Assembly (NCBI GenBank): GCA_000697665.1
Contig: KL197733.1
Span: 188,943-252,942 of the forward strand
Source: Jaapia argillacea MUCL 33604
Lineage: Eukaryota > Basidiomycota > Agaricomycetes > Jaapiales > Jaapiaceae
Direction of reading: 5' to 3'
Length of the DNA: 64,000 bases
Part shown: positions 1 through 64,000 of the stretch, in pieces
Layout: each line of letters opens with the position of its first letter
Numbering within the stretch: position 1 is the stretch's first letter
Position numbers and translations under genes: made by a program
The notes under the pieces: generated by a model
Told to the model about the DNA's origin: nothing
The model's input: only the letters and a program-made list of their open reading frames with translations
Databases searched by the model: none

Positions 1-216
1 TGAACAGGTCTCTATTACCCCAAGCAGGACTCCCCCAGCCACTCTGCTTAGTCAGATCTCACACTCGTGGCTTGACCCAAAATACTTTTGTCCCTCAGTG
101 TATATCCATCAAGATACAGTCTATGATATAGTGCGACAGCAAGCAAAACAAGAATATAATGTGCGAGGGGGACCACCAAGATTCCACAGATATTAAATGC
201 GATATGAACGGGACAA

Positions 217-2694
217 TCAGCCGGAGCTCCCTCTCTTGCTCATCATGGATATTCGGTGAGAAGATAAGGCGTCCGCGCTCTGGTGCATAGCTTCGGCGTA
301 TCTGACAAGGATGTATAGTTGAACGTCGTAGGCACGGGGGAGTGAAAGAAGGAAAGAGGACGCACAAGAGCTTGTACCGAACCAACTCCCCTTCCAGCTC
401 CTCGTTCTTCAGTCGAGCCATCACCAATTGGTTCTGAGGGAAATGACGATCGTAAAGGCCCGATACAAAGAGGACAACATGAGCTGGCGACTCACCAATA
501 CTTCGACATGCTCCCCATTTAGCTGTGCCAAACTATTCTCAAGATTTTTCCTGCACACGCACCAGTTCAGCAACTCGAATCAAACACGTCAAACCATTCG
601 GCACATCTACTCACACCTGCATCGAAAGATTTCGATTGCTGTTCCTCAGCGCATCCAGCTCCAGCGCATGTGCATCCCTCGCCCGACACATATCTTCATA
701 CTCATGTGCATACGAATCCAGCATGAACGGCGTAATCCTTAACGAAACCGCATCTTGAACGAATTGATCCACGTCATATTGATGCCTCGAACCATTCCCA
801 TCTACTCCGCCATTCTCAATCAGTCCTATCTGGACAAGATGAGCTGGAGCATAGAGGGAATGAAACATGTAGGTAAGAACCGACCTCGTAAGGCTCGAAG
901 AGCTTGGTATTCAAAAATACTAAGATCTCATCAAACTTCAACTCCAGTAGCTTTTGCTCGTTCTTCTGTAGGAGCACCAAGCTGAAACCAAAAATGGCTT
1001 CAATACCACTCGCCAAACAATTATCGTATATTCGATACACGACATCGAGTGGAAACCTAGTTCCATGGTTCAGAATGAGAATTGGGGCGGGAATGGTCAA
1101 CTCACCGATAACTGAACAAAGTTAGGAACCATTGAGAGCAGAACATACTTGATTTGACGCCTTGGCGTAGGAAATGTATATTCAGTACCGGTAGCAGCTC
1201 TTCTATCAATCGATCAAACTATATCATGTTATTGGAGCACTCTGATAATACCCTCGAAGCCACTCACCTGAAACTACACGCGGAAACCAAGATCGCGCAA
1301 AGTTAATAGGATGCTGACCAGGATTCAGCGCGAGGATTGGGCTCACCAGACGTAGTTGTAACTTGGGCATCTCGGGAAGGAAGTGCCCTCTCAGGTCGTA
1401 TGACTGCATCAGACGCACGAGGAGACAGAAGGCTTCTTCATCTGGCATCTACAACATGTCAATGTGTCGAACAACCTAAGAATCTGGAAATTGGACACAC
1501 ATTCAGAAGCAGGATAGCTACTACGAATGGTAGTCCCTGACAATAGCCTACTTGAGGATCATACCTAATCTTGGACAGTCAGAACCTCAATAAGAGAAGA
1601 GTGGCTTTAGTACTGACAAGGAATACGCTTTGAGGACATTGAATAGGTTCTCTTGACCTATACCTTGTCCATCAGTGAAGAATTCGTGGCGCGGAAATGT
1701 CCTAGGCAGCAATTGACGGTCTTCACCCATCAATTTCTAACAAACCTCGATACTCACTCAGAACTTACCTTCCGAGGTCGCGAACGATGGCCTTTTCATG
1801 AGGGCTTGATTCCTTTAAAAGCTTGAGATAGGTTGCCTCAAGATCTGGATCCTTCGAGGCCGACCTGATTGTTTCCAGTCGTACGTCAGATAAGTGACGA
1901 GAGTGAGAATGGAGTAAGATAGGGCGAACATTAGTTGCCAGACCATCCCCCGTAACGTATGTGGGATGCCCTTTTCGATGGCTTTTGCCAACCGATCCGA
2001 GTTTTGAGATGCGAACTTTGAATAGTCTGATAATGATTTTAGGATCATCATAGATGTAGGGATATACTTGGCTTACCAGACACAACATCTCCCCAGAAGT
2101 CTGAAAGAACATGAGTAATTCGATGTTTGGCATGGAGATAAACTAACCCCAGTCAATCATTGTCTCTGGCGCATTCTCATCCTCGGATGCCTTCTCAACT
2201 TGTAACCGACTGAATTCTTCTTGCAATTTATACTGGCCTTCAATACTTGCCCGTCTGGTGTCTCCTTGGAGGTCTAACCGTGCTAGTAGCAAAGAGTTTC
2301 GAGCGGAGGATCCAGAGTCCGTCTTGTCCAATGCTGTTGACGCAGACTTTGGACGTGGCAGATCCAGCGAATTTCTCTGCTCGCCGACCGGTTTTTGAGT
2401 AGGGATCGAGTCGAATGACCTTATTGTATCCAAACTTCCTCGAGTACTCAGAGGAACGGTGGAAAAGCGTGATTCATCATCTAAAGAGACGTCGTTGAAA
2501 TCGGATTCTGCCAGGGATGTACGCATAGCGGAGGCTGGTCCTGATGATCCAGTCGGAGACAACAGCGAGTCGAGTGTTTGGGGTACATCTGTGGGCTCTG
2601 GCGGTGGTGCGGGTGGTGGGGGAGGCGGGGGCGGTACCGTGGCCTTTGGTCTGTCGATTTCTGTTGCCCTCGTTGAAAGCAAAAATGGGCGCAT
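217..2694 (-). CDS. Gyp5/EVI5-like TBC-domain RabGAP
   Basis: GTPase-activating protein for Rab GTPases in vesicle traffic. The N-terminus is disordered, with a run of eight prolines. The TBC domain begins at IDWDFWGDVVSDYSKF and IPHTLRGMVWQLM, and carries the arginine-finger segment IVRDLGRTFP and the glutamine-finger motif YCQG. Further TBC blocks are FLPEMPKLQLRL, FDRLIEELLPVL, FLRQGVKSS and FPLDVVYRIYDN. The C-terminus is a predicted coiled coil ending KLLYAEAMHQSADALSS, the usual Gyp5/EVI5 layout. About 13 exons were joined by frame, one of them only 6 nt long (1268-1273). The start is the first ATG of the long 5' exon. It shares an upstream region with the + strand gene at 2960. Which Rab it acts on cannot be read from sequence. 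Confidence 0.9.
1268..1273 (-). other. 6-nt microexon (Phe-Gln) in the TBC domain
   Basis: TTTCAG on the minus strand is preceded by an intron starting GTGAGC at the end of ...KLQLRL and ending GTGTAG. It is followed at once by GTGAGT, with the next acceptor ATATAG before FDRLIEEL. All junctions are phase 0. Including it gives LRL-FQ-FDRL, the spacing I know from Gyp5-type TBC domains; skipping it deletes two residues from a conserved helix. Confidence 0.75.
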
Positions 2695-2959
2695 CGTGGC
2701 CGGAACGAGGAGTGAATTGCGCTAGTCGACGAGGTGAGCCGTCAGGCGGTGGCAATCATTGCGATCAGTTGTCGCGTGGTCGGTCACGTGGTCCATAAAC
2801 GGAAATCAGAGCTTCCGACAAGTTCAACTTATCCTCTTCCTTACACCTATTATTTGGCTCTCATACGCCATCTTTTCTCTTCCAATCTATCTGGCGCGAA
2901 ATATCTCGTGAAACCCACCTCTTCTTCGTGTAAAATCTGGGTCGCCAACTCAAGAGGAT
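2695..2959. promoter_or_regulatory. shared upstream region of divergent genes
   Basis: This 265-bp gap lies between the start codons of the RabGAP (-) and the Ser-rich protein (+), so both promoters must sit here or overlap the 5' UTRs. It has pyrimidine-rich tracts near 2830-2890. No TATA or other box can be called with confidence. Confidence 0.4.
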
Positions 2960-4087
2960 ATGCCACGCGTTTCGTTCTCCAGCCTTCTGTCTTTGCTCAC
3001 CGCAGGGTTCAAATGGATCACTTGGAAAGTCTCTCGGACAAAACGTGATACTCGCCATCGCTACCACTGGAACCCTCGCCCTTTCGAGATGCGACAGGAC
3101 GCGAGTTGCAATTTCGAAATGCTGGAGGAAGGCGCAAGTTGCTCACAGCTCTCAGTCACCATCTCGACCGATGTGATCCAAGTCACAAGTCCTTCCCCCG
3201 TTGCATATAACTCGGCTCGTTTGCCTTCTGCCTTGTACCGCCTTTCCGCCCCATCTGCATCGTCTTCTACAGACCTTCTCAACCCGTTCCTCGGACAAGC
3301 TGAACTCGCCGATGCCAAACTTCGAGCATTCTCCATGCCTGCAGAGATCGGTCGCCACACACCCTTTTTACCCTGCAGCTCCTCGAGCGGGCCCCTTCCA
3401 ACTCTTCATGAAGACGTTTCCCTCTCCGTCCCTGAAAGATCTATTGGCAACGCAGGCCCTCGGGATAGCCTGGATCCGGCGTACGCGTTGGGGATGGCAT
3501 ACTTGTCTAGCTCGGCTACTTCTTCGATCCTCTCAGTTGCGGAGGCTGGAGGTCTACAGCTACTTGATCCCACTCCTATCGAAGGTGGAAGATCTACGAC
3601 TTCAAAGGGCTACAACATCACCACGAAAAACCCGCGCCAGATTTCTCTGACGCCCTCCTCGAGCCGCGGAACATCCACTACCTCCATTTCATCAATTTTC
3701 GATAATTCGTACCCAACTCAATCATCATCACTCACCTCAATGGGTTCCAGTTCCCACACGGACAGAGAGGGCGATCTCGCTGAGGAAGGATTCGGAGAAG
3801 ATTTCGAGCTGAGAACGTTGAGAGCAAGTACGAGATGTGTACAGATGGGGTACGGGAAAGGTGTCTTGGTCAGGTTGAACGAAGAGTTTGAGAGTACGGA
3901 TCTGGAGAAGGATCTGACAGAAATGAACCCGGAAGAGGATTCGTTCCCGACTCCGAGGCTACAAAACTCTATAACGCAGAACACTTCCTATCTGGATTTC
4001 GGGTTCAGTCCATCCGCTTCGATGCAGAGTGGCCGATCGGTGGACCTCGACGACTTCCCTACTCCACCCCACGTTGTTTCTCTGTAG
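2960..4087 (+). CDS. Ser/Thr-rich disordered protein, unknown
   Basis: Single-exon gene of 375 codons. I do not recognise a domain. The protein is rich in Ser, Thr and Pro, with runs such as PSASSSTDLL, LTPSSSRGTSTT and SSSLTSMGSSS, so it is probably largely disordered and may be phosphorylated. A slightly more ordered stretch, ELRTLRASTRCVQMGYGKGVLVRL, lies near residues 275-300, followed by an acidic segment. The first 25 residues are mildly hydrophobic (FSSLLSLLTAGFKWITW), but charged residues follow and a signal peptide is doubtful. It is transcribed divergently from the RabGAP. Codon use and the clean long frame support a real gene. Confidence 0.7.
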   Translation: MPRVSFSSLLSLLTAGFKWITWKVSRTKRDTRHRYHWNPRPFEMRQDASCNFEMLEEGASCSQLSVTISTDVIQVTSPSPVAYNSARLPSALYRLSAPSASSSTDLLNPFLGQAELADAKLRAFSMPAEIGRHTPFLPCSSSSGPLPTLHEDVSLSVPERSIGNAGPRDSLDPAYALGMAYLSSSATSSILSVAEAGGLQLLDPTPIEGGRSTTSKGYNITTKNPRQISLTPSSSRGTSTTSISSIFDNSYPTQSSSLTSMGSSSHTDREGDLAEEGFGEDFELRTLRASTRCVQMGYGKGVLVRLNEEFESTDLEKDLTEMNPEEDSFPTPRLQNSITQNTSYLDFGFSPSASMQSGRSVDLDDFPTPPHVVSL

Positions 4088-4666
4088 CTTCTTTCTCTTT
4101 CTCTGCTGGGTCGCTCACTTCGTTTTTCGCGCCAACACATGTCTATCTACAAACATGACTAAACCTTCTTCTGTATCAATAGTCGATTTGTATCCCAATC
4201 TCAACGAACTGCCTGTATTTTTCTGAACTCTCTAACTTGGCGGGCATCTCTGGTCGCCACCTCCATTCAACACATAATTATCTAGCCTCGTCTTTCGCAA
4301 AGGGAAATCGATGTTAGCTAGGAGGTTGGGTGAGAACCAATGAGATTGGTTTGCACGTGGTGCAAGATCTATCCGCTCACCAGGTGGACCTTGAACCACG
4401 ATTCGCTAACATCGGAAGTCCCTCGCCGCAGCAGCCGTGTCGCTTGAACTTCATCTGCCAAGGCTAAAGCGCTAATGGCGCACGTTCGACGCAACAAATG
4501 ACAGGAGATGGCGTATCCAGCGTGCTGCAATTCTTTGGAGGCCAATCAGAGTTTGAGTTTCAGGTCGGAGCCAATATGTCGAGGGGTTAAATGGTGAGCT
4601 CGCCTGACCTCTGCATAGCTCTCTGCATCTCAACACAGTTGTCTTTCCCAAGAGGAGTGTGAAATC
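4088..4666. other. intergenic, upstream of chromate transporter
   Basis: No gene is seen in this 579 bp. It holds the 3' flank of the Ser-rich gene and the promoter of the transporter. CCAAT-GAG-ATTGG near 4338-4350 forms a small inverted repeat of CCAAT boxes, a plausible but unproven HAP-complex target. Confidence 0.35.
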
Positions 4667-7054
4667 ATGGCATCTCGTGGGGGACTGGCCTCACAGAATG
4701 ATGGATCATTGCTAGCGCGTCTGGTTGAGTGCACCAAAGCGTTTTGGTGAGTAGCGATTCGATATCCTGAAGTGTGATTGAACCGACGATAACCGTGGCC
4801 GATTCTACCAGGTTGTTCGGCTTGACGACTTTCGGAGGTGAGTTTCAGTGGTTTGATGGGATGCGCTTGTATCTGACGGGAAGCTCAGGTCCTTCCGCCA
4901 ACATCGTGTACCTCCGGCGTATGTTCGTAAGCAAGAAGAAATGGATCGACGAGAAAACATTTCAAGATTGCTTTGGAATTGCGAGCGCTCTGCCAGTATG
5001 AATGCCAACTTGGTCTTTCATCCCGAAGTGATGTTTAGAAGAACCCATACTTTCAGGGACCTGCATTCTCCCAGCTGACCTTCACGGTAGCTCTCCTTCG
5101 GGGAGGAATTTTGTGCGGCGTCTGGTCATTTGTACTTGGAACGTATGTGGTTTCAATCCCCCTCGAGAAACTATGCATCCTTACTCTTCGATGTCCCCAG
5201 ATTTCCTGGTTCCATTGCTATGATAGCCCTTGGTAAATCCTATGTTTTGCCCATCCCTTTCGTGAACTCGTGCTCAGAGATCGGCCAGGTTATGGTGTGA
5301 AGAATATCCCACCGGATTTACCGGAAGTGAGATCCTTCGCCTGAAAGCTGGGAACTTCGCTGACGCAGGTTTTCATACAGGCAGTGTTGAGTCTATTGTA
5401 TGTGGTCACTATCTTATAAATTCGCCAATCTGACTCCCCCCCCTCAGTACTGGGCTTAATTCTGCAGGTATACCGCTCTGATTTGATGGTTAAGATCAAA
5501 AGATTGACCACTCTTTTTGAAGCCGTTGGGTTGATCGCTCTGGCTGCATACCAACTATCCCACAAGGCTGTTACAGACCATCTCAGCGCCATCATGTTGT
5601 TCGTTTCTGCGGCGGCGGCGACCTGTTACCAATCTGAGTGGTTATTCCCGGTTCTCAGTACGTTCATGAAATATGATTTTCCTCTGGCATCATAAGAATT
5701 ACGATCTCTTATCATTGCGCAGTGTTTTCGGCTGGGTTGATAAGTTTGTCACTTCCACCAACTCCAAGATCTGAGAACTTATTACATCTTATCCAGCATA
5801 CATTGTGGACGAATCCGAATACCATCTTGCGCAATATCGTGCACGGCGGGAGCGGCACCAACCATCGCAGAGTCCCGAGCCCGACGTCCCAACTTTACGT
5901 TCTCATCCTGCTGTCGAAGAAATCGCCCTCACTCCGATACAACCCGCCTTACTGGCTGGTAGCGAACAGGATGATAACAAAGGGATCAACCTGCCATCGG
6001 AGACATCTATACGTTCTCGACTCGTTGGAGAGCGATCGTCTATCCGGGACGAGGTCGATGAAGAGGTCGCAATTGAGCCCAAGACTTATGGCCTCGGTGT
6101 CAAGGCGGGAGTTGCAGCGTGAGGATGCTTTCCTCACAAATCCGTCAATATTCTCACTAATCCGCAAATCTAGCCTCATTGCTTTCGTAGTCGCTTTCGT
6201 TGTTCTACTCGGAATTCGTGCGGTCCTGCCAGGCAACAGGGCTTACAACTTCTTCTGTAATTGTATGCTCGTGGGTGGGTAGTTCTGATGGTCAGATGTC
6301 TTCGAATGTTCTCATCAGTCTTTTCCTCCAGGTACTATCATATTTGGAGGTGGGCCGGTCGTCATCCCTCTTCTTCGAGGCTACACTGTCGCTCCTGGAT
6401 ATGTCACATCGACGCAATTCCTTTTTGGATTTGCTCTCCTGCAAGCTTTGCCTGGCCCGTAAGTCAAAAATAATCCCTATTCTTACATTGTTCATGGTCT
6501 CTCGTCACCCTCAGGTTCTTCAACTTTGCTGGTGCGTAGTTTTGGAGACTTTTGTTCCTTCGTGGTTCTCACCTCCGTTCCCAGCATTCCTAGGTATCCT
6601 CGTTGTGGCAGATAACCCGCCTCTGGGTGCTTTCCTTGGTCTTGTGGGAATCTTTTCTCCTGGTCTCATTGTTCAGTTAGCGGTGCTGCCGATTTATGGT
6701 CATTTACGAGAGAAGCGTGCAACTCGGAGTATCCTTCGCGGCATCATTGCTGCTGCTGTTGGTCAGTTCCCCGTCCTCTATGTATCCCATTCATCTCACG
6801 TTAATCGGTATTTCCTCCAATTTAATGCCTCAGGCCTAGTCTATGCGGCAACCTGGCGACTTTTTAATGCAGGGGTTGTTCGTAACGTTGTCCAAGGTCA
6901 CAGCGCAAGCACCAGCCTGGCCACTGATGGATGGTGGGTTGTGTTGGCTGCGTTATCCTTTGCGATGTGCGACGAAAGATTCAAGGTGCAGCCACCCTTT
7001 GCGATCATTGCAGGAGCTGTCGGTGGGGTACTCAAGTGGGCTGTAACCCGCTAA
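4667..7054 (+). CDS. chromate ion transporter (CHR family)
   Basis: Multi-pass membrane protein of the chromate transporter family (ChrA in bacteria), proposed to export chromate with proton exchange. It has the two homologous halves of the long-chain form. The first carries FGLTTFGGPSANIVYLRR and ASALPGPAFSQL; the second carries TIIFGGGPVVIPLLRGY and ALLQALPGPFFNFAAFLG. A hydrophilic cytoplasmic loop of about 100 residues (RARRERHQPSQSPEPD onward) joins them. About ten short introns were resolved with in-phase junctions, for example TG|GTGAGT before LFGLTTFGG. The start is the ATG that gives a short charged N-terminus before the first helix. The gene ends WAVTR. Some fungal members may move other anions, so the substrate is inferred from family. 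Confidence 0.9.
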
Positions 7055-7207
7055 GGTGTGGGTATTTAAGATCTGTTGGCAAATTCAAGGCTTTACGTTT
7101 AACAATCATGGGGTGCGGGTGCAAGAAGGACATCGCATTGATAAAACTACAATCCGGCTAAAGATTCAACAAAAGATAAAGAAGATCGAATACAGCGCTA
7201 CAGCGAA

Positions 7208-9290
7208 CTACGCTGGTGTGTAAGGAGTCACCAGGAGAGGACATTGACTGCCCTCCTTAAACTTGCCAGAGATATATGGTCGAGTTAATACACTGTAAGA
7301 GATCACAAGTGAGTAAAATGGGGAAGGGGACGACGCTGGGAGCATACACATTGGCTCTGAATATCTTCTCTTCGGTTTCCGCAAAGACAAAGTTGGTGAG
7401 AAGAATATGTAGGAACGTCTTCATTTCGATCAAAGAGAATTTCATTCCGATACATGACTGCGTTGAGATCGAAATTAGCAAAAGGGGGATGATGAGGGCC
7501 AGAAAACATACCCTGGGACCCGCTGAGAAGGCGAGGAGGTTCGAAAACAAGCCAGGCTGAGCGAGGACGGCTTCAGGTAGGTTATCCCATCTATCGGGGC
7601 TAATGACACGGGAGTCAGAAGCGCATTGAACCACGAATCCTTGCCACTGACTTGAAATCCCAAGCATCTTCACCCCAAATCTCCTTATCCAGATGGAACG
7701 CTTCCACTGCCACATGCACAAAGCTTCCTTTCGGCACACGCACGCTGCGCCTCTCCCGTTTACCACTTCGATCATAAACGGGTGATGAGGTGGGAATCTC
7801 ATCGTCTTGCGTGGCCACCCTCAAGGAAGAATGGACGGGTGGAATCAGCCTCAGAACCTCCCTCGCAACGTTATGCAGGAATGGAAGCTCGGAGATGGTT
7901 GTATGGAGTGACTGGATCTCATCGTCGGTAAGAGATGCTAAACTAGCCGGAGGTGCGATCGAGAGCAATTCCGTGCGTAAACGAGTTTGGACAGCGGGAT
8001 GTTGCGCGAGAAGGAGGAGAGTCCAGGTCAGCGCGAGAGATGTTGTGTCGGAGCCTGCGAACATAAATGTATTGATGTTATTCAAGATATCCTCATCGGA
8101 GATCCGCTGATCGGGAGGCAGATCAGTAGCAGCGTTGGATTTTACTGAAGGGATTTGGATTAGTGGGAGAGATTGGCAGAGTTTGTATACTTACAAAGAA
8201 GGGTCAAGAGATCTTTGCCATGGGCCTTGCCCTTGGCGATCTTTCGCTTTTTCTCCTGCACCAGTTGCCCGGCGACTCGTCCAATAACCTCGTGCCCCTT
8301 TCGTACGATGCGGACGGCATCGTTAGGCTGAAGTATGACCGTCAACATCGCTTTACAAACGAACCCGGGTTACTCACGAAGAGTGTATCAAGGATGGGAA
8401 GATAGATTCCAAGAAGTGATCTCAGCCCTTGCCCTTGAGAAATTGCAACCTCGAACATGTCCTTGTACGCACAAAACAACTCATTGGACTCGTTTTGGAT
8501 GGCATTGAATTGATAATCAAAACCTAAAAAAAATTGAATCCAGGATCGTCTTATTCACAGACAGGCAGCAATGCTTACCCGCCAACCCGATTACATCAAA
8601 CGTTGCACGACTTATCCAATGGCAGACGTCTAAACGTACTGCTTCAGTCTCTGTCCCGGCAGCCTTATTGGTTTCTGTAATGATGGACATCCATCGATCT
8701 TTCAGCTCGCTTCCTTTGCCGAATACAAGGGGAACCAATGCGCGCATGTTTTGGACGGAGAAAGCGGGTGTTGCAACTCGACGCTGCCGTTTGTGCACCT
8801 GGCCTTCTGCACCAAGCATTCCACATCCAATGAGGCCTGTGATGAGTCTTCTCGATTGCCAAGGTTTCTCATATATGGTAGAATGCTTCAAAACATGACT
8901 CAAAGCAACGGGGTCGATGGTGAGGAGTCGCTCGTCCCACTTTGAATCATCCGTCAGCGGTAGGTTGACACCAGAGCGAAACTCCACTTACAGGTCCAAC
9001 ACCTCTAATTCGAATGTTGCGCCCATATGCGTTGACAAGCTTCTCATGCACCGCAGGGGAGCGGCGGGGACTGATGGGAGGATAACGTCAGCGATCTGGC
9101 GGCTACAATGAGGGCGACCTTACTCCAGAACTGCCGCCATATGGCTTCCAAACAACCCCTTGACGGGTGGGCCAGCAAGCTCCCGTAATGGGTTGAATCG
9201 TGGTGCAATAAAGAGATGGTAAAAAACATAGCCCAAGACAGAAGTGACTCCGGCGGCGAAGAAATTCAGAAGTAGGGAGACGGACTGCAT
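7208..9290 (-). CDS. cytochrome P450 monooxygenase
   Basis: Heme-thiolate monooxygenase of the fungal class II type, tethered to the ER by an N-terminal helix (SVSLLLNFFAAGVTSVLGYV) followed by the proline-rich hinge LRELAGPP. Seen in order: I-helix oxygen-binding motif AGSDTT, K-helix ExxR as EVLR, the PDRW region, and the heme loop FSAGPRSCIGMKF. The heme loop is split by an intron between FSAGPR and SCIG; joining restores FxxGxRxCxG with its axial cysteine. The last exon ends VTPYTPA. About ten introns are present. The start at 9290 is the ATG that directly precedes the membrane anchor. It converges with the chromate transporter. CYP family and substrate cannot be told, and no biosynthetic cluster partners are adjacent. 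Confidence 0.9.
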
Positions 9291-9792
9291 AGAGCCGTAC
9301 TTGTTTCGCTACCAAAGCTGGCGGCGTTATAAAGGACCTTGGGTTGAAGGCAAGCACAACGCATGTGGAAAACGAGGTCTGGGTATGTCAATTTTGGTTT
9401 CATTATTGTTGGGGTCAAACAATAAGCAAAGAATAAGACGCGAACCGTCACAATGTCACAGCTTGTTTGTCACTTTCAGATCGCGTTCTCGACGCGTCCT
9501 GAGGTCCAAGCTCTCTCCAGCTGGAGGTCAACAAAGCTCCCGGAAGTACGGGAAGAATGTTGAGGAGGACGACTATTGTTACGGCTTTCATTGTGAAAAG
9601 ACTTGAGTTTTGCCGAGGGATTCGCAGTCATTCACAAACGGAGGGACACGGAGCAGGATCCCGAAGTTATCCTCATCTCATATTGCCATTATTGAAGAGG
9701 AGAGGCGTTCAAACTTCGGGGAGACAAGATTGATCCAAAAAGAGAGACAGATACATTGATAGTAAAGAGAGGAGACATATGATAATGCAACT
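9291..9792. other. intergenic between P450 and GNAT fusion gene
   Basis: This 502 bp holds the P450 upstream region and the 3' flank of the acetyltransferase gene. A small + strand frame ends at 9606, but it has no splice partner and no recognisable sequence. I see nothing else. Confidence 0.4.
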
Positions 9793-11389
9793 TTACGCCT
9801 TGGCGGGGAGGCTCTTGCATTCCTCTTGATGGCCATGACCGGATAACTTCCAATGAGCAAGCTACAAAACTCTATCAATGGGTTATCATTCTTGTCTGAA
9901 AGGGTACGTACCCGACACTCCTCGCTACAGTACAGTGCCCACGAGCATCCATACTTACAAGGCAAAATTCCTTCAGACCTCGGATTCTACACCCAGCTTT
10001 AGCCATCTTCTCGGCCGCCTAACAAGCGGAGGAGGCGCGACTCACCAGACAATAACGACAGATTGTCTTTCCACCAATGGCTTCGTGATCCCAACTCCGA
10101 CCAGTCCAATCCTTCGCAGTCATTTCATACATGGTCTGCTTCTTCCCTCTCATATCAGGTCTCGACCAGAGTGCCATATCATGCACCTTAAAATCATACA
10201 TCTTCTTGAATCCCAGCTTCTTCGCTACATGGTGACTCCCCTCGTTTGTGCTGAGAGGGTCTATATACACACCATGGACACCAAGTTCGAGGAGGCAGAA
10301 ACTTGTGAGGGCCTCCATCGCTTCGGTCATGATTCCCTGGTTCCAGAAGGAGGGATGAATCTCGTAGAAGGCGAGACATCCCACCTCTTCCAAAGACTGT
10401 GATGATGGCCACTGGAAAGGAACGCCTTCACGAACTTCAAGTGCTTTCAGCTCCCGGAGAGGTGCCATATCGCCGAGGATAATTTTGCGATGCCGAATGG
10501 CAACGAACTGGAACTATGAGGGAAGTTCGGCATTCCCGTCAGATTGTGGAGTTGTGGAACGCACTGACAGATACATGTCCGATATAGCCACTCGCGTCCA
10601 ATGGTTCACCAACGAGCTTCACGTCCGATGGGACGGGCTTCGGTTCTACAACTCTCTTTTCCGAGCCAGATACCAGCGTAGATTCGATTGCGAAATGAAA
10701 CCTTTTCCGAGCTGCAGTTTCGGGGGTAACAGCGGCGCTGAAATAACCTGGTAGGGGGATCATGGGCACTGAACTCCGAACATAGAACTTTCCGAAGGAG
10801 CTGATAGTTTCTGCAAGGTCCTTCGAAGTAGTATAAAGTTGGGTCCGTGTAACAGCTGGCTCATGCTTCACAGCGTGAATACGAGGGAAATCCTCTGGAA
10901 CTACAGCCCGTAGAACTGAGTACACGTCAATTCGACCTGATCCACAAGGGTGCGAGAGAAATTACAAACTTAAGCGCTTAGTCTCGATCTTGGTAGCGCG
11001 AGCTCCAGGAGGGTAAAAGGACATCCCTTTGGCACCCGGGAGGGGCGACCAAGGATCCTACGCGATACGAGATTAACTGGGACTCGACGACGAGATATGT
11101 CGACGGGAGAGAATTGCTCACATCATATGGCCTCACAACGTTTCCAGTCGTGTAGTGATGTGCAACTTTGTGTTGCGGCCCTATAGATATGTGAGTACTC
11201 GCTAGGCAAGGAATAAGTACAAGGCAAACAGGTCGTACAATGGTTCTTGAAGCATTCTTGTGAGCAGAACGTTGAACCTTCGACGATGCCCAAAGCTTTG
11301 CATTTTGGACATTGCGATTTCCCGCTGGCAGGTTTGGGGCACTGAGGCGCAGAGCACATGGCTGTGGCTAAGGTGGTATCGGTAGACAT
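9793..11389 (-). CDS. GNAT acetyltransferase fused to C6H2 and MYND zinc fingers
   Basis: Three domains are seen in one spliced frame. Residues ~10-60: a C6H2 finger like that at the N-terminus of methionine aminopeptidase 1 (CSAPQCPKPASGKSQCPKC, then FCSQECFKNHWPQHK). Middle: a GNAT N-acetyltransferase fold (KIETKRLSLR, LVGEPLDASGYIGHVSF, YEIHPSFWNQGIMTEAMEAL, GVYIDPLSTNEGSHHVAKKL). C-terminus: a MYND-type finger (CRYC, CKYGC, YCSEECRLAHW, GHGHQEEC) ending PAKA. The GNAT part belongs to the RimJ-like type that acetylates protein N-termini or small molecules. In MAP1 the C6H2 finger helps ribosome association, so an N-terminal acetylase acting at the ribosome is a fair guess but only a guess. 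Introns at six or more sites are in phase, and all zinc ligands are present. Confidence 0.8.
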
Positions 11390-11747
11390 GGGTGTTGTGT
11401 ATGACGATAGTGTCAGAGGCTGAATTCCAGGATACAGTAGGATGACGAAACTTGACTGCCAGAGGAAGCTCTGGGTTTATAGCTGGGGAGCCATAAAAGA
11501 CTTTCGCTGGACCAAGAGCCTAACCAATTCTCTACGTAAAATGGCGGGAGGTGGTTGGTTGACGAGGTAATGATCGGTCGCTAGCGGCGATGAGTAACCA
11601 TGGGGGTGACAAGAAAGATACTAGGGATACAAGAAGATACAAGTTGTGGAAACAACAGATACAAGGACAAGCGCTCGGGATGAGAACACATCAAAAACAC
11701 AAAGTCACAAACCGATATACAGTACATGCAAAGTCACCACAAATCCC

Positions 11748-13723
11748 CTAACAAACGGAATCAACCCCTCGATCTTTTCCCTTCTTCCTCCACCATCCTA
11801 TAACGCTTGCCTTTCTCAACAGCCTCCTCATCCTTTGAGATCGCTCCTCTCGCCCAGGAGATTCCTCTGGCGACATATTCATGAAAGACGACATGCCATC
11901 AAGGTTCCTCGATGGAATGGTGGTTTTAGGTAAAGGGGGTATGGGAGGTAATGATGAAGACAGCGGAACAGGCTTCTGAAACGACAAGTTATGGCCAGGC
12001 GACGTCGCAGTGCGGGAACGTGAACGACCAATGTCCGGAGCGGAGGCGATGAGAGAGGGGAGCAGCGGAACCGTGATCGACGGGATACGATCTCGTCGAC
12101 GAGGGAGCGCAACGGACCCGAGGGTGGAAGGTGAGGAAGAAAATGGCCATCCTGGAGATGGACACTCAGTAGACAAGCGCGAGGACGAGGGCGAGAGCTT
12201 TTGGCGAACCGAGGAACGAGGAACGTTCTTGAGTGCCGTCATCAGGCAGGAGGGTAGCGCTGGGATAGGTGTGTCTCTCCACTTATCTTTCGAAGGAAAC
12301 ATGTCCTCGCGGTCGACCAGTGTGGGAGACCGTGACTCTTCAGATGACGAAGCCGAGGGAGACATTGTTGCAGACGAAGGGTCGAACATGGGAGACGATA
12401 GAGGCGAGGACTCCAAAAGACAACTAGAATCCTCGAAGGAACTAGGATCGTGCATCTTCAGCCTAGCAATGCTCAGCTCCAGCCTATCGAAGGCAGAACA
12501 TCTGTTCAAATCGTCTGGTTTGATCACGGAAATGTTCTGTCGTGCAACTGGCAAGCGTGGCTGGGTGGAGATACTTTGATTAACCAAGACAGGGATTGTA
12601 GGCGGAGATGTCGATGTCTCAAGCATAGAGTGGAACGAATTATCGGGAGCGTGACCAATAGAAGACGACAAAGCACCTTTCTTGATGTTAGGCATTGATG
12701 TGGATGGAATCAACCTTGGGACTGCTTGCCGGTGCTTCTTACCCCGGCCCAGCGATGGTTCGGCATCGAGGAAGAGAAGGCGCATGGGTGGATCATCTTC
12801 AAGATGCAGGAAGCTCGTCCTGAGGTTGCGAAACGGCTGGTGCAACGAGCTAGACGGGCCAATTGGAGCAGCGCTTGATTCGCAGGGAGGGGATGCTGAC
12901 GGTGACCAAGTATTCTGGGCAGAAACCTTGTGAGGACGAACAGCGCGGCCGGGATTGGGAGGGACTGGCCGAGGGTCGCCAAGGGGGTCAACACCAGGCA
13001 GGTCAGAAGTTGTTGAAACGGCCCGACGAGGAAGAGGGGTTAGACAACTTGCTGCTTCCCAAGACCAATCTGAAGCGATATCATCCACAGTCGCTGTCTT
13101 GGTGCGAGAGCGAGAAGGGTTGCTGGAACAGTGGCTGCGAGACGGATCTTTCCCTCGACCGAGTAAAGTAGCTCGCGAGATGACACAAACATCCTCCTTG
13201 GGCTTGGGATTGACTGTGGTAGGAGGCAGAGGAAATTCATAAAGGGAAATGGCAGGCGGCCGGCTATACACTGAGTTCCTGGCAGTATCCAGTTCCTTGG
13301 GTGACCTTGCCGAAATGTGCTCGTCCTCTGCGATGATGGCCTTCAGATGAGGAGGGGTTGGAGGTATGTGAAGAGGCCTAAGTTTGGCATATTTGGCACC
13401 ACAGGTCTTCAAGCCTGATCCAGGGTCCTTCGAGGCAGAGGCGTTTGGATGACGAGGGGTCCCTGGCGTTGGACTCCGCACGAAGCGTGTCGAGGACGGT
13501 CGTGAATCTGCTCGGGAGCGTAGTTGACTAGATGAGGGTTGTTGGGTGGGGTGCTTTGATGTGTTTCGAGGGAATCCTAGTAGCGTAGACTGGGTTTCAA
13601 CGTGTTCAATAGTGCTAGTGCTGGTGTGAAACAAGAGCGTCTTTCAGTCGAGGGCACCAAAACTCGAAGTGAGTAATAATGGTGGACGTACTGTGGATGG
13701 GTTGAGACATTCGACAAGTTCAT
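11748..13723 (-). CDS. Ser/Pro-rich disordered protein, unknown
   Basis: About 630 residues with no domain I recognise. It is dense in SP, TP and PPxP motifs (for example RSPTPGTPRHP, PLHIPPTPPHL, SLPPIPPLPKT). The basic C-terminus RMRRLLRKASVIGWWRKKGK could be an amphipathic or membrane-binding helix. The long 3' exon has no ATG at its 5' end. A splice from MNLSNVSTHP (ATG at 13723) through GTACGT...CACCAG into that exon restores an in-phase start, so I chose it. A scaffold or signalling role is possible but unsupported. Confidence 0.65.
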
Positions 13724-14016
13724 CGAATAATCTAGGTACAGTACAAACGAACTCGAGGCTGACAAAGAGACAGCGATACTGGTGGTACAAAGTGAAGTGG
13801 AAGGTCGTGGTTGCAGTGACGCGAGGAACTTTCAAAGTGGTTTGAGTGTGAAAGATGCGAAGCGAGATGTGACTGGTCGGTCGACTTATCCAACCTCACC
13901 CAGCATATATACATCATATTCATACTTCTTTATACACGTCAGGTATCGACTCGACAACCACAGGATATGCGACTAGACTAAGGAAAATCTTCGCCAAAAG
14001 TGACCACATCCAACCT

Positions 14017-15904
14017 TCAAGCGAGGGAGCCCTAAAAACCGTACATCAGCAAGGATAGGCAACAGATACGTCCAAGAGCATGGTCATGAAATCCAACACG
14101 TACCATAGGGTCCCAAGGTGGCAACACAACCTTCTCGCCGCTCTCGAACACCTTGACCAAGTCTTTGGGAGCCAAAGACTTTAGCACGACGACTTGGTAA
14201 ACGAACTCGTCGAACCACTTGTCGCTCATGACGAAATAGCCCTTCTCTCCCCTATCCGGGCCCCATGAGTTCTCGACTTTGTATCGAACAGGCTTGCCAG
14301 TAGTTGGGTCGAGGTGGACTGCGGAGATTACCATTGCATGGGTCATGGAGGATTCGTTCACCTGCAGGCGCTCGGCCTTGGTCAAGCCAAGTTTGATGTT
14401 GAACGCGGACTACGGGGTTAAAAACATGAGCATCGTGGTTGATTGTTAAAGATAGTGGAGATACGGACCTCATATTCATAGAGGGCTGTGTCCATGATAC
14501 CAGCAGTGCTGTCGGAGAACTGACCAACATCACAACCGAAGAAGACTGGTTGACCAGCCTTGATCATCTTCACAATGGCATTCTTCAAGTTATCAATCTC
14601 GGTATTGACATCTGATCACGTACAGTATGAAAGCCAAGTAAGTACCCGCGTGGATTATCGGGGTTGAAAATGACGTACACAGTACAGGACGGCCACCCCA
14701 GACGTTCCCAAGTTTGTCAACAGTGTACAACTTGGAGTATTCGTTCCGTGGGTCATTAATCAACGAGAAGCACTCTGAGGGCTGAAGGGAAGATTGTCAG
14801 AAAGATCCGGCGTTTGAAAGAAGAAAAGGAAGTTACCGGATACTGCTTGTTCGTAAAGGATTTGTAGAATTCCACCGCAGTTCCCTCCCATCTTGCAGGT
14901 TTATCGTCCTTATCGTAATACTCCCACACGAACGATTCGTTGGGCATCGGAGGCACTCCCAAAGTGGCACTCATGATGGTGTAAACTTCTTTCATTAAGT
15001 CTTCCTTCTTGGCGCGAAGAGTGGCCTTGATCTCGGTCTCTGAAAGAGAAGGAGACGCCGAACGAAGGGCGGATGAAAGTCGACGGAGGATAAGCGCGTC
15101 TTCGCGAAGCTTCGTCTTAAGGAGGGTATTGAGCGGGCTAGATAGAGAAGAGTGGGTTGACTCGGGATATACGGCTTGCGGCACGACACCATAGTTCTGG
15201 TAGATGCAGCACGGTACATCAACGAGGGGTCGATGGAGATAAGGGAACCAAGCACACCTCAAGCAAGTTGACAACCATGTCCCATTGGCCACCGTCGGAG
15301 ATCAGGTCACCACATAGATGGTTGACGAGGCGGTCATCAAGGGGGAGGTCAGCGTGTTCAAGTGAGAGTTCGAGGTAGTAGTTGGACTTGTTCAGTTTGT
15401 CGTAGAAAAACAGATACGACTGTCAAGATTCCATTCAATTCATGTCGACGTACATCAGACCTACGAAATGAAGGAGAAGGGTCATACCTGCGAACACTGG
15501 AACTCCTTCAAATTCAACTTCTTCATGATGCTAAACCTCAACACATTGGTTGTCGCGAACAACCAGCATCTACCGCTGCTCTTCTGGTTCGTGATAGGAT
15601 CAGTCTTGAAATCCACCTCGGTGTTGAAGACATGTTGATCAGCGATGCCCGCGGGGCGGGAAATGAGGGTGGACCGAAGTTCAGAGTGGCACAAGATCGT
15701 CCTCGCCAGTTTCAACTTGGGGTCGGCGGCGACATAAGACTCCCATGATTCCAGATTAGAGAGCGACAATGCCCCGTCGTCAGATACAGGGGCTGTTGAG
15801 CTGCCGGAGCTGATGTCCAAGTTGGAGAACGAGGAAACGAAGTCGCGTTTCTCGTCATTGGACACGGTGTCAACGGAAGAGACCTTGGAAGGAGTGGATC
15901 CCAT
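14017..15904 (-). CDS. BLH1: bleomycin hydrolase (cysteine aminopeptidase, C1B)
   Basis: Papain-like aminopeptidase of the bleomycin hydrolase/Gal6 family, a cytosolic homohexamer in yeast that hydrolyses homocysteine thiolactone and bleomycin. The catalytic Cys lies in SSGRCWLFATTN, the His in MTHAMVISAVH and the Asn in YKVENSWGPD. The C-terminus, restored by a final intron (ATG|GTACGT...TTTTAG|GG), reads PPWDPMGSLA, matching the conserved tail that reaches into the active site. The N-terminal ~45 residues are a low-complexity extension (MGSTPSKVSSVDT...). MGS could be a myristoylation start, which is inference. About eight introns. Family assignment is very secure. Confidence 0.93.
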
Positions 15905-16284
15905 TGTCGCAAACGACGGTCAACGAGGAGGATGTTATATTGGCTGAACCTTTATATAGCAGTCGCAGTCGCCGTCAAGAGTGAACGACATATGGGCAGA
16001 TAAGCCAAGTCTTCCTGATTGGTTTGTGCAGGCTTCCCAGCACACGACTAAAAATGAATGTTTGGCCGACACCACTTGTCCGCACTGCCATTGCACGGGA
16101 TCAAGGGACAGCGATTAATACTACAGCGAATATACGGGGTGTAGAAATAGCGAGAGTCCAGTAAGCAAGGTGAATATACATCCGTCAAAGAAGGCGAAGG
16201 AGGGATGTGGCACCGAAAGGTATGGGCACTAAAGCACGACGTCTATACAGTATATGAATGAGAGGGATCGTGAAGTGCATCTTG
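15905..16284. other. intergenic 5' of bleomycin hydrolase
   Basis: This 380 bp is the upstream region of the bleomycin hydrolase gene and the 3' flank of the next minus-strand gene. No coding or RNA feature is evident. Confidence 0.4.
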
Positions 16285-17580
16285 TCAGAGGGAGTAAGCA
16301 GGAGGAGGGGTCATCAAGTCCGGATCAATCTCGCCTCTTCTAGTTTGGGAGGACATAGAGAAGAGTTTACGTCGGGTCGTCTTTTCCTTCGACCTTTTGG
16401 TGGGGGAAGCAGGAACGGGAGAGGGACCGCGCTGAAACGGTGGCGGCTCGATTTCGGATATCGCAGCCGGTGTAGGTGACCGAGGTGTTTCGATAATCTC
16501 CCAACCACCATTGGGTCGACGTTGTGCGATATTCATCACTGGAGAAGGTGGCGGACGGGTAATGTCGATGACTTGTTTATGGAAACGAGAGGAAGAGGTC
16601 AGCATATAAATCACTAAGATGGACAGTCATGGACTGACTTCTCTCCTCCATGAACGGCGTGATTTCCTGATGACGAGGATTCCGAATTCGCAACCGAGGT
16701 CGTCGATGGGAATTGAGTGGCGTGGTAGAGCATGTCTCTTCATCATATCGACGCCGCTGCCGCCGCCGCCTACGCAGGACGAATACGACGACACCGGAGA
16801 GGATAAGGACTCCTAGGATACCCAGAACCACTGTGACGATGGTGGTCTTTTGAGCAGTCATGTCCGTCGAGGTTGGGTAGTCGGTTGTGGATGGTGAAGG
16901 AAGAGATGGATCATATGCGACGGAAGTCATGACAAGCAAAACTAAAAACCGAGGTTGGAGATGCTAGTCAATAAGTGTTCTGGACATCACCTTGATAGAA
17001 AAAGCGAGCTCACCAGACTTCAAGGATACGTGAACACGAAAAAAAATGAACGCAGATGAATGAAAGGCGGACGGGTTGTATCGCACCAGGCTCAACAATC
17101 GTGGCCCATTCGTTGGGAGGAGGCTCGGGAGAGGCCAAGAGGCGAAAGACGTCGGGATGGGGGATGCGAACAAAAGACGATTGGGCAGCGGGACCCATAA
17201 GCATCAACCCACTTTAGTGACCTTCTTTACCTTTACGGCTCAAGGGCGCTAGATTTGACGTGTGTACGGCACGGCGTTGGCGTCCGAAACGCACAACTGA
17301 AACCTTACCAGTTCGCCATGTGGATTCGTGGAAAGCAATGAGTACATATTGTGTGCCGGCTGAGCGGTATGAGTAGTGATGGGGAGAGAACAAGAGGTGG
17401 TATAAATCCGCCTACGACTTGCTCGCGACCGGTCCACAACCAACTTCCCCATGAACATCCGAGCTCTGGGTAGTACCAAGAGCGACGATGATCTGGTTCT
17501 TGGGGGCTCCCATGTCAAAAACAACTCACAAGTTGCCTTGAATAGACTTGGATCCAGGGGTGACGGCGACACTCAAGATT
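16285..17580 (-). CDS. single-pass membrane protein, unknown (5' end uncertain)
   Basis: The 3' half is clear. A Ser/Thr-rich juxtamembrane stretch (YDPSLPSPSTTDYPTST) is followed by one transmembrane helix (IVTVVLGILGVLILSGVVVF) and a strongly basic stop-transfer sequence (RRRRRQRRR). The cytoplasmic tail is Pro-rich and ends DLMTPPPAYSL. An intron A|GTCAGT...AACAAG|TC joins the last two exons (FMEER to IIDITRPPPSP). Upstream exons encode a likely ectodomain with fragments such as PAAQSSFVRIPHPDVFRLL and GTQYVLIAFHESTWRT. Their order is plausible but I could not fix every junction or the start codon, so 17580 is approximate. This is the mid2-like layout common in fungal surface sensors; the family is not identified. 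Confidence 0.5.
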
Positions 17581-17825
17581 GACAAGCACGATAACGGACC
17601 TCGGGTGCAATCAACCAAAGTAGTTGGTGTACAGTAAGTGTCGTGGGAATACAGGAGGTGTGTAAGTTACACCGCTTCCTTTACACAGGAAATATTCAAT
17701 GAGGGAAAAAATATCGATATAAGATCGTCATCATGCGAAGGTATAATGAATCAAGGTGTCCATCCACTGAGCATAAGCAAGTCCCATGGCGAAGGAAAGG
17801 GGAAAGTATTGAGGTAGGTGAGAAA

Positions 17826-19679
17826 TCATCGCTGTCCCCACTCCTCGACAGGTTCGAAGACAGATCTAGACCGACCATCCACAACGATCCTATCATACCT
17901 CAACTTCGCATCTCGTTCCGGTTTCTCATGAACCTGTTGCCCTCTGGTCAAAAGCAAGTCCAGCCGTGGGTTTCTTGTCGCTCTGAATAACGTGGAGAAA
18001 CTCGTCTGTCCCTCGAACCCATTTCTCTGGAGTCCATACATCCCTGCCAGGATAACAATGGCACAAAGCGCCAGCCCAATTCCGTACGGGATCCAGAGGG
18101 TCAACACCCTGTAGTTGTACACGTTCCTCGAGACCGTCTGCGTACAGGTCGCTCCGGCCTGGGCTGCCAATGTGGGAGTGGGAGAGCTCGGAGTCGGTAG
18201 ATTGAGTGACATGAGACTGATGCTGATATTCCTCATCAAACTCTCCATCATCAACCCCATATCATCCACCGCCGACCAATTCGACATGTTCAGTTGAGCA
18301 AAGTTGCTCAACGCTACCATGTTCCCACCACTCACGTCGATCCCGCTGAACGGCCCAATTACGTCGTTTGTCACGCTCCCCGAAAGAATGCTTGTAGCAG
18401 CATTCAGAATCGCGGCGTAATTGATCAGCTGACGTTGGGTGAGGTTGTTGGAGGGGTCAGCGGGAGACTGCCCGTAGAAATTAAGCAAGCTGCGATCGGT
18501 GGCGACATTGTTGGTAGATAAGAGCGATAAGAGCGTGATATTGACCGCTGAACCGTTATGTTCGACTCGGTACGTGTATGTCGCGTTGGTGGCCGTGCAA
18601 TTCGTGACCTGCTGGCCAAAACCGGTCGAGTCCTGAGCCCAACCAATAATAGCATAATCCTGCTCCGTGCTCGTCGTGAAACTGCCGTTGTACAAAACGG
18701 GCACCTCCGCGTGGAACATTTCGGCGATAGTACCCGGAGATGTGACATTCGCGCAGTCAAAATAGGGCGCTTGAAACGCGGTTGTATAAGCGCAAACTTC
18801 TCCACAAGGTGAAGCTGGAGGTTTATATGCCCCAGCCAACAACACCTCCGTGGCGAGGCGCTGCGAGAGTGGTGATGGCGCGTTGAACGACCCGGATCCC
18901 GGGGCGGTGGTATTGTGGTCTGTGTTGTATAACGCGAAGAGGAGAGAGGATTGGGGATCGGAGAGGTCGACTATGGGAATGGGGCATGGGGAAAAGGAGG
19001 AGGTAAAATTTCGTGGCAGCACTTCCAATGCGCCTGGTGTGATGATTGCAACGAAAGGGATCGTCCAGGATATGAGAGCAATGAGGGCGAGTGTCGGAGA
19101 AGATGCGATGAATGTCGGTACCAGAAATTTCAATGGATTATTCAGAATGCCAAACCCTGCATCCAAGCTGGATAGGGCTAATCCACTCGATCTCCGAGCA
19201 GCAAACCATAGCTGCTGCACGTAGGCTGATCCTATGGCAAATACGAAAAGAGTTTTCACTACGTAGGCGATTCCAGCGCCTATGTGATTCGCCCACTTCT
19301 GGTTGACAGGCCCGCTGTCCACAGGTCTCCCGGACAGGTGGGCATAGAAGAGATGGTGACCCAGTGCGAAGAGCATGCCAGCGATAAGTCCGCCGAACAT
19401 GACCCCGGCAGGAACGAGGGTCGTCCCTCCTCGAACGGATCTGCGGGTGCCTCGCTCGATAGGTATGGGTAGATATGAACCTCTCGAGTTCACCGAATTG
19501 GAATGGCTAACTGCATTCATCATCGAATTGATGGTCGGTGGGGGTGGTGAGAGGGATTCATCTGTCCCAGTTTTGGGACCAGATGGGTCTCCGCCTGTAG
19601 ACATGACATAGTAGACTTTGGTCCCATCGTCGAGGAGGATGCGGCTGTAGGATCTTCGGTGCTGGGGAGGGGAGGCCAT
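17826..19679 (-). CDS. large N-glycosylated multi-pass membrane protein
   Basis: Intronless gene of 617 codons. A cytoplasmic N-terminus (SYSRILLDDGTKVYYVM) is followed by three predicted helices: VPAGVMFGGLIAGMLFALGH, YVVKTLFVFAIGSAYV and LALIALISWTIPFVAIIT. Then comes an extracellular domain of about 300 residues with many N-x-S/T sites (NFTS, NTTA, NVTS, NGSF, NCTA, NITL) and paired cysteines. A last helix, WIPYGIGLALCAIVILAGMY, precedes a basic tail. I know this layout from many basidiomycete genomes, where it is often labelled 'formylmethionine deformylase-like' without biochemical support. I would not assign a function. The start at 19679 (MASPPQ) is preferred over an in-frame ATG 15 codons upstream because it fits a short leader. 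Confidence 0.75.
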   Translation of the reverse strand: MASPPQHRRSYSRILLDDGTKVYYVMSTGGDPSGPKTGTDESLSPPPPTINSMMNAVSHSNSVNSRGSYLPIPIERGTRRSVRGGTTLVPAGVMFGGLIAGMLFALGHHLFYAHLSGRPVDSGPVNQKWANHIGAGIAYVVKTLFVFAIGSAYVQQLWFAARRSSGLALSSLDAGFGILNNPLKFLVPTFIASSPTLALIALISWTIPFVAIITPGALEVLPRNFTSSFSPCPIPIVDLSDPQSSLLFALYNTDHNTTAPGSGSFNAPSPLSQRLATEVLLAGAYKPPASPCGEVCAYTTAFQAPYFDCANVTSPGTIAEMFHAEVPVLYNGSFTTSTEQDYAIIGWAQDSTGFGQQVTNCTATNATYTYRVEHNGSAVNITLLSLLSTNNVATDRSLLNFYGQSPADPSNNLTQRQLINYAAILNAATSILSGSVTNDVIGPFSGIDVSGGNMVALSNFAQLNMSNWSAVDDMGLMMESLMRNISISLMSLNLPTPSSPTPTLAAQAGATCTQTVSRNVYNYRVLTLWIPYGIGLALCAIVILAGMYGLQRNGFEGQTSFSTLFRATRNPRLDLLLTRGQQVHEKPERDAKLRYDRIVVDGRSRSVFEPVEEWGQR

Positions 19680-20396
19680 GATGGAAAAAATTAAGTGAGG
19701 GGTATTAGGCTCGCATGCCCTCAAGGCAAGATGACGGTGAAAGAAGACATTCGTTCATAGGTTCATTCTTGCGAGGCTTTGTGCCTTTTGGAGCTGAAGG
19801 GTGCGAGATTGGAGACAGCTCCACGGAAAGTCGCACAAACGCCATACATATCACTAGGGCACTGGAGAGTCCAATGAAGAGGCGAACAGGTTCATCCGGA
19901 GGACTCAGAAGCGGCTCACCCGGTAAACGTTAAGCAGCTGCGCGAGAGCGAGTCGCATGAGGGCTATCGCACTGCGTGATAGGCAAGGGGACACGTCAAA
20001 ACGTCAAGTTGTGGAAATTTCCGGCGTTGTGGAGCAGGTCTTCTCAGAACCTGCACGCCTCCAAATAGCTTGGCTTATCGCATCGTTTGTATATCTTCTC
20101 GGTGAACAGATATCGTTTCTGCGGTCGACAGACTTGAACGCACTGTCAAATGGAGATGTTCAAGACGCGTTTTACACGGGAGTCCCACATGCCGACCTCC
20201 CCATGCCGACTGATCTCGGCACCGACCAATGCACTCAGGTTCTCAGAACAAAACTCTGATTGTTTCGGGGATACATATCACCTTTTGCTCTTAACTCTCA
20301 CCACGCTCTTTCTCGAAGCCTATTCTCTGGAATCGACTAATCTACTGACCACACCGTCACTCTTTACACCGACTTGCACTCGTTCCCGTCGAAAAC
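19680..20396. other. divergent upstream region, no gene seen
   Basis: This 717 bp separates two divergent membrane-protein genes. Short frames on both strands lack splice partners and conserved sequence. It probably holds both promoters and 5' UTRs. Confidence 0.4.
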
Positions 20397-21950
20397 ATGC
20401 CCAACGAATCTGGTTTATCGAGGACGTTGTCGTTTTGGGGGATGGTGGGTGTTGTAATGACTGGTCTTCGTTTGAAGGAACGCTGGGACGACTGTGAGTG
20501 TTCTCGCACCGCCCATGTGCCTAAAAACTCATAATCGTATGCAGACAAACAGCTTTCTACCGAAGATGGGCGTATTAGTCTCAATAGCCCTGCTCGATAT
20601 TCGGACGACGACGCAGAAATGGGCGCAGCTTCACGTGTTGCTGCCCTTGACACCGATATACCGGGTGCCAGACAGAAGAGGAAGCGCGCTAAGGAATGTT
20701 GCGTGTGCTGCGGCTTGAGGTAAAGTCGATTTCTCCACTCCACGAGAGCATTGTCCCCTGACAGTTCATCCCAGATGCGGACTGTTCTGGAAGGCATTTG
20801 GCATTGTATGCCTCATCTTTTTGCTCTGGAATACTTTCAAGATTACCAAGTATGCCATGACGGTGAGGAAGTCGTCTTCGCTTTCACCCACTCGCGCTGA
20901 ACTATCCCGATTGCGCAGCCTTCACCCACTGGCCTCGAAAATATGCCTGAGTACAGCGCGTCGCTCGGCTGTTTACCAGGCGATGCTCCCCATCTTTACA
21001 ATTCGTCCACGATTACCATCAACACATCGATGACAAGTCTGAAGAAGGATCATTCTCTCGACCTCCGTGGTGGTGCCGTTGGCACCCTTGTCCTTGCTCC
21101 TGGTGCCCCCGATCAGACTGATATCAAGTACGAGATGACTGTTCGCAGCAACGATAAGGAAGTTCTAGATTTCATCGACGTCCACTACCCCACAGAGCAC
21201 GACGCAGACAAGGCTGGTAACATTAAGGACAGCAGGTTCGTTCTTAATATGCCCCTTGTTCCCGCTGCTGGTAGCTCTTGCATTCGCTACGACATCACCG
21301 TTTACATTCCTCAATCGCTCAAGAAGTTACACGTTCAAACCCACACACCCACACACGTTCAGTTCCCCGACCAGACCACTTCCATCATGTTGGACGAATT
21401 CTACGTGACTATGTACGCTACAACTAGCGATAACATGATCCTCCCGACCGTTGGCATCCAAGCCAAGAAGTTGAAGTTGGAGGCGTTCGGAGGATGGATC
21501 GTTGGTGACGTCTCCATCGTTGACAAGACGACCATCACTACTCGACGTGGAGACGGTACCATGAACGTTCGTGTTCACCCCGCAGCCGTCTCCGTTGAAC
21601 CTCCCAAAGAAGGCGCTGACACAATCCCACCTCTGCCGGCTGCGCGTCTCTACACCACCAGTGGCTCAGGACGTACCGACATCTCCTACCTCTCGTCTGG
21701 AACCCACAGACCTATCAACAGCGTTCACCAATCCTCAGGAAATGGTGATTTGTATTTGACATATGCCGACGCTGGGTTCAATGGAAAGATCGACGTGAAG
21801 GCCAAGAGCTACACCATGAAGGGTGTTCAGGGCGGTATGGGACCTGGGAAACCTGGGGAGCACAACAATGATCGATGGGTTGGGAACAAGGAAGGTGGTG
21901 ACAAGCTCGAGGTAGATAGCCCGCAAGGCTGGGTTGGTCTCTATTTCTGA
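20397..21950 (+). CDS. type II membrane protein with Cys-rich cytosolic tail
   Basis: Four exons were joined in phase. The N-terminal segment is hydrophilic (KERWDDYKQLSTEDGR) and ends in a cysteine cluster, KECCVCCGLRCG, directly before one transmembrane helix (FWKAFGIVCLIFLLWNTF). Such juxtamembrane cysteines are typical S-palmitoylation sites. The remaining ~320 residues form a soluble, probably beta-rich domain (SLDLRGGAVGTLVLAPG, HTPTHVQFPDQTTSIMLDEF, SSGTHRPINSVHQSSGNGDLY) ending QGWVGLYF. The repeated 'layer' pattern resembles the adhesin-like beta-helix of DUF4097-type proteins, but I cannot name the family. The acceptor CATCCCAG|ATGCGG was chosen because it keeps the frame through the helix. 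Confidence 0.75.
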
Positions 21951-22279
21951 TTTGCGCCTGCGACATCATATGCTCTCTCTTGGTTAACTCTTCGTTGTTT
22001 GTCTCGTCATTTATTGTCTCTCACGTGTATTGGCAAGGAAAATATACATGCTCTACTAGTGCTATGGTTTTGACGGACTCCGTCGGCATATTCTCGGCTC
22101 AATATCTTTGCCGTCTCCCATGCTGAACATTGCCGCATATGGTATAAGACCTGCCTAATTCGGGCGTTTGAGATTTTCTCAGAACCTGGACGAGTCAGTA
22201 TGCCGCATGACTCCCACCTGCACCCACCTGCTTAAAAAATGGCTCGAATTTGGCTCACCTTTGCATATTAACAGGTACC
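21951..22279. promoter_or_regulatory. intergenic region with possible short uORF
   Basis: This is the 3' flank of the membrane-protein gene and the leader of the GNAT gene. An ATG at 22239 opens a 10-codon frame (MARIWLTFAY) that stops at 22271, eight bases before the ATG of the acetyltransferase. If the transcript begins upstream of it, this uORF could lower translation. The transcript start is unknown. Confidence 0.3.
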
Positions 22280-23311
22280 ATGGAGGTCGCTACTCTGCAT
22301 CCCCTTGATCTCGGTGTCCTGGAGGTCAGAGCTGCTCTCGTTGGCCTGCTGAAGGCTTACCTCCCTTATTCTCTGCCTGTACTGGGCACTCTCTGCCACA
22401 CTCATCCTCATTCGTCGCAATCTGAGCCAGTCAAATTAGATGTACCTCTTATCTTCGCATGCACATCTTTCGATCCTGCTCTGCTCTACCGCCAACCCTC
22501 CAGCGGGTTGGAGGAGGTCGTATCACGACACCCAGACCTTTTCTCAGTCATCGTCATCTCGCCCGTCGACAATAATCAAGGGAGATTTTTCTGTTCAGCA
22601 GATGCCGCTCCAGATGGGGCAAGCGACGCGGAAAATTCCCATGTCATAGCGGTCATGGAGGCCTTCCTCTCCATCGTCCGCGGTGACCTCAAGTTGTCAT
22701 CAGACATTCCTCTGAAGACCATCGAGAGGGAGGGCCTTGATCCAGGGATCCTTTTGGGTTCTATGCACATCAAATGGGTACCCTGTCTTGAGAAGTATTC
22801 TCAGAGGGTAGTGCCGTGCATGAAGTACATTTGTCCTCCTCGATCACGACTGTCGTTTAGTAAAGACATCTCTGGAGAAGGCCTGATCGTCTCCGAAATC
22901 CAGTCATCCGACATTCACGCTGTCGTATCCACGTCGCACGTAGCCCGTTCCAATGAATATATCCTCTCGCGCGCTCCTAGCTCAGTTTGCATCCGCACAT
23001 CCGACACATCCCCAACCCCTGGTCTTCCCATCGCATGGGCTCTAATTCACTCGGACGGGTCTATTGGAACTCTTCACGTGCAGCCAGAGTTTCGGAGGAG
23101 GGGCTTAGCCAGGGTGGTGATTGAGCAGCTTGTGGAAAAGGCTCAGTCGCTCGAAGGCTTGGATGGTGCGGGAGGGGGGGGAGCTATGGGATGGAATTGG
23201 GCGGACGTCATCCACGGGAATGGGCATGGGGAAGGCTTGTTTGAGTCTCTGGATGGATGGGAGAAGGGATGGGTGTGCTGTTGGGTGTTTTTGCGGTTCT
23301 TCCCCGCATAG
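22280..23311 (+). CDS. GNAT-family N-acetyltransferase (GLYAT/FR47-like)
   Basis: Single-exon protein of about 343 residues. The C-terminal third has the acetyl-CoA-binding signature of the GNAT fold: LPIAWALIHSDGSIGTLHV (strands 4/5) followed by QPEFRRRGLARVVIEQLVEK, where RRRGLA is the pyrophosphate-binding loop. The N-terminal two thirds resemble the long N-lobe of glycine-N-acyltransferase-like proteins. The substrate cannot be told. Start: the ATG in TACCATGG is the first in frame and has a good context. The C-terminus (GWVCCWVFLRFFPA) is Gly-rich, then hydrophobic, which is unusual for a GNAT. Confidence 0.75.
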   Translation: MEVATLHPLDLGVLEVRAALVGLLKAYLPYSLPVLGTLCHTHPHSSQSEPVKLDVPLIFACTSFDPALLYRQPSSGLEEVVSRHPDLFSVIVISPVDNNQGRFFCSADAAPDGASDAENSHVIAVMEAFLSIVRGDLKLSSDIPLKTIEREGLDPGILLGSMHIKWVPCLEKYSQRVVPCMKYICPPRSRLSFSKDISGEGLIVSEIQSSDIHAVVSTSHVARSNEYILSRAPSSVCIRTSDTSPTPGLPIAWALIHSDGSIGTLHVQPEFRRRGLARVVIEQLVEKAQSLEGLDGAGGGGAMGWNWADVIHGNGHGEGLFESLDGWEKGWVCCWVFLRFFPA

Positions 23312-23838
23312 CTTAATCCCTTGATTATCCTGAATATTGAATGTTGGGATGGCATCGTCCGTCGTCTTCTTGGGTTCTCGGATTCTTTCGTCTCTTCTTG
23401 TTTGGTTCTTCAAGTTCTTCATCGCCTTCTGGTGAGTTTCTATTCTTGTGACATTTCCGAAGTCCCCCTGGTGGGGATTCAATCTCCAACTACCTCCAAT
23501 ATAATTCCCAATCATCTAACCAGAGTGTTGGGGACAAGTCTTTCGTACTGCTTTATTGGTGGAAGTCTCAAGGATACCCCCTGAGGGCCTGACCTCGGGG
23601 TGAACTTTGCCTCGACCTACCATCGCTCTAGAGGTTGCCCAGCATCCATCTCGATGCCATTTCCGATATCTTCCACTTCGGGGTTGCTTCGGGGCATGAC
23701 GTAGGGTATCTGGCCTTGTCACCTGATGATTCTTCCTTGTCACGGGACAGGTCGCGGCCTTGTCTGCAGGCCTATATCTATGGGCGGAAACGCTATAACA
23801 TCTTCACGACCCCGCTCAAAGCTTTCCCCACATCGAAC
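23312..23838. other. intergenic, no gene seen
   Basis: This 527 bp lies between the GNAT gene and the first Cys-rich gene. A reading frame runs into the downstream gene from 23635, but its ATG is poorly placed and the upstream part has no paralogous match in the tandem copy, so I treat it as leader. Confidence 0.4.
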
Positions 23839-25035
23839 ATGGCTGAATGGAAACACATCTCCTTCTCTGATGAGATCGACAAGCACCCATTGCACTCTCC
23901 TATCCTCGAAATCATGAGGGTTGTGTATCGCCAGCACGATCCTGATCATGAGCCCTTCGAGATTGACCAATGGAGAAGCTGCTCTTCTCTCTTGTATAAC
24001 GTCCACTGCATGCCATACACCGAACCTCGCACTGACAATCTCGAACTCTACATCCGTGAGGGACGACCGGGCAGTCGAGATACGAAGACCCACTTCGTTG
24101 TGGATTTCATGGCTCGAAAGGTTCATGACAAGTATTCCGATGATTGGTCGGATCTACCCGCGGACGCAGGGGAGTTAGTGGATAAGGTGGTTGCAGTTGT
24201 GAAAGAATGCGCCAACAAGGACAGAGCTGCACTTGCCAAGTTGCATTTGGAACATGATGAACGTGAAAAGAAGGCGCAGATGGATCACAAAAACGAAGTC
24301 GAGGTACGTCATCAATATTCCCATTGCTAAGATTTCGCTCACAGATTGCGCCCTTAGGCATTTTGTGGTCGCTTGGCTGACCTTCGATTACTCGATATCG
24401 ACAACATCCCCCTCGACGTCCCTGACGAATGCCCTTTGTGCAAACGCCCTCTCACGACTTGCGCCGCGTGCCATCGTGTCTGCTGCTGGTCAGATCCGTT
24501 GGCAGGTCTCGACATTTGCTCCGGCTGGGATGCGGACGAGATGGAGAGATGTATGGAGCACGCCGATCACGCCTACTGCCGCCACTGTAGGAAAGGAACT
24601 GAGGATAGAGTGGACAGGCTGGTGCAGTGCGAAGTTTGCGATGTCTGGCATTGTTCCGAGGATTTGAGCTGGTGCATCGGACGTCCTCCCGGAACGTCCC
24701 CCACGGAACCCGAGGCCGTCGTGGCGCACTCAGATGAGCCACCCTCCGGTGGTCGGCGATCGTCCGTCCTCCTGAAGACGCAACACCGCCAGCATCCTCC
24801 GAAGGCCATGGTATGTGCGAAGTGTTTGGAGAAGCGTCAGGAAGCTGGATGGAAGACTTGTCACAGTGCTTCTTGTTGGTCGAACGCCAGCGATTACAAG
24901 TGGCGGGCAAGGGGGATTCAGCACACTCGGATCTGCGACGAGTGTTCTCCAGATGGTGGTCAATGGTGCGAGAATCACCGCAACTGGCTTTGTGACGATT
25001 GCGCTGCCAAGCCAAGCCATTCTAATGTGGAATGA
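23839..25035 (+). CDS. Cys-rich zinc-binding protein, shorter tandem copy
   Basis: About 380 residues in two exons, the intron falling after KNEVE. The N-terminal module (MAEWKHISFSDEIDKHPLHS, VYRQHDPDHEPFEIDQWRSC) is followed by a charged helix and then a Cys/His-rich region with several CxxC pairs: CPLCKRPLTTCAACHRVCC, HAYCRHC, CEVCDVWHC, CAKCL, CDECSPDGGQWC and CDDCAAKP. These pairs suggest serial zinc fingers of B-box/RING-like type, but no catalytic RING is evident. It is a tandem paralog of the gene at 25317, sharing intron position and finger order. It stops (PSHSNVE) where the paralog continues for about 95 more residues, so it is C-terminally truncated. Function unknown. Confidence 0.75.
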
Positions 25036-25316
25036 GCTGTGGCTTGCGCTCAAGGATCCTGAGTGGTGTCGACCGGACAAAATGTATAAGTAATTGTCCC
25101 AATGGTTGCCCTATAGATGGGTGGATTCAATCTATTTCGACTAATACCTCCTCATTCTTCAGTTATTTGGACTGATGCAAAATGATAGTCCAGAAGATCG
25201 CACCGCTAGTTTCGATCTTGAAGTGGGTAGGAGCGTGATGCGGATTCTGTGACGGTCATGAAAGTGACTCGTTCGCTGCAGCATTGCCAATCCCTGTCGG
25301 TTTTTGCACAGGAGCA

Positions 25317-26812
25317 ATGACTACCCAAGGTTGGAAAACGATCTCATTTACGGATGACGACTACGGCTACGACTATCATCACCCTCTGCACGACACCGTG
25401 CTTCGGATCATGCAAGCTGTGTATAGACAGCATAACCTCCACCCACCTGCCGACATCGACCATTGGTGGCATTGTCCATCTCTCCGATATCACGTCCAAC
25501 CAGGTGCCTCTGAGGCGTCAAAGATACGGATCATCGTCCAGGAAGGGTTGGCAGAAATACCAGAGATGGATGTACGGTTCGTTATCGACGTTCTGCAGGG
25601 CATAGTGAACGACAAGGGAGCCGATGTGAACCAGCGAACACCAGTCGAGATCGCTGGTTTGCTGGCTAAGGTCGCTAAGTGGGTTCAAGGGAAGGTGAAG
25701 TCCGCGAAAGCCGCATCGGAGCAAGCCCAGCTTCGCAGGGAGCAAGAGGAGATGAAGAGGCAGCGTGAGTTACGAGATCAAACTGAAGTACATGCTTCAC
25801 GCCCAGGTCAAAATCTATGACTAAATCCTGCTGATCACATTAGGCATTCGTTCGACGTCTGTCGGAGAGTAAGAAAACGGATGAGCATTGGTTCACAGAG
25901 GACCTGGAAGCCGGTAACTGTCCCGTATGCAGAGTCAAGTTGACTCGCTGTCGGGCATGCCAAAAGCTATCCTGCTCCTCAAAGCCCGGGTCATCCAACC
26001 CGCCTTGTCGCGGCTGGGAAGTTGACACCATCCAGTGGTGTGAGGAGCATTCCACCCACGCATATTGCACAACTTGCAGGTGTGCGTGGGACGACAAGTC
26101 CGCAGCTTTACTCCAATGCGAGTCATGCGACCGGTTGAAGTGCAAGTCCGACTTCGGCTGGTGCTTCGGTCGTCCTATCCCGAACCCAACAGAAGTGAAC
26201 GACCGCAACGACACCACCGTCGGCGACGCTGTGGCCCCCCCCGAAGCGAAATCTTCATCCGTTGATGTCCTCCGCCAACACGAAGCCGAGAGACTGCCCT
26301 GTCTCGAGTGCATCAAGAAGGCGTCCGAAGATGTCTTCGATCGTTGCGATGGCCCTCGATGCTGGTCTCATACAGGTCCCACTGGAAGCCAACTGCGAGG
26401 GTTCGTTTGTGAAGATTGCTCCCCAGACGGCGGGATTTGGTGCGACGGAGATCACAAGTGGTTCTGCGATCAATGTTGGTCGAAACCCACTGATAACGAC
26501 ATTTTTGAATGTCCCAATTGTGGGGGGTACTTCTGCACAGACGGGTGCTCCTTCGATGAGGCGTGCGGTTGGTGTGATAAGGTGGGGTTGTGCCCCTCGT
26601 GTCGGGAGAAGCCCTCTGAGGATAGGATCGCCACGCCCTTGAACCTCACTGGGAAATGCAACAGATGCAGGGAAATGGTGTGTGCTGATTGTGAGCAGGA
26701 GAATCCTTTGAAGTATTGCGACAGGTGCCATCAGGATGTTTGCGGGGGATGCTTCGATGAGGACGAAGACCGATGCTACGAATGCAAGGAGGGGGACTCA
26801 AATTACTACTAG
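25317..26812 (+). CDS. Cys-rich zinc-binding protein, full-length tandem copy
   Basis: About 480 residues in two exons, the intron falling after RDQTE at the same site as in the upstream paralog. N-terminal module: MTTQGWKTISFTDDDYGYD, VYRQHNLHPPADIDHWWHC. The Cys-rich part has at least eight CxxC pairs: CPVCRVKLTRCRAC, HAYCTTC, CESCDRLKC, CLEC, CEDCSPDGGIWC, CDQC, CPNCGGYFC, CDKVGLCPSC, CNRCREMVC, CDRCHQDVC and CYEC. The extra C-terminal fingers are absent from the upstream copy. No DNA-binding C2H2 spacing is seen, so protein interaction is more likely. The name and role are unknown. The ATG at 25317 aligns with the paralog's start. Confidence 0.8.
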
Positions 26813-27452
26813 TGGTAATTACTGCTATCAAGATGCATGTTGCTTGTCGCAGTATTTTGGACAACTTGTTGGGTCACTATGCAACTTCTACGTTCCGCGA
26901 TTGTAATATCATTACCCCGTGTACAAACCAAAGTCTGAAGGGGACAGCAAAGGAAATGCGACAGAGATGCAGCGGCCATTACATGCATCACGGACAGCAC
27001 AAATTTCGTTCACGTCGACTGTTTCTCTGAGGAGTGGACTAACATGAATGAGAGGTTTGCTGGGAATTACATTGTTCTGGGGATACGAGTAGTCGAGCAG
27101 GGAGACAGAGCCACAGAGTCAGGCGCTTCAAGACAATCATGCTATCCTTGGCAAACAGATTGCAGAACTCTCCACCGACAACAGTCACCCGCACTCTTGA
27201 TGCCGGATTGTAACCCGTCCCCTGAGTGTCAGATGCCGACATGAAGTCCAGGTTCGTTTCGTTCAATGGGCTGCTGAGAAGGTCGTCAAGGTCGGCAGAA
27301 ATCGAGCCCCAGTTCCGTTGGTACCAACACCCGATGAACTGATCGTTTGTGTAGGGTAACGTTAAGAAAAGGATAAGGCATACACGATGCCGCCAATAAT
27401 CTTCTCGGGCGGCGAATTATGGACCGGGAATAATCCTCAGCCAGTCGGGCCG
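26813..27452. other. intergenic with possible coding remnant on - strand
   Basis: Between about 27355 and 27039 the minus strand has an open frame with coding-like composition (QFIGCWYQRNWGSISADLDD, RVRVTVVGGEFCNLFAKDS). It lacks a start and any exon partner, because the DUF6534 gene lies directly upstream. It may be the last exon of a lost gene or chance. Nothing else is seen in the 640 bp. Confidence 0.3.
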
Positions 27453-29170
27453 TCACTCCGAGAGTTGCGCGGTGGAGAAATCCTCGTATTTGCTAATGGC
27501 AGGATGTGAAGCTTCTGGGTCAACGATGCTTCGCGGGTGGGCTGAAGTCGAGTGGCGGGTGTGTTCGAGGTCACCTGCCCAGGGTGACATCTAAAGGGGA
27601 AGAGCAGGTGTCAGACTGGTGAAGACAGATATCGAGTGCGGATACTGACATCCACACAGATTCGTGGAGTTGTGAATGTTAAATCGGTGAGGGGCGTTCC
27701 GTTAGCGGTGCATCGGCATGTTGGCTTAGTCAACTCTGCCCGACCGTTTCTAGATATATGTCGCCTCAGTACTTGGAAGCGATACGGAGGGAGGAGGGCT
27801 CGTACAGTGTCACGAATAGAGACAAGACATATAATTTACCAAGAATGGCTTGGAACGTTAAGTCCCAAAAGGATACATTCACCTAACGGACGAAAGCGGC
27901 GGGGGAGGTTAGTAGAGAAGCCAGCAAAAATGGGGAGAGGTAACGCACCGTTGTCACATACGTAACGAAAGCGATGACGGCACAACAACTAGGGGGTAAC
28001 GCTGACTCCCAAGTTATCGTTATCAATCGATTGATGACCTAGATCGGTAGTCGTCAGTTATCTCGCAACAAAGGGCGATAGAAGGGAACATACGCGGCGA
28101 AAGTGGGAGGTGAATATGTACGACTGGGATCTCACGAAATACGATAGGAGGGTGGTGGTGATGAATATGTCCAGGACTGAACAAGAGGTCAGTCTGGCGC
28201 CTGAGGAATGGAGATGACTGTATGCACCAGCGGGTAAAAGGAGGCTCAGGACGACTGGGTAAGAACGTCATCATTCTGTACACAGAATTGACCACATTAT
28301 GCTCACAACTAGGATCTATCTGAGATGTGCAAGGAGAAAATGAGAGGGGAAACGAGCCAAGAGTCAACAAACGGACCTTAATCTTATGGTGTAGGGCCCC
28401 CGACGATGTGGAGGAGACTTTAAAATTCATGGGTAGAACCTTTTGGGTGACGTAGAGACTGATAATGATATAGGCGACGAGGATTGCCATCATGGGCACC
28501 TGAAGAACAAGCAGATTCTAGTACAACTCAGCACAAAAGAAGGACGAAAACCACCCACAAGAAAGAGCCACTTTCGCTTCGTAAGCTGGGGAGCATGGTG
28601 GGGTGACAATCCTGGCAACTGGCAGCGTAAGGAGTACATACCATCCAACATCGCCAAATCAGGAATCCCTGGACAGGGGCGGCCATACAAACTGTCTGTA
28701 GTCAAAGGGGGTGTCAAAAAAGGGTCGAAGGGAAAGCATTTTGTCATACCAGGAGCGCTTGGATTTTCTCTGGCCATTCTTGGTGGACCACCAAGCTCTA
28801 ATGGTGTGCGAGATCGCAGATGAACACCGGAAAGGTTTCGGGTAACATAAGATACTCACCCAATCGCCAAAGTGTGTGACATATTTATCCGACGTTGTAT
28901 AGAATATCAGGGCGGTTTGAAGACTGGAGACGTCGGCCATGTAAGAAGGCAAATCAGACTGAAACACCAGAGAGGTCGTACGTACAGGGCGACAAGTGAC
29001 ACGAACGCCACGATCAAGTTTACAGGCATCTTCTCCCGGTGACTCCTCGTCCAAAAACTCACAGAATGCTGGAGGAGCACTCCCATCTCCAGCGCCTGTA
29101 TTATCATACTCACAATCGTTGGCCCTAGATACGCCCACGGATGCGCCTGAATGAGTTGCACTGATGGCAT
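27453..29170 (-). CDS. DUF6534-type seven-helix membrane protein
   Basis: Multi-exon gene for the basidiomycete membrane family with a C-terminal DUF6534 domain. Recognisable blocks: AHPWAYLGPTIVSMIIQALE (helix 1), LQTALIFYTTSDKYVTHFGDW, MAAPVQGFLIWRCWM, VPMMAILVAYIIISLYV, VLDIFITTTLLSYFVRSQ, then the hallmark RVINRLITITWESAVPPSCC and FWDLTFQAILGKLYVLSLFVTLNGRAEL. The tail is hydrophilic and ends DFSTAQLSE. Introns are in phase, except that the junctions around 28300-28400 are uncertain. The family is hugely expanded in mushroom fungi and its role (receptor-like or membrane organisation) is unknown. Confidence 0.8.
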
Positions 29171-29861
29171 CCCTTTCCCTCGAGAAATGACCTGTTACTG
29201 CGAATAGGACTGAGAGGAATGCGGTAAGGGAGCGTGCTGTGGGCGTTGCATGTCAAGCCAGCATCGAGGCGAGAGTTGTGGGGTCTGGCGAGGTGTAGAT
29301 GCCAACTCTAAGAAAGGATATATAGGCTACAAATTCGTTGATCCAATGTTGTGCCATAATGGGTGTGACGGCTGTGGCGACTGGATCAATCAAGCATAAC
29401 GGACACACTTCTGGGCGAGACCAATCGCCACACGGAACTGGTGCGGTGAGCGGAGAAGACTCAGAAGAGCAGAGCGGATTAAAGTAATCAGAAAAAGACG
29501 ATCCTGATTGGATTGTTCACTTCGTACACAGTCTACATAAGAAATTTAGCTATAGGGCAGCTGACCAATGATCGAGAAGGGGGATGGCTATTGGTTGTAG
29601 AAGATACGAGGGTGACGGGGAGTACAGAGCTTGAGAAGGTTATTTTCCATCGCGACCGCATACGGGCTCGACTGTATGTAGAGTCGTCAACAGTCAACGT
29701 TTCAATAGATATCTTAGCTGTCCGGTTAAGGAGGGTGCGCTACTGTGGGGATTTTGCGCCGTCATCAGCCTCAATGAGGATCAACTGCACTAGCGGAGAG
29801 CCAGCTGACAATATGGGCTGTACCACGCGATGGACCTTCTAGAAGACCAGGGCAACTTCAT
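29171..29861. other. intergenic, no gene supported
   Basis: This 691 bp lies between two minus-strand genes. A + strand frame of about 110 codons at 29513-29842 has no known motif, no splice partner and unremarkable composition. I treat it as non-coding. Confidence 0.35.
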
Positions 29862-30578
29862 TCACTGTACGTCGCCGTCAGGAGCTGTCAGGCGTTCTTC
29901 ATCTCGGCGATGTCGAGACCCTTGTAGCACCATTGGACTTGTCACTGGTTGCGCCTTCGCCTCCTTCACGGCTTCTGCCAGGGCTTGACGTCTTGTCGCA
30001 AACGTTTGCGCAACAAACGCAGCAATTGTCTAGGTGCACTATCAGCCAACCACAAGGAACTTGGGGGTTGAATTGATCGTACCAAGAGCATTGTGCCCAC
30101 CAACAACCTCTCCTTCCACCTCTCGTCCATCCCGAAGTTTAGCTCGGCTCTTTGTCGTTGGCGAGCCTTCCACATGGCGGTGTTCAAATCATTGTATTGA
30201 GGTCTCGGTTCCTCTCCCACTGCTTGAGGTGATTTTCCACGGAGGACATTGTAGGCGGAACCGATGGCTTGGAAACGGGCGTGGGCTACTTCGGGTCCGA
30301 CCACACGAGAGATGGGGGAGTCAGGATGATATATCCGCACGAGGTCATAGTCTAGACGAGCCAAGCCTCAGAGTTGATGCGAGGTTATGATAGATGCGGG
30401 ACGTACAACGTTTCTTGATGTCCTTCTGGGAGGCCGTGATTGGAAGATGGAATATTTGTTGGGGTGTGGGGTCCGGATGAGCAGGAAAAGGAAGTGGATT
30501 CGAGCTGGTCGAAGCGGACCTCGACAACAGAAGTTGGGTCCAAGGTCTTGGCGTTGAGTGAAAAGATCGTTGAAACAT
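29862..30578 (-). CDS. mitochondrial J-domain protein (Jid1-like)
   Basis: Hsp40 co-chaperone, probably in mitochondria. The N-terminus is a presequence (MFQRSFHSTPRPWTQLLLSR; basic, no acids). The J domain follows: QQIFHLPITASQKDIKKRYY, the loop motif HPDS that stimulates Hsp70 ATPase, and ARFQAIGSAYNVLRG. There is no G/F or zinc region, so it is a type III J-protein. One transmembrane helix, LLVGTMLLTIAAFVAQTF, comes after a Lys/Arg/Gln-rich linker. Two introns split it: CGT T|GTACGT...CTAG|AC inside helix II of the J domain, and TTG|GTACGA in the membrane helix. The layout matches yeast Jid1 in the inner membrane. The exact ortholog is an inference. Confidence 0.85.
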
Positions 30579-31856
30579 TTCAGAGAATGCGCGAGGGCTT
30601 CTGCTATGCGCTCATGTGAGTCTGATGGCTCAATCTGTAACCACGACAAAGTATCCGTTTTGTCATATTCCAACGGTGAAGGTGGAAGATCAGGGAAGCT
30701 CACAATCTGTGGGCGTGGGTGGCAGTTGGGAGCAAGCCAGAGCAAAGTTCTTTCCAGGCGGGCCGGCTACACCCGAAGCTTCAGCCCGAGCTCAAGTTGT
30801 TTGTTTTGCCCGACAGCTTTCATGCAGAAGGAGTGCTGAGCTACACGCCGAACATCCATTATTATAAACTCGCTGGCTCCTGTGGATAATTGCGTTCTTT
30901 TTTGCTTGTTGGAACGAATCGATGGGCGTTGGGCCCTTACTATGTATATCTTGTTTGCCGCTTGTCGAATGAACAAGCGCCTCTTCCATTGGTACAATTC
31001 TCTGCAGCTGCGGTATTTTGTACTGAATATGGGACACAGATAAGAACAAGGCTCCTTGTACTGGTCTTTATTCTCTGCCTAAAAAATCGCGCAACCAGCT
31101 GCTCGCCGTTCGACCCACCGACGAAGTTCTACCTTTTCTGCGATAATTAGCAACATAACACATTCGCCTTCCTCACACCACTATTGACCTGTTGTTGGCT
31201 TGGACTTAGACTTGTAGCTGTAATCTTGCGGCCGATTTTATGAAGACGAAGCGGGTTTGGAAGAAGGTCATCGACGGAGATCCAATTACCATTATCTTGA
31301 AGGTTGTCATCGGAACCTTAAGTATGAAGATGGGTTGAGGGTCATAATAGCCTCACGTTCGGCGATACGACCGCAACCGACATTTTCACAATCACAAGGA
31401 CTTGCACTAGGTATGTTTCTCAACCTTCCGAAATCACCGTGTTCGACCGTCTCCTCACTTGCGCAGCCCTTCTAGAGTTGGCAGCGCGGGCCACAGAGAT
31501 TTGGGTGATGATACGCGCATCTTCGTTGAGGATCTCGTTTCAAATTTGCATAAGTGCCCATTATGAGTCGTGAGTTCTTCATCGTTTCCGTTTCAACCTC
31601 CACATTTCTGAAAAGTCTTCCCATCCATCAGGTTAGGGTTCCCTTCCTGGCTCTCTCTTTCCATGAAGCAATACGAGGCGACTTGAGGTCGCCTTACCTC
31701 TCGAGCCGGCCAGTCAGATTTGATTTCAACGCAATGTTCAAAATTCCAACGATGTGGGTAGAGTAAGCACATTCGTTACACCAAACTGACACAACATACA
31801 CAACTTGTTATCACACTACTGTACATGATGGAAGCGACATCTAAATTTATCATTCC
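30579..31856. other. long intergenic region holding degenerate segment A
   Basis: This 1.28 kb lies between the J-protein start and the end of the large minus-strand gene. The part from about 31141 to 31760 matches, in the same order and orientation, short anchors at 39618-40290: 25 of 30 bases at 31141/39618, and a near-identical 29-30 bp segment around GGTTAGGGTTCCCTT at 31623/40215. A short + strand frame from 31240 (TKRVWKKVIDGDPITIIL) looks coding-like but breaks. I read it as a decayed duplicate. The rest shows nothing. Confidence 0.4.
31141..31760 (+). repeat. degenerate direct segment A (partner 39618-40290)
   Basis: Shares at least four short anchors in order with the segment at 39618-40290, on the other side of the divergent gene pair. 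Between the anchors the sequences have drifted and differ in spacing (about 480 versus 600 bp), so this is an old duplication, if real. Both contain coding-like scraps that do not agree in frame. A full alignment would be needed to set the ends. Confidence 0.35.
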
Positions 31857-34800
31857 CTATTTGGCTGTAAGCTTCAAGAAAGCATCCACGAACACGAAGG
31901 TCAATTCAAGTGTGAGGCTGAGACCGAAGACAGCCAAGCCGACCAGCGACACCTCGGGCTGTACCTCGTCAGTAACAGCTGCAACACAGAACCCGCCACA
32001 ACTGACGAGCTGGAAGACGTCCTCGATCACATGGCGCGTGGTGAGCTGATCGTCTTTCTCTGGGTCGTCATCGGGGAGTTGATATTCATGGACGGCGATG
32101 ATGAGGTCGAGGATGAAGATCGGGTAGGCCGTAGCCATCTCGTATAATCCGACAAAGCGTTTGGTCTCGACACGAGGAATGCCAGTATACCAACCGATCA
32201 GCCGGCTGATGGCAAGGAAGATTCCGTTGCTCAGATCTAAAGCCCATACCTATGGATGGAAGCAATGGGTTGTCAACATGATTGGCTGCGCAAGATATCA
32301 AGACTTCGGCTTGCTTACCGCTGAATGAAGGTCAACGTCATGTCCATAGGTAAGAGGCCAGGTAAAGTACAGGCTGACCGCGGTCAGGCTCAAAGTAACG
32401 GTATCGATGGCGTTTCCAGCGATCGTACCGACCAGAATAGTACCGCGAAGCTGCCGAGGAGCTCCAGCTTTCGAGATCGCCTTCGAAGATGCCGCGCTAG
32501 CCGACCCGCCCGCTTCTCCAGCAATCTCGTCAATTGCAAATGTGAGGGCCGTAACTTCGTAAAGGATGTAGCCCACAGCGACGATGGAGACAGTTCTGGT
32601 GGTATCAATATCCGCGGCTAGTGTCGGGTCGAGGGAAGTGTCGCCACTGAGGAATTTTCCGAGGTCGTCCTCCGTCAACCGGCCCTTGAGGACTGGTAAG
32701 GCCTTGCCCTTGACCAGTTTGTATATCAGAGTCGCGGGAATGGCCATGATGAGCGCAACGAAATTGAAAACCGTGAAGTCTCTCCCCTTGGTGATGAACT
32801 TCCATAGCGCAGTGAATACCGGAATCTCGATCGCATAGTTTCCGAGATCGTTAATCTTCTGCATGGCAAGAACGATGCTCTTGAGGATAATATCCAAGAT
32901 GTTCTTGAAACTATCACAGAGAGCGTCGATCATATCGTCTGTGAACTGGGAGAATAGTTCCGCCGAGTTGGTGTTGGGGTCGAACAAGCCGCTAACCAGG
33001 GTAGCGATATCGTTCACCATCTTGGTGATGACGTCGATCTCTGACTTGAAGTCATCCCAGATCTGCTGGACCACGTCCTTATCGCTAGGTTCAGCTACAT
33101 CCATGGGAGCGTCCTTCTGGAATCCGCCGTGGTTCAGTTGATAAGCTGGCCAATTGTAGCCAACACCCTGCTTCAGGTTATCTTGGTCCGAAGTAGCATC
33201 GGGGTCCTTCGTGGTCGTATTCGCCGAAACGGAGGCGGGCTGCACCCTACCCTTCAGCGTGGCGCGCAGGTCGTCGATAAAGGTTTTGGCCTTCTCGTCA
33301 AAGGCATCGATTTGGCTCTCGCCATATGCGAAGGAGACGTTGACGTATGTGACGATGCTGTCTGAGAACTGGAGGATGTCGTCCCACGCGAAAAGGAATC
33401 CGAGGAAATCTATCAACTTGTTGAGGGCGACTTTGATCTTTGCGAAGACCCAGCTGAGAGCCTTGCCGATCGCGGTGACGGTGTCGCAAACGAAATTGTA
33501 GATCTTGCCCGCCCACTCGACCACGAATTGAAGGACATCGTCTACACCAATCCTGTCAGCATATAGAATACTCGCTTCCTATGGACCGTCAACTCACCAA
33601 CAGTTTGTAAGAACCAAGTCGCGACATCTTCCGCCTTGTCAACCAACCACCAGAAAAAGTCCCACGGTGAACTACCCGATGAGAAATCGGTGGTGGCGAG
33701 CAGCTCCTGTACCCTTCGATCCTTCGGAATACACCCCGCGATGTGAACCACCTTTCCGGTCTTCTTGCGAGTCGGAATCTTGGGACCAGGTTGACCCGTC
33801 GTTGGCTGACCGATGGTTATCTGCTGCTTGTTGAGCTCAGTGATGATGGAAGCGGCGTTATTAGCGTCGTCGAGCGTCACAGAGCCGGGATCGATGAGGT
33901 TTTCTCCGGTCTGAGTTTTGGCATCGAGGAGATCTTGGCCACTGGTTATGGCGGCAAGCTTCTTGTTAATTTTGCTGCTCGGGACGAGGAGCGGCACGTC
34001 AAGGGAAATTTCATCTCCCCCGTCGGCCTGGAATTTGTCGACTTGTAAAGTGTAGCATGACATGTCTGCGGTCGCGATGATGACGGTCACGGTTCCAGTG
34101 TGATCGGCCGTGTACCAGGCGCCGTTCTTGCTAACCGTCGTGGTTACTCCGTTGGACTGCACCCGCACAAAGCCCGACGCGGTCAGGTGCAGCTTCGACC
34201 CCGAGACCCTCTCACCCTTGTCCGTCGTATCCGTATGTGCCTTGACACGGATGGTAAAGCTCGGGATATTAAGGTTGTCGGTCGTCGATGGGATATAGAA
34301 AGGGTGTGATTCCCACATGCCCGTGTCCGAGGCTTGTTGTAGGATCGTCAAGTCACCGGATTCGTCAACGGATACCAACGTGTTAACGAGCACATCATCG
34401 TCATTTTTCGACGCCAGAAGGCCAGAGATTTGGCCTCCGGCACCATCCGGAAGGAGCTGTACGAGGAGCCCTTGGCCCATGGAGGAAGTCGACGCGGAGT
34501 AGTAGAAGGCGGCGTCGGATCCAACGGTGTACCAGACGGTGATATTGGTACCGTTCAACGCATTGTGGATGTCTTTGATCCCAAGCGGATTTGAGTCGGG
34601 ATCTTGCACGATTGTGGTCCCTGTTCCGGTCGACTTCTTGTAATCGTCATACGTATACTGCGTGATCACGTCTCCGCCAACGAGGAACACTGTAGAATTT
34701 GCAGTAGAATCCTCGTAAGCCGTCAAACACTGTGCACCTGACATGAAGTTTGAGTTTGTTTTAACTGAGAATCTCAAAGTTGCTCACCAGTCGGCGCGTC

Positions 34801-35560
34801 GAGTTCCACGCTGAAGTTCCTCCCTTCGAACACTCTAAACTGCAACTTTAGAGCGTTATTGACGGTCTCGTAAAGGACGAATGCTCCTTTCCCGACGCGG
34901 CACTGCCCAAAGACTACGTCTATGATCTTCAGAGGATTCGTTGCCAATTTCCAAGTCGTATCGAGTGTTATGGTAGTATTCTTGTCTGAATCGACTGAGA
35001 TATCGACATATCCGAGTTGATCTTCCTGAGTGATCCTGTCGAGGGGTTGGGAAGCGACGAAGAGCAAGGGAAACTTGAGGCCGCCAACGTCGCGGGAGAA
35101 ATTGCTCTGTAACGATTCCTTTTAGTTATGAATGTTATGCAGTAAAGCGTTTGCGTACCATATAAAGACCGTGGATCTCCGCGAAGGTGTCGCTAGACTT
35201 TATGATGGAGTCCGATGGAGGGGCTAGGAGCGCGCTCGGCTGGAGATTGATAATCAAGTAGAGGTTGCTGAGGCTATTGCCAGCGTCGGTTGCTACAGCG
35301 ATCCAAACGTTCAGATCGGCATCCTGCAACAAGCCGACGGCCTGTACGTCGCCCGACAGGCCGCAGATCTGTCCGAAGTCAAAAAGTTGAGCGGTGCCGT
35401 CGACTTCGAGCACCAACTCCAACTTGTTGTCCTGGCTGTGTGAAAGGACGGCCGGGTTCAAGTTTTCGTCGTTGAAGGCGAAGAAACGGTTTCCCGCCGG
35501 AATGGGGTTCGCTGAGACCATGTTGACCATGAACTCTGCGTCTTGCGTGATCGTGATCAT
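31857..35560 (-). CDS. large two-part protein, beta-rich N-half and helical C-half, unknown
   Basis: About 1,160 residues in five exons with clean in-phase junctions (for example CAA ACT GTT G|GTGAGT...GTAG|AC). The N-terminal ~600 residues look like repeated beta blades (HSQDNKLELVLEVDGTAQLF, VQAVGLLQDADLNVWIAVAT, TVFLVGGDVITQYTYDDYKK). The rest is a helical bundle: WDFFWWLVDKAEDVATWFLQ, IYNFVCDTVTAIGKALSWVF, KIKVALNKLIDFLGFLFAWD, then hydrophobic stretches (FVALIMAIPATLIYKLVKG, TILVGTIAGNAIDTVTLSLT). The helix pattern ending LGFLFAWDDI recurs, in my memory, in large uncharacterised proteins of fungi and bacteria. There is no signal peptide. It is divergent from the gene at 36870 across a repeat-filled promoter, which suggests joint expression. 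A membrane-inserting surface protein is possible; the function is not known. Confidence 0.75.
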
Positions 35561-35719
35561 GGTGGAGCGCGTCGATGTCGATGTCGGTGGCGGTTAGGAT
35601 GATTGTTTGTGAACTGTTATTCGAAGTCGGAGTCGTTGTGTGCTTGGGGCCTGAAAATCAAGAGAAGTCCCAGAGACTCTCGTTATAAGTGGGAAAATCG
35701 TGGCGCGGTCTTGAAAACG

Positions 35720-36050
35720 GGGTTGCTGGCGTTGAGATAAGAACCGGTGACAGGTCACCTCCGGATTGAATGCGAGGGGGCAAAGTATGACCAGATGACC
35801 TTTGTCGCACATTCGAGAAAAGCAAGGGCGCCGGGAGTTGGAATGGGAATATCGAGAGTCGGCAAGAAGGCATCCCCAAAAAGAACACTGGGGAGCAAAG
35901 CATGACCAGATGACTTGGCGTACGTTCGAGGTAACAGGGCGCCAGGCGTTGACATGAGAGCCGGCGAAAGGGTACACCGGAAAGAGAGCGAGGTAGCAGA
36001 GTATACCAATCCAGATGACCTCTGGTGGATTCGGCCTGTGTAGAACAGGT
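35720..36050. repeat. three imperfect ~115-bp tandem units
   Basis: Units share GCAAAG(T/C)ATGACCAGATGAC (35780 and 35896) and, more weakly, CCAATCCAGATGACC (36006). Each copy has GGCGCC(A/G)GG(C/A)GTTG or a similar GGCGTTGA block about 60 bp away. Divergence between units is roughly 30 percent by eye. Confidence 0.55.
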
Positions 36051-36052
36051 CA

Positions 36053-36571
36053 TCAAAGAAGTAGCTCTCTCCGCAGTCGAGTTGACTAGATTAACCATAT
36101 GGGTGGTCATTTTCAACGACCCAAACAGCTGGCCCCAAAGAACGGAGAGCAAAATGGAGGAGAAACCTGTGTCTTGACAATAGGATATCGAAGAAGTAGT
36201 TCTCTCCGCAGTAGGGCTGACGAGATTAACCATATGGGAGGTCGTTTTCGACGAGGGGAGAGCAAATGGACGAGAAACATTGTCTGATGATCGGACATCG
36301 TAGAAGCTCGTCAAGCGCCGGGGCTGCGTAGATTAACCAAATGGGAGGTCGTTTTCGACGTCCGAGCATCGCTGGGTTCAAAGAGTGGAGTGCAAATGAA
36401 CGAGAAACATTGTCTTGACAGTCGGACACTGAAGAAGTAGCTCGATAAGTACTAGGGCTGACGAGATTAACCATATGGGTGGTCGTTTTCGACGTCTGGC
36501 ACAGCATCGGCCGGCCCCAAAGAGCGGAGAGTAAAATGAAGGGGGAACATTGCATTGGCCCATATGGTTAA
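36053..36571. repeat. four imperfect 107-135-bp tandem units with palindromic core
   Basis: The core ATTAACC(A)TATGGG occurs at 36090, 36225, 36332 (CCAAATGG variant) and 36466, each followed by (T/A)GGTC(A/G)TTTTC(A/G)ACG and preceded by GAAGTAG...GACTAG or GACGAG. A fifth copy, CCCATATGGTTAA at 36559-36571, is inverted. Start-to-start spacing is 135, 107 and 134 bp. CCATATGG is a perfect palindrome, of the kind bound by a dimeric regulator. Confidence 0.7.
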
Positions 36572-36869
36572 GTTCAGCGTGGCGGTCATCCCTTGGCGCC
36601 GATAGATGTGGCAGAGGGGAGAAGAGACAAATCGATGGACTAGATGAGTAGTGTGGGACACGCTGTCAGCGCGCGAGGAGCACCGGTGCGGGAAAACCTC
36701 CGCGTAGTGGTTCTTCGGCGTCAAAGACATGATCTGATGGAGGATCGGAGGGGGATGGATAGGCAGAGGCGATGACCAGGCAGAGGACAGCAGTATACAT
36801 AAGAGCGCAAAAGATTGCTATTTCGACATACCCAACCTCCACTTGTGCTTCCAACATACAAACTGCACC

Positions 36870-39028
36870 ATGTCCTTCACTGATAGCTTGGTCCATAACA
36901 CCGACCCTAACCCCTACAATCAGTTGATTGTTCAAAGTCAGAAAATGATCAATGATGCGTTCTATAACATGTGGGCCATAGCCGACACCGGTTCTCCGTT
37001 GCTATCTTTGGACGTCACCGTCTCCGATGTCGGCGAACTCAAAGGCGATCTCGATGCACCCTCGGCCAGCCTCCATGTTACTTCGTCCACCCCGCAGTTG
37101 TACTTCTTCGTCACTTTCACGTCTGGCACACTCACCCTCGATACCAACAAATCTTGGGATGTAACCGGCTGGAAATTCTCGTTCCCAGTCAACATTGGTA
37201 CGCATCCTTGTTTCTATCTATCCCAGATCTTTGTTGACGACGACTTCGACAGGGACCGTCGTTTTGAACAGCGGAGATCCTGGCTATGACGACTACAAGA
37301 CAAAGATGGGGATAACCGACGGGGATTTCTCTTTGGCCCAACTCTACATCGATGCTTCCCGTGGGTCATTCCGTCCTAACTTTTATATCGACTCTGTATT
37401 CATAGTGCTCTATTTCTTCAGAGGCCACCGAACTGGACATGGACCGAAGCTCTTTCGGAACCGAGGTCTGGTCGTCAGAGACCGACACCATCCAGCAGGA
37501 CTTCAAAGATTTCGTGCAGGGCTGGATCACCCAGATGGCAGATGGTGACAAAACCATCATCGGCGTGGCTCTTCAAACATCCAACCCGTCCTCCGGTAAG
37601 ACTTATCCGTAACTTGACGATACAGATCCCCGACTGACATACATTTACCAGTGAACTCTGTCGCTCCAACTTTCCCGCCCACCTCGTTGGACGAGACCAT
37701 GTACCCATGGATCGATCCTAGTTCCCCAGGTCAGGCAACCGACGACCTCGATGCAAACGCACTCTGCTATCTTATGATGACCGGCAACGTCAGCCCCCCA
37801 TCTCCCCCATCTCTCCCCTACTCGGGAACATGGGTCAACGACCAAGATAACAACCAAGGCGTGCTGTGCATGAATTCCAGTCAATTCTGGGATCAGTGGT
37901 TGCTGCCCTTGGTCCAAGTGGTCAATGCTGCCACAGAGGTATATCCCACCACACCATATCTCGATGCCAACTGGGATGGTAGCGGTGCCGTTGCCCCCGA
38001 GCTTTATGTCGGCTATAACCCCGACCATACCGACTCCTCGGATTCGTACTTTAGTTTTGGCGCTTCTGGAGTCAATACGTGGACATGGACCGGAGACTCT
38101 CAGTCGTCTCATAATGACGCGAGCGCTGACTTGGGTTCTTGGTGGAACGAGCTAGAGGCTTGGGAAAATAGTGAGTTTCCGCTGATGAATGCATCACGCG
38201 AGGGGCTGGAACGCAAATGCTGACCATCGCTACTGCACCTCATAGCAAACTCATCGTCCTCCCTTCAGTTTGACCAAGGTGGTCAACAGATCAGTTTCAC
38301 GGGTGTCAGCACATTCGAGTTTACCGTCAAACAATCAGGTGTGGTCTCGGGGCCGTACAAGACGGAAGCCACGTAATTTAAATCCCCTTATCACTCCGTG
38401 TTTTCGCTGATCACTCGGAGAACAGCTTCACAATCACTACCAACTGGCACCTCAATTTCGCCCTCGGTGTAGTCAGTGACGGAGGTCTCCAAATCGCCTT
38501 GATTCCGGACCCAGAAGGGACCTCCGCCTGCACGTCCACGGGCGAAAGTCAAACAGAGGGGATCGACTGGGACATCGATTGGGACACCTACACCAATTAC
38601 ATCAGCAGCACCATCAACGACACTTTCAGTTCCAACCTTGGAGAAGTTGAGAATGATCTCTTGGAGGCTCTCGCAGACCAGCACAAGTTGTTCCTCCCCG
38701 CAAGCGGCACCTTCTTGATGGAGGATGCCATGTTCAATGATCGTGGAGACCTCTTGGCTACGCTCCACTACAATGGGTAAGTCCCCCCACGTTGAAAGAG
38801 CAGTGACGATTTGCTGATATCAATTTTTTTTTCAGGGCCCCGCCACCCGGCCAGGACGCAAAGATGCCAGCGTACCTTGCGAAACTGCCCAAGCGGTTGG
38901 CGAAGCGCCCTGTGGTTCCTCGAAAGAAACCTCATGGACCCTTCCGTGGTCCTCTCATGAAGATCCCTGCCAAGGAAGCCGTCCCAGTCGGTGGCGTACC
39001 CCCCAAGGTAGCCGGTAAGGGAAAGTAG
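36870..39028 (+). CDS. beta-rich protein with basic tail, partner of divergent gene
   Basis: About 560 residues from seven exons, all junctions in phase. The N-terminal part reads as alternating amphipathic strands after a first helix (YNQLIVQSQKMINDAFYNMW, SPLLSLDVTVSDVGELKGDL, PQLYFFVTFTSGTLTLD). The middle is Asp/Trp-rich (PYLDANWDGSGAVAPELYVG, WDIDWDTYTNYISS). A late block, FLPASGTFLMEDAMFNDRGD, ends the fold, and the tail is Pro/Lys-rich (LAKRPVVPRKKPHGPF) and probably disordered. It has no signal peptide or membrane segment. The strand pattern and the late block recall TULIP-fold P47-type lipid-binding proteins, but this is only an impression. Start: ATG at 36870 in CACCATGTC, a good context. 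Its function is unknown. Confidence 0.75.
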
Positions 39029-40682
39029 TTGGGATGGCCTGATTGCAAGCGAGGTGATTTCCACAGTCCAATGAACATGTCACAATCTTTTTGTTTGTAA
39101 GAGTATGAGTGTCGAAACGGGTAAATCGTCCGTGATTTGTATGATGTAAAGTCGAAGTCGTTGTGATGTTCTGTAGGTTCCATTCCTGATGTAGTGTTCG
39201 TTTTTGCGCAAAGATTCTCTCATATTTCTGCCATCTCCTTTGTAGGCTATGAGTCTTACAATAAAGGAATGTACTAGCTACTGTTGATCTGATTCTCAGG
39301 ACAGTTATTTCTTGCTAACATGTACCCGTCGGCTTCCATAGTTGCTTCAGGGCAAAATGTCTCTGGCGGGCCGGTTATGAACACGTTGCTAAGTTTTTGT
39401 TCATCGGAGCGAACTCTTTCGTTAAGCGTCCAGTCGACAATTGAATGGATCCGAACGTACGCATTTCGCATTCAATTCTGGTTTGCCAACGAAATAGGAC
39501 TGGTAGGCTTCGCTCCAGGATTTCGCGACTGACTCCACAAGGAACAACGCGTCGACTGGTTATGCCTTTCCCAAAAGTTCTAACCGTGATCTGCTGCGAA
39601 ATCCTGACCTTCAACGGCGATTCATAGCAACACAACACGTTCGCCTTTACCGTCGCCTTGCGTAGTCACCTGTACCACACCTCCCACTGTCAACATGCCG
39701 GCATGGACGAAGTTATCATCATGACGACTCCAAGCAGATCCGGTGATGCTTCACGATCATCACACTTTTCTCCAGGTAAGTACGTTTTTATCCACCCGAA
39801 CCTAAAGACGTTCAGTTTCAATCTGGTACCAGCGACAATATCTTAGCACCTTGCCTCCTCACGCCAGGTCGTGCGTAACTTTCCGAAGCTGTTCGCATCC
39901 GCCTCAGCAGCTTGCTAACACGGAATTATTCGCGTATGGCCTCATTCCAGCCTTGGGGGGTCGTCTCACTACCTCGACCAGAACGGTTACCGACGCAGGA
40001 TGCGTAACCAAGACCAACAAATGTCATGACTGTGCGCGTTGTGAACTCCCTTTTCGACCCTCCACACTGCGCATAGAGCTTGGAAGTGTGGAGCCCCGAA
40101 ATCGTAACGTGATGATACTCGTCCCCTTGTTGCAGATATCTCCACCATCCACACTAGCGTCTACATATTCTGGGCGGTCAGTGCTTTTGCCCTCTCTGCT
40201 GATTGCCAAAACTTATCCACCAGGTTAGGGTTCCCTTTTGGCTGATTGCTGCCCGCGTTGCGAGACGAAGTTCACTCATTCCCAACGATGGTTCCCTATA
40301 TTGAGAATGAGATGTGTAGAATGACTCCGATGGCTATGGTCATGTCGCGACTGGCTATGGACTGGACCACAATCTGACCGCTCTGACGGTTATGGTTGTT
40401 TCGTTCCGATTCTCCAATCGGACCGCCAGTGTCTTTCCATGCCTTTCGAACTTGCTTGCACGTTGCAATTGACTTTATATTCGCCGGCCTATCAGCGTTT
40501 CAATGCCGCACTTTTTTTATATTCTCGGTCTCGAAATCACGTCTGGCATCCGGTCCGACTCCGGGCTTCTTTGACAGGGGAGTCATCCTCTCCTTTGTTC
40601 TGATCTGAACTTACATAAGTCCACGTCAACTCATCTTTGCCCTCCTGTAGCTCCTTCCCATACCTTGCTGGCCCCCAGAAGT
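39029..40682. other. long intergenic region holding degenerate segment B
   Basis: This 1.65 kb follows the divergent pair and precedes the zinc-finger genes. Positions 39618-40290 resemble 31141-31760. One stretch at about 40133-40222 reads DISTIHTSVYIFWAVSAFAL in one frame and may be an exon relic of a membrane protein; no full gene can be assembled. A pyrimidine-rich leader of the zinc-finger gene ends the region. Confidence 0.4.
39618..40290 (+). repeat. degenerate direct segment B (partner 31141-31760)
   Basis: Direct-orientation partner of segment A. Anchors: 39618-39647 (ATAGCAACACAACACGTTCG region) and 40215-40243 (around GGTTAGGGTTCCCTT). Weaker matches are TTTCCGAAGC...GTTCGC near 39885 and TTCCCAACGATGG near 40280, all in the same order as in A. 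Confidence 0.35.
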
Positions 40683-41613
40683 ATGGTGTGGTGCACCTCT
40701 TGTGATCGCTCGTTTGTGTCTCAACACGCCCTCGAGCAGCATCTGGAGGCTTCCCCCAACCACAACTATTGCTCGAAATGCGAGCGCGACTTCAACTCTT
40801 GGAACGCCTTGCGAACCCATTACATCAATAGTCCAATCCACTACTTTTGTCGTGGATGTGACGACGACTTTGATGACGACGACGAGCTAGACGATCATAT
40901 CGAGGAGAATCACTGGTACTGTGGGAATTGCGAAAAGTTCTTCGAGAGCGAGTTGGGTTTGAGAGAACATTATCGGCAGAGTCCCGCTCACTTTTATTGT
41001 CCGTCTTGCGACAAGCACTTCCAGAATGACAACAATTTGCAGCAGGTATGTCTTTCTCCGAAATCATTGTCCCAGTTCGTCATGGCTGATTTGCTCTTGC
41101 CTGTAGCATCTCAGATCTGCGATTCACGTTGGTCGTCCCTTCAATTGTCCTGGGTCAGGGTGCGGGAAATCGTTCCCCTCGATCGCAGCTTTGACTCTCC
41201 ACCTCGAGTCCGGAACCTGCCCTTCTGGTATAACCCGCAAAAAGCTGGATAAACGTGTCGCCGAGTTCGACAGACAAGGGCTCATCACGGACCGCCTTCG
41301 CATCACATCCGAATCCCCTTACCAAGTCACCGACACCTATGCGACAGACGCAGCTTGGAATGGTTCCGCCTACGAATGCTATTTCTGCGCACGGGGATTT
41401 CGTACCCTCTTTGCACTGAATCAGCACTTGAAGTCACCTGTCCACGAGAGCGCCAATTATAGGTGTCCGCATTGCCAAGTCCAGTTTGGGACGTTGAGTG
41501 GGTTGGTTCAGCATATCGAGAGTGGGGAGTGTGGAGTGATGAAGTTTGGGTCAACCAAGAGGGTGGTGGACGAGCTTACTACTGGCCTACAGAACTGGAA
41601 GTTGCTGAGGTAA
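40683..41613 (+). CDS. C2H2 zinc-finger protein, paralog 1
   Basis: About 290 residues in two exons; the intron falls after NNLQQ and resumes at HLRSAIHVGR. Fingers follow C-x2-C-x12-H-x5-H, the spacing of RNA- or protein-binding matrin/U1-like fingers rather than classic TFIIIA fingers: CTSCDRSFVSQHALEQHLEA, CSKCERDFNSWNALRTHY, CRGCDDDFDDDDELDDHI, CGNCEKFFESELGLREHY and CPSCDKHFQNDNNLQQ. Then come CYFCARGFRTLFALNQHL and a final C2HC finger, CPHCQVQFGTLSGLVQHI. Neighbouring fingers are linked by the repeated SPxHxYC. The C-terminus ends TGLQNWKLLR. It is one of three paralogs within 4 kb. Targets are unknown. Confidence 0.85.
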
Positions 41614-41808
41614 ATTTCATGATGTTGGGAGGTTGGTGCCCATTCCGACGACCTCTCGCAGAGCCTTAGCCTGTTGACATTTGTGATCGTAACCCATGGG
41701 ACTTTGTAGTAGAATCCCGTGTAATCGTGCACTTGAAGTTATGAACCCCGTTGTCAATGATTTGGACAACATCATTAGGCATGTAGTTACCGCCATGGTG
41801 TGTAGCAG

Positions 41809-41853
<45 letters not shown>

Positions 41854-42135
41854 CACAGCGTGGTCCCGTTGAGGAACTGCCGGATGTTCCGTGGCGATGC
41901 AGTCCTTCTGGTTAAACTATCTCGGTCTGCGCTTCCATCTTAGAACTTTGGCACATTGCATACTAGTACGAGTACTTATGACCGCTCTGCGGAAACGTGG
42001 CATGTGAATCTGACTGCGATGGCTTGGCCTCGTGCTTTGAGCAAGCTTTGTTCTTTTGTGAGCCTTTATAAGAACTTATCGTAAAGCCGTCGCCCCCACT
42101 TCCCCCCTCCCTCATCCTCATCAACCCAAGGAACC
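41614..42135. other. intergenic between zinc-finger paralogs
   Basis: Contains an (ATAG)n microsatellite and the promoter of paralog 2. No gene is seen. Confidence 0.5.
41810..41853. repeat. (GATA)11 microsatellite
   Basis: Forty-four bases of uninterrupted GATA units between the two tandem zinc-finger genes. Likely length-polymorphic among strains. No function implied. Confidence 0.95.
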
Positions 42136-43053
42136 ATGGCATGGTGCGACCGTTGCGATCGCTACTTTGTATCCCAACATGCTCTCGAGATGCACATCGC
42201 AAACTCTTCCTCACACCACTACTGCTCCCGATGCGAACGCGACTTCACCTCGCCCAACGCCTTGGAGTCCCACCTCGTCAATAGTCCTAATCATAACTAT
42301 TGTCGCGAGTGCGGCGATGACTTTGATGACTGGCAGGAGTTGGACGAGCATATCGAGGAAAATCATTGGCATTGCGATGATTGTGACATGTTCTTCCGAA
42401 ACGAAGTCGGGTTGAAAGAGCATTATCGCCAGAGCGCAGCCCACCATTATTGTGGGCCTTGTGCCAGACATTTCGGCAACGCCAACAGCCTGCAGAATGT
42501 GAGTTCCCCATCGTATTCTTGTCAACGTGTCTTTGTTGAACCAGAACTTCCTTTGTAGCATCTCAGATCGACAATCCACGTTGGCCGTACCCTCAACTGC
42601 CCCGGCGCACGGTGCAACAAGTCCTTCCCGTCCATCTCCGCACTGACTCTCCACCTCGAATCTGATACCTGTCGCTCCGGTATGACCCGCAAGAAGGTTA
42701 ATAACCTTGTAAAGGACATCGACACCACAGGCGTAATCACCGACCGTCGTCTAATCACCGCTGCTTCCAACTCTCGCACCACCAACACCTATGCCACAGA
42801 GGCGGCCTGGAACGGCACCGCCTTCGAATGCTACTTTTGCGCACGAAAGTTCCGTACTCTCGACGCGCTGAATCAGCATTTGAGGTCCCCTACTCACGAG
42901 AATCAAATTTATAAATGCCCACATTGTCAGGTGAAGTTCGTGACATTGAGTGGGTTGGTGCAGCATGTAGAGAGCGAGAAGTGTGGAGTGCTAAGGTTTG
43001 CCATGAGAGTCATGGAGGGGCTCACAGCCGGGTTGCAGAAGCTTTTACTTTGA
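42136..43053 (+). CDS. C2H2 zinc-finger protein, paralog 2
   Basis: About 285 residues with the same two-exon layout as paralog 1; the intron falls after NSLQN and exon 2 starts HLRSTIHVGR. Fingers: CDRCDRYFVSQHALEMHIAN, CSRCERDFTSPNALESHL, CRECGDDFDDWQELDEHI, CDDCDMFFRNEVGLKEHY, CGPCARHFGNANSLQN, a Cys-Pro-Gly-Ala-Arg-Cys finger, CYFCARKFRTLDALNQHL and CPHCQVKFVTLSGLVQHV with a terminal Cys ligand. A spacer between the two finger blocks contains TNTYATEAAWNGTAFE, conserved in all three paralogs. Every Cys/His ligand seen in paralog 1 is kept, so it looks functional. Confidence 0.85.
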
Positions 43054-43534
43054 GGCCTTGCATCATGAGGGGTTGTCGGACTGTCTTCGCCCACCTCTCT
43101 TGTTGCGGTCCATAGTCCCCTCCTAACACTGATTGATTTCTCTACTCTCCTTCATCCCCATCCCTTCTTGGCTTTCTTGGTGCTCCATTAAACCCGGACT
43201 CGTATAGTTCTTACAATGGTCTTGAATGTTGAATCACCTGTACTCATAATGTGTATACTTGTAACTTTGGAAGCCGTCAATGAAATGTACAACTTATATC
43301 TATTTCCCATTCCCTTGCACTGATTGTCATTATAGAGGGATCGTTTATTAAGCTTTAGCTCGATGGATTTTATGAGAGTGGTGGAACTGGATATAGAGAG
43401 TACATATTAGATTAGAATCGATGGCCAAATTGTGGCTTGGACGGATAACGGGTAACGGGGATATCGACTTGAGGAGGTGGGTCCTGGCGGGACGACGGAG
43501 CAAGGGCATATCGAGAGCATGAACCTAAACCTCA
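43054..43534. other. intergenic, convergent 3' ends
   Basis: This 481 bp separates the 3' ends of paralogs 2 (+) and 3 (-). It is AT-rich near 43200-43420. No gene is seen. Confidence 0.4.
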
Positions 43535-44640
43535 TCAACGCAACAACTTCTGCAACCCAGTCGTAAGATCCCCAATGACCTTCTGCGCAGCCCTAAACCT
43601 CATCACTCCACACTTCTCGCTCTCCACATGCTGGACGAACGCCGAAAACAACACAAATCTCGCCCCACATTCCGGACCTGGGCATTTATATATCTTCTCC
43701 TCATGTACACCCGACCTCAGATGCTGATTCAACGCCTCGAGCGTTCTGAACTGACGTGCTTGACGATGAGGAGGGCAAAAGTAACATTGGTATGCGGAAC
43801 CGTTCCACGCTGCAGAGGTGGCGTATGTTTGGATGGTGTCGGAAGGGTGGTAGGTGATGAGACGGTCGGTGATAAGATGTTCGGTATCATGTTGGCGTAC
43901 CATTTGGTCAAGTTTGGGACGGTTCATGCCAGAGGGGCAGGTACCGGCTTCGACGTGGAGGGAGAGTGCGGCGATGGTGGGGAAGGTTTTGGGACAGCCT
44001 GGGCATTTGATGGTTCGTCCGAGGTGGATACTAGATCTGAGATGCTAAATCCACAAAACGAGTAAGACCGGCGATCCTGGCTAGCCCAGTTGGAAGACAA
44101 AGAGAATGCACGTACGTTTCGCAAGCTATTATCACTACCAAAGTGCTTGGCGCAAGGCGCACAATAGTGGTGCGCAGGGCTTTGTCGAAAATGATCCTTC
44201 AACCCAACTTCGTTCTTGAAGAACCAGTCACAAGCGCGACAATGATCGTGCCCATGTTCCATCTCCAAGTGCTCTTCCAACTCTTCCTCGTAGTTATAAT
44301 GCTGGTTACACCCAGCACAAAACACGTGCGCAGAGCTCTGTCGATAATGTTCTCGCAACCCATAGTTATTCTTGAAGAATTCGCTACAGGACTCGCAATA
44401 CTGATCCCAATGATCCTGCTCGATGTGATCGCGCAGGTCGTCGTCGTCGTCGTAAATGTTTCCGCAGCCGTGACAATAGGCGTGGTATTGGCTGTTAGCG
44501 TAATGACTCTCCAAGGCATTTGGCGAGGTAAAGTCTTGGTCGCATTTGAAACAATAGTTGTGAAGCGGGGATTTGAGGAGGTGCTGGTCGAGAGACTGAA
44601 GCGAGGCGAATTGACGCTGGCATAAACCGCACCAGACCAT
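43535..44640 (-). CDS. C2H2 zinc-finger protein, paralog 3 (inverted, longer)
   Basis: About 340 residues. The intron sits at the same place as in paralogs 1 and 2 (after NSLRN, resuming HLRSSIHLGR). It has one more finger pair than its neighbours: CGLCQRQFASLQSLDQHLLK, CFKCDQDFTSPNALESHY, CHGCGNIYDDDDDLRDHI, CESCSEFFKNNYGLREHY, the extra CAGCNQHYNYEEELEEHL, CRACDWFFKNEVGLKDHF and CAPCAKHFGSDNSLRN. The spacer keeps IQTYATSAAWNGSAYQ, and the next finger has an insertion, CYFCPPHRQARQFRTLEALN. ATG at 44640 aligns with the paralogs' MVWC/MAWC start. It converges on paralog 2, so the trio arose by tandem and inverted duplication. Confidence 0.85.
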
Positions 44641-45222
44641 TGTTTGAGATGAGATATTTGGCTGAGGGAGGGAGGGAGAAAGGCGGAAGAAAGGGGTTAT
44701 TTCATTTAAAATAATAACCAGGACGCGCAGCAAGCACGTGACGTGACAGAAAAAACAATTGTTTGTTTGAGGAACTTCGTGATGCTACTCGTATCCTAAC
44801 ACTGACAGCCTGCAGCTACTTTTACTTTCGAGTCTCACAGTATTCGTAACAATGATCTCCCTGGAATGCAGTGTGTTGTGCATCTCGAGGATTTTGAAGG
44901 GATCTTTTTCAAACGAGGGCCATATCAAAACTTCAGGAACTTGCAGCCTGCGGACTACGGGGGACTAAGCGACCAGTGACCACTTAAGCTTGGTGCACAT
45001 AAGAAACCGCTGACCATTGCTTGTCATCTTTTCACTCGCGCTAGTCCCATCTCCACCAAAATTTAATCTCTTCGCCAAATGGCTTTCAAGTTGGCCCGCC
45101 CAACCATGACGCGCACGACATCTGACCATTCCTTCACTCTTTAGCCTATTTCACGGCGGTATGTAAGACCCGGCCGTCACCAAGGACACCCCAGTCTACT
45201 TTGAACTTCTGCAACGACAATC
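44641..45222. other. divergent upstream region, zinc finger / SDR
   Basis: This 582 bp lies between the start codons of zinc-finger paralog 3 (-) and SDR 1 (+). No feature beyond presumed promoters is seen. Confidence 0.4.
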
Positions 45223-46527
45223 ATGTCCTCGAAAACTCAGACGAGTGGCAAGGGCAACGAAGCCCTCGTCGCAAAGGAATTGTTTGACCTCTCCGGTCTC
45301 AAAGCCGTCGTTACTGGAGGTATGCACTTGATCAATTACTCTGCTTAGTCCCACTCGAGGCTTCCGAGTGTTAATGTCTTGAACGGTGGTGGCACATAGG
45401 CGGTACAGGTATCGGTCTGATGATCACCCAAGCCTTGGTTGCGAATGGTGTCACGGTTTACATCACCGCCCGTCGCAAAGAAGTCCTTGACACGGTGGTC
45501 GAGAAATACAGCCATGGCCCAGGAAAGATCATCGCGTGAGTCCACCGTCGATTGAACCTCTCCTCAGACGCTAGTAATTTACTTGATGTATGCGTAGCGC
45601 TTCGTGTGATATAACATACAAAAACGATGTCATGCGCTTGGCGAAGGAGATTGAAAAAATGGAGCCGAACGGAATCCATATCTTGGTTGGTTCGCTTGCT
45701 GTATGCGCTTTCGAGATCCTCAACGGCGACGGATTTGCGCCTCTCACGATAGGTAAACAATGCGGGCATAGCCAGAGAGAGGGGAACGACAGCTTTCCAA
45801 ACTGGCGAGCCAAACATGAAGGATGCCAATTCCATTTCCGAGCATCTTTTGAAGGCGACACCCGAATCATGGGCCGGTATGCCTCTCCTCCTCTCTCTTA
45901 AGAAGCTCACGACTAGGCTCACGATGCGTGACTAGAAACCTTCGATACGAACGTAACCGCTCAGTACTTTGTTTCAGCCGCTTTCCTCCCGTTACTTAGC
46001 AAGGGAACCGCCAATACAAGTGGCTATTCCTCTTCCATCATCAACGTAGCCTCTATCTCCGGCATGAGCAGAGCTAGTAGCAGCGGTCAATATGCATACG
46101 CTGCTTCTAAAGCAGGTCCGTACCTCTTGCTACACCGTCTGTTATGTTCGCAAATAACGAATGTAAAACATTCGACAGCCTTCCTCCACCTCTCCAAAAT
46201 GCTCGGCACGACTCTGTCCCAATGCAAAGTCCGCGTCAACACAATCTGCCCAGGAATTTTCCCAAGTGAGATGACAACCGACACATCAGACGAGACGAAC
46301 AAGTCGTTCTTGGAGGATAAAGGTAGGGACCTGCCAGCAGGCAGGAGTGGAGACGAGGGGGATATGGCTAGTGCCGTGTTGTATCTGGTGGGGAAGAATA
46401 GTTTGTTCACGAACGGACAAGTGCTTTATCCTGATGGAGGTCAGTGTCTACGCGTTTTCGTTGATGGGATACGGACTGATTTTAGATGTTTGTAGGTGCT
46501 TTGTTGACTTCGCCGGCTGCTTTCTGA
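45223..46527 (+). CDS. short-chain dehydrogenase/reductase (SDR) 1
   Basis: NAD(P)-dependent oxidoreductase of the classical SDR superfamily, about 300 residues. Seen in order: cofactor loop VVTGGGTGIGLM, the arginine after strand 2 (YITARRKEV, which suggests NADP), HILVNNAGIARERG, the catalytic Ser region INVASISGMSRASSSG, the catalytic YAYAASK, and VNTICPGIFPSEMT. The end is LYPDGGALLTSPAAF. Six short introns; the exon/intron border HIL|GTTGGT...GATAG|VNNAG was chosen because it restores the NNAG motif. The substrate is unknown. A second SDR starts 180 bp downstream on the same strand. Confidence 0.88.
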
Positions 46528-46706
46528 AGGTTTTCGAGGAAAGGTTGGCATCCAAAGGATGTGAAGTGTACGAAACCGGATGTACTCATACTAGCGATGT
46601 TACATGCCTACCGAGATCTAATCTAGTTTCTGCAATCCCAATCTTATCTTATCTAAGCTCACGTCCACCTTCCACCATTTCCCCAGACTCCCACAAGCCA
46701 GTTAAC

Positions 46707-47450
46707 ATGACCTACGACTTCCAGGACCGAGTATTCCTCATAACAGGAGCGGCGTCAGGCATCGGCCGCGCCACCGCTCTCAAGCTGTCCTCCCTTGGCG
46801 CCTCCCTCGCCCTCTGCGACATCAACTCCACCTCTCTCGTCACCACGACCTCCCTCTGCACCGGTTCCCATTTCACACACTCCTTCGACATCGCCTCCTC
46901 ATCCGAGTGTACCCATTTCATTAAAGACACCATATCACTATACGGAAAGATAGATGGGATATTCAATTGTGCTGGTATAAACCCCACTTCTATCCCACTT
47001 GAGGACACGACGGACGAGTATTGGGATATGATGGTGAATACAAACTTGAAGGGGACTTATAACATTACCCGCGCTGCCATTCCGTTCCTCAAATCAGGCT
47101 CTTCTTTCGTCAACGTCTCATCCATATGTGGCCTTCATCCCTTCCCCACCTTCGCCATCTACTGCGCCACCAAGTATGCCATCACCGGCTTTTCCAAATC
47201 GATGGCTTTGGAATTGGGACCGAAGGGTATAAGAGTGAACGTATTGGCTCCGGGGTTTATCGATACGCCCACGAATAGCGGTGTGATCGCGGGTGAGGAA
47301 GGCGTGAAGAGTTTGGAGGCGAAGGTATCGTTGGGCAGGCTGGGGAGTGCGGAGGAGTGTGCGGACGTTGTGGCTTTTTTGTTCAGTGATGGAGCCCGGT
47401 ATATGAATGGATCGGTGGTGGAGGTCAATGGAGGGACGGCAGAATCTTGA
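46707..47450 (+). CDS. short-chain dehydrogenase/reductase (SDR) 2, intronless
   Basis: 247-residue classical SDR in one exon. Motifs: FLITGAASGIGRATAL (cofactor loop), LCDINSTSL (Asp after strand 2 suggests NAD), IFNCAGINPTS (NCAG variant of NNAG), FVNVSSICGLHPF (catalytic Ser), YCATKYAITGF (catalytic Tyr and Lys), IRVNVLAPGFIDTP and VVEVNGGTAES. It resembles fungal and bacterial 3-oxoacyl-ACP reductase/glucose-dehydrogenase-type SDRs in the FabG group. Unlike its multi-intron neighbour it has no introns. The pair differ in cofactor hints and sequence and so are not a recent duplicate. Confidence 0.88.
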   Translation: MTYDFQDRVFLITGAASGIGRATALKLSSLGASLALCDINSTSLVTTTSLCTGSHFTHSFDIASSSECTHFIKDTISLYGKIDGIFNCAGINPTSIPLEDTTDEYWDMMVNTNLKGTYNITRAAIPFLKSGSSFVNVSSICGLHPFPTFAIYCATKYAITGFSKSMALELGPKGIRVNVLAPGFIDTPTNSGVIAGEEGVKSLEAKVSLGRLGSAEECADVVAFLFSDGARYMNGSVVEVNGGTAES

Positions 47451-48137
47451 GGCTAGGCTTCGAGGTAGATGGGAGGTGAGGCAGATTATTCCCTTGGTGG
47501 GCGTTGAAGTACCGACACGGTTGCATAGTTTAGGGACAGTCAGAATCAGATTGGGCGGAAATGGAAACATTCATGGCTTGTCCTGACTTGACATCCTATT
47601 CACCCTCACCCCGACCTGCGCTTAAGTCTGCAAAGTGGGACATTGCCATGTCAGCATCACGAAAGCATTCAAGATAATTACAAGGTATCGGGTTCCTGAT
47701 TAAACGTCACGAAAGAGGGACTTTGCATCGTTGAAGAACGTGAGCCCAAAAGTCGATCGCAAGCAGATCAACTTGACAAAGCAACAAGCGAATCCAAAGG
47801 ACCCATTAGGGTCAAAAGTGACGGATCAGCGACAAACGCGTGGCCAGGGCGGAGTTAGGTGGAGATGGGATATAACTGCACAGAAAGGTATTACTTACAA
47901 AACGACGCCGGCATCACAAGTTTTACTTACCTCGAACGAAACACAGCAGTGTTTGACATGCGACCGCCCTCGACCAATCCACGACAAACCAGAGCCAGCG
48001 ACTTGTGATACTTGAAAGATTGCATTCTAGCAAGGATACAAGGATCACCAATCGTTGACTTAGGTCAAGCAGCCACACAAACGAGGATCTCCGCAAGCCA
48101 AATCATCCACCAACAACAATCATTCACCTGGCATTCA
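47451..48137. other. intergenic, convergent 3' ends
   Basis: This 687 bp lies between the ends of SDR 2 (+) and the Smr protein (-). Small frames show no recognisable product. Nothing else is seen. Confidence 0.4.
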
Positions 48138-49329
48138 TTACATGATAACGCATCCATCGCCCCCTTCTCCCCTCAACCTCCTCGTAATATCATCAGCACC
48201 CATAGGTCCACCCCTCGATCGTTGCCTACCATCCAAACTAACGATCAAAACGCCAGCATTCTGGGGATCCAATTCTGCGATAAGTTGGTTTCTAAACCGA
48301 AACATGAGTTATACGGGGAGTGAATAGGATTAATGGAGAGGACGGACTTTTCCATCAGTTCTGCGATGGCTGGCTCGAGTTTGGCTCGACCTCCAGGTGA
48401 GTGGATACCTTTACCTACATTCAATATAGAAATTTCGCAGTGAGTTCACGAAAGACAAGGGAGGATACAATACGGACCGACGATAAGGTGAATCTCTGCA
48501 TCACCACGTTGACGAGCCTCTTGGACTGCTCGATCAGTAAAAGCAATAGCCTCTTTTACATAAAGCCCATGTAAATCGACCTCGCCCGGTTTGCTATCCT
48601 GCATTCGAACCTACGCGTCAGTACGAAGGAAATCATCTCAATCGACCCCTACATACTTTGTTGTTCTCTAACAGTCGAAAAAAATCGCGACCAGTGAGGA
48701 AGATTTCAATGATGAAATAGTACAGGAAACGAACCAGTAAAGATCCATTCACTAGCCTCCTTATTCAACCTCTGCATTTCTCTCTCATGTTGCCTCCCCT
48801 TCTCCGACAATTGCTTAGCAAGTGCACCATCTCCCCTCTTATACGCCGCTTGACTATCCTCGAACGATTGAGCCATTTGAGAACCCTCTTCGTTCGCCCG
48901 AGCGCGGAGGGACATGTAATACTCATTCTTCTGATTGAGTTGGTTTTGATCCTACACAACCAGAGGGTAAACATGGAAAGATAGTCAAGAAGAACAGTGG
49001 GAACTCACGACATATTGCCCAGGCTTGTGGGGGGGCGAACCGGGTTGACTGACGGAGGGACGATGAGGGGTATGCGACGGCGGACTGGTTTGACCTGAAT
49101 AGTGTCCTTGTTGGTTCTCCCATCTCGGTGGAGATGGTGCCTGAGGCTGGTGCCATGCCCCCGGAGGCCCTTGTTGAGGAGGGTATTGCTGCTGTTGTTG
49201 GCCTTGCCACTGCGACTGACCCTGCCCTTGGGCGTGGGGTGGCTTATCACCTCCAGACTGATTGGCAGCGGAGGAATCGCCGCAGATGGCGTTCACTAGC
49301 GCCTTGAGGATTGATTCCAGGAAGCCCAT
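48138..49329 (-). CDS. Smr-domain protein with DUF1771 and C-terminal CaaX box
   Basis: Starts MGFLESILKALVNAICG, an amphipathic helix, then a Gln/Pro/Gly-rich disordered linker. DUF1771 follows (YYMSLRARANEEGSQMAQSF, GALAKQLSEKGRQHEREMQR). The Smr domain has VDLHGLYVKEAI, LIVGKGIHSPGGRAKLEPAI, the TGxGxHS-type motif as GKGIHS, and AELDPQNAGVLIVSLD. Smr domains bind or cleave nucleic acid (as in MutS2 and Cue2/N4BP2). The last exon ends GGDGCVIM, a canonical CaaX farnesylation signal with Met in last place. The final intron AA|GTCCGT...TTTAG|A is needed to reach it. N-terminal MG also allows myristoylation. Membrane anchoring is thus inferred. Confidence 0.85.
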
Positions 49330-51090
49330 AGTTATTTCGAGGAGATAGAAGGTAAGCTTAGATACACAGAAAGTAAATGCGGGGATGGACGATTAGATGA
49401 GAGTCGGTGCTAAATGAACACCGATGTCGTCCTGTGGGTTGGGAAAACGTGGGTCAGGCATGCAGCGCCTCATTGCAGCCTGTCAATTGTACGGGGGTCC
49501 CTGGTCACCGTCTCCCCCGTCGACACGCAGTGGTTTGTTCATCCGATTGCACGGAAGAAAGGTTCGAAGGCATCGCGAATGTGGAAAAATTAAGGTCCAA
49601 CGCGCAACACACCCTCAAACTTATCCAGGGCTTAGACTTTCAACTAAACAAAAACCACCGGTTTGGAACTTCCCATACACAGGGTTTCTTGTCATTCCAA
49701 ATCACTGGAAGGACCAGGAGTCCAAGGACAGGATAGTGTTTTTTTCCCGGGGTCGCCGGGAGGTGTCAGTGGACTCTCCGTCACGGTCCCTCGCCGTCGG
49801 ACCACAAGTTGAACGGCCTTACTTGTTTGATCCGAGGTGCCCATTCTCTCCTACTTATCGCTACCGTTTTGACGCCCAGGACTCCCACTAGCCTTGCTAC
49901 AGACTAGTACTGCTGCCTCGCTCCGCTGGAAAAGGCTAAGACGTTCAACTTCACGGATCTTCTGTTGACTTTCGATGGTCAGGCTCTGTAGATTCTTTTC
50001 CCAGTCTGCTTACTTTGGCAGGCGTTGTGTTTCAGCATGAGGTATCGCACCAGCCCCCCGGACTAAGTACTCCATCGCACCCAATTCTGAAAGCTCCCAC
50101 CTCCTTTGGGTTGCGCCCAACTTGGGATGGAGGTGGGCCTCGACGGTCATGCTCACTTCCCATAAGTCTAGTTTAGGGTAAGCACCGTGTCCCTCGTTTC
50201 AACCTAGATGGCCGTCATCATGGAAGAGACCACGAGACAAGACGGCCCGGGCTATGAGGCGCCACCCCATCACACAGGACCACCTCATGCAAGGAATTCA
50301 ATGGCTCAATATCCGCACAACGTCCGCACAATGCAGACCTGTTCGACTACCATTTCGATCAAGTCTGGCGTTACGACAACATCGGAAATAAAGACACGGG
50401 TGATTCGCATCAGGAAAAGACAAGGCGTGTAAGTGAATGGAGCTAACAAGTCATGGGGCACGCAAGGCGAACGGTGGACACCACCCTAGCACAAGTCCGT
50501 CGCCTTGCAGTTAAAGGATACATGTCAACGATAGAAACTGACTGGCTGTTCGTGCAGGTCCACACAGACAAATCGCATACCCGTCCAGCACCCATGACCA
50601 TCCGCAACGCCTTGAGGCTCCATACACCACCATTGCTTGGGGAAGTGGGATTCCGTTTGAAGGCACTATCACCGCGGTAGCGATACCTGAAGATAGAAGC
50701 ACTCACATATGACATCGGAAAGCACTCGGTAAACGTAGATCTTCCGACATGAATTCCCCTTGGGGCTGTTGCACTTGAAATTGCGGAGTATGGCGGAGGG
50801 TTGTAGATGCTTGAAGCTGGCGGATATTGTTAGGATATCAAGCGAGATAGGGATACTCACAACACGGCCAGCCGTGGTCCCCGCAAACAAGAAAATGCCG
50901 TCTACATTAGAAAGTGTAGAAGGAAAAGGAACGACCAAGCATTAACAGGGAACGCGGTCAAAAGATAAAGCATACTAGAATATGAAAAGCCAAACGAAGA
51001 TAAAAAAAAACAACGGAGCCAAGAACGTGTTTACCAAAACAATCCTTCCCGACTACATCATGCCATACTCATCACACGACTTCTCATATC
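49330..51090. other. long intergenic region, one doubtful small gene
   Basis: This 1.76 kb lies between two minus-strand genes. At 50208-50432 the + strand shows an ATG-led frame (MAVIMEETTRQDGPGYEAPP). In a different frame further on there is a strongly coding-like exon (about 50338-50429: LFDYHFDQVWRYDNIGNKDT) that ends in GTAAGT. I found no intron that joins them; a near-duplicate 11-bp string (CGCACAACGTC/CGCACAATGCA) lies at the switch. On the minus strand 50430-50940 there are coding-like scraps too. None is solid enough to call. Confidence 0.3.
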
Positions 51091-52186
51091 TCATATCTCC
51101 AGCCCGACAAGCACGTAAGTCGGATCAACCTGGAATGGAGGTTTAGTAACGACGGTGCCACCAACGTACATCATTGAGTGAATGAGGCTGCTCAAAGCAG
51201 GTGATGACCTCTCCAAAGCAATGACGAGGGCTGAACACTCGAGTCGTTCGTCGGCCAAATCCAGGAGAGCAACGATGCTAGAGACCAGGCCCATTAATCA
51301 GCGAGAGGCAAAGAGCGAGAACACTCGGCACATACCTTTCCCTGAGGTTGATGTGATCAGCGCTCTTTCCGTCAACGTAGAAAGTCTTCGCCTTGCCGGG
51401 CAACTCGAGAACAACTCCATCAAAGGAAGCACCTAGGTCGGGGGCAGAGATCGAGACACTTTTCGCATACGGCAAAGCACTGAGTCCATTCCGAGGGAAC
51501 AGTGTAGTAAGGAAATCCAAAGCCGAGTTTGATTGCTTGGCGCTGATAGCTGCAACGCTCCCGTTACCCTCCTCAGCCTCATCGGGGGTAAGCGGAGGCG
51601 TAGCGAGGTATTCAGCGGTTGGGATTTGACGGGGCCTGATAGCTTGGGGCGCGACTAAGGACGCAGGTGGAGTGTAGGAAACAGAGCCCAATGAAGTGTG
51701 GATGTCGTCAGCAGGTGGGGTAGGCGGGTAAACAATAGATTTTGCAAAAAAGTCGGGCTCGTGAATTGAAGATGATGAATCGGAAGATGAATGGTCGGAA
51801 AACGGGGAGGCGGAAAAGATTCGCGCCGGACTGTCTCTCACCCAGTCCGACGACCCTCGATCAGGAGGGCATTTTTCGTTAGGGACGTCAAAACCGCCAC
51901 TGCAACCCATCGTGAGTGGCAAGTCGGATTTGGTGGGAAAGGCACTCACCCCCGGTCCGCCAGAGAACGTAGTAGAGTAGTAGTAGAGATCGTCGGTGCC
52001 CTGCATGTGGCAAACAGCGAGAACGCTAGGAGTGGCGTCAAAGGAGAGAGCCCCATCCCCAACGGCTTGACGGCCGTTGCTAAACGAATCTCAATTGTCA
52101 GTCAAACATGAAGGCCTTAAGGAAACGTACGTGGGGCAAAGACTAAATTGCTGATTGGGGGAATTTAACATGGTAATATTCGACAT
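51091..52186 (-). CDS. OAZ1: ornithine decarboxylase antizyme (+1 frameshift gene)
   Basis: Antizyme binds ornithine decarboxylase, blocks it and sends it to the proteasome without ubiquitin. Its synthesis needs a polyamine-stimulated +1 ribosomal frameshift. ORF1 (65 codons) starts MSNITMLNSPNQQFS, crosses one intron and ends GGPGWRF-stop. ORF2 continues in +1 frame (DVPNEKCPPDRGSS...) to the conserved antizyme fold: AKTFYVDGKSADHINLRESI, LDLADERLECSALVIALERS, LSSLIHSMMYVGGTVV, ending YVLVGLEI. The shift site is UUU UGA C at 51887-51893, formed only after a 50-nt intron (51900-51949) is removed. With that intron kept, one frame runs from ORF1 into ORF2 without a shift. A further intron splits LRE/SIV. 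Length and layout match fungal antizymes. Confidence 0.9.
51887..51893 (-). promoter_or_regulatory. programmed +1 frameshift site UUU-UGA-C
   Basis: On the spliced mRNA the last ORF1 codons are UGG CGG UUU followed by UGA C. Slipping one base forward reads UUU then GAC and enters ORF2. A slow UGA stop in the A-site after UUU is one of the known antizyme shift sites. Nearby stimulators were not searched by computation. Confidence 0.8.
51900..51949 (-). other. 50-nt intron whose retention bypasses the frameshift
   Basis: Begins GTGAGT and ends TTGCAG, with CTCAC as a candidate branch site. It has no stop in the ORF1 frame, and its length (2 mod 3) places retained transcripts directly in the ORF2 frame, adding 17 codons (VSAFPTKSDLPLTMGCS). 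Confidence 0.7.
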
Positions 52187-52960
52187 GTGATGCCAACTTG
52201 GTTGTGGTGAGGGTTTTAAACGTGGAGGGTTGCGTTGCTGTGAATGCAGAGCCTATGCAACGAAGTAGACAGGTAGTCAGAAGAGAGTCAAAGCAACCGA
52301 AACCTAGGCCACTGACGAGAAGATTACTAGCGAAGGGGTGAACTTGTTCGGTCAGCGATGTGGGTTCTGCGAGCAAAGGGAATCGCCGCAGTTGAGCCCA
52401 CGTTATAAGAGCAAAAGTGGCGCTACTTACGTAAGCAACGGTGGCTGATGGATCCTGCACGTTCCTCCTCTTGGTGCAGAAGTATATTCTAACTTCGCTA
52501 AGGGCAAAGCGCTGAAACTCGGATCTTGCTCGTCGAAAATACGAAGGTTCAAGCAAGGGGTAGCTCAGATATAGACTGAAATCTGAACAACGTTGCAAAC
52601 GCGTGTCAATGGCATAAAGTCCTCTCGGCAACTTGGTCCCCGGTCAAGTCTCTGGACCGTGGTCTCTGATGGACCTGAGTGCCTGAATCTTGTCCCAATC
52701 ACATCGAGCTTGCATCGACCGACGAGCAAACACCTCGCTACCCTCAAGACGTGAGTACCATTCTTCTGTATTGCCGTCTAGTCCGAAGCCTATTGTCCTT
52801 TCGTATGGCTGAGAGAATTCGCGAGGTGGGAGAGGGAGGATGGGCCGATGGATGGACTGGCGTTTGAACGGATGAAGTGTTCGAGGACATAGATTTCGGG
52901 ACCCCATATCACCAGTACTCACCTCTTGATTTTGTTCAGTAACCTTCCGGCACAATCGAA
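52187..52960. promoter_or_regulatory. divergent upstream region of antizyme and RPS2, with RPS2 leader intron
   Basis: This 774 bp separates two highly expressed genes in opposite directions. On the + side, GTGAGT at 52751 and TTTTGTTCAG ending at 52940 would make a 5'-UTR intron directly before the RPS2 leader, common in fungal ribosomal-protein genes. On the - side the frames up to 52631 have no antizyme similarity and are read as 5' UTR. Confidence 0.5.
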
Positions 52961-53854
52961 ATGGCTGACGCTGCACGCGGACGTGGTGGATTTGGACGTG
53001 GACGTGGTGACCGAGGCAGGGGTAGGCGAGGACCCCGCCGTGGCGGTCGCAAGGATGATGAGAAAGAGTGGTACGCCCAGTTATCCCCACCTCAATTCAA
53101 GGAGTCCCTGCAAACCGCATGGATTATTACTCCAGGGTCCCCGTCACCAAACTCGGCCGTCTCGTGAAGGACGGAAAGATCAAGTCTATGGAAGAGATCT
53201 ACCTCTTCTCTCTCCCTGTCAAGGAGTACCAAATTGTCGACTTCTTCCTCCCCAAACTCAAGGATGAAGTTATGAAGATCATGCCCGTCCAGAAACAAAC
53301 TCGTGCCGGCCAGCGTACCCGTTTCAAGGCTTTCGTTGCCATCGGAGATTTCGACGGACATGTTGGATTGGGTGTGAAATGTGCAAAGGAAGTCGCCACC
53401 GCCATCCGTGGTGCTATCATTCTCGCCAAGTTGTCCGTTATCCCCGTTCGGAGAGGTTACTGGGGTGCCAAGCTCGGTGACCCCCATACTGTCCCATCGA
53501 AGGTCAGCGGGAAAGTTGGTTCAGTCATGTGCCGGCTTATCCCTGCGCCTCGTGGAACTGGTATCGTCGCTGCCCCTGCGGCCAAGCGATTGCTGCAGAT
53601 GGCTGGTGTTCAGGATGTCTACACGTCGTCCAAGGGTTCAACGGCGACGATGGGTAACTTCTTGAAGGCAACGTTCGAGGCTGTGAGTCACTTTGTTCCT
53701 CCTACTTGGTGGCGTTCTCATCCTTGCTTGACAGATCACCAAAACTTACGCTTTCATTACCCCCGACCTCTGGCGCGAGATCCCCTTGTCACAAGTACCT
53801 TATGATGAGCACAGTGCTCATCTTCAGCTCACTGCCGGCAAGAAGGCGTATTAG
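52961..53854 (+). CDS. RPS2: 40S ribosomal protein uS5 (RPS2)
   Basis: Component of the small ribosomal subunit near the mRNA entry channel, needed for decoding accuracy. It opens with the eukaryotic RGG-rich tail [19 protein letters not shown]. The S5 domains follow: [96 protein letters not shown] and [20 protein letters not shown]. Introns interrupt after KEW (TG|GTACGC) and after TFEA (GCT|GTGAGT); the last exon ends LTAGKKAY. Family certain. Confidence 0.97.
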
Positions 53855-54166
53855 ACTGTACTCTTGTCGTAATAGGTCCTTTCTATGTGTTGTATCCATC
53901 ATGAAAATCACTAGGATCATGCCGCATGTCCATGGCGATCTGTCATCCATCTCCTTGCAAACGTCTTGTGATTAGATTGGGCACCGGGGATGTATCAATA
54001 CCGGTAATTGAATGGACTCTTTACCCCGTACTTCGATTTCCTTTTCGTCGTGCATCTCGTCACTGCAGCCGTCAAGCTAGGGAGGTCATGTGGGAAACGG
54101 ATGCGATATATTCGTTCCCATAAAATGGCCACCTAAGGTCTAGCGGTTTGTCCAACGACTCCAACC
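53855..54166. other. intergenic RPS2 / paraoxonase-like
   Basis: 312 bp with the RPS2 3' UTR and the promoter of the esterase gene. No other feature is seen. Confidence 0.4.
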
Positions 54167-55673
54167 ATGGCCCGCATTTTCTTCTCGGTTCTGGCCGTCG
54201 TCGTCGCCGTGGTCTTCGGTTTCTATCAGCTCCGTCTCAAACCTCTCTTCAACGTAGCAGGGGTTGGTCGCGTCCTCGAGCCTAAGGGAAATACGAACTG
54301 CAAAGCAGTTCCCCAGTTACAAGCATGCGAGAGTAAGCGCTTTGTCATTTTTTTTCAGGATTTCATCCCATTAATGACCTGTCTCCACCCTAGAGATAAT
54401 TCTGCACGCCCCTTCTGGTCTGCTGTACCTAGCATGCTCTACTCCTTCCAGCCGAACACACTGGACTCCTGCTGTCCTTCGTCTCAACGAGACCGGAATG
54501 TCCCAAAGTGACTACGTCGCGACCTACAACCCCGACACTGGCAAAATAACGCGACTCACGGTTCTGGGATTCACCTCCCTCAGAGGATTATCTCTGCATG
54601 GCATGGACGTCGTCCCTTCCTCGTCCAACCCGAACGAACTGTGGGTGTACTTGATTAACCATAGGAAACCTTTGGGAGGCGCAAAAGCATCGGAGGTTGG
54701 CGCGGATTCGGTTATTGAGATTTTCAAGACGGTTGTTGGAGGGACGTCGTTGACGCACGTTACTACTGTGGAGGATCCTGTCATCTTGACCCCCAACGAT
54801 GTCGTTGGATCTCCTACTGGCAAGAGTTTCCACTTTTCGAACGATCACGGTGCGAAGACAGGAATCGTAGGTCTTCGATTACCATTTGAATATTGCAGCT
54901 GACGCACGTATTATGATAGAGCAGGACCATCGAGCTTTATTTGACCTGGCCAAGGAGCTCCGTCGGATTCTGTCACCTCGACAAAGGCTGCAAGATCGCA
55001 ATCGGAAAACTCCCTGGTATCAACGGAATTACCAAGGCAAAGAACGACACATTCTACGTCCCGTCTGCAGGCGTACCTGAACTTCGTGTCTTGGAGCGAC
55101 AAGCTGATGACACTCTAGTTGTAACGGATATCATTCCAACTGGTGAGTTTCCTACTTTGCACAGTAGTAAGGTTGGTCTGACGAGCCTTACTTCTAGACC
55201 GCTTGATGGACAATGCTTCTGTTGATGAAGATGGTATTGTGTGGGCAGCAGGTGGGCATTATCTTTCCCATTTTCAACACAATTGACTAATCTCTGCCTT
55301 TCTAGGGTTTCCCGATGCATTACAAATGGTTGGTGAACACTTCGAGGACCCTACCATTCCTTCCCCATCATCAGCTCTCGCATTCTCGTTGAATACCGGG
55401 AAGGATGCTTATTTTGGACAAAAATTCAAGGTTGAAAAGGTCTGTTAATGATAACCCTGACTCCTACATCTGTTCACCCAATGTACCATTAGGTCTTCGA
55501 GGACGATGGCAATGTGGCTTCGGGTACGACTACAGTCGTCCACGATCCTCGGAGAGGACTTCTCTTCCTCACCGGTGAGTTATCGCGAGAAGCGAAGAAA
55601 TAAATTGACCATTAATTGATTACTTTTAGGTGTTTGTTCACCACATCTTACCGTCTGTAATGTCCGACAATAA
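54167..55673 (+). CDS. paraoxonase/arylesterase-like beta-propeller esterase
   Basis: Member of the serum paraoxonase/SMP-30 six-bladed propeller group: Ca2+-dependent lactonases and arylesterases. An uncleaved N-terminal signal anchor (FSVLAVVVAVVFGFYQL) is followed by CKAVPQLQACEKIILHAPSG, SLHGMDVVPSSSNPNELWVY, LTPNDVVGSPTGKSFHFSND (the Asn-Asp pairs that hold the catalytic calcium), PGINGITKAKNDTFYVPSAG, DNASVDEDGIVWAAG and the C-terminal GTTTVVHDPRRGLLFLTGV. This is the same block order as animal PON1. Seven introns. It ends HLTVCNVRQ. It probably sits in the ER lumen or at the surface; physiological substrate (lactone or quorum-type signal) is inferred from family only. Confidence 0.85.
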
Positions 55674-55797
55674 GACCTACACTTGGAGAGCCGATGTCAT
55701 ATTTATATTAATGTCAAATGGATGTGAATTCTGCGACTCTTGTTCAGCTGGTCCCGCCGTCAACCCATCGAGTCTCAGCGTGGACACGGGACGGTAA

Positions 55798-57062
55798 TCA
55801 ATATCTCATTGGACGAGTTGTGATGCATATATTCCCTACGATCGTCTTTTCGGGCCTGCTCTTCAGGGGTGCCAGGTCGGGGCACGAGTATGCTCTATGC
55901 ATGGCCCTCAGCCCATCGGCAACATGTTCTTTAGAGCAGTGGGGAGTGATTTCATTAGCATTGGGGGAGGATGGGGGACTCATAATATATCATGTCCTAC
56001 GTACCCTTCAGCGAATATCTCTGCCAACCCTTCCACATCCCAGAAAGCGTCGTTGAACTCATCCGGGCCACCTTCTGACTCCTTGACCAAATCCCATATT
56101 TTCTTGGCTTCCTTCTTGTTGGGGAATGCTAATAGAAGATCGATTTATTCCTCGACGATTCTCTCCAAATTGGGCCTCCTTGGTTTGCATGCGCCAGCTT
56201 CGCTATCCTCCTCGTCTTCGTCCATGACTGAGCCTGCACTGCGCAAATCTTCCTCGTCTTCGTCGACTCGCTCTCCATCTCTTCCCCACTTGGCGATCTC
56301 GACGAATCGCCACATCGTGCGCTTTCGTTTCATTTCCTCCTGGCGAGACATGCCGGCTGTCTTCTTGATGGAAAACTTATCGTCATCTACGAGAAATTCC
56401 ATCCAATCGTAGGCGTCGTCGAGCCAAGGGAACAAGACTTCAGCTTCTACCCAAACATACCGCTTGACGTGGACCAACGCTTCTTTGAGTACCGTGAAAG
56501 CCTTGGCACGTAGTTGTTCGGAGGCATGCGCCGAAAAGTGGGCGAAGATACTGCGTTTTGCGTCAAGAATGTCACTACTCCGAGTCCGAATGCGTCCTTC
56601 GACGATGGAGAGAAGGTGAAGTAGATCATCTGGGCTTTCTGCTTTGATAAAGATGGAAGCGGCTGTCCAGTATGTTACGGACGGTCTTTTTGCGCCGTCG
56701 TTGACTATGAAGACATTCTGGCGTGTGACATCGAGCAGCAGAGGTTGCAGAGCAGGTGAATGATTGACCAGGGTTTCGTAGGTCCGCACGGTGGGAGAGG
56801 CCTCAAATGAGGCGATTCGATCCGAATTAAACATCCCAAGCAACGTTGGAACCGCAGCCAGCATCGCCGGTGTCCAGTGGGAGTCTTGTAAGTCGGACCC
56901 CTCTGGGCTAGATTCCTCTGCGAAGCAGTTACCATGGAGGGACCACCGAGGAAATTTGTGTAAACGCCACAGGCGCGTACGCGTTGTTTGGTTTTTGCAA
57001 ACAACGATCATCACCATCAGCAAGCTGGACACCGTGTCATCACAACCACCAGCCAATGCCAT
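55798..57062 (-). pseudogene. decayed third copy of the 55.8-61.3 kb unknown family
   Basis: Matches the C-terminal two thirds of its upstream neighbours: DLQDSHWTPAMLAAVPTLLG, TYETLVNHSPALQPLLLDVT, AAASIFIKAESPDD-like region, then NLERIVEE followed by a TAA exactly where the paralogs have Trp (TIREWVGILL). The frame goes on to match behind the stop (IDLLLAFPNKKEAKKIWDLV, FWDVEGLAEIF). The last exon is also recognisable (HVADGLRAMHRAYSCPDL). The first two exons of the family are missing: only the 3' end of the next copy lies upstream. The 5' truncation plus the in-frame stop argue for a pseudogene, though a shortened product up to ERIVEE could still be made. Confidence 0.7.
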
Positions 57063-57151
57063 TAAAATCTACAGTAACAGTACGCACCCAGTAGCGTCCA
57101 ATAATAATGTAAAGTTCTTTAACGTGAAATTTCTACCACGAATGAACAAAC

Positions 57152-59058
57152 CTATCTCATCCGCATCGGCATGGTAGTGATTGTGAAGCTGCCGATGGTG
57201 GTGCTCTTCGGTTGCTTCTTCTGGAGAGTAGCAAGATCGGGACAGAGGTAGGTATCACAGACGGCCTGGAGCCCGTCGGCAACGTGTGGCCTGGAGCATC
57301 TAAGACCAGATTTATCGTTCAGTGCTAACTCGCAACTGAGGACAGCAGAGATAGGTTACCCGCTAATAAGAGCCTCAGCAGCACCATCCACATCCCAGAA
57401 GGGGTCCGTGACCAAGGGATCACCAGCGTCCCGTTTGACTCTCACAGCATCCCAGACTTTCTGTGCTGCATCCTTATCAGGCCAATCAAGGAGAATACCC
57501 ACCCACTCTCTGATCGTCCTCTCCAAGTCTGGTCTCCTCTCGCCCTTGATCTTCTGGTAGTCGCTGTCGTCTGAATCCACCCCCCTCATGTCCTCATCGT
57601 CGTCATGACCATAACCCCATCCTTCGTTATCCTCACCGCGCTTGGAAACCTCGACAAACCTCTCCAAAATTCGTTCGCGTTCGCTTTCCTCTTCATAGGA
57701 TAACCCGGCCGGCTGCCTCGCGGAGAATTTCTCGTCATCGATTTCCCAAGAGAGCCAGTCATGAGCGCTGTCAAGATAGGGGAAGACGTCGCTCGCTTCA
57801 TCCCAGACAGCCCTCTCAGCTTGCAGTAGGCAATCCTGGATGATGGATAGAGCCTTCTGTCTGAAGTCCGGAGAGTCTTGGCGCGAAAAATAGGAGACAA
57901 TTTGGCGTTTTGCTGCGAGGATATCAGGCGTATTCCGGTGTTGCATGGAAGATGTTCCGAGCAGACGTGTCACATCCTCCATTGATCTCGCTTCGATGAA
58001 TATGGCTACGGCTGATGCGTAGGTTATCGTTGGATCATGATGTTGGTCGGCGGGAAAGATATGTCGACGTGTGGATTCCAGGAGAGCGGGTTTCAAGGCA
58101 GGTGATTGTCCGACCAGTGTTTTGTATGTGACAACATCTGGAGCGGCTTCAAAGGATGCGATGCGTGACTTTGTTAGAGCGTGGGAGAGGGAGGGGACTG
58201 CAGCTTTCATATCGTCAGTCCAATGGGAATCGTGGAAACTATAACCATCGGTGTTTGTTTCCTCTGAACATGCAATCAGTGAAAGCGGAAAATCGAAGGG
58301 AAAGGAAAGAACACACACCATCATCAACTCTTATCATACCCTCGACATCGCTGGTCAACTTAAGCCTCTTGATATCGGACATAATAGCGTTAGTGACATT
58401 GGCAGGGCATCCATGGGCCAGAGCGGAAAGCGCCATCTCTCTCCATAACCAATGGAGGGCATGATCAATGTTGGCATATTCTTCTGCGTAGACAACGACT
58501 TCATCAGACCTTTTGATGGTCACTGTGAAGTCCATATCGCTGAATGTGCTTCTGCAGATCCATGTGTCAACAGGTCTCCAAGCGAAAGTTGACCACTCAC
58601 CGACTGTCCGTATTCCCTACCCGGTCGATAATGCTGGTGCAAAGGACGAGGCATTTATGGATCAGAGGAATCTCGATCCCTCTTTCCACTCCAACTCTCC
58701 ACAATGTAGGTAACCACCCGACCACCTCTTCTGCAATCTCAGTCATCATTTCCGCTTGCTCCTCATACCCCTCTTTCCATTCTCTCTTGACATGCTTCAA
58801 CAACCCCTTCAGACCTCCCTCGAGGCTCTCCTCGTGCCCGTCATAATCGATGGCATCCATTAACTCCTGGACTTCTTCGCCCTCCTTTTTGATATCTTGG
58901 ACAGCGCGAAGTATCAACCTACATTGGTCGGAAGGCAAGGAGTCCAGTACTGGATAGAGGTATTTAGCCAGTAGTCTCGCGAATTCATCCTCAGGCAAGG
59001 ATTCGGAGACGGCTCGTAAAGCAGCACCAGGAGTCGAAAGATCCAAGAGAGAGCTCAT
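57152..59058 (-). CDS. unknown tandem family, copy 2
   Basis: About 585 residues in four exons. Exon 1 is helical (MSSLLDLSTPGAALRAVSES, FARLLAKYLYPVLDSLPSDQ). Exon 2: FTVTIKRSDEVVVYAEEYAN, ALHWLWREMALSALAHG. Exon 3: YSFHDSHWTDDMKAAVPSLS, PALLESTRRHIFPAD, an acidic loop (GYGHDDDEDMRGVDSDDSDY), RTIREWVGILLDWPDKDAAQ and DPFWDVDGAAEALISG. Exon 4: HVADGLQAVCDTYLCPDLAT. The protein is mostly helical with no signal, membrane segment or known catalytic motif; the helix-rich middle could be a repeat scaffold. Exon borders agree with copy 3 (61261). No family name is known to me. Confidence 0.75.
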
Positions 59059-59329
59059 GGGCGAAATGGGGAATGCAGGCAATGGACAGCAAGTCAAAGG
59101 GTCTTGGTCGACGAAGACGAGGGGATAAATACGAGTGCTCGCAGGTAATTGCAGACAAACACGAGTTCTCGGAGGTAAGAACGGGCTGGGGCGCGTCGAG
59201 ACGCGTCGTTTACCACCTCAAATTACTAGGTTGTACATAAGAAGACTCCAAAATGACATGATGCATGATGTGCGATGTATGCAAGATGTAAATGCATAAT
59301 GGACGTGCGCCTCGTGAGATCTGAACCTG
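59059..59329. other. intergenic between tandem copies 2 and 3
   Basis: A 271-bp spacer with a TGCATGATGTGCGATGTATG stretch of ATG-rich repeats near 59261-59297. A tRNA-like GGTTCAGATC string nearby was tested by eye and rejected. It presumably holds the copy 2 promoter. Confidence 0.4.
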
Positions 59330-61261
59330 CTAGTGCGCGCCTGACCATCGAGAAGATTGCCCGCTGATTCGGACAATCTTTCCAGTTAACCAGACTATGC
59401 TTCTTGACCTCTCACTCTCAAGAGTCGTGAGGTCGGTGCATAGGTATGCTTCACGCATGACTGTGAGCCCATCAGCGACATGTTGTCGGGGGCACCTTGA
59501 AGAATAGTCGGATTGGGATCAGTATCGAATCCACAAACGCGCGTACGGGGGTATGGGGGAGAACATACCCTGCAATCAGTGCATCCGCAAGACTATCGAT
59601 ATCCCAGAACGGATCATTCACCGGCCCGCCCACCGCAGTCTTCCTAATCCTCACCACATCCCAAATCGCCTGGGCCTCCAACTCATCAGGCCATCCAAGG
59701 AGAGCATCCATCCAATCCCGTAGAATCTGCGCGAATTCCGGTCTCCGAAGGGTGATAATTTGGCGGTAATCACTGTCGTCGGACTCCACTCCATGGATAT
59801 CGTCGACGTCGACGGACGAATAACCCCAATTCTCTTGGCGTGAACCAAATCTCGCGATGGTCACGTACTTCTTGAATATATCGTGAAGCCTTATTTGGAC
59901 CCCAAGAGCCATTCCATCGAGGGGCTGGGCAGTCACCGTTCCCGAATCCAAGTACTCTTGGAGAAAATCGTCGGCGTCGTAGAGATATGAGAAAACGCCC
60001 TCCGCAGCATCCCAAGTGTACTTCACCAATAGTTTCAGAGTGTCCTGGAGGACCGAAGCACCCTTCTGACGTAGCTCCGTCGACGTATGCCTCCCAGCAT
60101 ATTTCACTATGGCGAGTCTGGCCGAGAGGATGTCCTGATTTTGATCAAGGTCACCCGGACTGACATCGAGAAGATTCCTCATGTCATCTGTCGCCCCCGC
60201 TTGGATGAATATTTGCGCAGCAATTGTATAATCCAATCGAGGATCTTCGCTGAGAGGAAACACTCGCCGACGTGTGGATTCCAGTAACGCCGGTCGGAGA
60301 GAAGGAGATTGCCGTACAAGTTTATCAAAAACATCAAGAGATGGTGTGTTTTCGAAATCGGACATGCGAAGGATCTTCAACCTTTCGATAAGAATCGGCT
60401 CGGCAGCCTTCATTGCATCAGTCCAATGGGAGTTGTGAAGGGAAAAGAGGAAATCGTCTTCGTCCACCATGGGCTCTGTCAAGAAATTAGGCGTAGCTGA
60501 AGCAAGGGTTGGCCTTCACAGACCATCACGGGAGGGCAACAAGGCCCTGATGTCATCAGTCAGGTCCCACTTTTCAATATCCAACAGAATTGCATGGGTT
60601 TCTTCGGTGGGAAGATCATGGACGATAGCAGATATCGCTATCTCTCTCCATAGCCAGTTCATGATGTGTTCGACAGGAGTGGAACTCTCTCGAAAGATCT
60701 TGGTACCATCAGAGCTTTGGATGATTACACTGATTTCCAGTTCCCCAAAATCAGCCCTGTGATATGTCAAGGACTTAAGAACGGCATTCATTCAACTGGT
60801 GTGGGTTATCCAACTTACCGGGGAGTTGCCCTCGACAGGCGACGGAAGACATCAGTGCAAAGAGAGATGCATTTGTGAATCAAGGGGATCTTCATCCCTC
60901 TCTCCACCCCAACGCGCCACAGGGTCGGGAACCACTTCGCCGCCTCATTCACAAAACTACCAACCATCTCCGATTGATCCTCGTAATCAGTCAAGCCCCT
61001 CTTGACCTTTCTGGTAATGGCCTTCAACTTCGCCTCGAACGCACGTTCATGACCAGGATAATCAACCGAGGCAAGGAGATCTCGAAGATCATCACTTTCC
61101 TCCCTCAGATCTGCCAAGGCGAGAGGGATCCTAGCTCCGAAATCTGAAGGCGGAGAATTGAGAGCCGGATAGAGGTGCTTAGCTAGTAGCTGAAGAAAAT
61201 CTTCTGCTGGTAATGTTTGAGAAATCGAACATAATGATTCACCTAGACGGGGGGTGGCCAT
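59330..61261 (-). CDS. unknown tandem family, copy 3 (upstream-most)
   Basis: About 600 residues in four exons with the same borders as copy 2. Exon 1: MATPRLGESLCSISQTLPAE, FLQLLAKHLYPALNSPPSD, WFPTLWRVGVERGMKIPLIH. Exon 2: ELEISVIIQSSDGTKIFRES, IMNWLWREIAISAIVHD. Exon 3: SLHNSHWTDAMKAAEPILIE, PALLESTRRRVFPLSED, GYSSVDVDDIHGVESDDSDY, FAQILRDWMDALLGWPDELE and DPFWDIDSLADALIAG. Exon 4: HVADGLTVMREAYLCTDLTT. The invariant DSDY after an acidic loop, SHWTDxMKAA and PALLESTRR are the best family signatures. The N-terminal ATG aligns with copy 2. Function unknown; a Basidiomycota-restricted family is likely. Confidence 0.75.
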
Positions 61262-63589
61262 GGCTTTCGTGAAGAAACCTGACGGCGAACCGTCCACGCG
61301 TTCGTTGTCCATCACAAATAAAGCGCACGCGTCTGTGGCTGATACTGTCCTTCTCCATTTCCAGTCCCATCCCGCCAACTCCAGTTGTCTCGTGACCGCC
61401 GACATACCACCACGCACCAGCAAGCCTCAAACAGCCCAGCAGATAGCCCCGGACTCGGACCACGCTGCCGCCTCCAACTGCCCAGATACTCCTCCGGATG
61501 ACCACGACCACCCAGCAAGCCTACACTCGGAAGCGCTACTTGTGGTGACCCTTGTCAAACCGTCTCCTTCTGCCATCATCCCCACCGAAATCGAACCTAG
61601 GCTGCGATTAAGATTCAAGGGTAAAGGTGACTTTGTGAGCACCATGTCTTGGGATCGCGTTCATCCGATCTGAACATAATGTCTAGCTCTGCTTCCTCCT
61701 TACTCCTCTAAGGAAAAACTCTTGCAGCGGTGACCAAAATTCCCGTGCTGCTATTACTTTCGTTGAGAAGTACCCTGACTGCCGGGTCATGGTCCTCGTT
61801 GACATGCACTCTATACCGGGTTCCGGGAACATTGCGTATGGTGGGGGAGATGATAGTCCGCTCCATACAACTTTGTCAGCCATAAGTCCTTCTCACCCAA
61901 TGGTGCTTTGCTCGTTAATCTGAGTTTTCGCCGTCTGCACTTCAGGTCTTGCAAGCATTTCTGGGTTCTACCCTTTACCGCCATCTCCCGCCTTCAAAAA
62001 GGATGAAGGGCTTGTTCTTATTGGTTTGCAGGGCTACTCTGAATATCCCTTGGTCCAGGGAAGGATTGACTCGCCTCGTAGAGCCGTGAGTGATTTTAGT
62101 GGCAACACATAAGTCGTTCTGACATGCCCAGGAAATGCTTTGACCGTGTCGTGGGTTTTACCGGCGACTCCGTAGTATCACTTACTATCTACTGGGGCCT
62201 CCTGGGGACCATGGAAACCATTGCAACGACCAACTGCACCCCAATCGAGGCTGTTGAATTTGGATTAGACCACGTCCGGTTTTATGCAAGTCTAATCGTC
62301 GTGTGTAATCCTGTTTTACCCCTCGCACCATTCCAACGCCTGACCACAGGCGACAAGGCAGGAAAATTCTTCAGCACAGTCCAGTCGCATTCGGGACAAC
62401 ATGGGCATCAAGTTTGTCTGTGTGAAGACCCTTGGTAGGTGGTTTCACCACAGGTTGGCACAACCCACGAGGCTTGGCTTGGCCGCCACTCTGCGCCGAC
62501 CTGGAAGGGTTGCGCTTCTGGCAAGTGTTCCGTTATCCTCCTATTGCATGGGACTGGAAGGACATGGCTAATAAAGCAAGGGGATCGGCTTTATACACGT
62601 CCTCCTGGGATGCGCAGACGGAATTGTGGGAGAGACATGGCGGTTCACAAGAGGCATACAGTAGCTGCCTATCTCATTCAAATGTAGTCGCGATGATTAT
62701 TCCAGCGTGAAGAGAAGGGAAAGTGACCTCCAATATTATCTTTTGTCACTACTCGTCAACGGACCTTCCACCTGCCGATCCCACCTGTGATGGTCCTCTC
62801 CATTCTATGGGATTCATCTGTTTATCATCGATCTGGAGTTCCTCATATGGGGACATTGAGGTAGAGTCATAACAGCCCGGTTTGCTCTCATCCCCGCAAT
62901 GCTCTCAGCCTATCTTCTCTGATGTGACTTCTCTTCCAATTTGTGGATCGTTTCTCTCTGAATCGGCTCCTTGTTTCCGTAGCACTTCCACATCATTGAC
63001 GTCGTTGGGATACCGAGGAACATCCAACTTAAACAGTTTATCATGGTATGATGGTCTTTCTCTGGTTCGTTCACTGCTCATGTGCACGCATCTAGCATCC
63101 TCACCTAGATGTCAGTTAACTCCAGCTTCGAAGCCAAGTGTATGATGTTAGTCGCCCCCCGAATCTGTCAAGGACTCACTGGTAGCCTGAGTTTGTATGT
63201 GTCGCGAAACATACCTTCCCACTCAACGCTCCTGACCGATTTGCTGCTTCACAATGAAAGTCATTTTCCGTCAATATTAATAATCCCTTGGCCCATTTTG
63301 TGTCTTGGATTCCCAGTTTCGGGTAAAATGCGGGTACTCCTGACGGCAAAGAGTGCGGGATTTAGGGAGCTGGGGAGACGAGAGTTTCGTGCATATGAGT
63401 CGATGGAAGGGGAGGCTTCGAAGGAAGAGTCTAGACGTGTGACTGTGAGGGAGCAGATGAGGAAGTGATGTAGGAAGATGTCGATACGTCTCTACTTTGG
63501 ACAGTCACTCGCTTGGTTCGTTGAAATAACATGTGGTATGCTACGCCGTCCCACATCATACATTGTCAAGAAATTGATACATCTTATAT
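61262..63589. other. unresolved 2.3-kb region with coding-like fragments
   Basis: Coding-like stretches on the + strand occur at 61732-61886 (RAAITFVEKYPDCRVMVLVD, MHSIPGSGNIAYGGG), 61946-62085 (ISGFYPLPPSPAFKKDEGLV, GYSEYPLVQGRIDSP), 62432-62709 (NPRGLAWPPLCADLEGLRFW, YPPIAWDWKDMANKARG) and 63330-63465 (GFRELGRREFRAYES). The order suggests one multi-exon gene, or parts of two, but the frames between them could not be joined and no start was found. I do not recognise the product. A partly decayed or badly resolved gene is the best reading. Confidence 0.35.
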
Positions 63590-64000
63590 CTAGCAGTTGT
63601 TTCCATCGCCATAGTAATCACCCTTTAGCTTGGCGCAGTACAGCTCAGCCGCCCTGCAAAAGACGTTGTTCCTAACGCAGACGCGACTACCATGACTCGA
63701 ATCATAAGGGCTGCACCTCGTGAACTCTGGCTTGCAATAAGCAAAGTCATAAGGTGTGGAGGAGGCGTCGTAGTTTGCGATTGGAACATTGCGGCACGTA
63801 GCGAAAGTAGGACCATCGAAATTGACGTCAAACTTGACGTCGACTTGCTTAGCGTAGCCACAGGAAGAGGCCTACGACAAGGGAAAGGGTGAGTACTGTT
63901 CCAGAGGTGAAAGTGAAGGCAGATCCACCTCGGTTGCATTGCCAGCAGCATCATTATCAGCGCGGATCTTAACTGCAGAGTTGTCACTAGAGGATCAGGG
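63590..64000 (-). CDS. Cys-rich C-terminal part of a secreted-type protein (runs off edge)
   Basis: Only the last two exons are in the window. An exon with NSAVKIRADNDAAGNATE is joined through GAG|GTGGAT...TCGTAG to ASSCGYAKQVDVKFDVNFDG, then TFATCRNVPIANYDAS, FAYCKPEFTRCSPYDSSHGS, VCVRNNVFCRAAELYCAKLK, ending YYGDGNNC. Eight cysteines in about 100 residues and an N-glycosylation site (NATE) fit a secreted protein stabilised by disulfides. The N-terminus and any signal peptide lie beyond 64000. The family is not recognised. Confidence 0.6.

Follow-up and report, generated by a model that had tools for sequence, protein, structure and literature searches.

Ornithine decarboxylase antizyme binds and inhibits ornithine decarboxylase, polyamines raise its synthesis, and antizyme frameshifting is a textbook regulated frameshift. 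The closest described systems are the Agaricomycete antizyme mRNAs, a set of 34 Agaricomycetes and one Dacrymycete in which Coprinopsis cinerea is the tested species (Yordanova et al. 2015, PMC4505036). In the sections of that paper used here, UUU-UGA is given for every Agaricomycete antizyme sequence analysed, ORF1 carries an invariant Ala-Val dipeptide, and a conserved peptide occupies codons -15 to -5; among 55 Basidiomycota sequences, this nascent-peptide element was found only in 34 of 34 Agaricomycetes and one Dacrymycete. The same sections describe module A, which comprises 7 nt and begins with the third base of codon -4 (GGG), a 3' structure that begins 19 nt past the shift site, is abutted by an invariant AAAU and has a second loop of seven nucleotides with six bases invariant, and, in C. 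cinerea, a 14-bp ORF1 stem of at least 30 kcal/mol located 106 nt before the shift site. With the full C. cinerea cassette, 38% shifting was reported in HEK293T cells with DFMO and 50 uM spermidine. The paper treats mRNAs, and "intron" and "splic" are absent from its main text. In the sections used of a second paper (PMC9604110), the peptide letters are published as YYYSTTFSGG, and the Ganoderma lucidum antizyme GlAZ likewise combines YYYSTTFSGG with a TTTGA shift. Two G. lucidum database models were found there to be one antizyme gene, and one of them holds a GT-AG intron region, mentioned without a position.

The gene described here lies on the minus strand at 52186..51091 of the window, by which we mean the whole 64-kb stretch of Jaapia argillacea DNA analysed. 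Judged by its sequence, it is an Agaricomycete-type ornithine decarboxylase antizyme gene, of a kind already known. An earlier note on this DNA had recognized an antizyme without giving the strand, and a Pfam search bears out the identity: the 311-aa fusion matched PF02100 (ODC_AZ) over residues 218-299 with 45.2 bits (cut-off 24.2, E 9.7e-12). The ORF2 product had no match to solved structures (phmmer, E 1), and Rfam gave none in 51000-53000 at E 1. The minus-strand reading comprises four exons, separated by introns of 51, 50 and 58 nt:

52131..52186, minus strand: exon 1, ATG at 52186, MSNITMLNSPNQQFSLCP; the start is predicted, as the first in-frame ATG past an upstream stop.
52080..52130, minus strand: intron 1, 51 nt, GTACGT..CTGAC..TTTAG.
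51950..52079, minus strand: exon 2, the remainder of ORF1, through codon -4 (GGG).
51900..51949, minus strand: intron 2, 50 nt, phase 0, GTGAGT..CTCAC..TTGCAG, with a branch-like A 13 nt before its end.
51336..51899, minus strand: exon 3, the shift site and the bulk of ORF2.
51278..51335, minus strand: intron 3, 58 nt, GTATGT..CTGAT..TCTAG.
51091..51277, minus strand: exon 4, the C-terminal antizyme domain, with YVLVGLEI and then the stop at its end.

Once spliced, ORF1 has 65 codons (MSNITMLNSPNQQFSLCPTNGRQAVGDGALSFDATPSVLAVCHMQGTDDLYYYSTTFSGGPGWRF) and ends with UUU UGA in frame 0, while ORF2 (DVPNEKC...VLVGLEI) lies in the +1 frame relative to it. The frames thus confirm the earlier proposal that removal of the 50-nt intron leaves UGG CGG UUU UGA C at the end of ORF1 and the antizyme body in +1. 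The predicted product of a +1 shift on the spliced message is 311 aa, compared with 333 aa for full-length GlAZ, whose ORF1 is given as 66 aa in the sections used (PMC9604110). The elements of the published cassette can be placed on the gene as follows:

52050..52137, minus strand: 14-bp ORF1 stem with a 3-nt bulge, 5' arm 52137-52131 plus 52079-52073, 3' arm 52066-52050.
51953..51985, minus strand: nascent-peptide signal YYYSTTFSGGP, codons -15 to -5, spliced reading.
51888..51899, minus strand: UGG CGG UUU UGA, codons -3 to -1 and the ORF1 stop, spliced reading.
51824..51874, minus strand: AAAU and two abutting stem-loops (6 and 10 bp) at +19 from UUU_U, a putative 3' stimulator.

The spliced codons -4 to -1 are GGG UGG CGG UUU, and the junction (marked by a slash) reads TCT GGC GGA CCG GGG/TGG CGG TTT TGA C, in which module A is the 7-nt GUGGCGG and GGG UGG CGN precedes UUU_UGA. 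The predicted +1 shift on UUU_U leads to GAC (51889-51887), and the spliced sequence has the arrangement of two ORFs that a +1 shift at the ORF1 stop UGA would join. AAAU ends 19 nt past UUU_U, followed by the stems of 6 and 10 bp, and the 3' structure has a z of -3.34 (300 dinucleotide shuffles). With introns 1 and 2 removed, 106 nt separate the end of the ORF1 stem from the first U of the shift codon. The spliced stem folds at -26.1 kcal/mol with a z of -3.58 (300 dinucleotide shuffles), and the unspliced 105-nt region of the stem has a z of 0.05. The J. argillacea gene shares with the Agaricomycete mRNAs, as described in the sections used of PMC4505036, the UUU-UGA, the peptide signal covering codons -15 to -5, module A (codon -4 being GGG), the AAAU-abutted double stem-loop at +19, and the 14-bp stem 106 nt upstream. 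It differs from them in codon -2, which is CGG here and CGU in C. cinerea, the third base being the most variable of that codon, in the second 3' loop, which folds as 9 nt here against the published 7, and in the energy of the ORF1 stem (-26 kcal/mol here against at least 30 published). The Ala-Val dipeptide occurs twice in ORF1, as QAVG and LAVC.

We then considered which of these features depend on splicing. The UUU_UGA in the ORF1 frame, the peptide at -15 to -5 and the stem 106 nt upstream appear only after splicing: removal of intron 2 is required for the frame of UUU, for the position of the peptide and for the 106-nt spacing, and removal of intron 1 is required for the ORF1 stem. Intron 1 splits the 5' arm of this stem (52137-52050), which exists only in spliced RNA. 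In contrast, module A and the 3' structure are present whether or not the RNA is spliced, both lying in exon 3 save for the first G of module A, which the last G of intron 2 also supplies. UGG CGG UUU UGA C is wholly within exon 3, and in genomic DNA it is contiguous with module A in another frame. The earlier wording that splicing builds the frameshift site thus holds for the frame and for the join to the nascent-peptide signal, but not for UUU_UGA and module A, which are contiguous before splicing. A more exact wording is that the site exists beforehand, and that splicing brings it into frame and links it with the nascent-peptide signal.

Since these three published Agaricomycete features appear only in the spliced reading, intron 2 is almost certainly real and removed, as far as sequence can tell. 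Its splice sites were scored against the introns predicted in the window by a simple ab initio gene finder, written for and trained on the window itself, which is crude and makes predictions unchecked against RNA. It predicted 127 introns, of which 116 had a gene score above 15 and a length of 44-90 nt and were kept; the other 11 were dropped. The donor and acceptor of intron 2 score above 84% of the 116 predicted introns; those of introns 1 and 3 stand at 78% and 87%, respectively, and with scores so close to theirs the sites of intron 2 do not look weak. Five GT-AG pairs around the junction, intron 2 included, exceed weak score limits, and the other four leave ORF2 out of frame. An alternative acceptor at 51831 would give a 119-nt intron (51949-51831) with a score of 8.65 against 8.84; its use deletes the shift site and does not restore ORF2.

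Intron 2 stayed in the model produced by the gene finder, which predicted a 328-aa protein, and no stop interrupts the genomic frame between 52090 and 51281. Both results would suit a gene with no intron at 51949..51900, whose 328-aa open frame would simply be the protein, made without any frameshift. However, this reading takes module A and UUU_UGA out of the ORF1 frame, adds 50 nt between them and the nascent-peptide signal, lengthens the stem distance to 156 nt instead of 106 nt, and disregards the canonical GT..CTCAC..CAG signals exactly at the right boundary. As the frame and the spacing of the elements disagree with it, we rejected it as very improbable. There is nevertheless a practical trap, in that a gene finder may annotate the shift-free 328 aa and hide the frameshift, and automatic annotation might do the same.

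We next turned to the consequences of retaining intron 2. Frame translation bears out what had been claimed of its length and frame: intron 2 is of length 3n+2, free of stops, and adds 17 codons on retention, so that frame 0 continues into ORF2 without a shift to give 328 aa, 17 codons more than the 311-aa shifted product. The introns can be retained in eight combinations, and in only one of these, with intron 2 kept and the other two removed, does frame 0 run to the complete antizyme C-terminus without shifting. Retention of intron 1 leads to a stop after 31 codons. When intron 3 alone is retained, the ORF1 product stays 65 aa; its terminal TAG falls in the ORF2 frame as a stop, and retention of introns 2 and 3 together yields a 285-aa product that ends there. 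In a toy calculation, which takes export and translation of the retained RNA to equal those of spliced RNA, 5% retention would supply half of the antizyme at 5% shifting and 12% at 38% shifting, and 2% retention would supply 29% and 5%, respectively. Of the earlier interpretation, then, the antizyme, the intron, the UUU_UGA +1 arrangement and the frame arithmetic stand, all by sequence, and the claim that splicing builds the site needs rewording; the occurrence of retention, the export and translation of such RNA, and its regulation or conservation are hypothetical.

Intron 2 also contains an AUG (51910-51908) in the ORF2 frame (MGCSGGFDVP...), and an RNA starting within the intron could yield antizyme without ORF1 or a shift. 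The MGCS start of this frame presumably resembles an N-myristoylation start.

To what extent this property is unusual can be judged from the 116 predicted introns, among which intron 2 itself is not counted. Lengths of 3n+2 were found for 43 and freedom from stops for 49, and 12 of the 116 combined both, although the gene finder tends to miss introns of length 3n that lack stops, which makes these base rates rough. In shuffled sequences, the probability of freedom from stops was 0.55 with the pooled intron composition and 0.68 with the bases of intron 2 itself, which, multiplied by 1/3, gives about 0.18-0.23 for both properties. They are thus expected in roughly 10-23% of introns and are unremarkable for a single intron; since 12 of the 116 predicted introns share them, one sequence says nothing about selection. 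The coding score of intron 2 is +0.013 per nt, against a mean of -0.052 (SD 0.056) for the predicted introns, a difference of about 1.15 SD. Intron 2 is slightly more coding-like than the others, which weakly favours its translation but is not meaningful alone.

We consider it very probable that this is a standard Agaricomycete antizyme gene in which the bypass on intron 2 retention is a fortuitous property of the frame. This reading is favoured by the PF02100 match, the occurrence of the published features at their published places once the RNA is spliced, the strong splice sites and the base rate of 12 in 116. On the other side stand the departures in codon -2, the stem energy, the second loop and the two Ala-Val pairs, the slightly more coding-like character of intron 2 than of other predicted introns, and the fact that intron 2 alone of the three permits a bypass, as a selected bypass would also look. 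Within the same reading, retention may occur as noise, the retained RNA staying nuclear or yielding only rare leakage, so that the antizyme level is unaffected, a proposition to which we give slightly less than even chances. Retention is common in mushroom transcriptomes, according to the sections used of PMC5034255 and PMC10532568, and intron 2 is unremarkable, in keeping with such noise; on the other hand, RNA that retains intron 2 would have no early stop and, unlike that retaining intron 1, might escape nonsense-mediated decay.

The alternative is a regulated bypass, in which controlled retention of intron 2, in response to development, stress or polyamines, would produce a 328-aa antizyme with a 17-residue insert past the nascent-peptide signal, independently of the ribosomal sensor. 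The combination of 3n+2 with freedom from stops is unique to intron 2 among the three introns of the gene, and in the toy arithmetic half of the antizyme would come from 5% retention at 5% shifting. Furthermore, in the sections used of the respective papers, retention is the commonest type of alternative splicing in Schizophyllum commune, with 33% of events (PMC5034255), and is a major type in C. cinerea, where only the PSI of retention differed significantly between stages (PMC10532568); the G. lucidum antizyme model with a GT-AG intron region (PMC9604110, in the sections used) offers a lead only. However, the same property is expected in about 10-23% of introns, the splice sites of intron 2 look strong, and a leak would weaken control by feedback, in which case selection might act against it. 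We regard a regulated bypass as improbable here.

In the literature, no intron-retention bypass of the antizyme shift was described among the matches listed, which is weak evidence of absence, with the principal survey, that of Ivanov and Atkins (2007), outside the scope. No antizyme intron is mentioned in the sections used of PMC5009743, and "antizyme" is absent from the main text of PMC5034255 and PMC10532568. In the sections used, the search for frameshifts in Euplotes treats retained introns as a confounder that has to be ruled out (PMC4759687), and the antizyme finder of PMC2375905 is meant for spliced or intronless sequence; the comparison also took in sections of PMC4528330 and PMC5644247. 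Protein-derived scans found 4 stretches that fit the pattern in viral contigs and 66 pattern matches in prokaryotic genome contigs, none of either confirmed by tblastn, which says nothing on fungi. Exact matching of two degenerate codon patterns for the nascent peptide, with serine restricted to TCN, gave no hit in viral or prokaryotic contigs, a result equally uninformative for fungi.

Elsewhere in the window, the divergent neighbour of the antizyme gene, at 52962-53854 on the plus strand, is ribosomal protein uS5/RPS2, with PF00333 and PF03719 in the open stretch 53062-53802 (Pfam). Its start is at 52962 by reading of the sequence, whereas the gene finder began at 53119, and the two genes may share a promoter region. 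Also on the plus strand are a GNAT acetyltransferase-type domain in the open stretch 22211-23308 (FR47-like, 31.3 bits) and a short-chain dehydrogenase (46275-47447, PF13561, 203.6 bits), in which about 150 extra residues precede the domain.

Finally, the standard antizyme gene that we favour would work as follows. The three short introns would be removed, and the loss of intron 2 would bring the nascent-peptide signal (codons -15 to -5) beside module A and UUU_UGA and set UUU in the zero frame. By analogy with the published antizymes, from which we infer shifting, polyamine response and function alike, ribosomes would either stop at UGA after 65 aa or, when polyamines are high, shift +1 to produce the 311-aa antizyme. 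If intron 2 were retained, the 328-aa antizyme would be made without a shift, probably as at most a small, unregulated, polyamine-independent leak. Retention as a bypass is a valid but so far hypothetical idea, with a coincidence rate that we estimate from sequence at between about one in ten and one in four. It is a long shot, marginally longer than a regulated bypass in this gene, that intron 2 serves mushroom antizymes as a conserved splicing switch, whose regulated retention, for example in fruiting or spore germination, would provide both sensed and unsensed output. If splicing did set the share of antizyme that escapes the shift, it would constitute a second layer of control on polyamine homeostasis.
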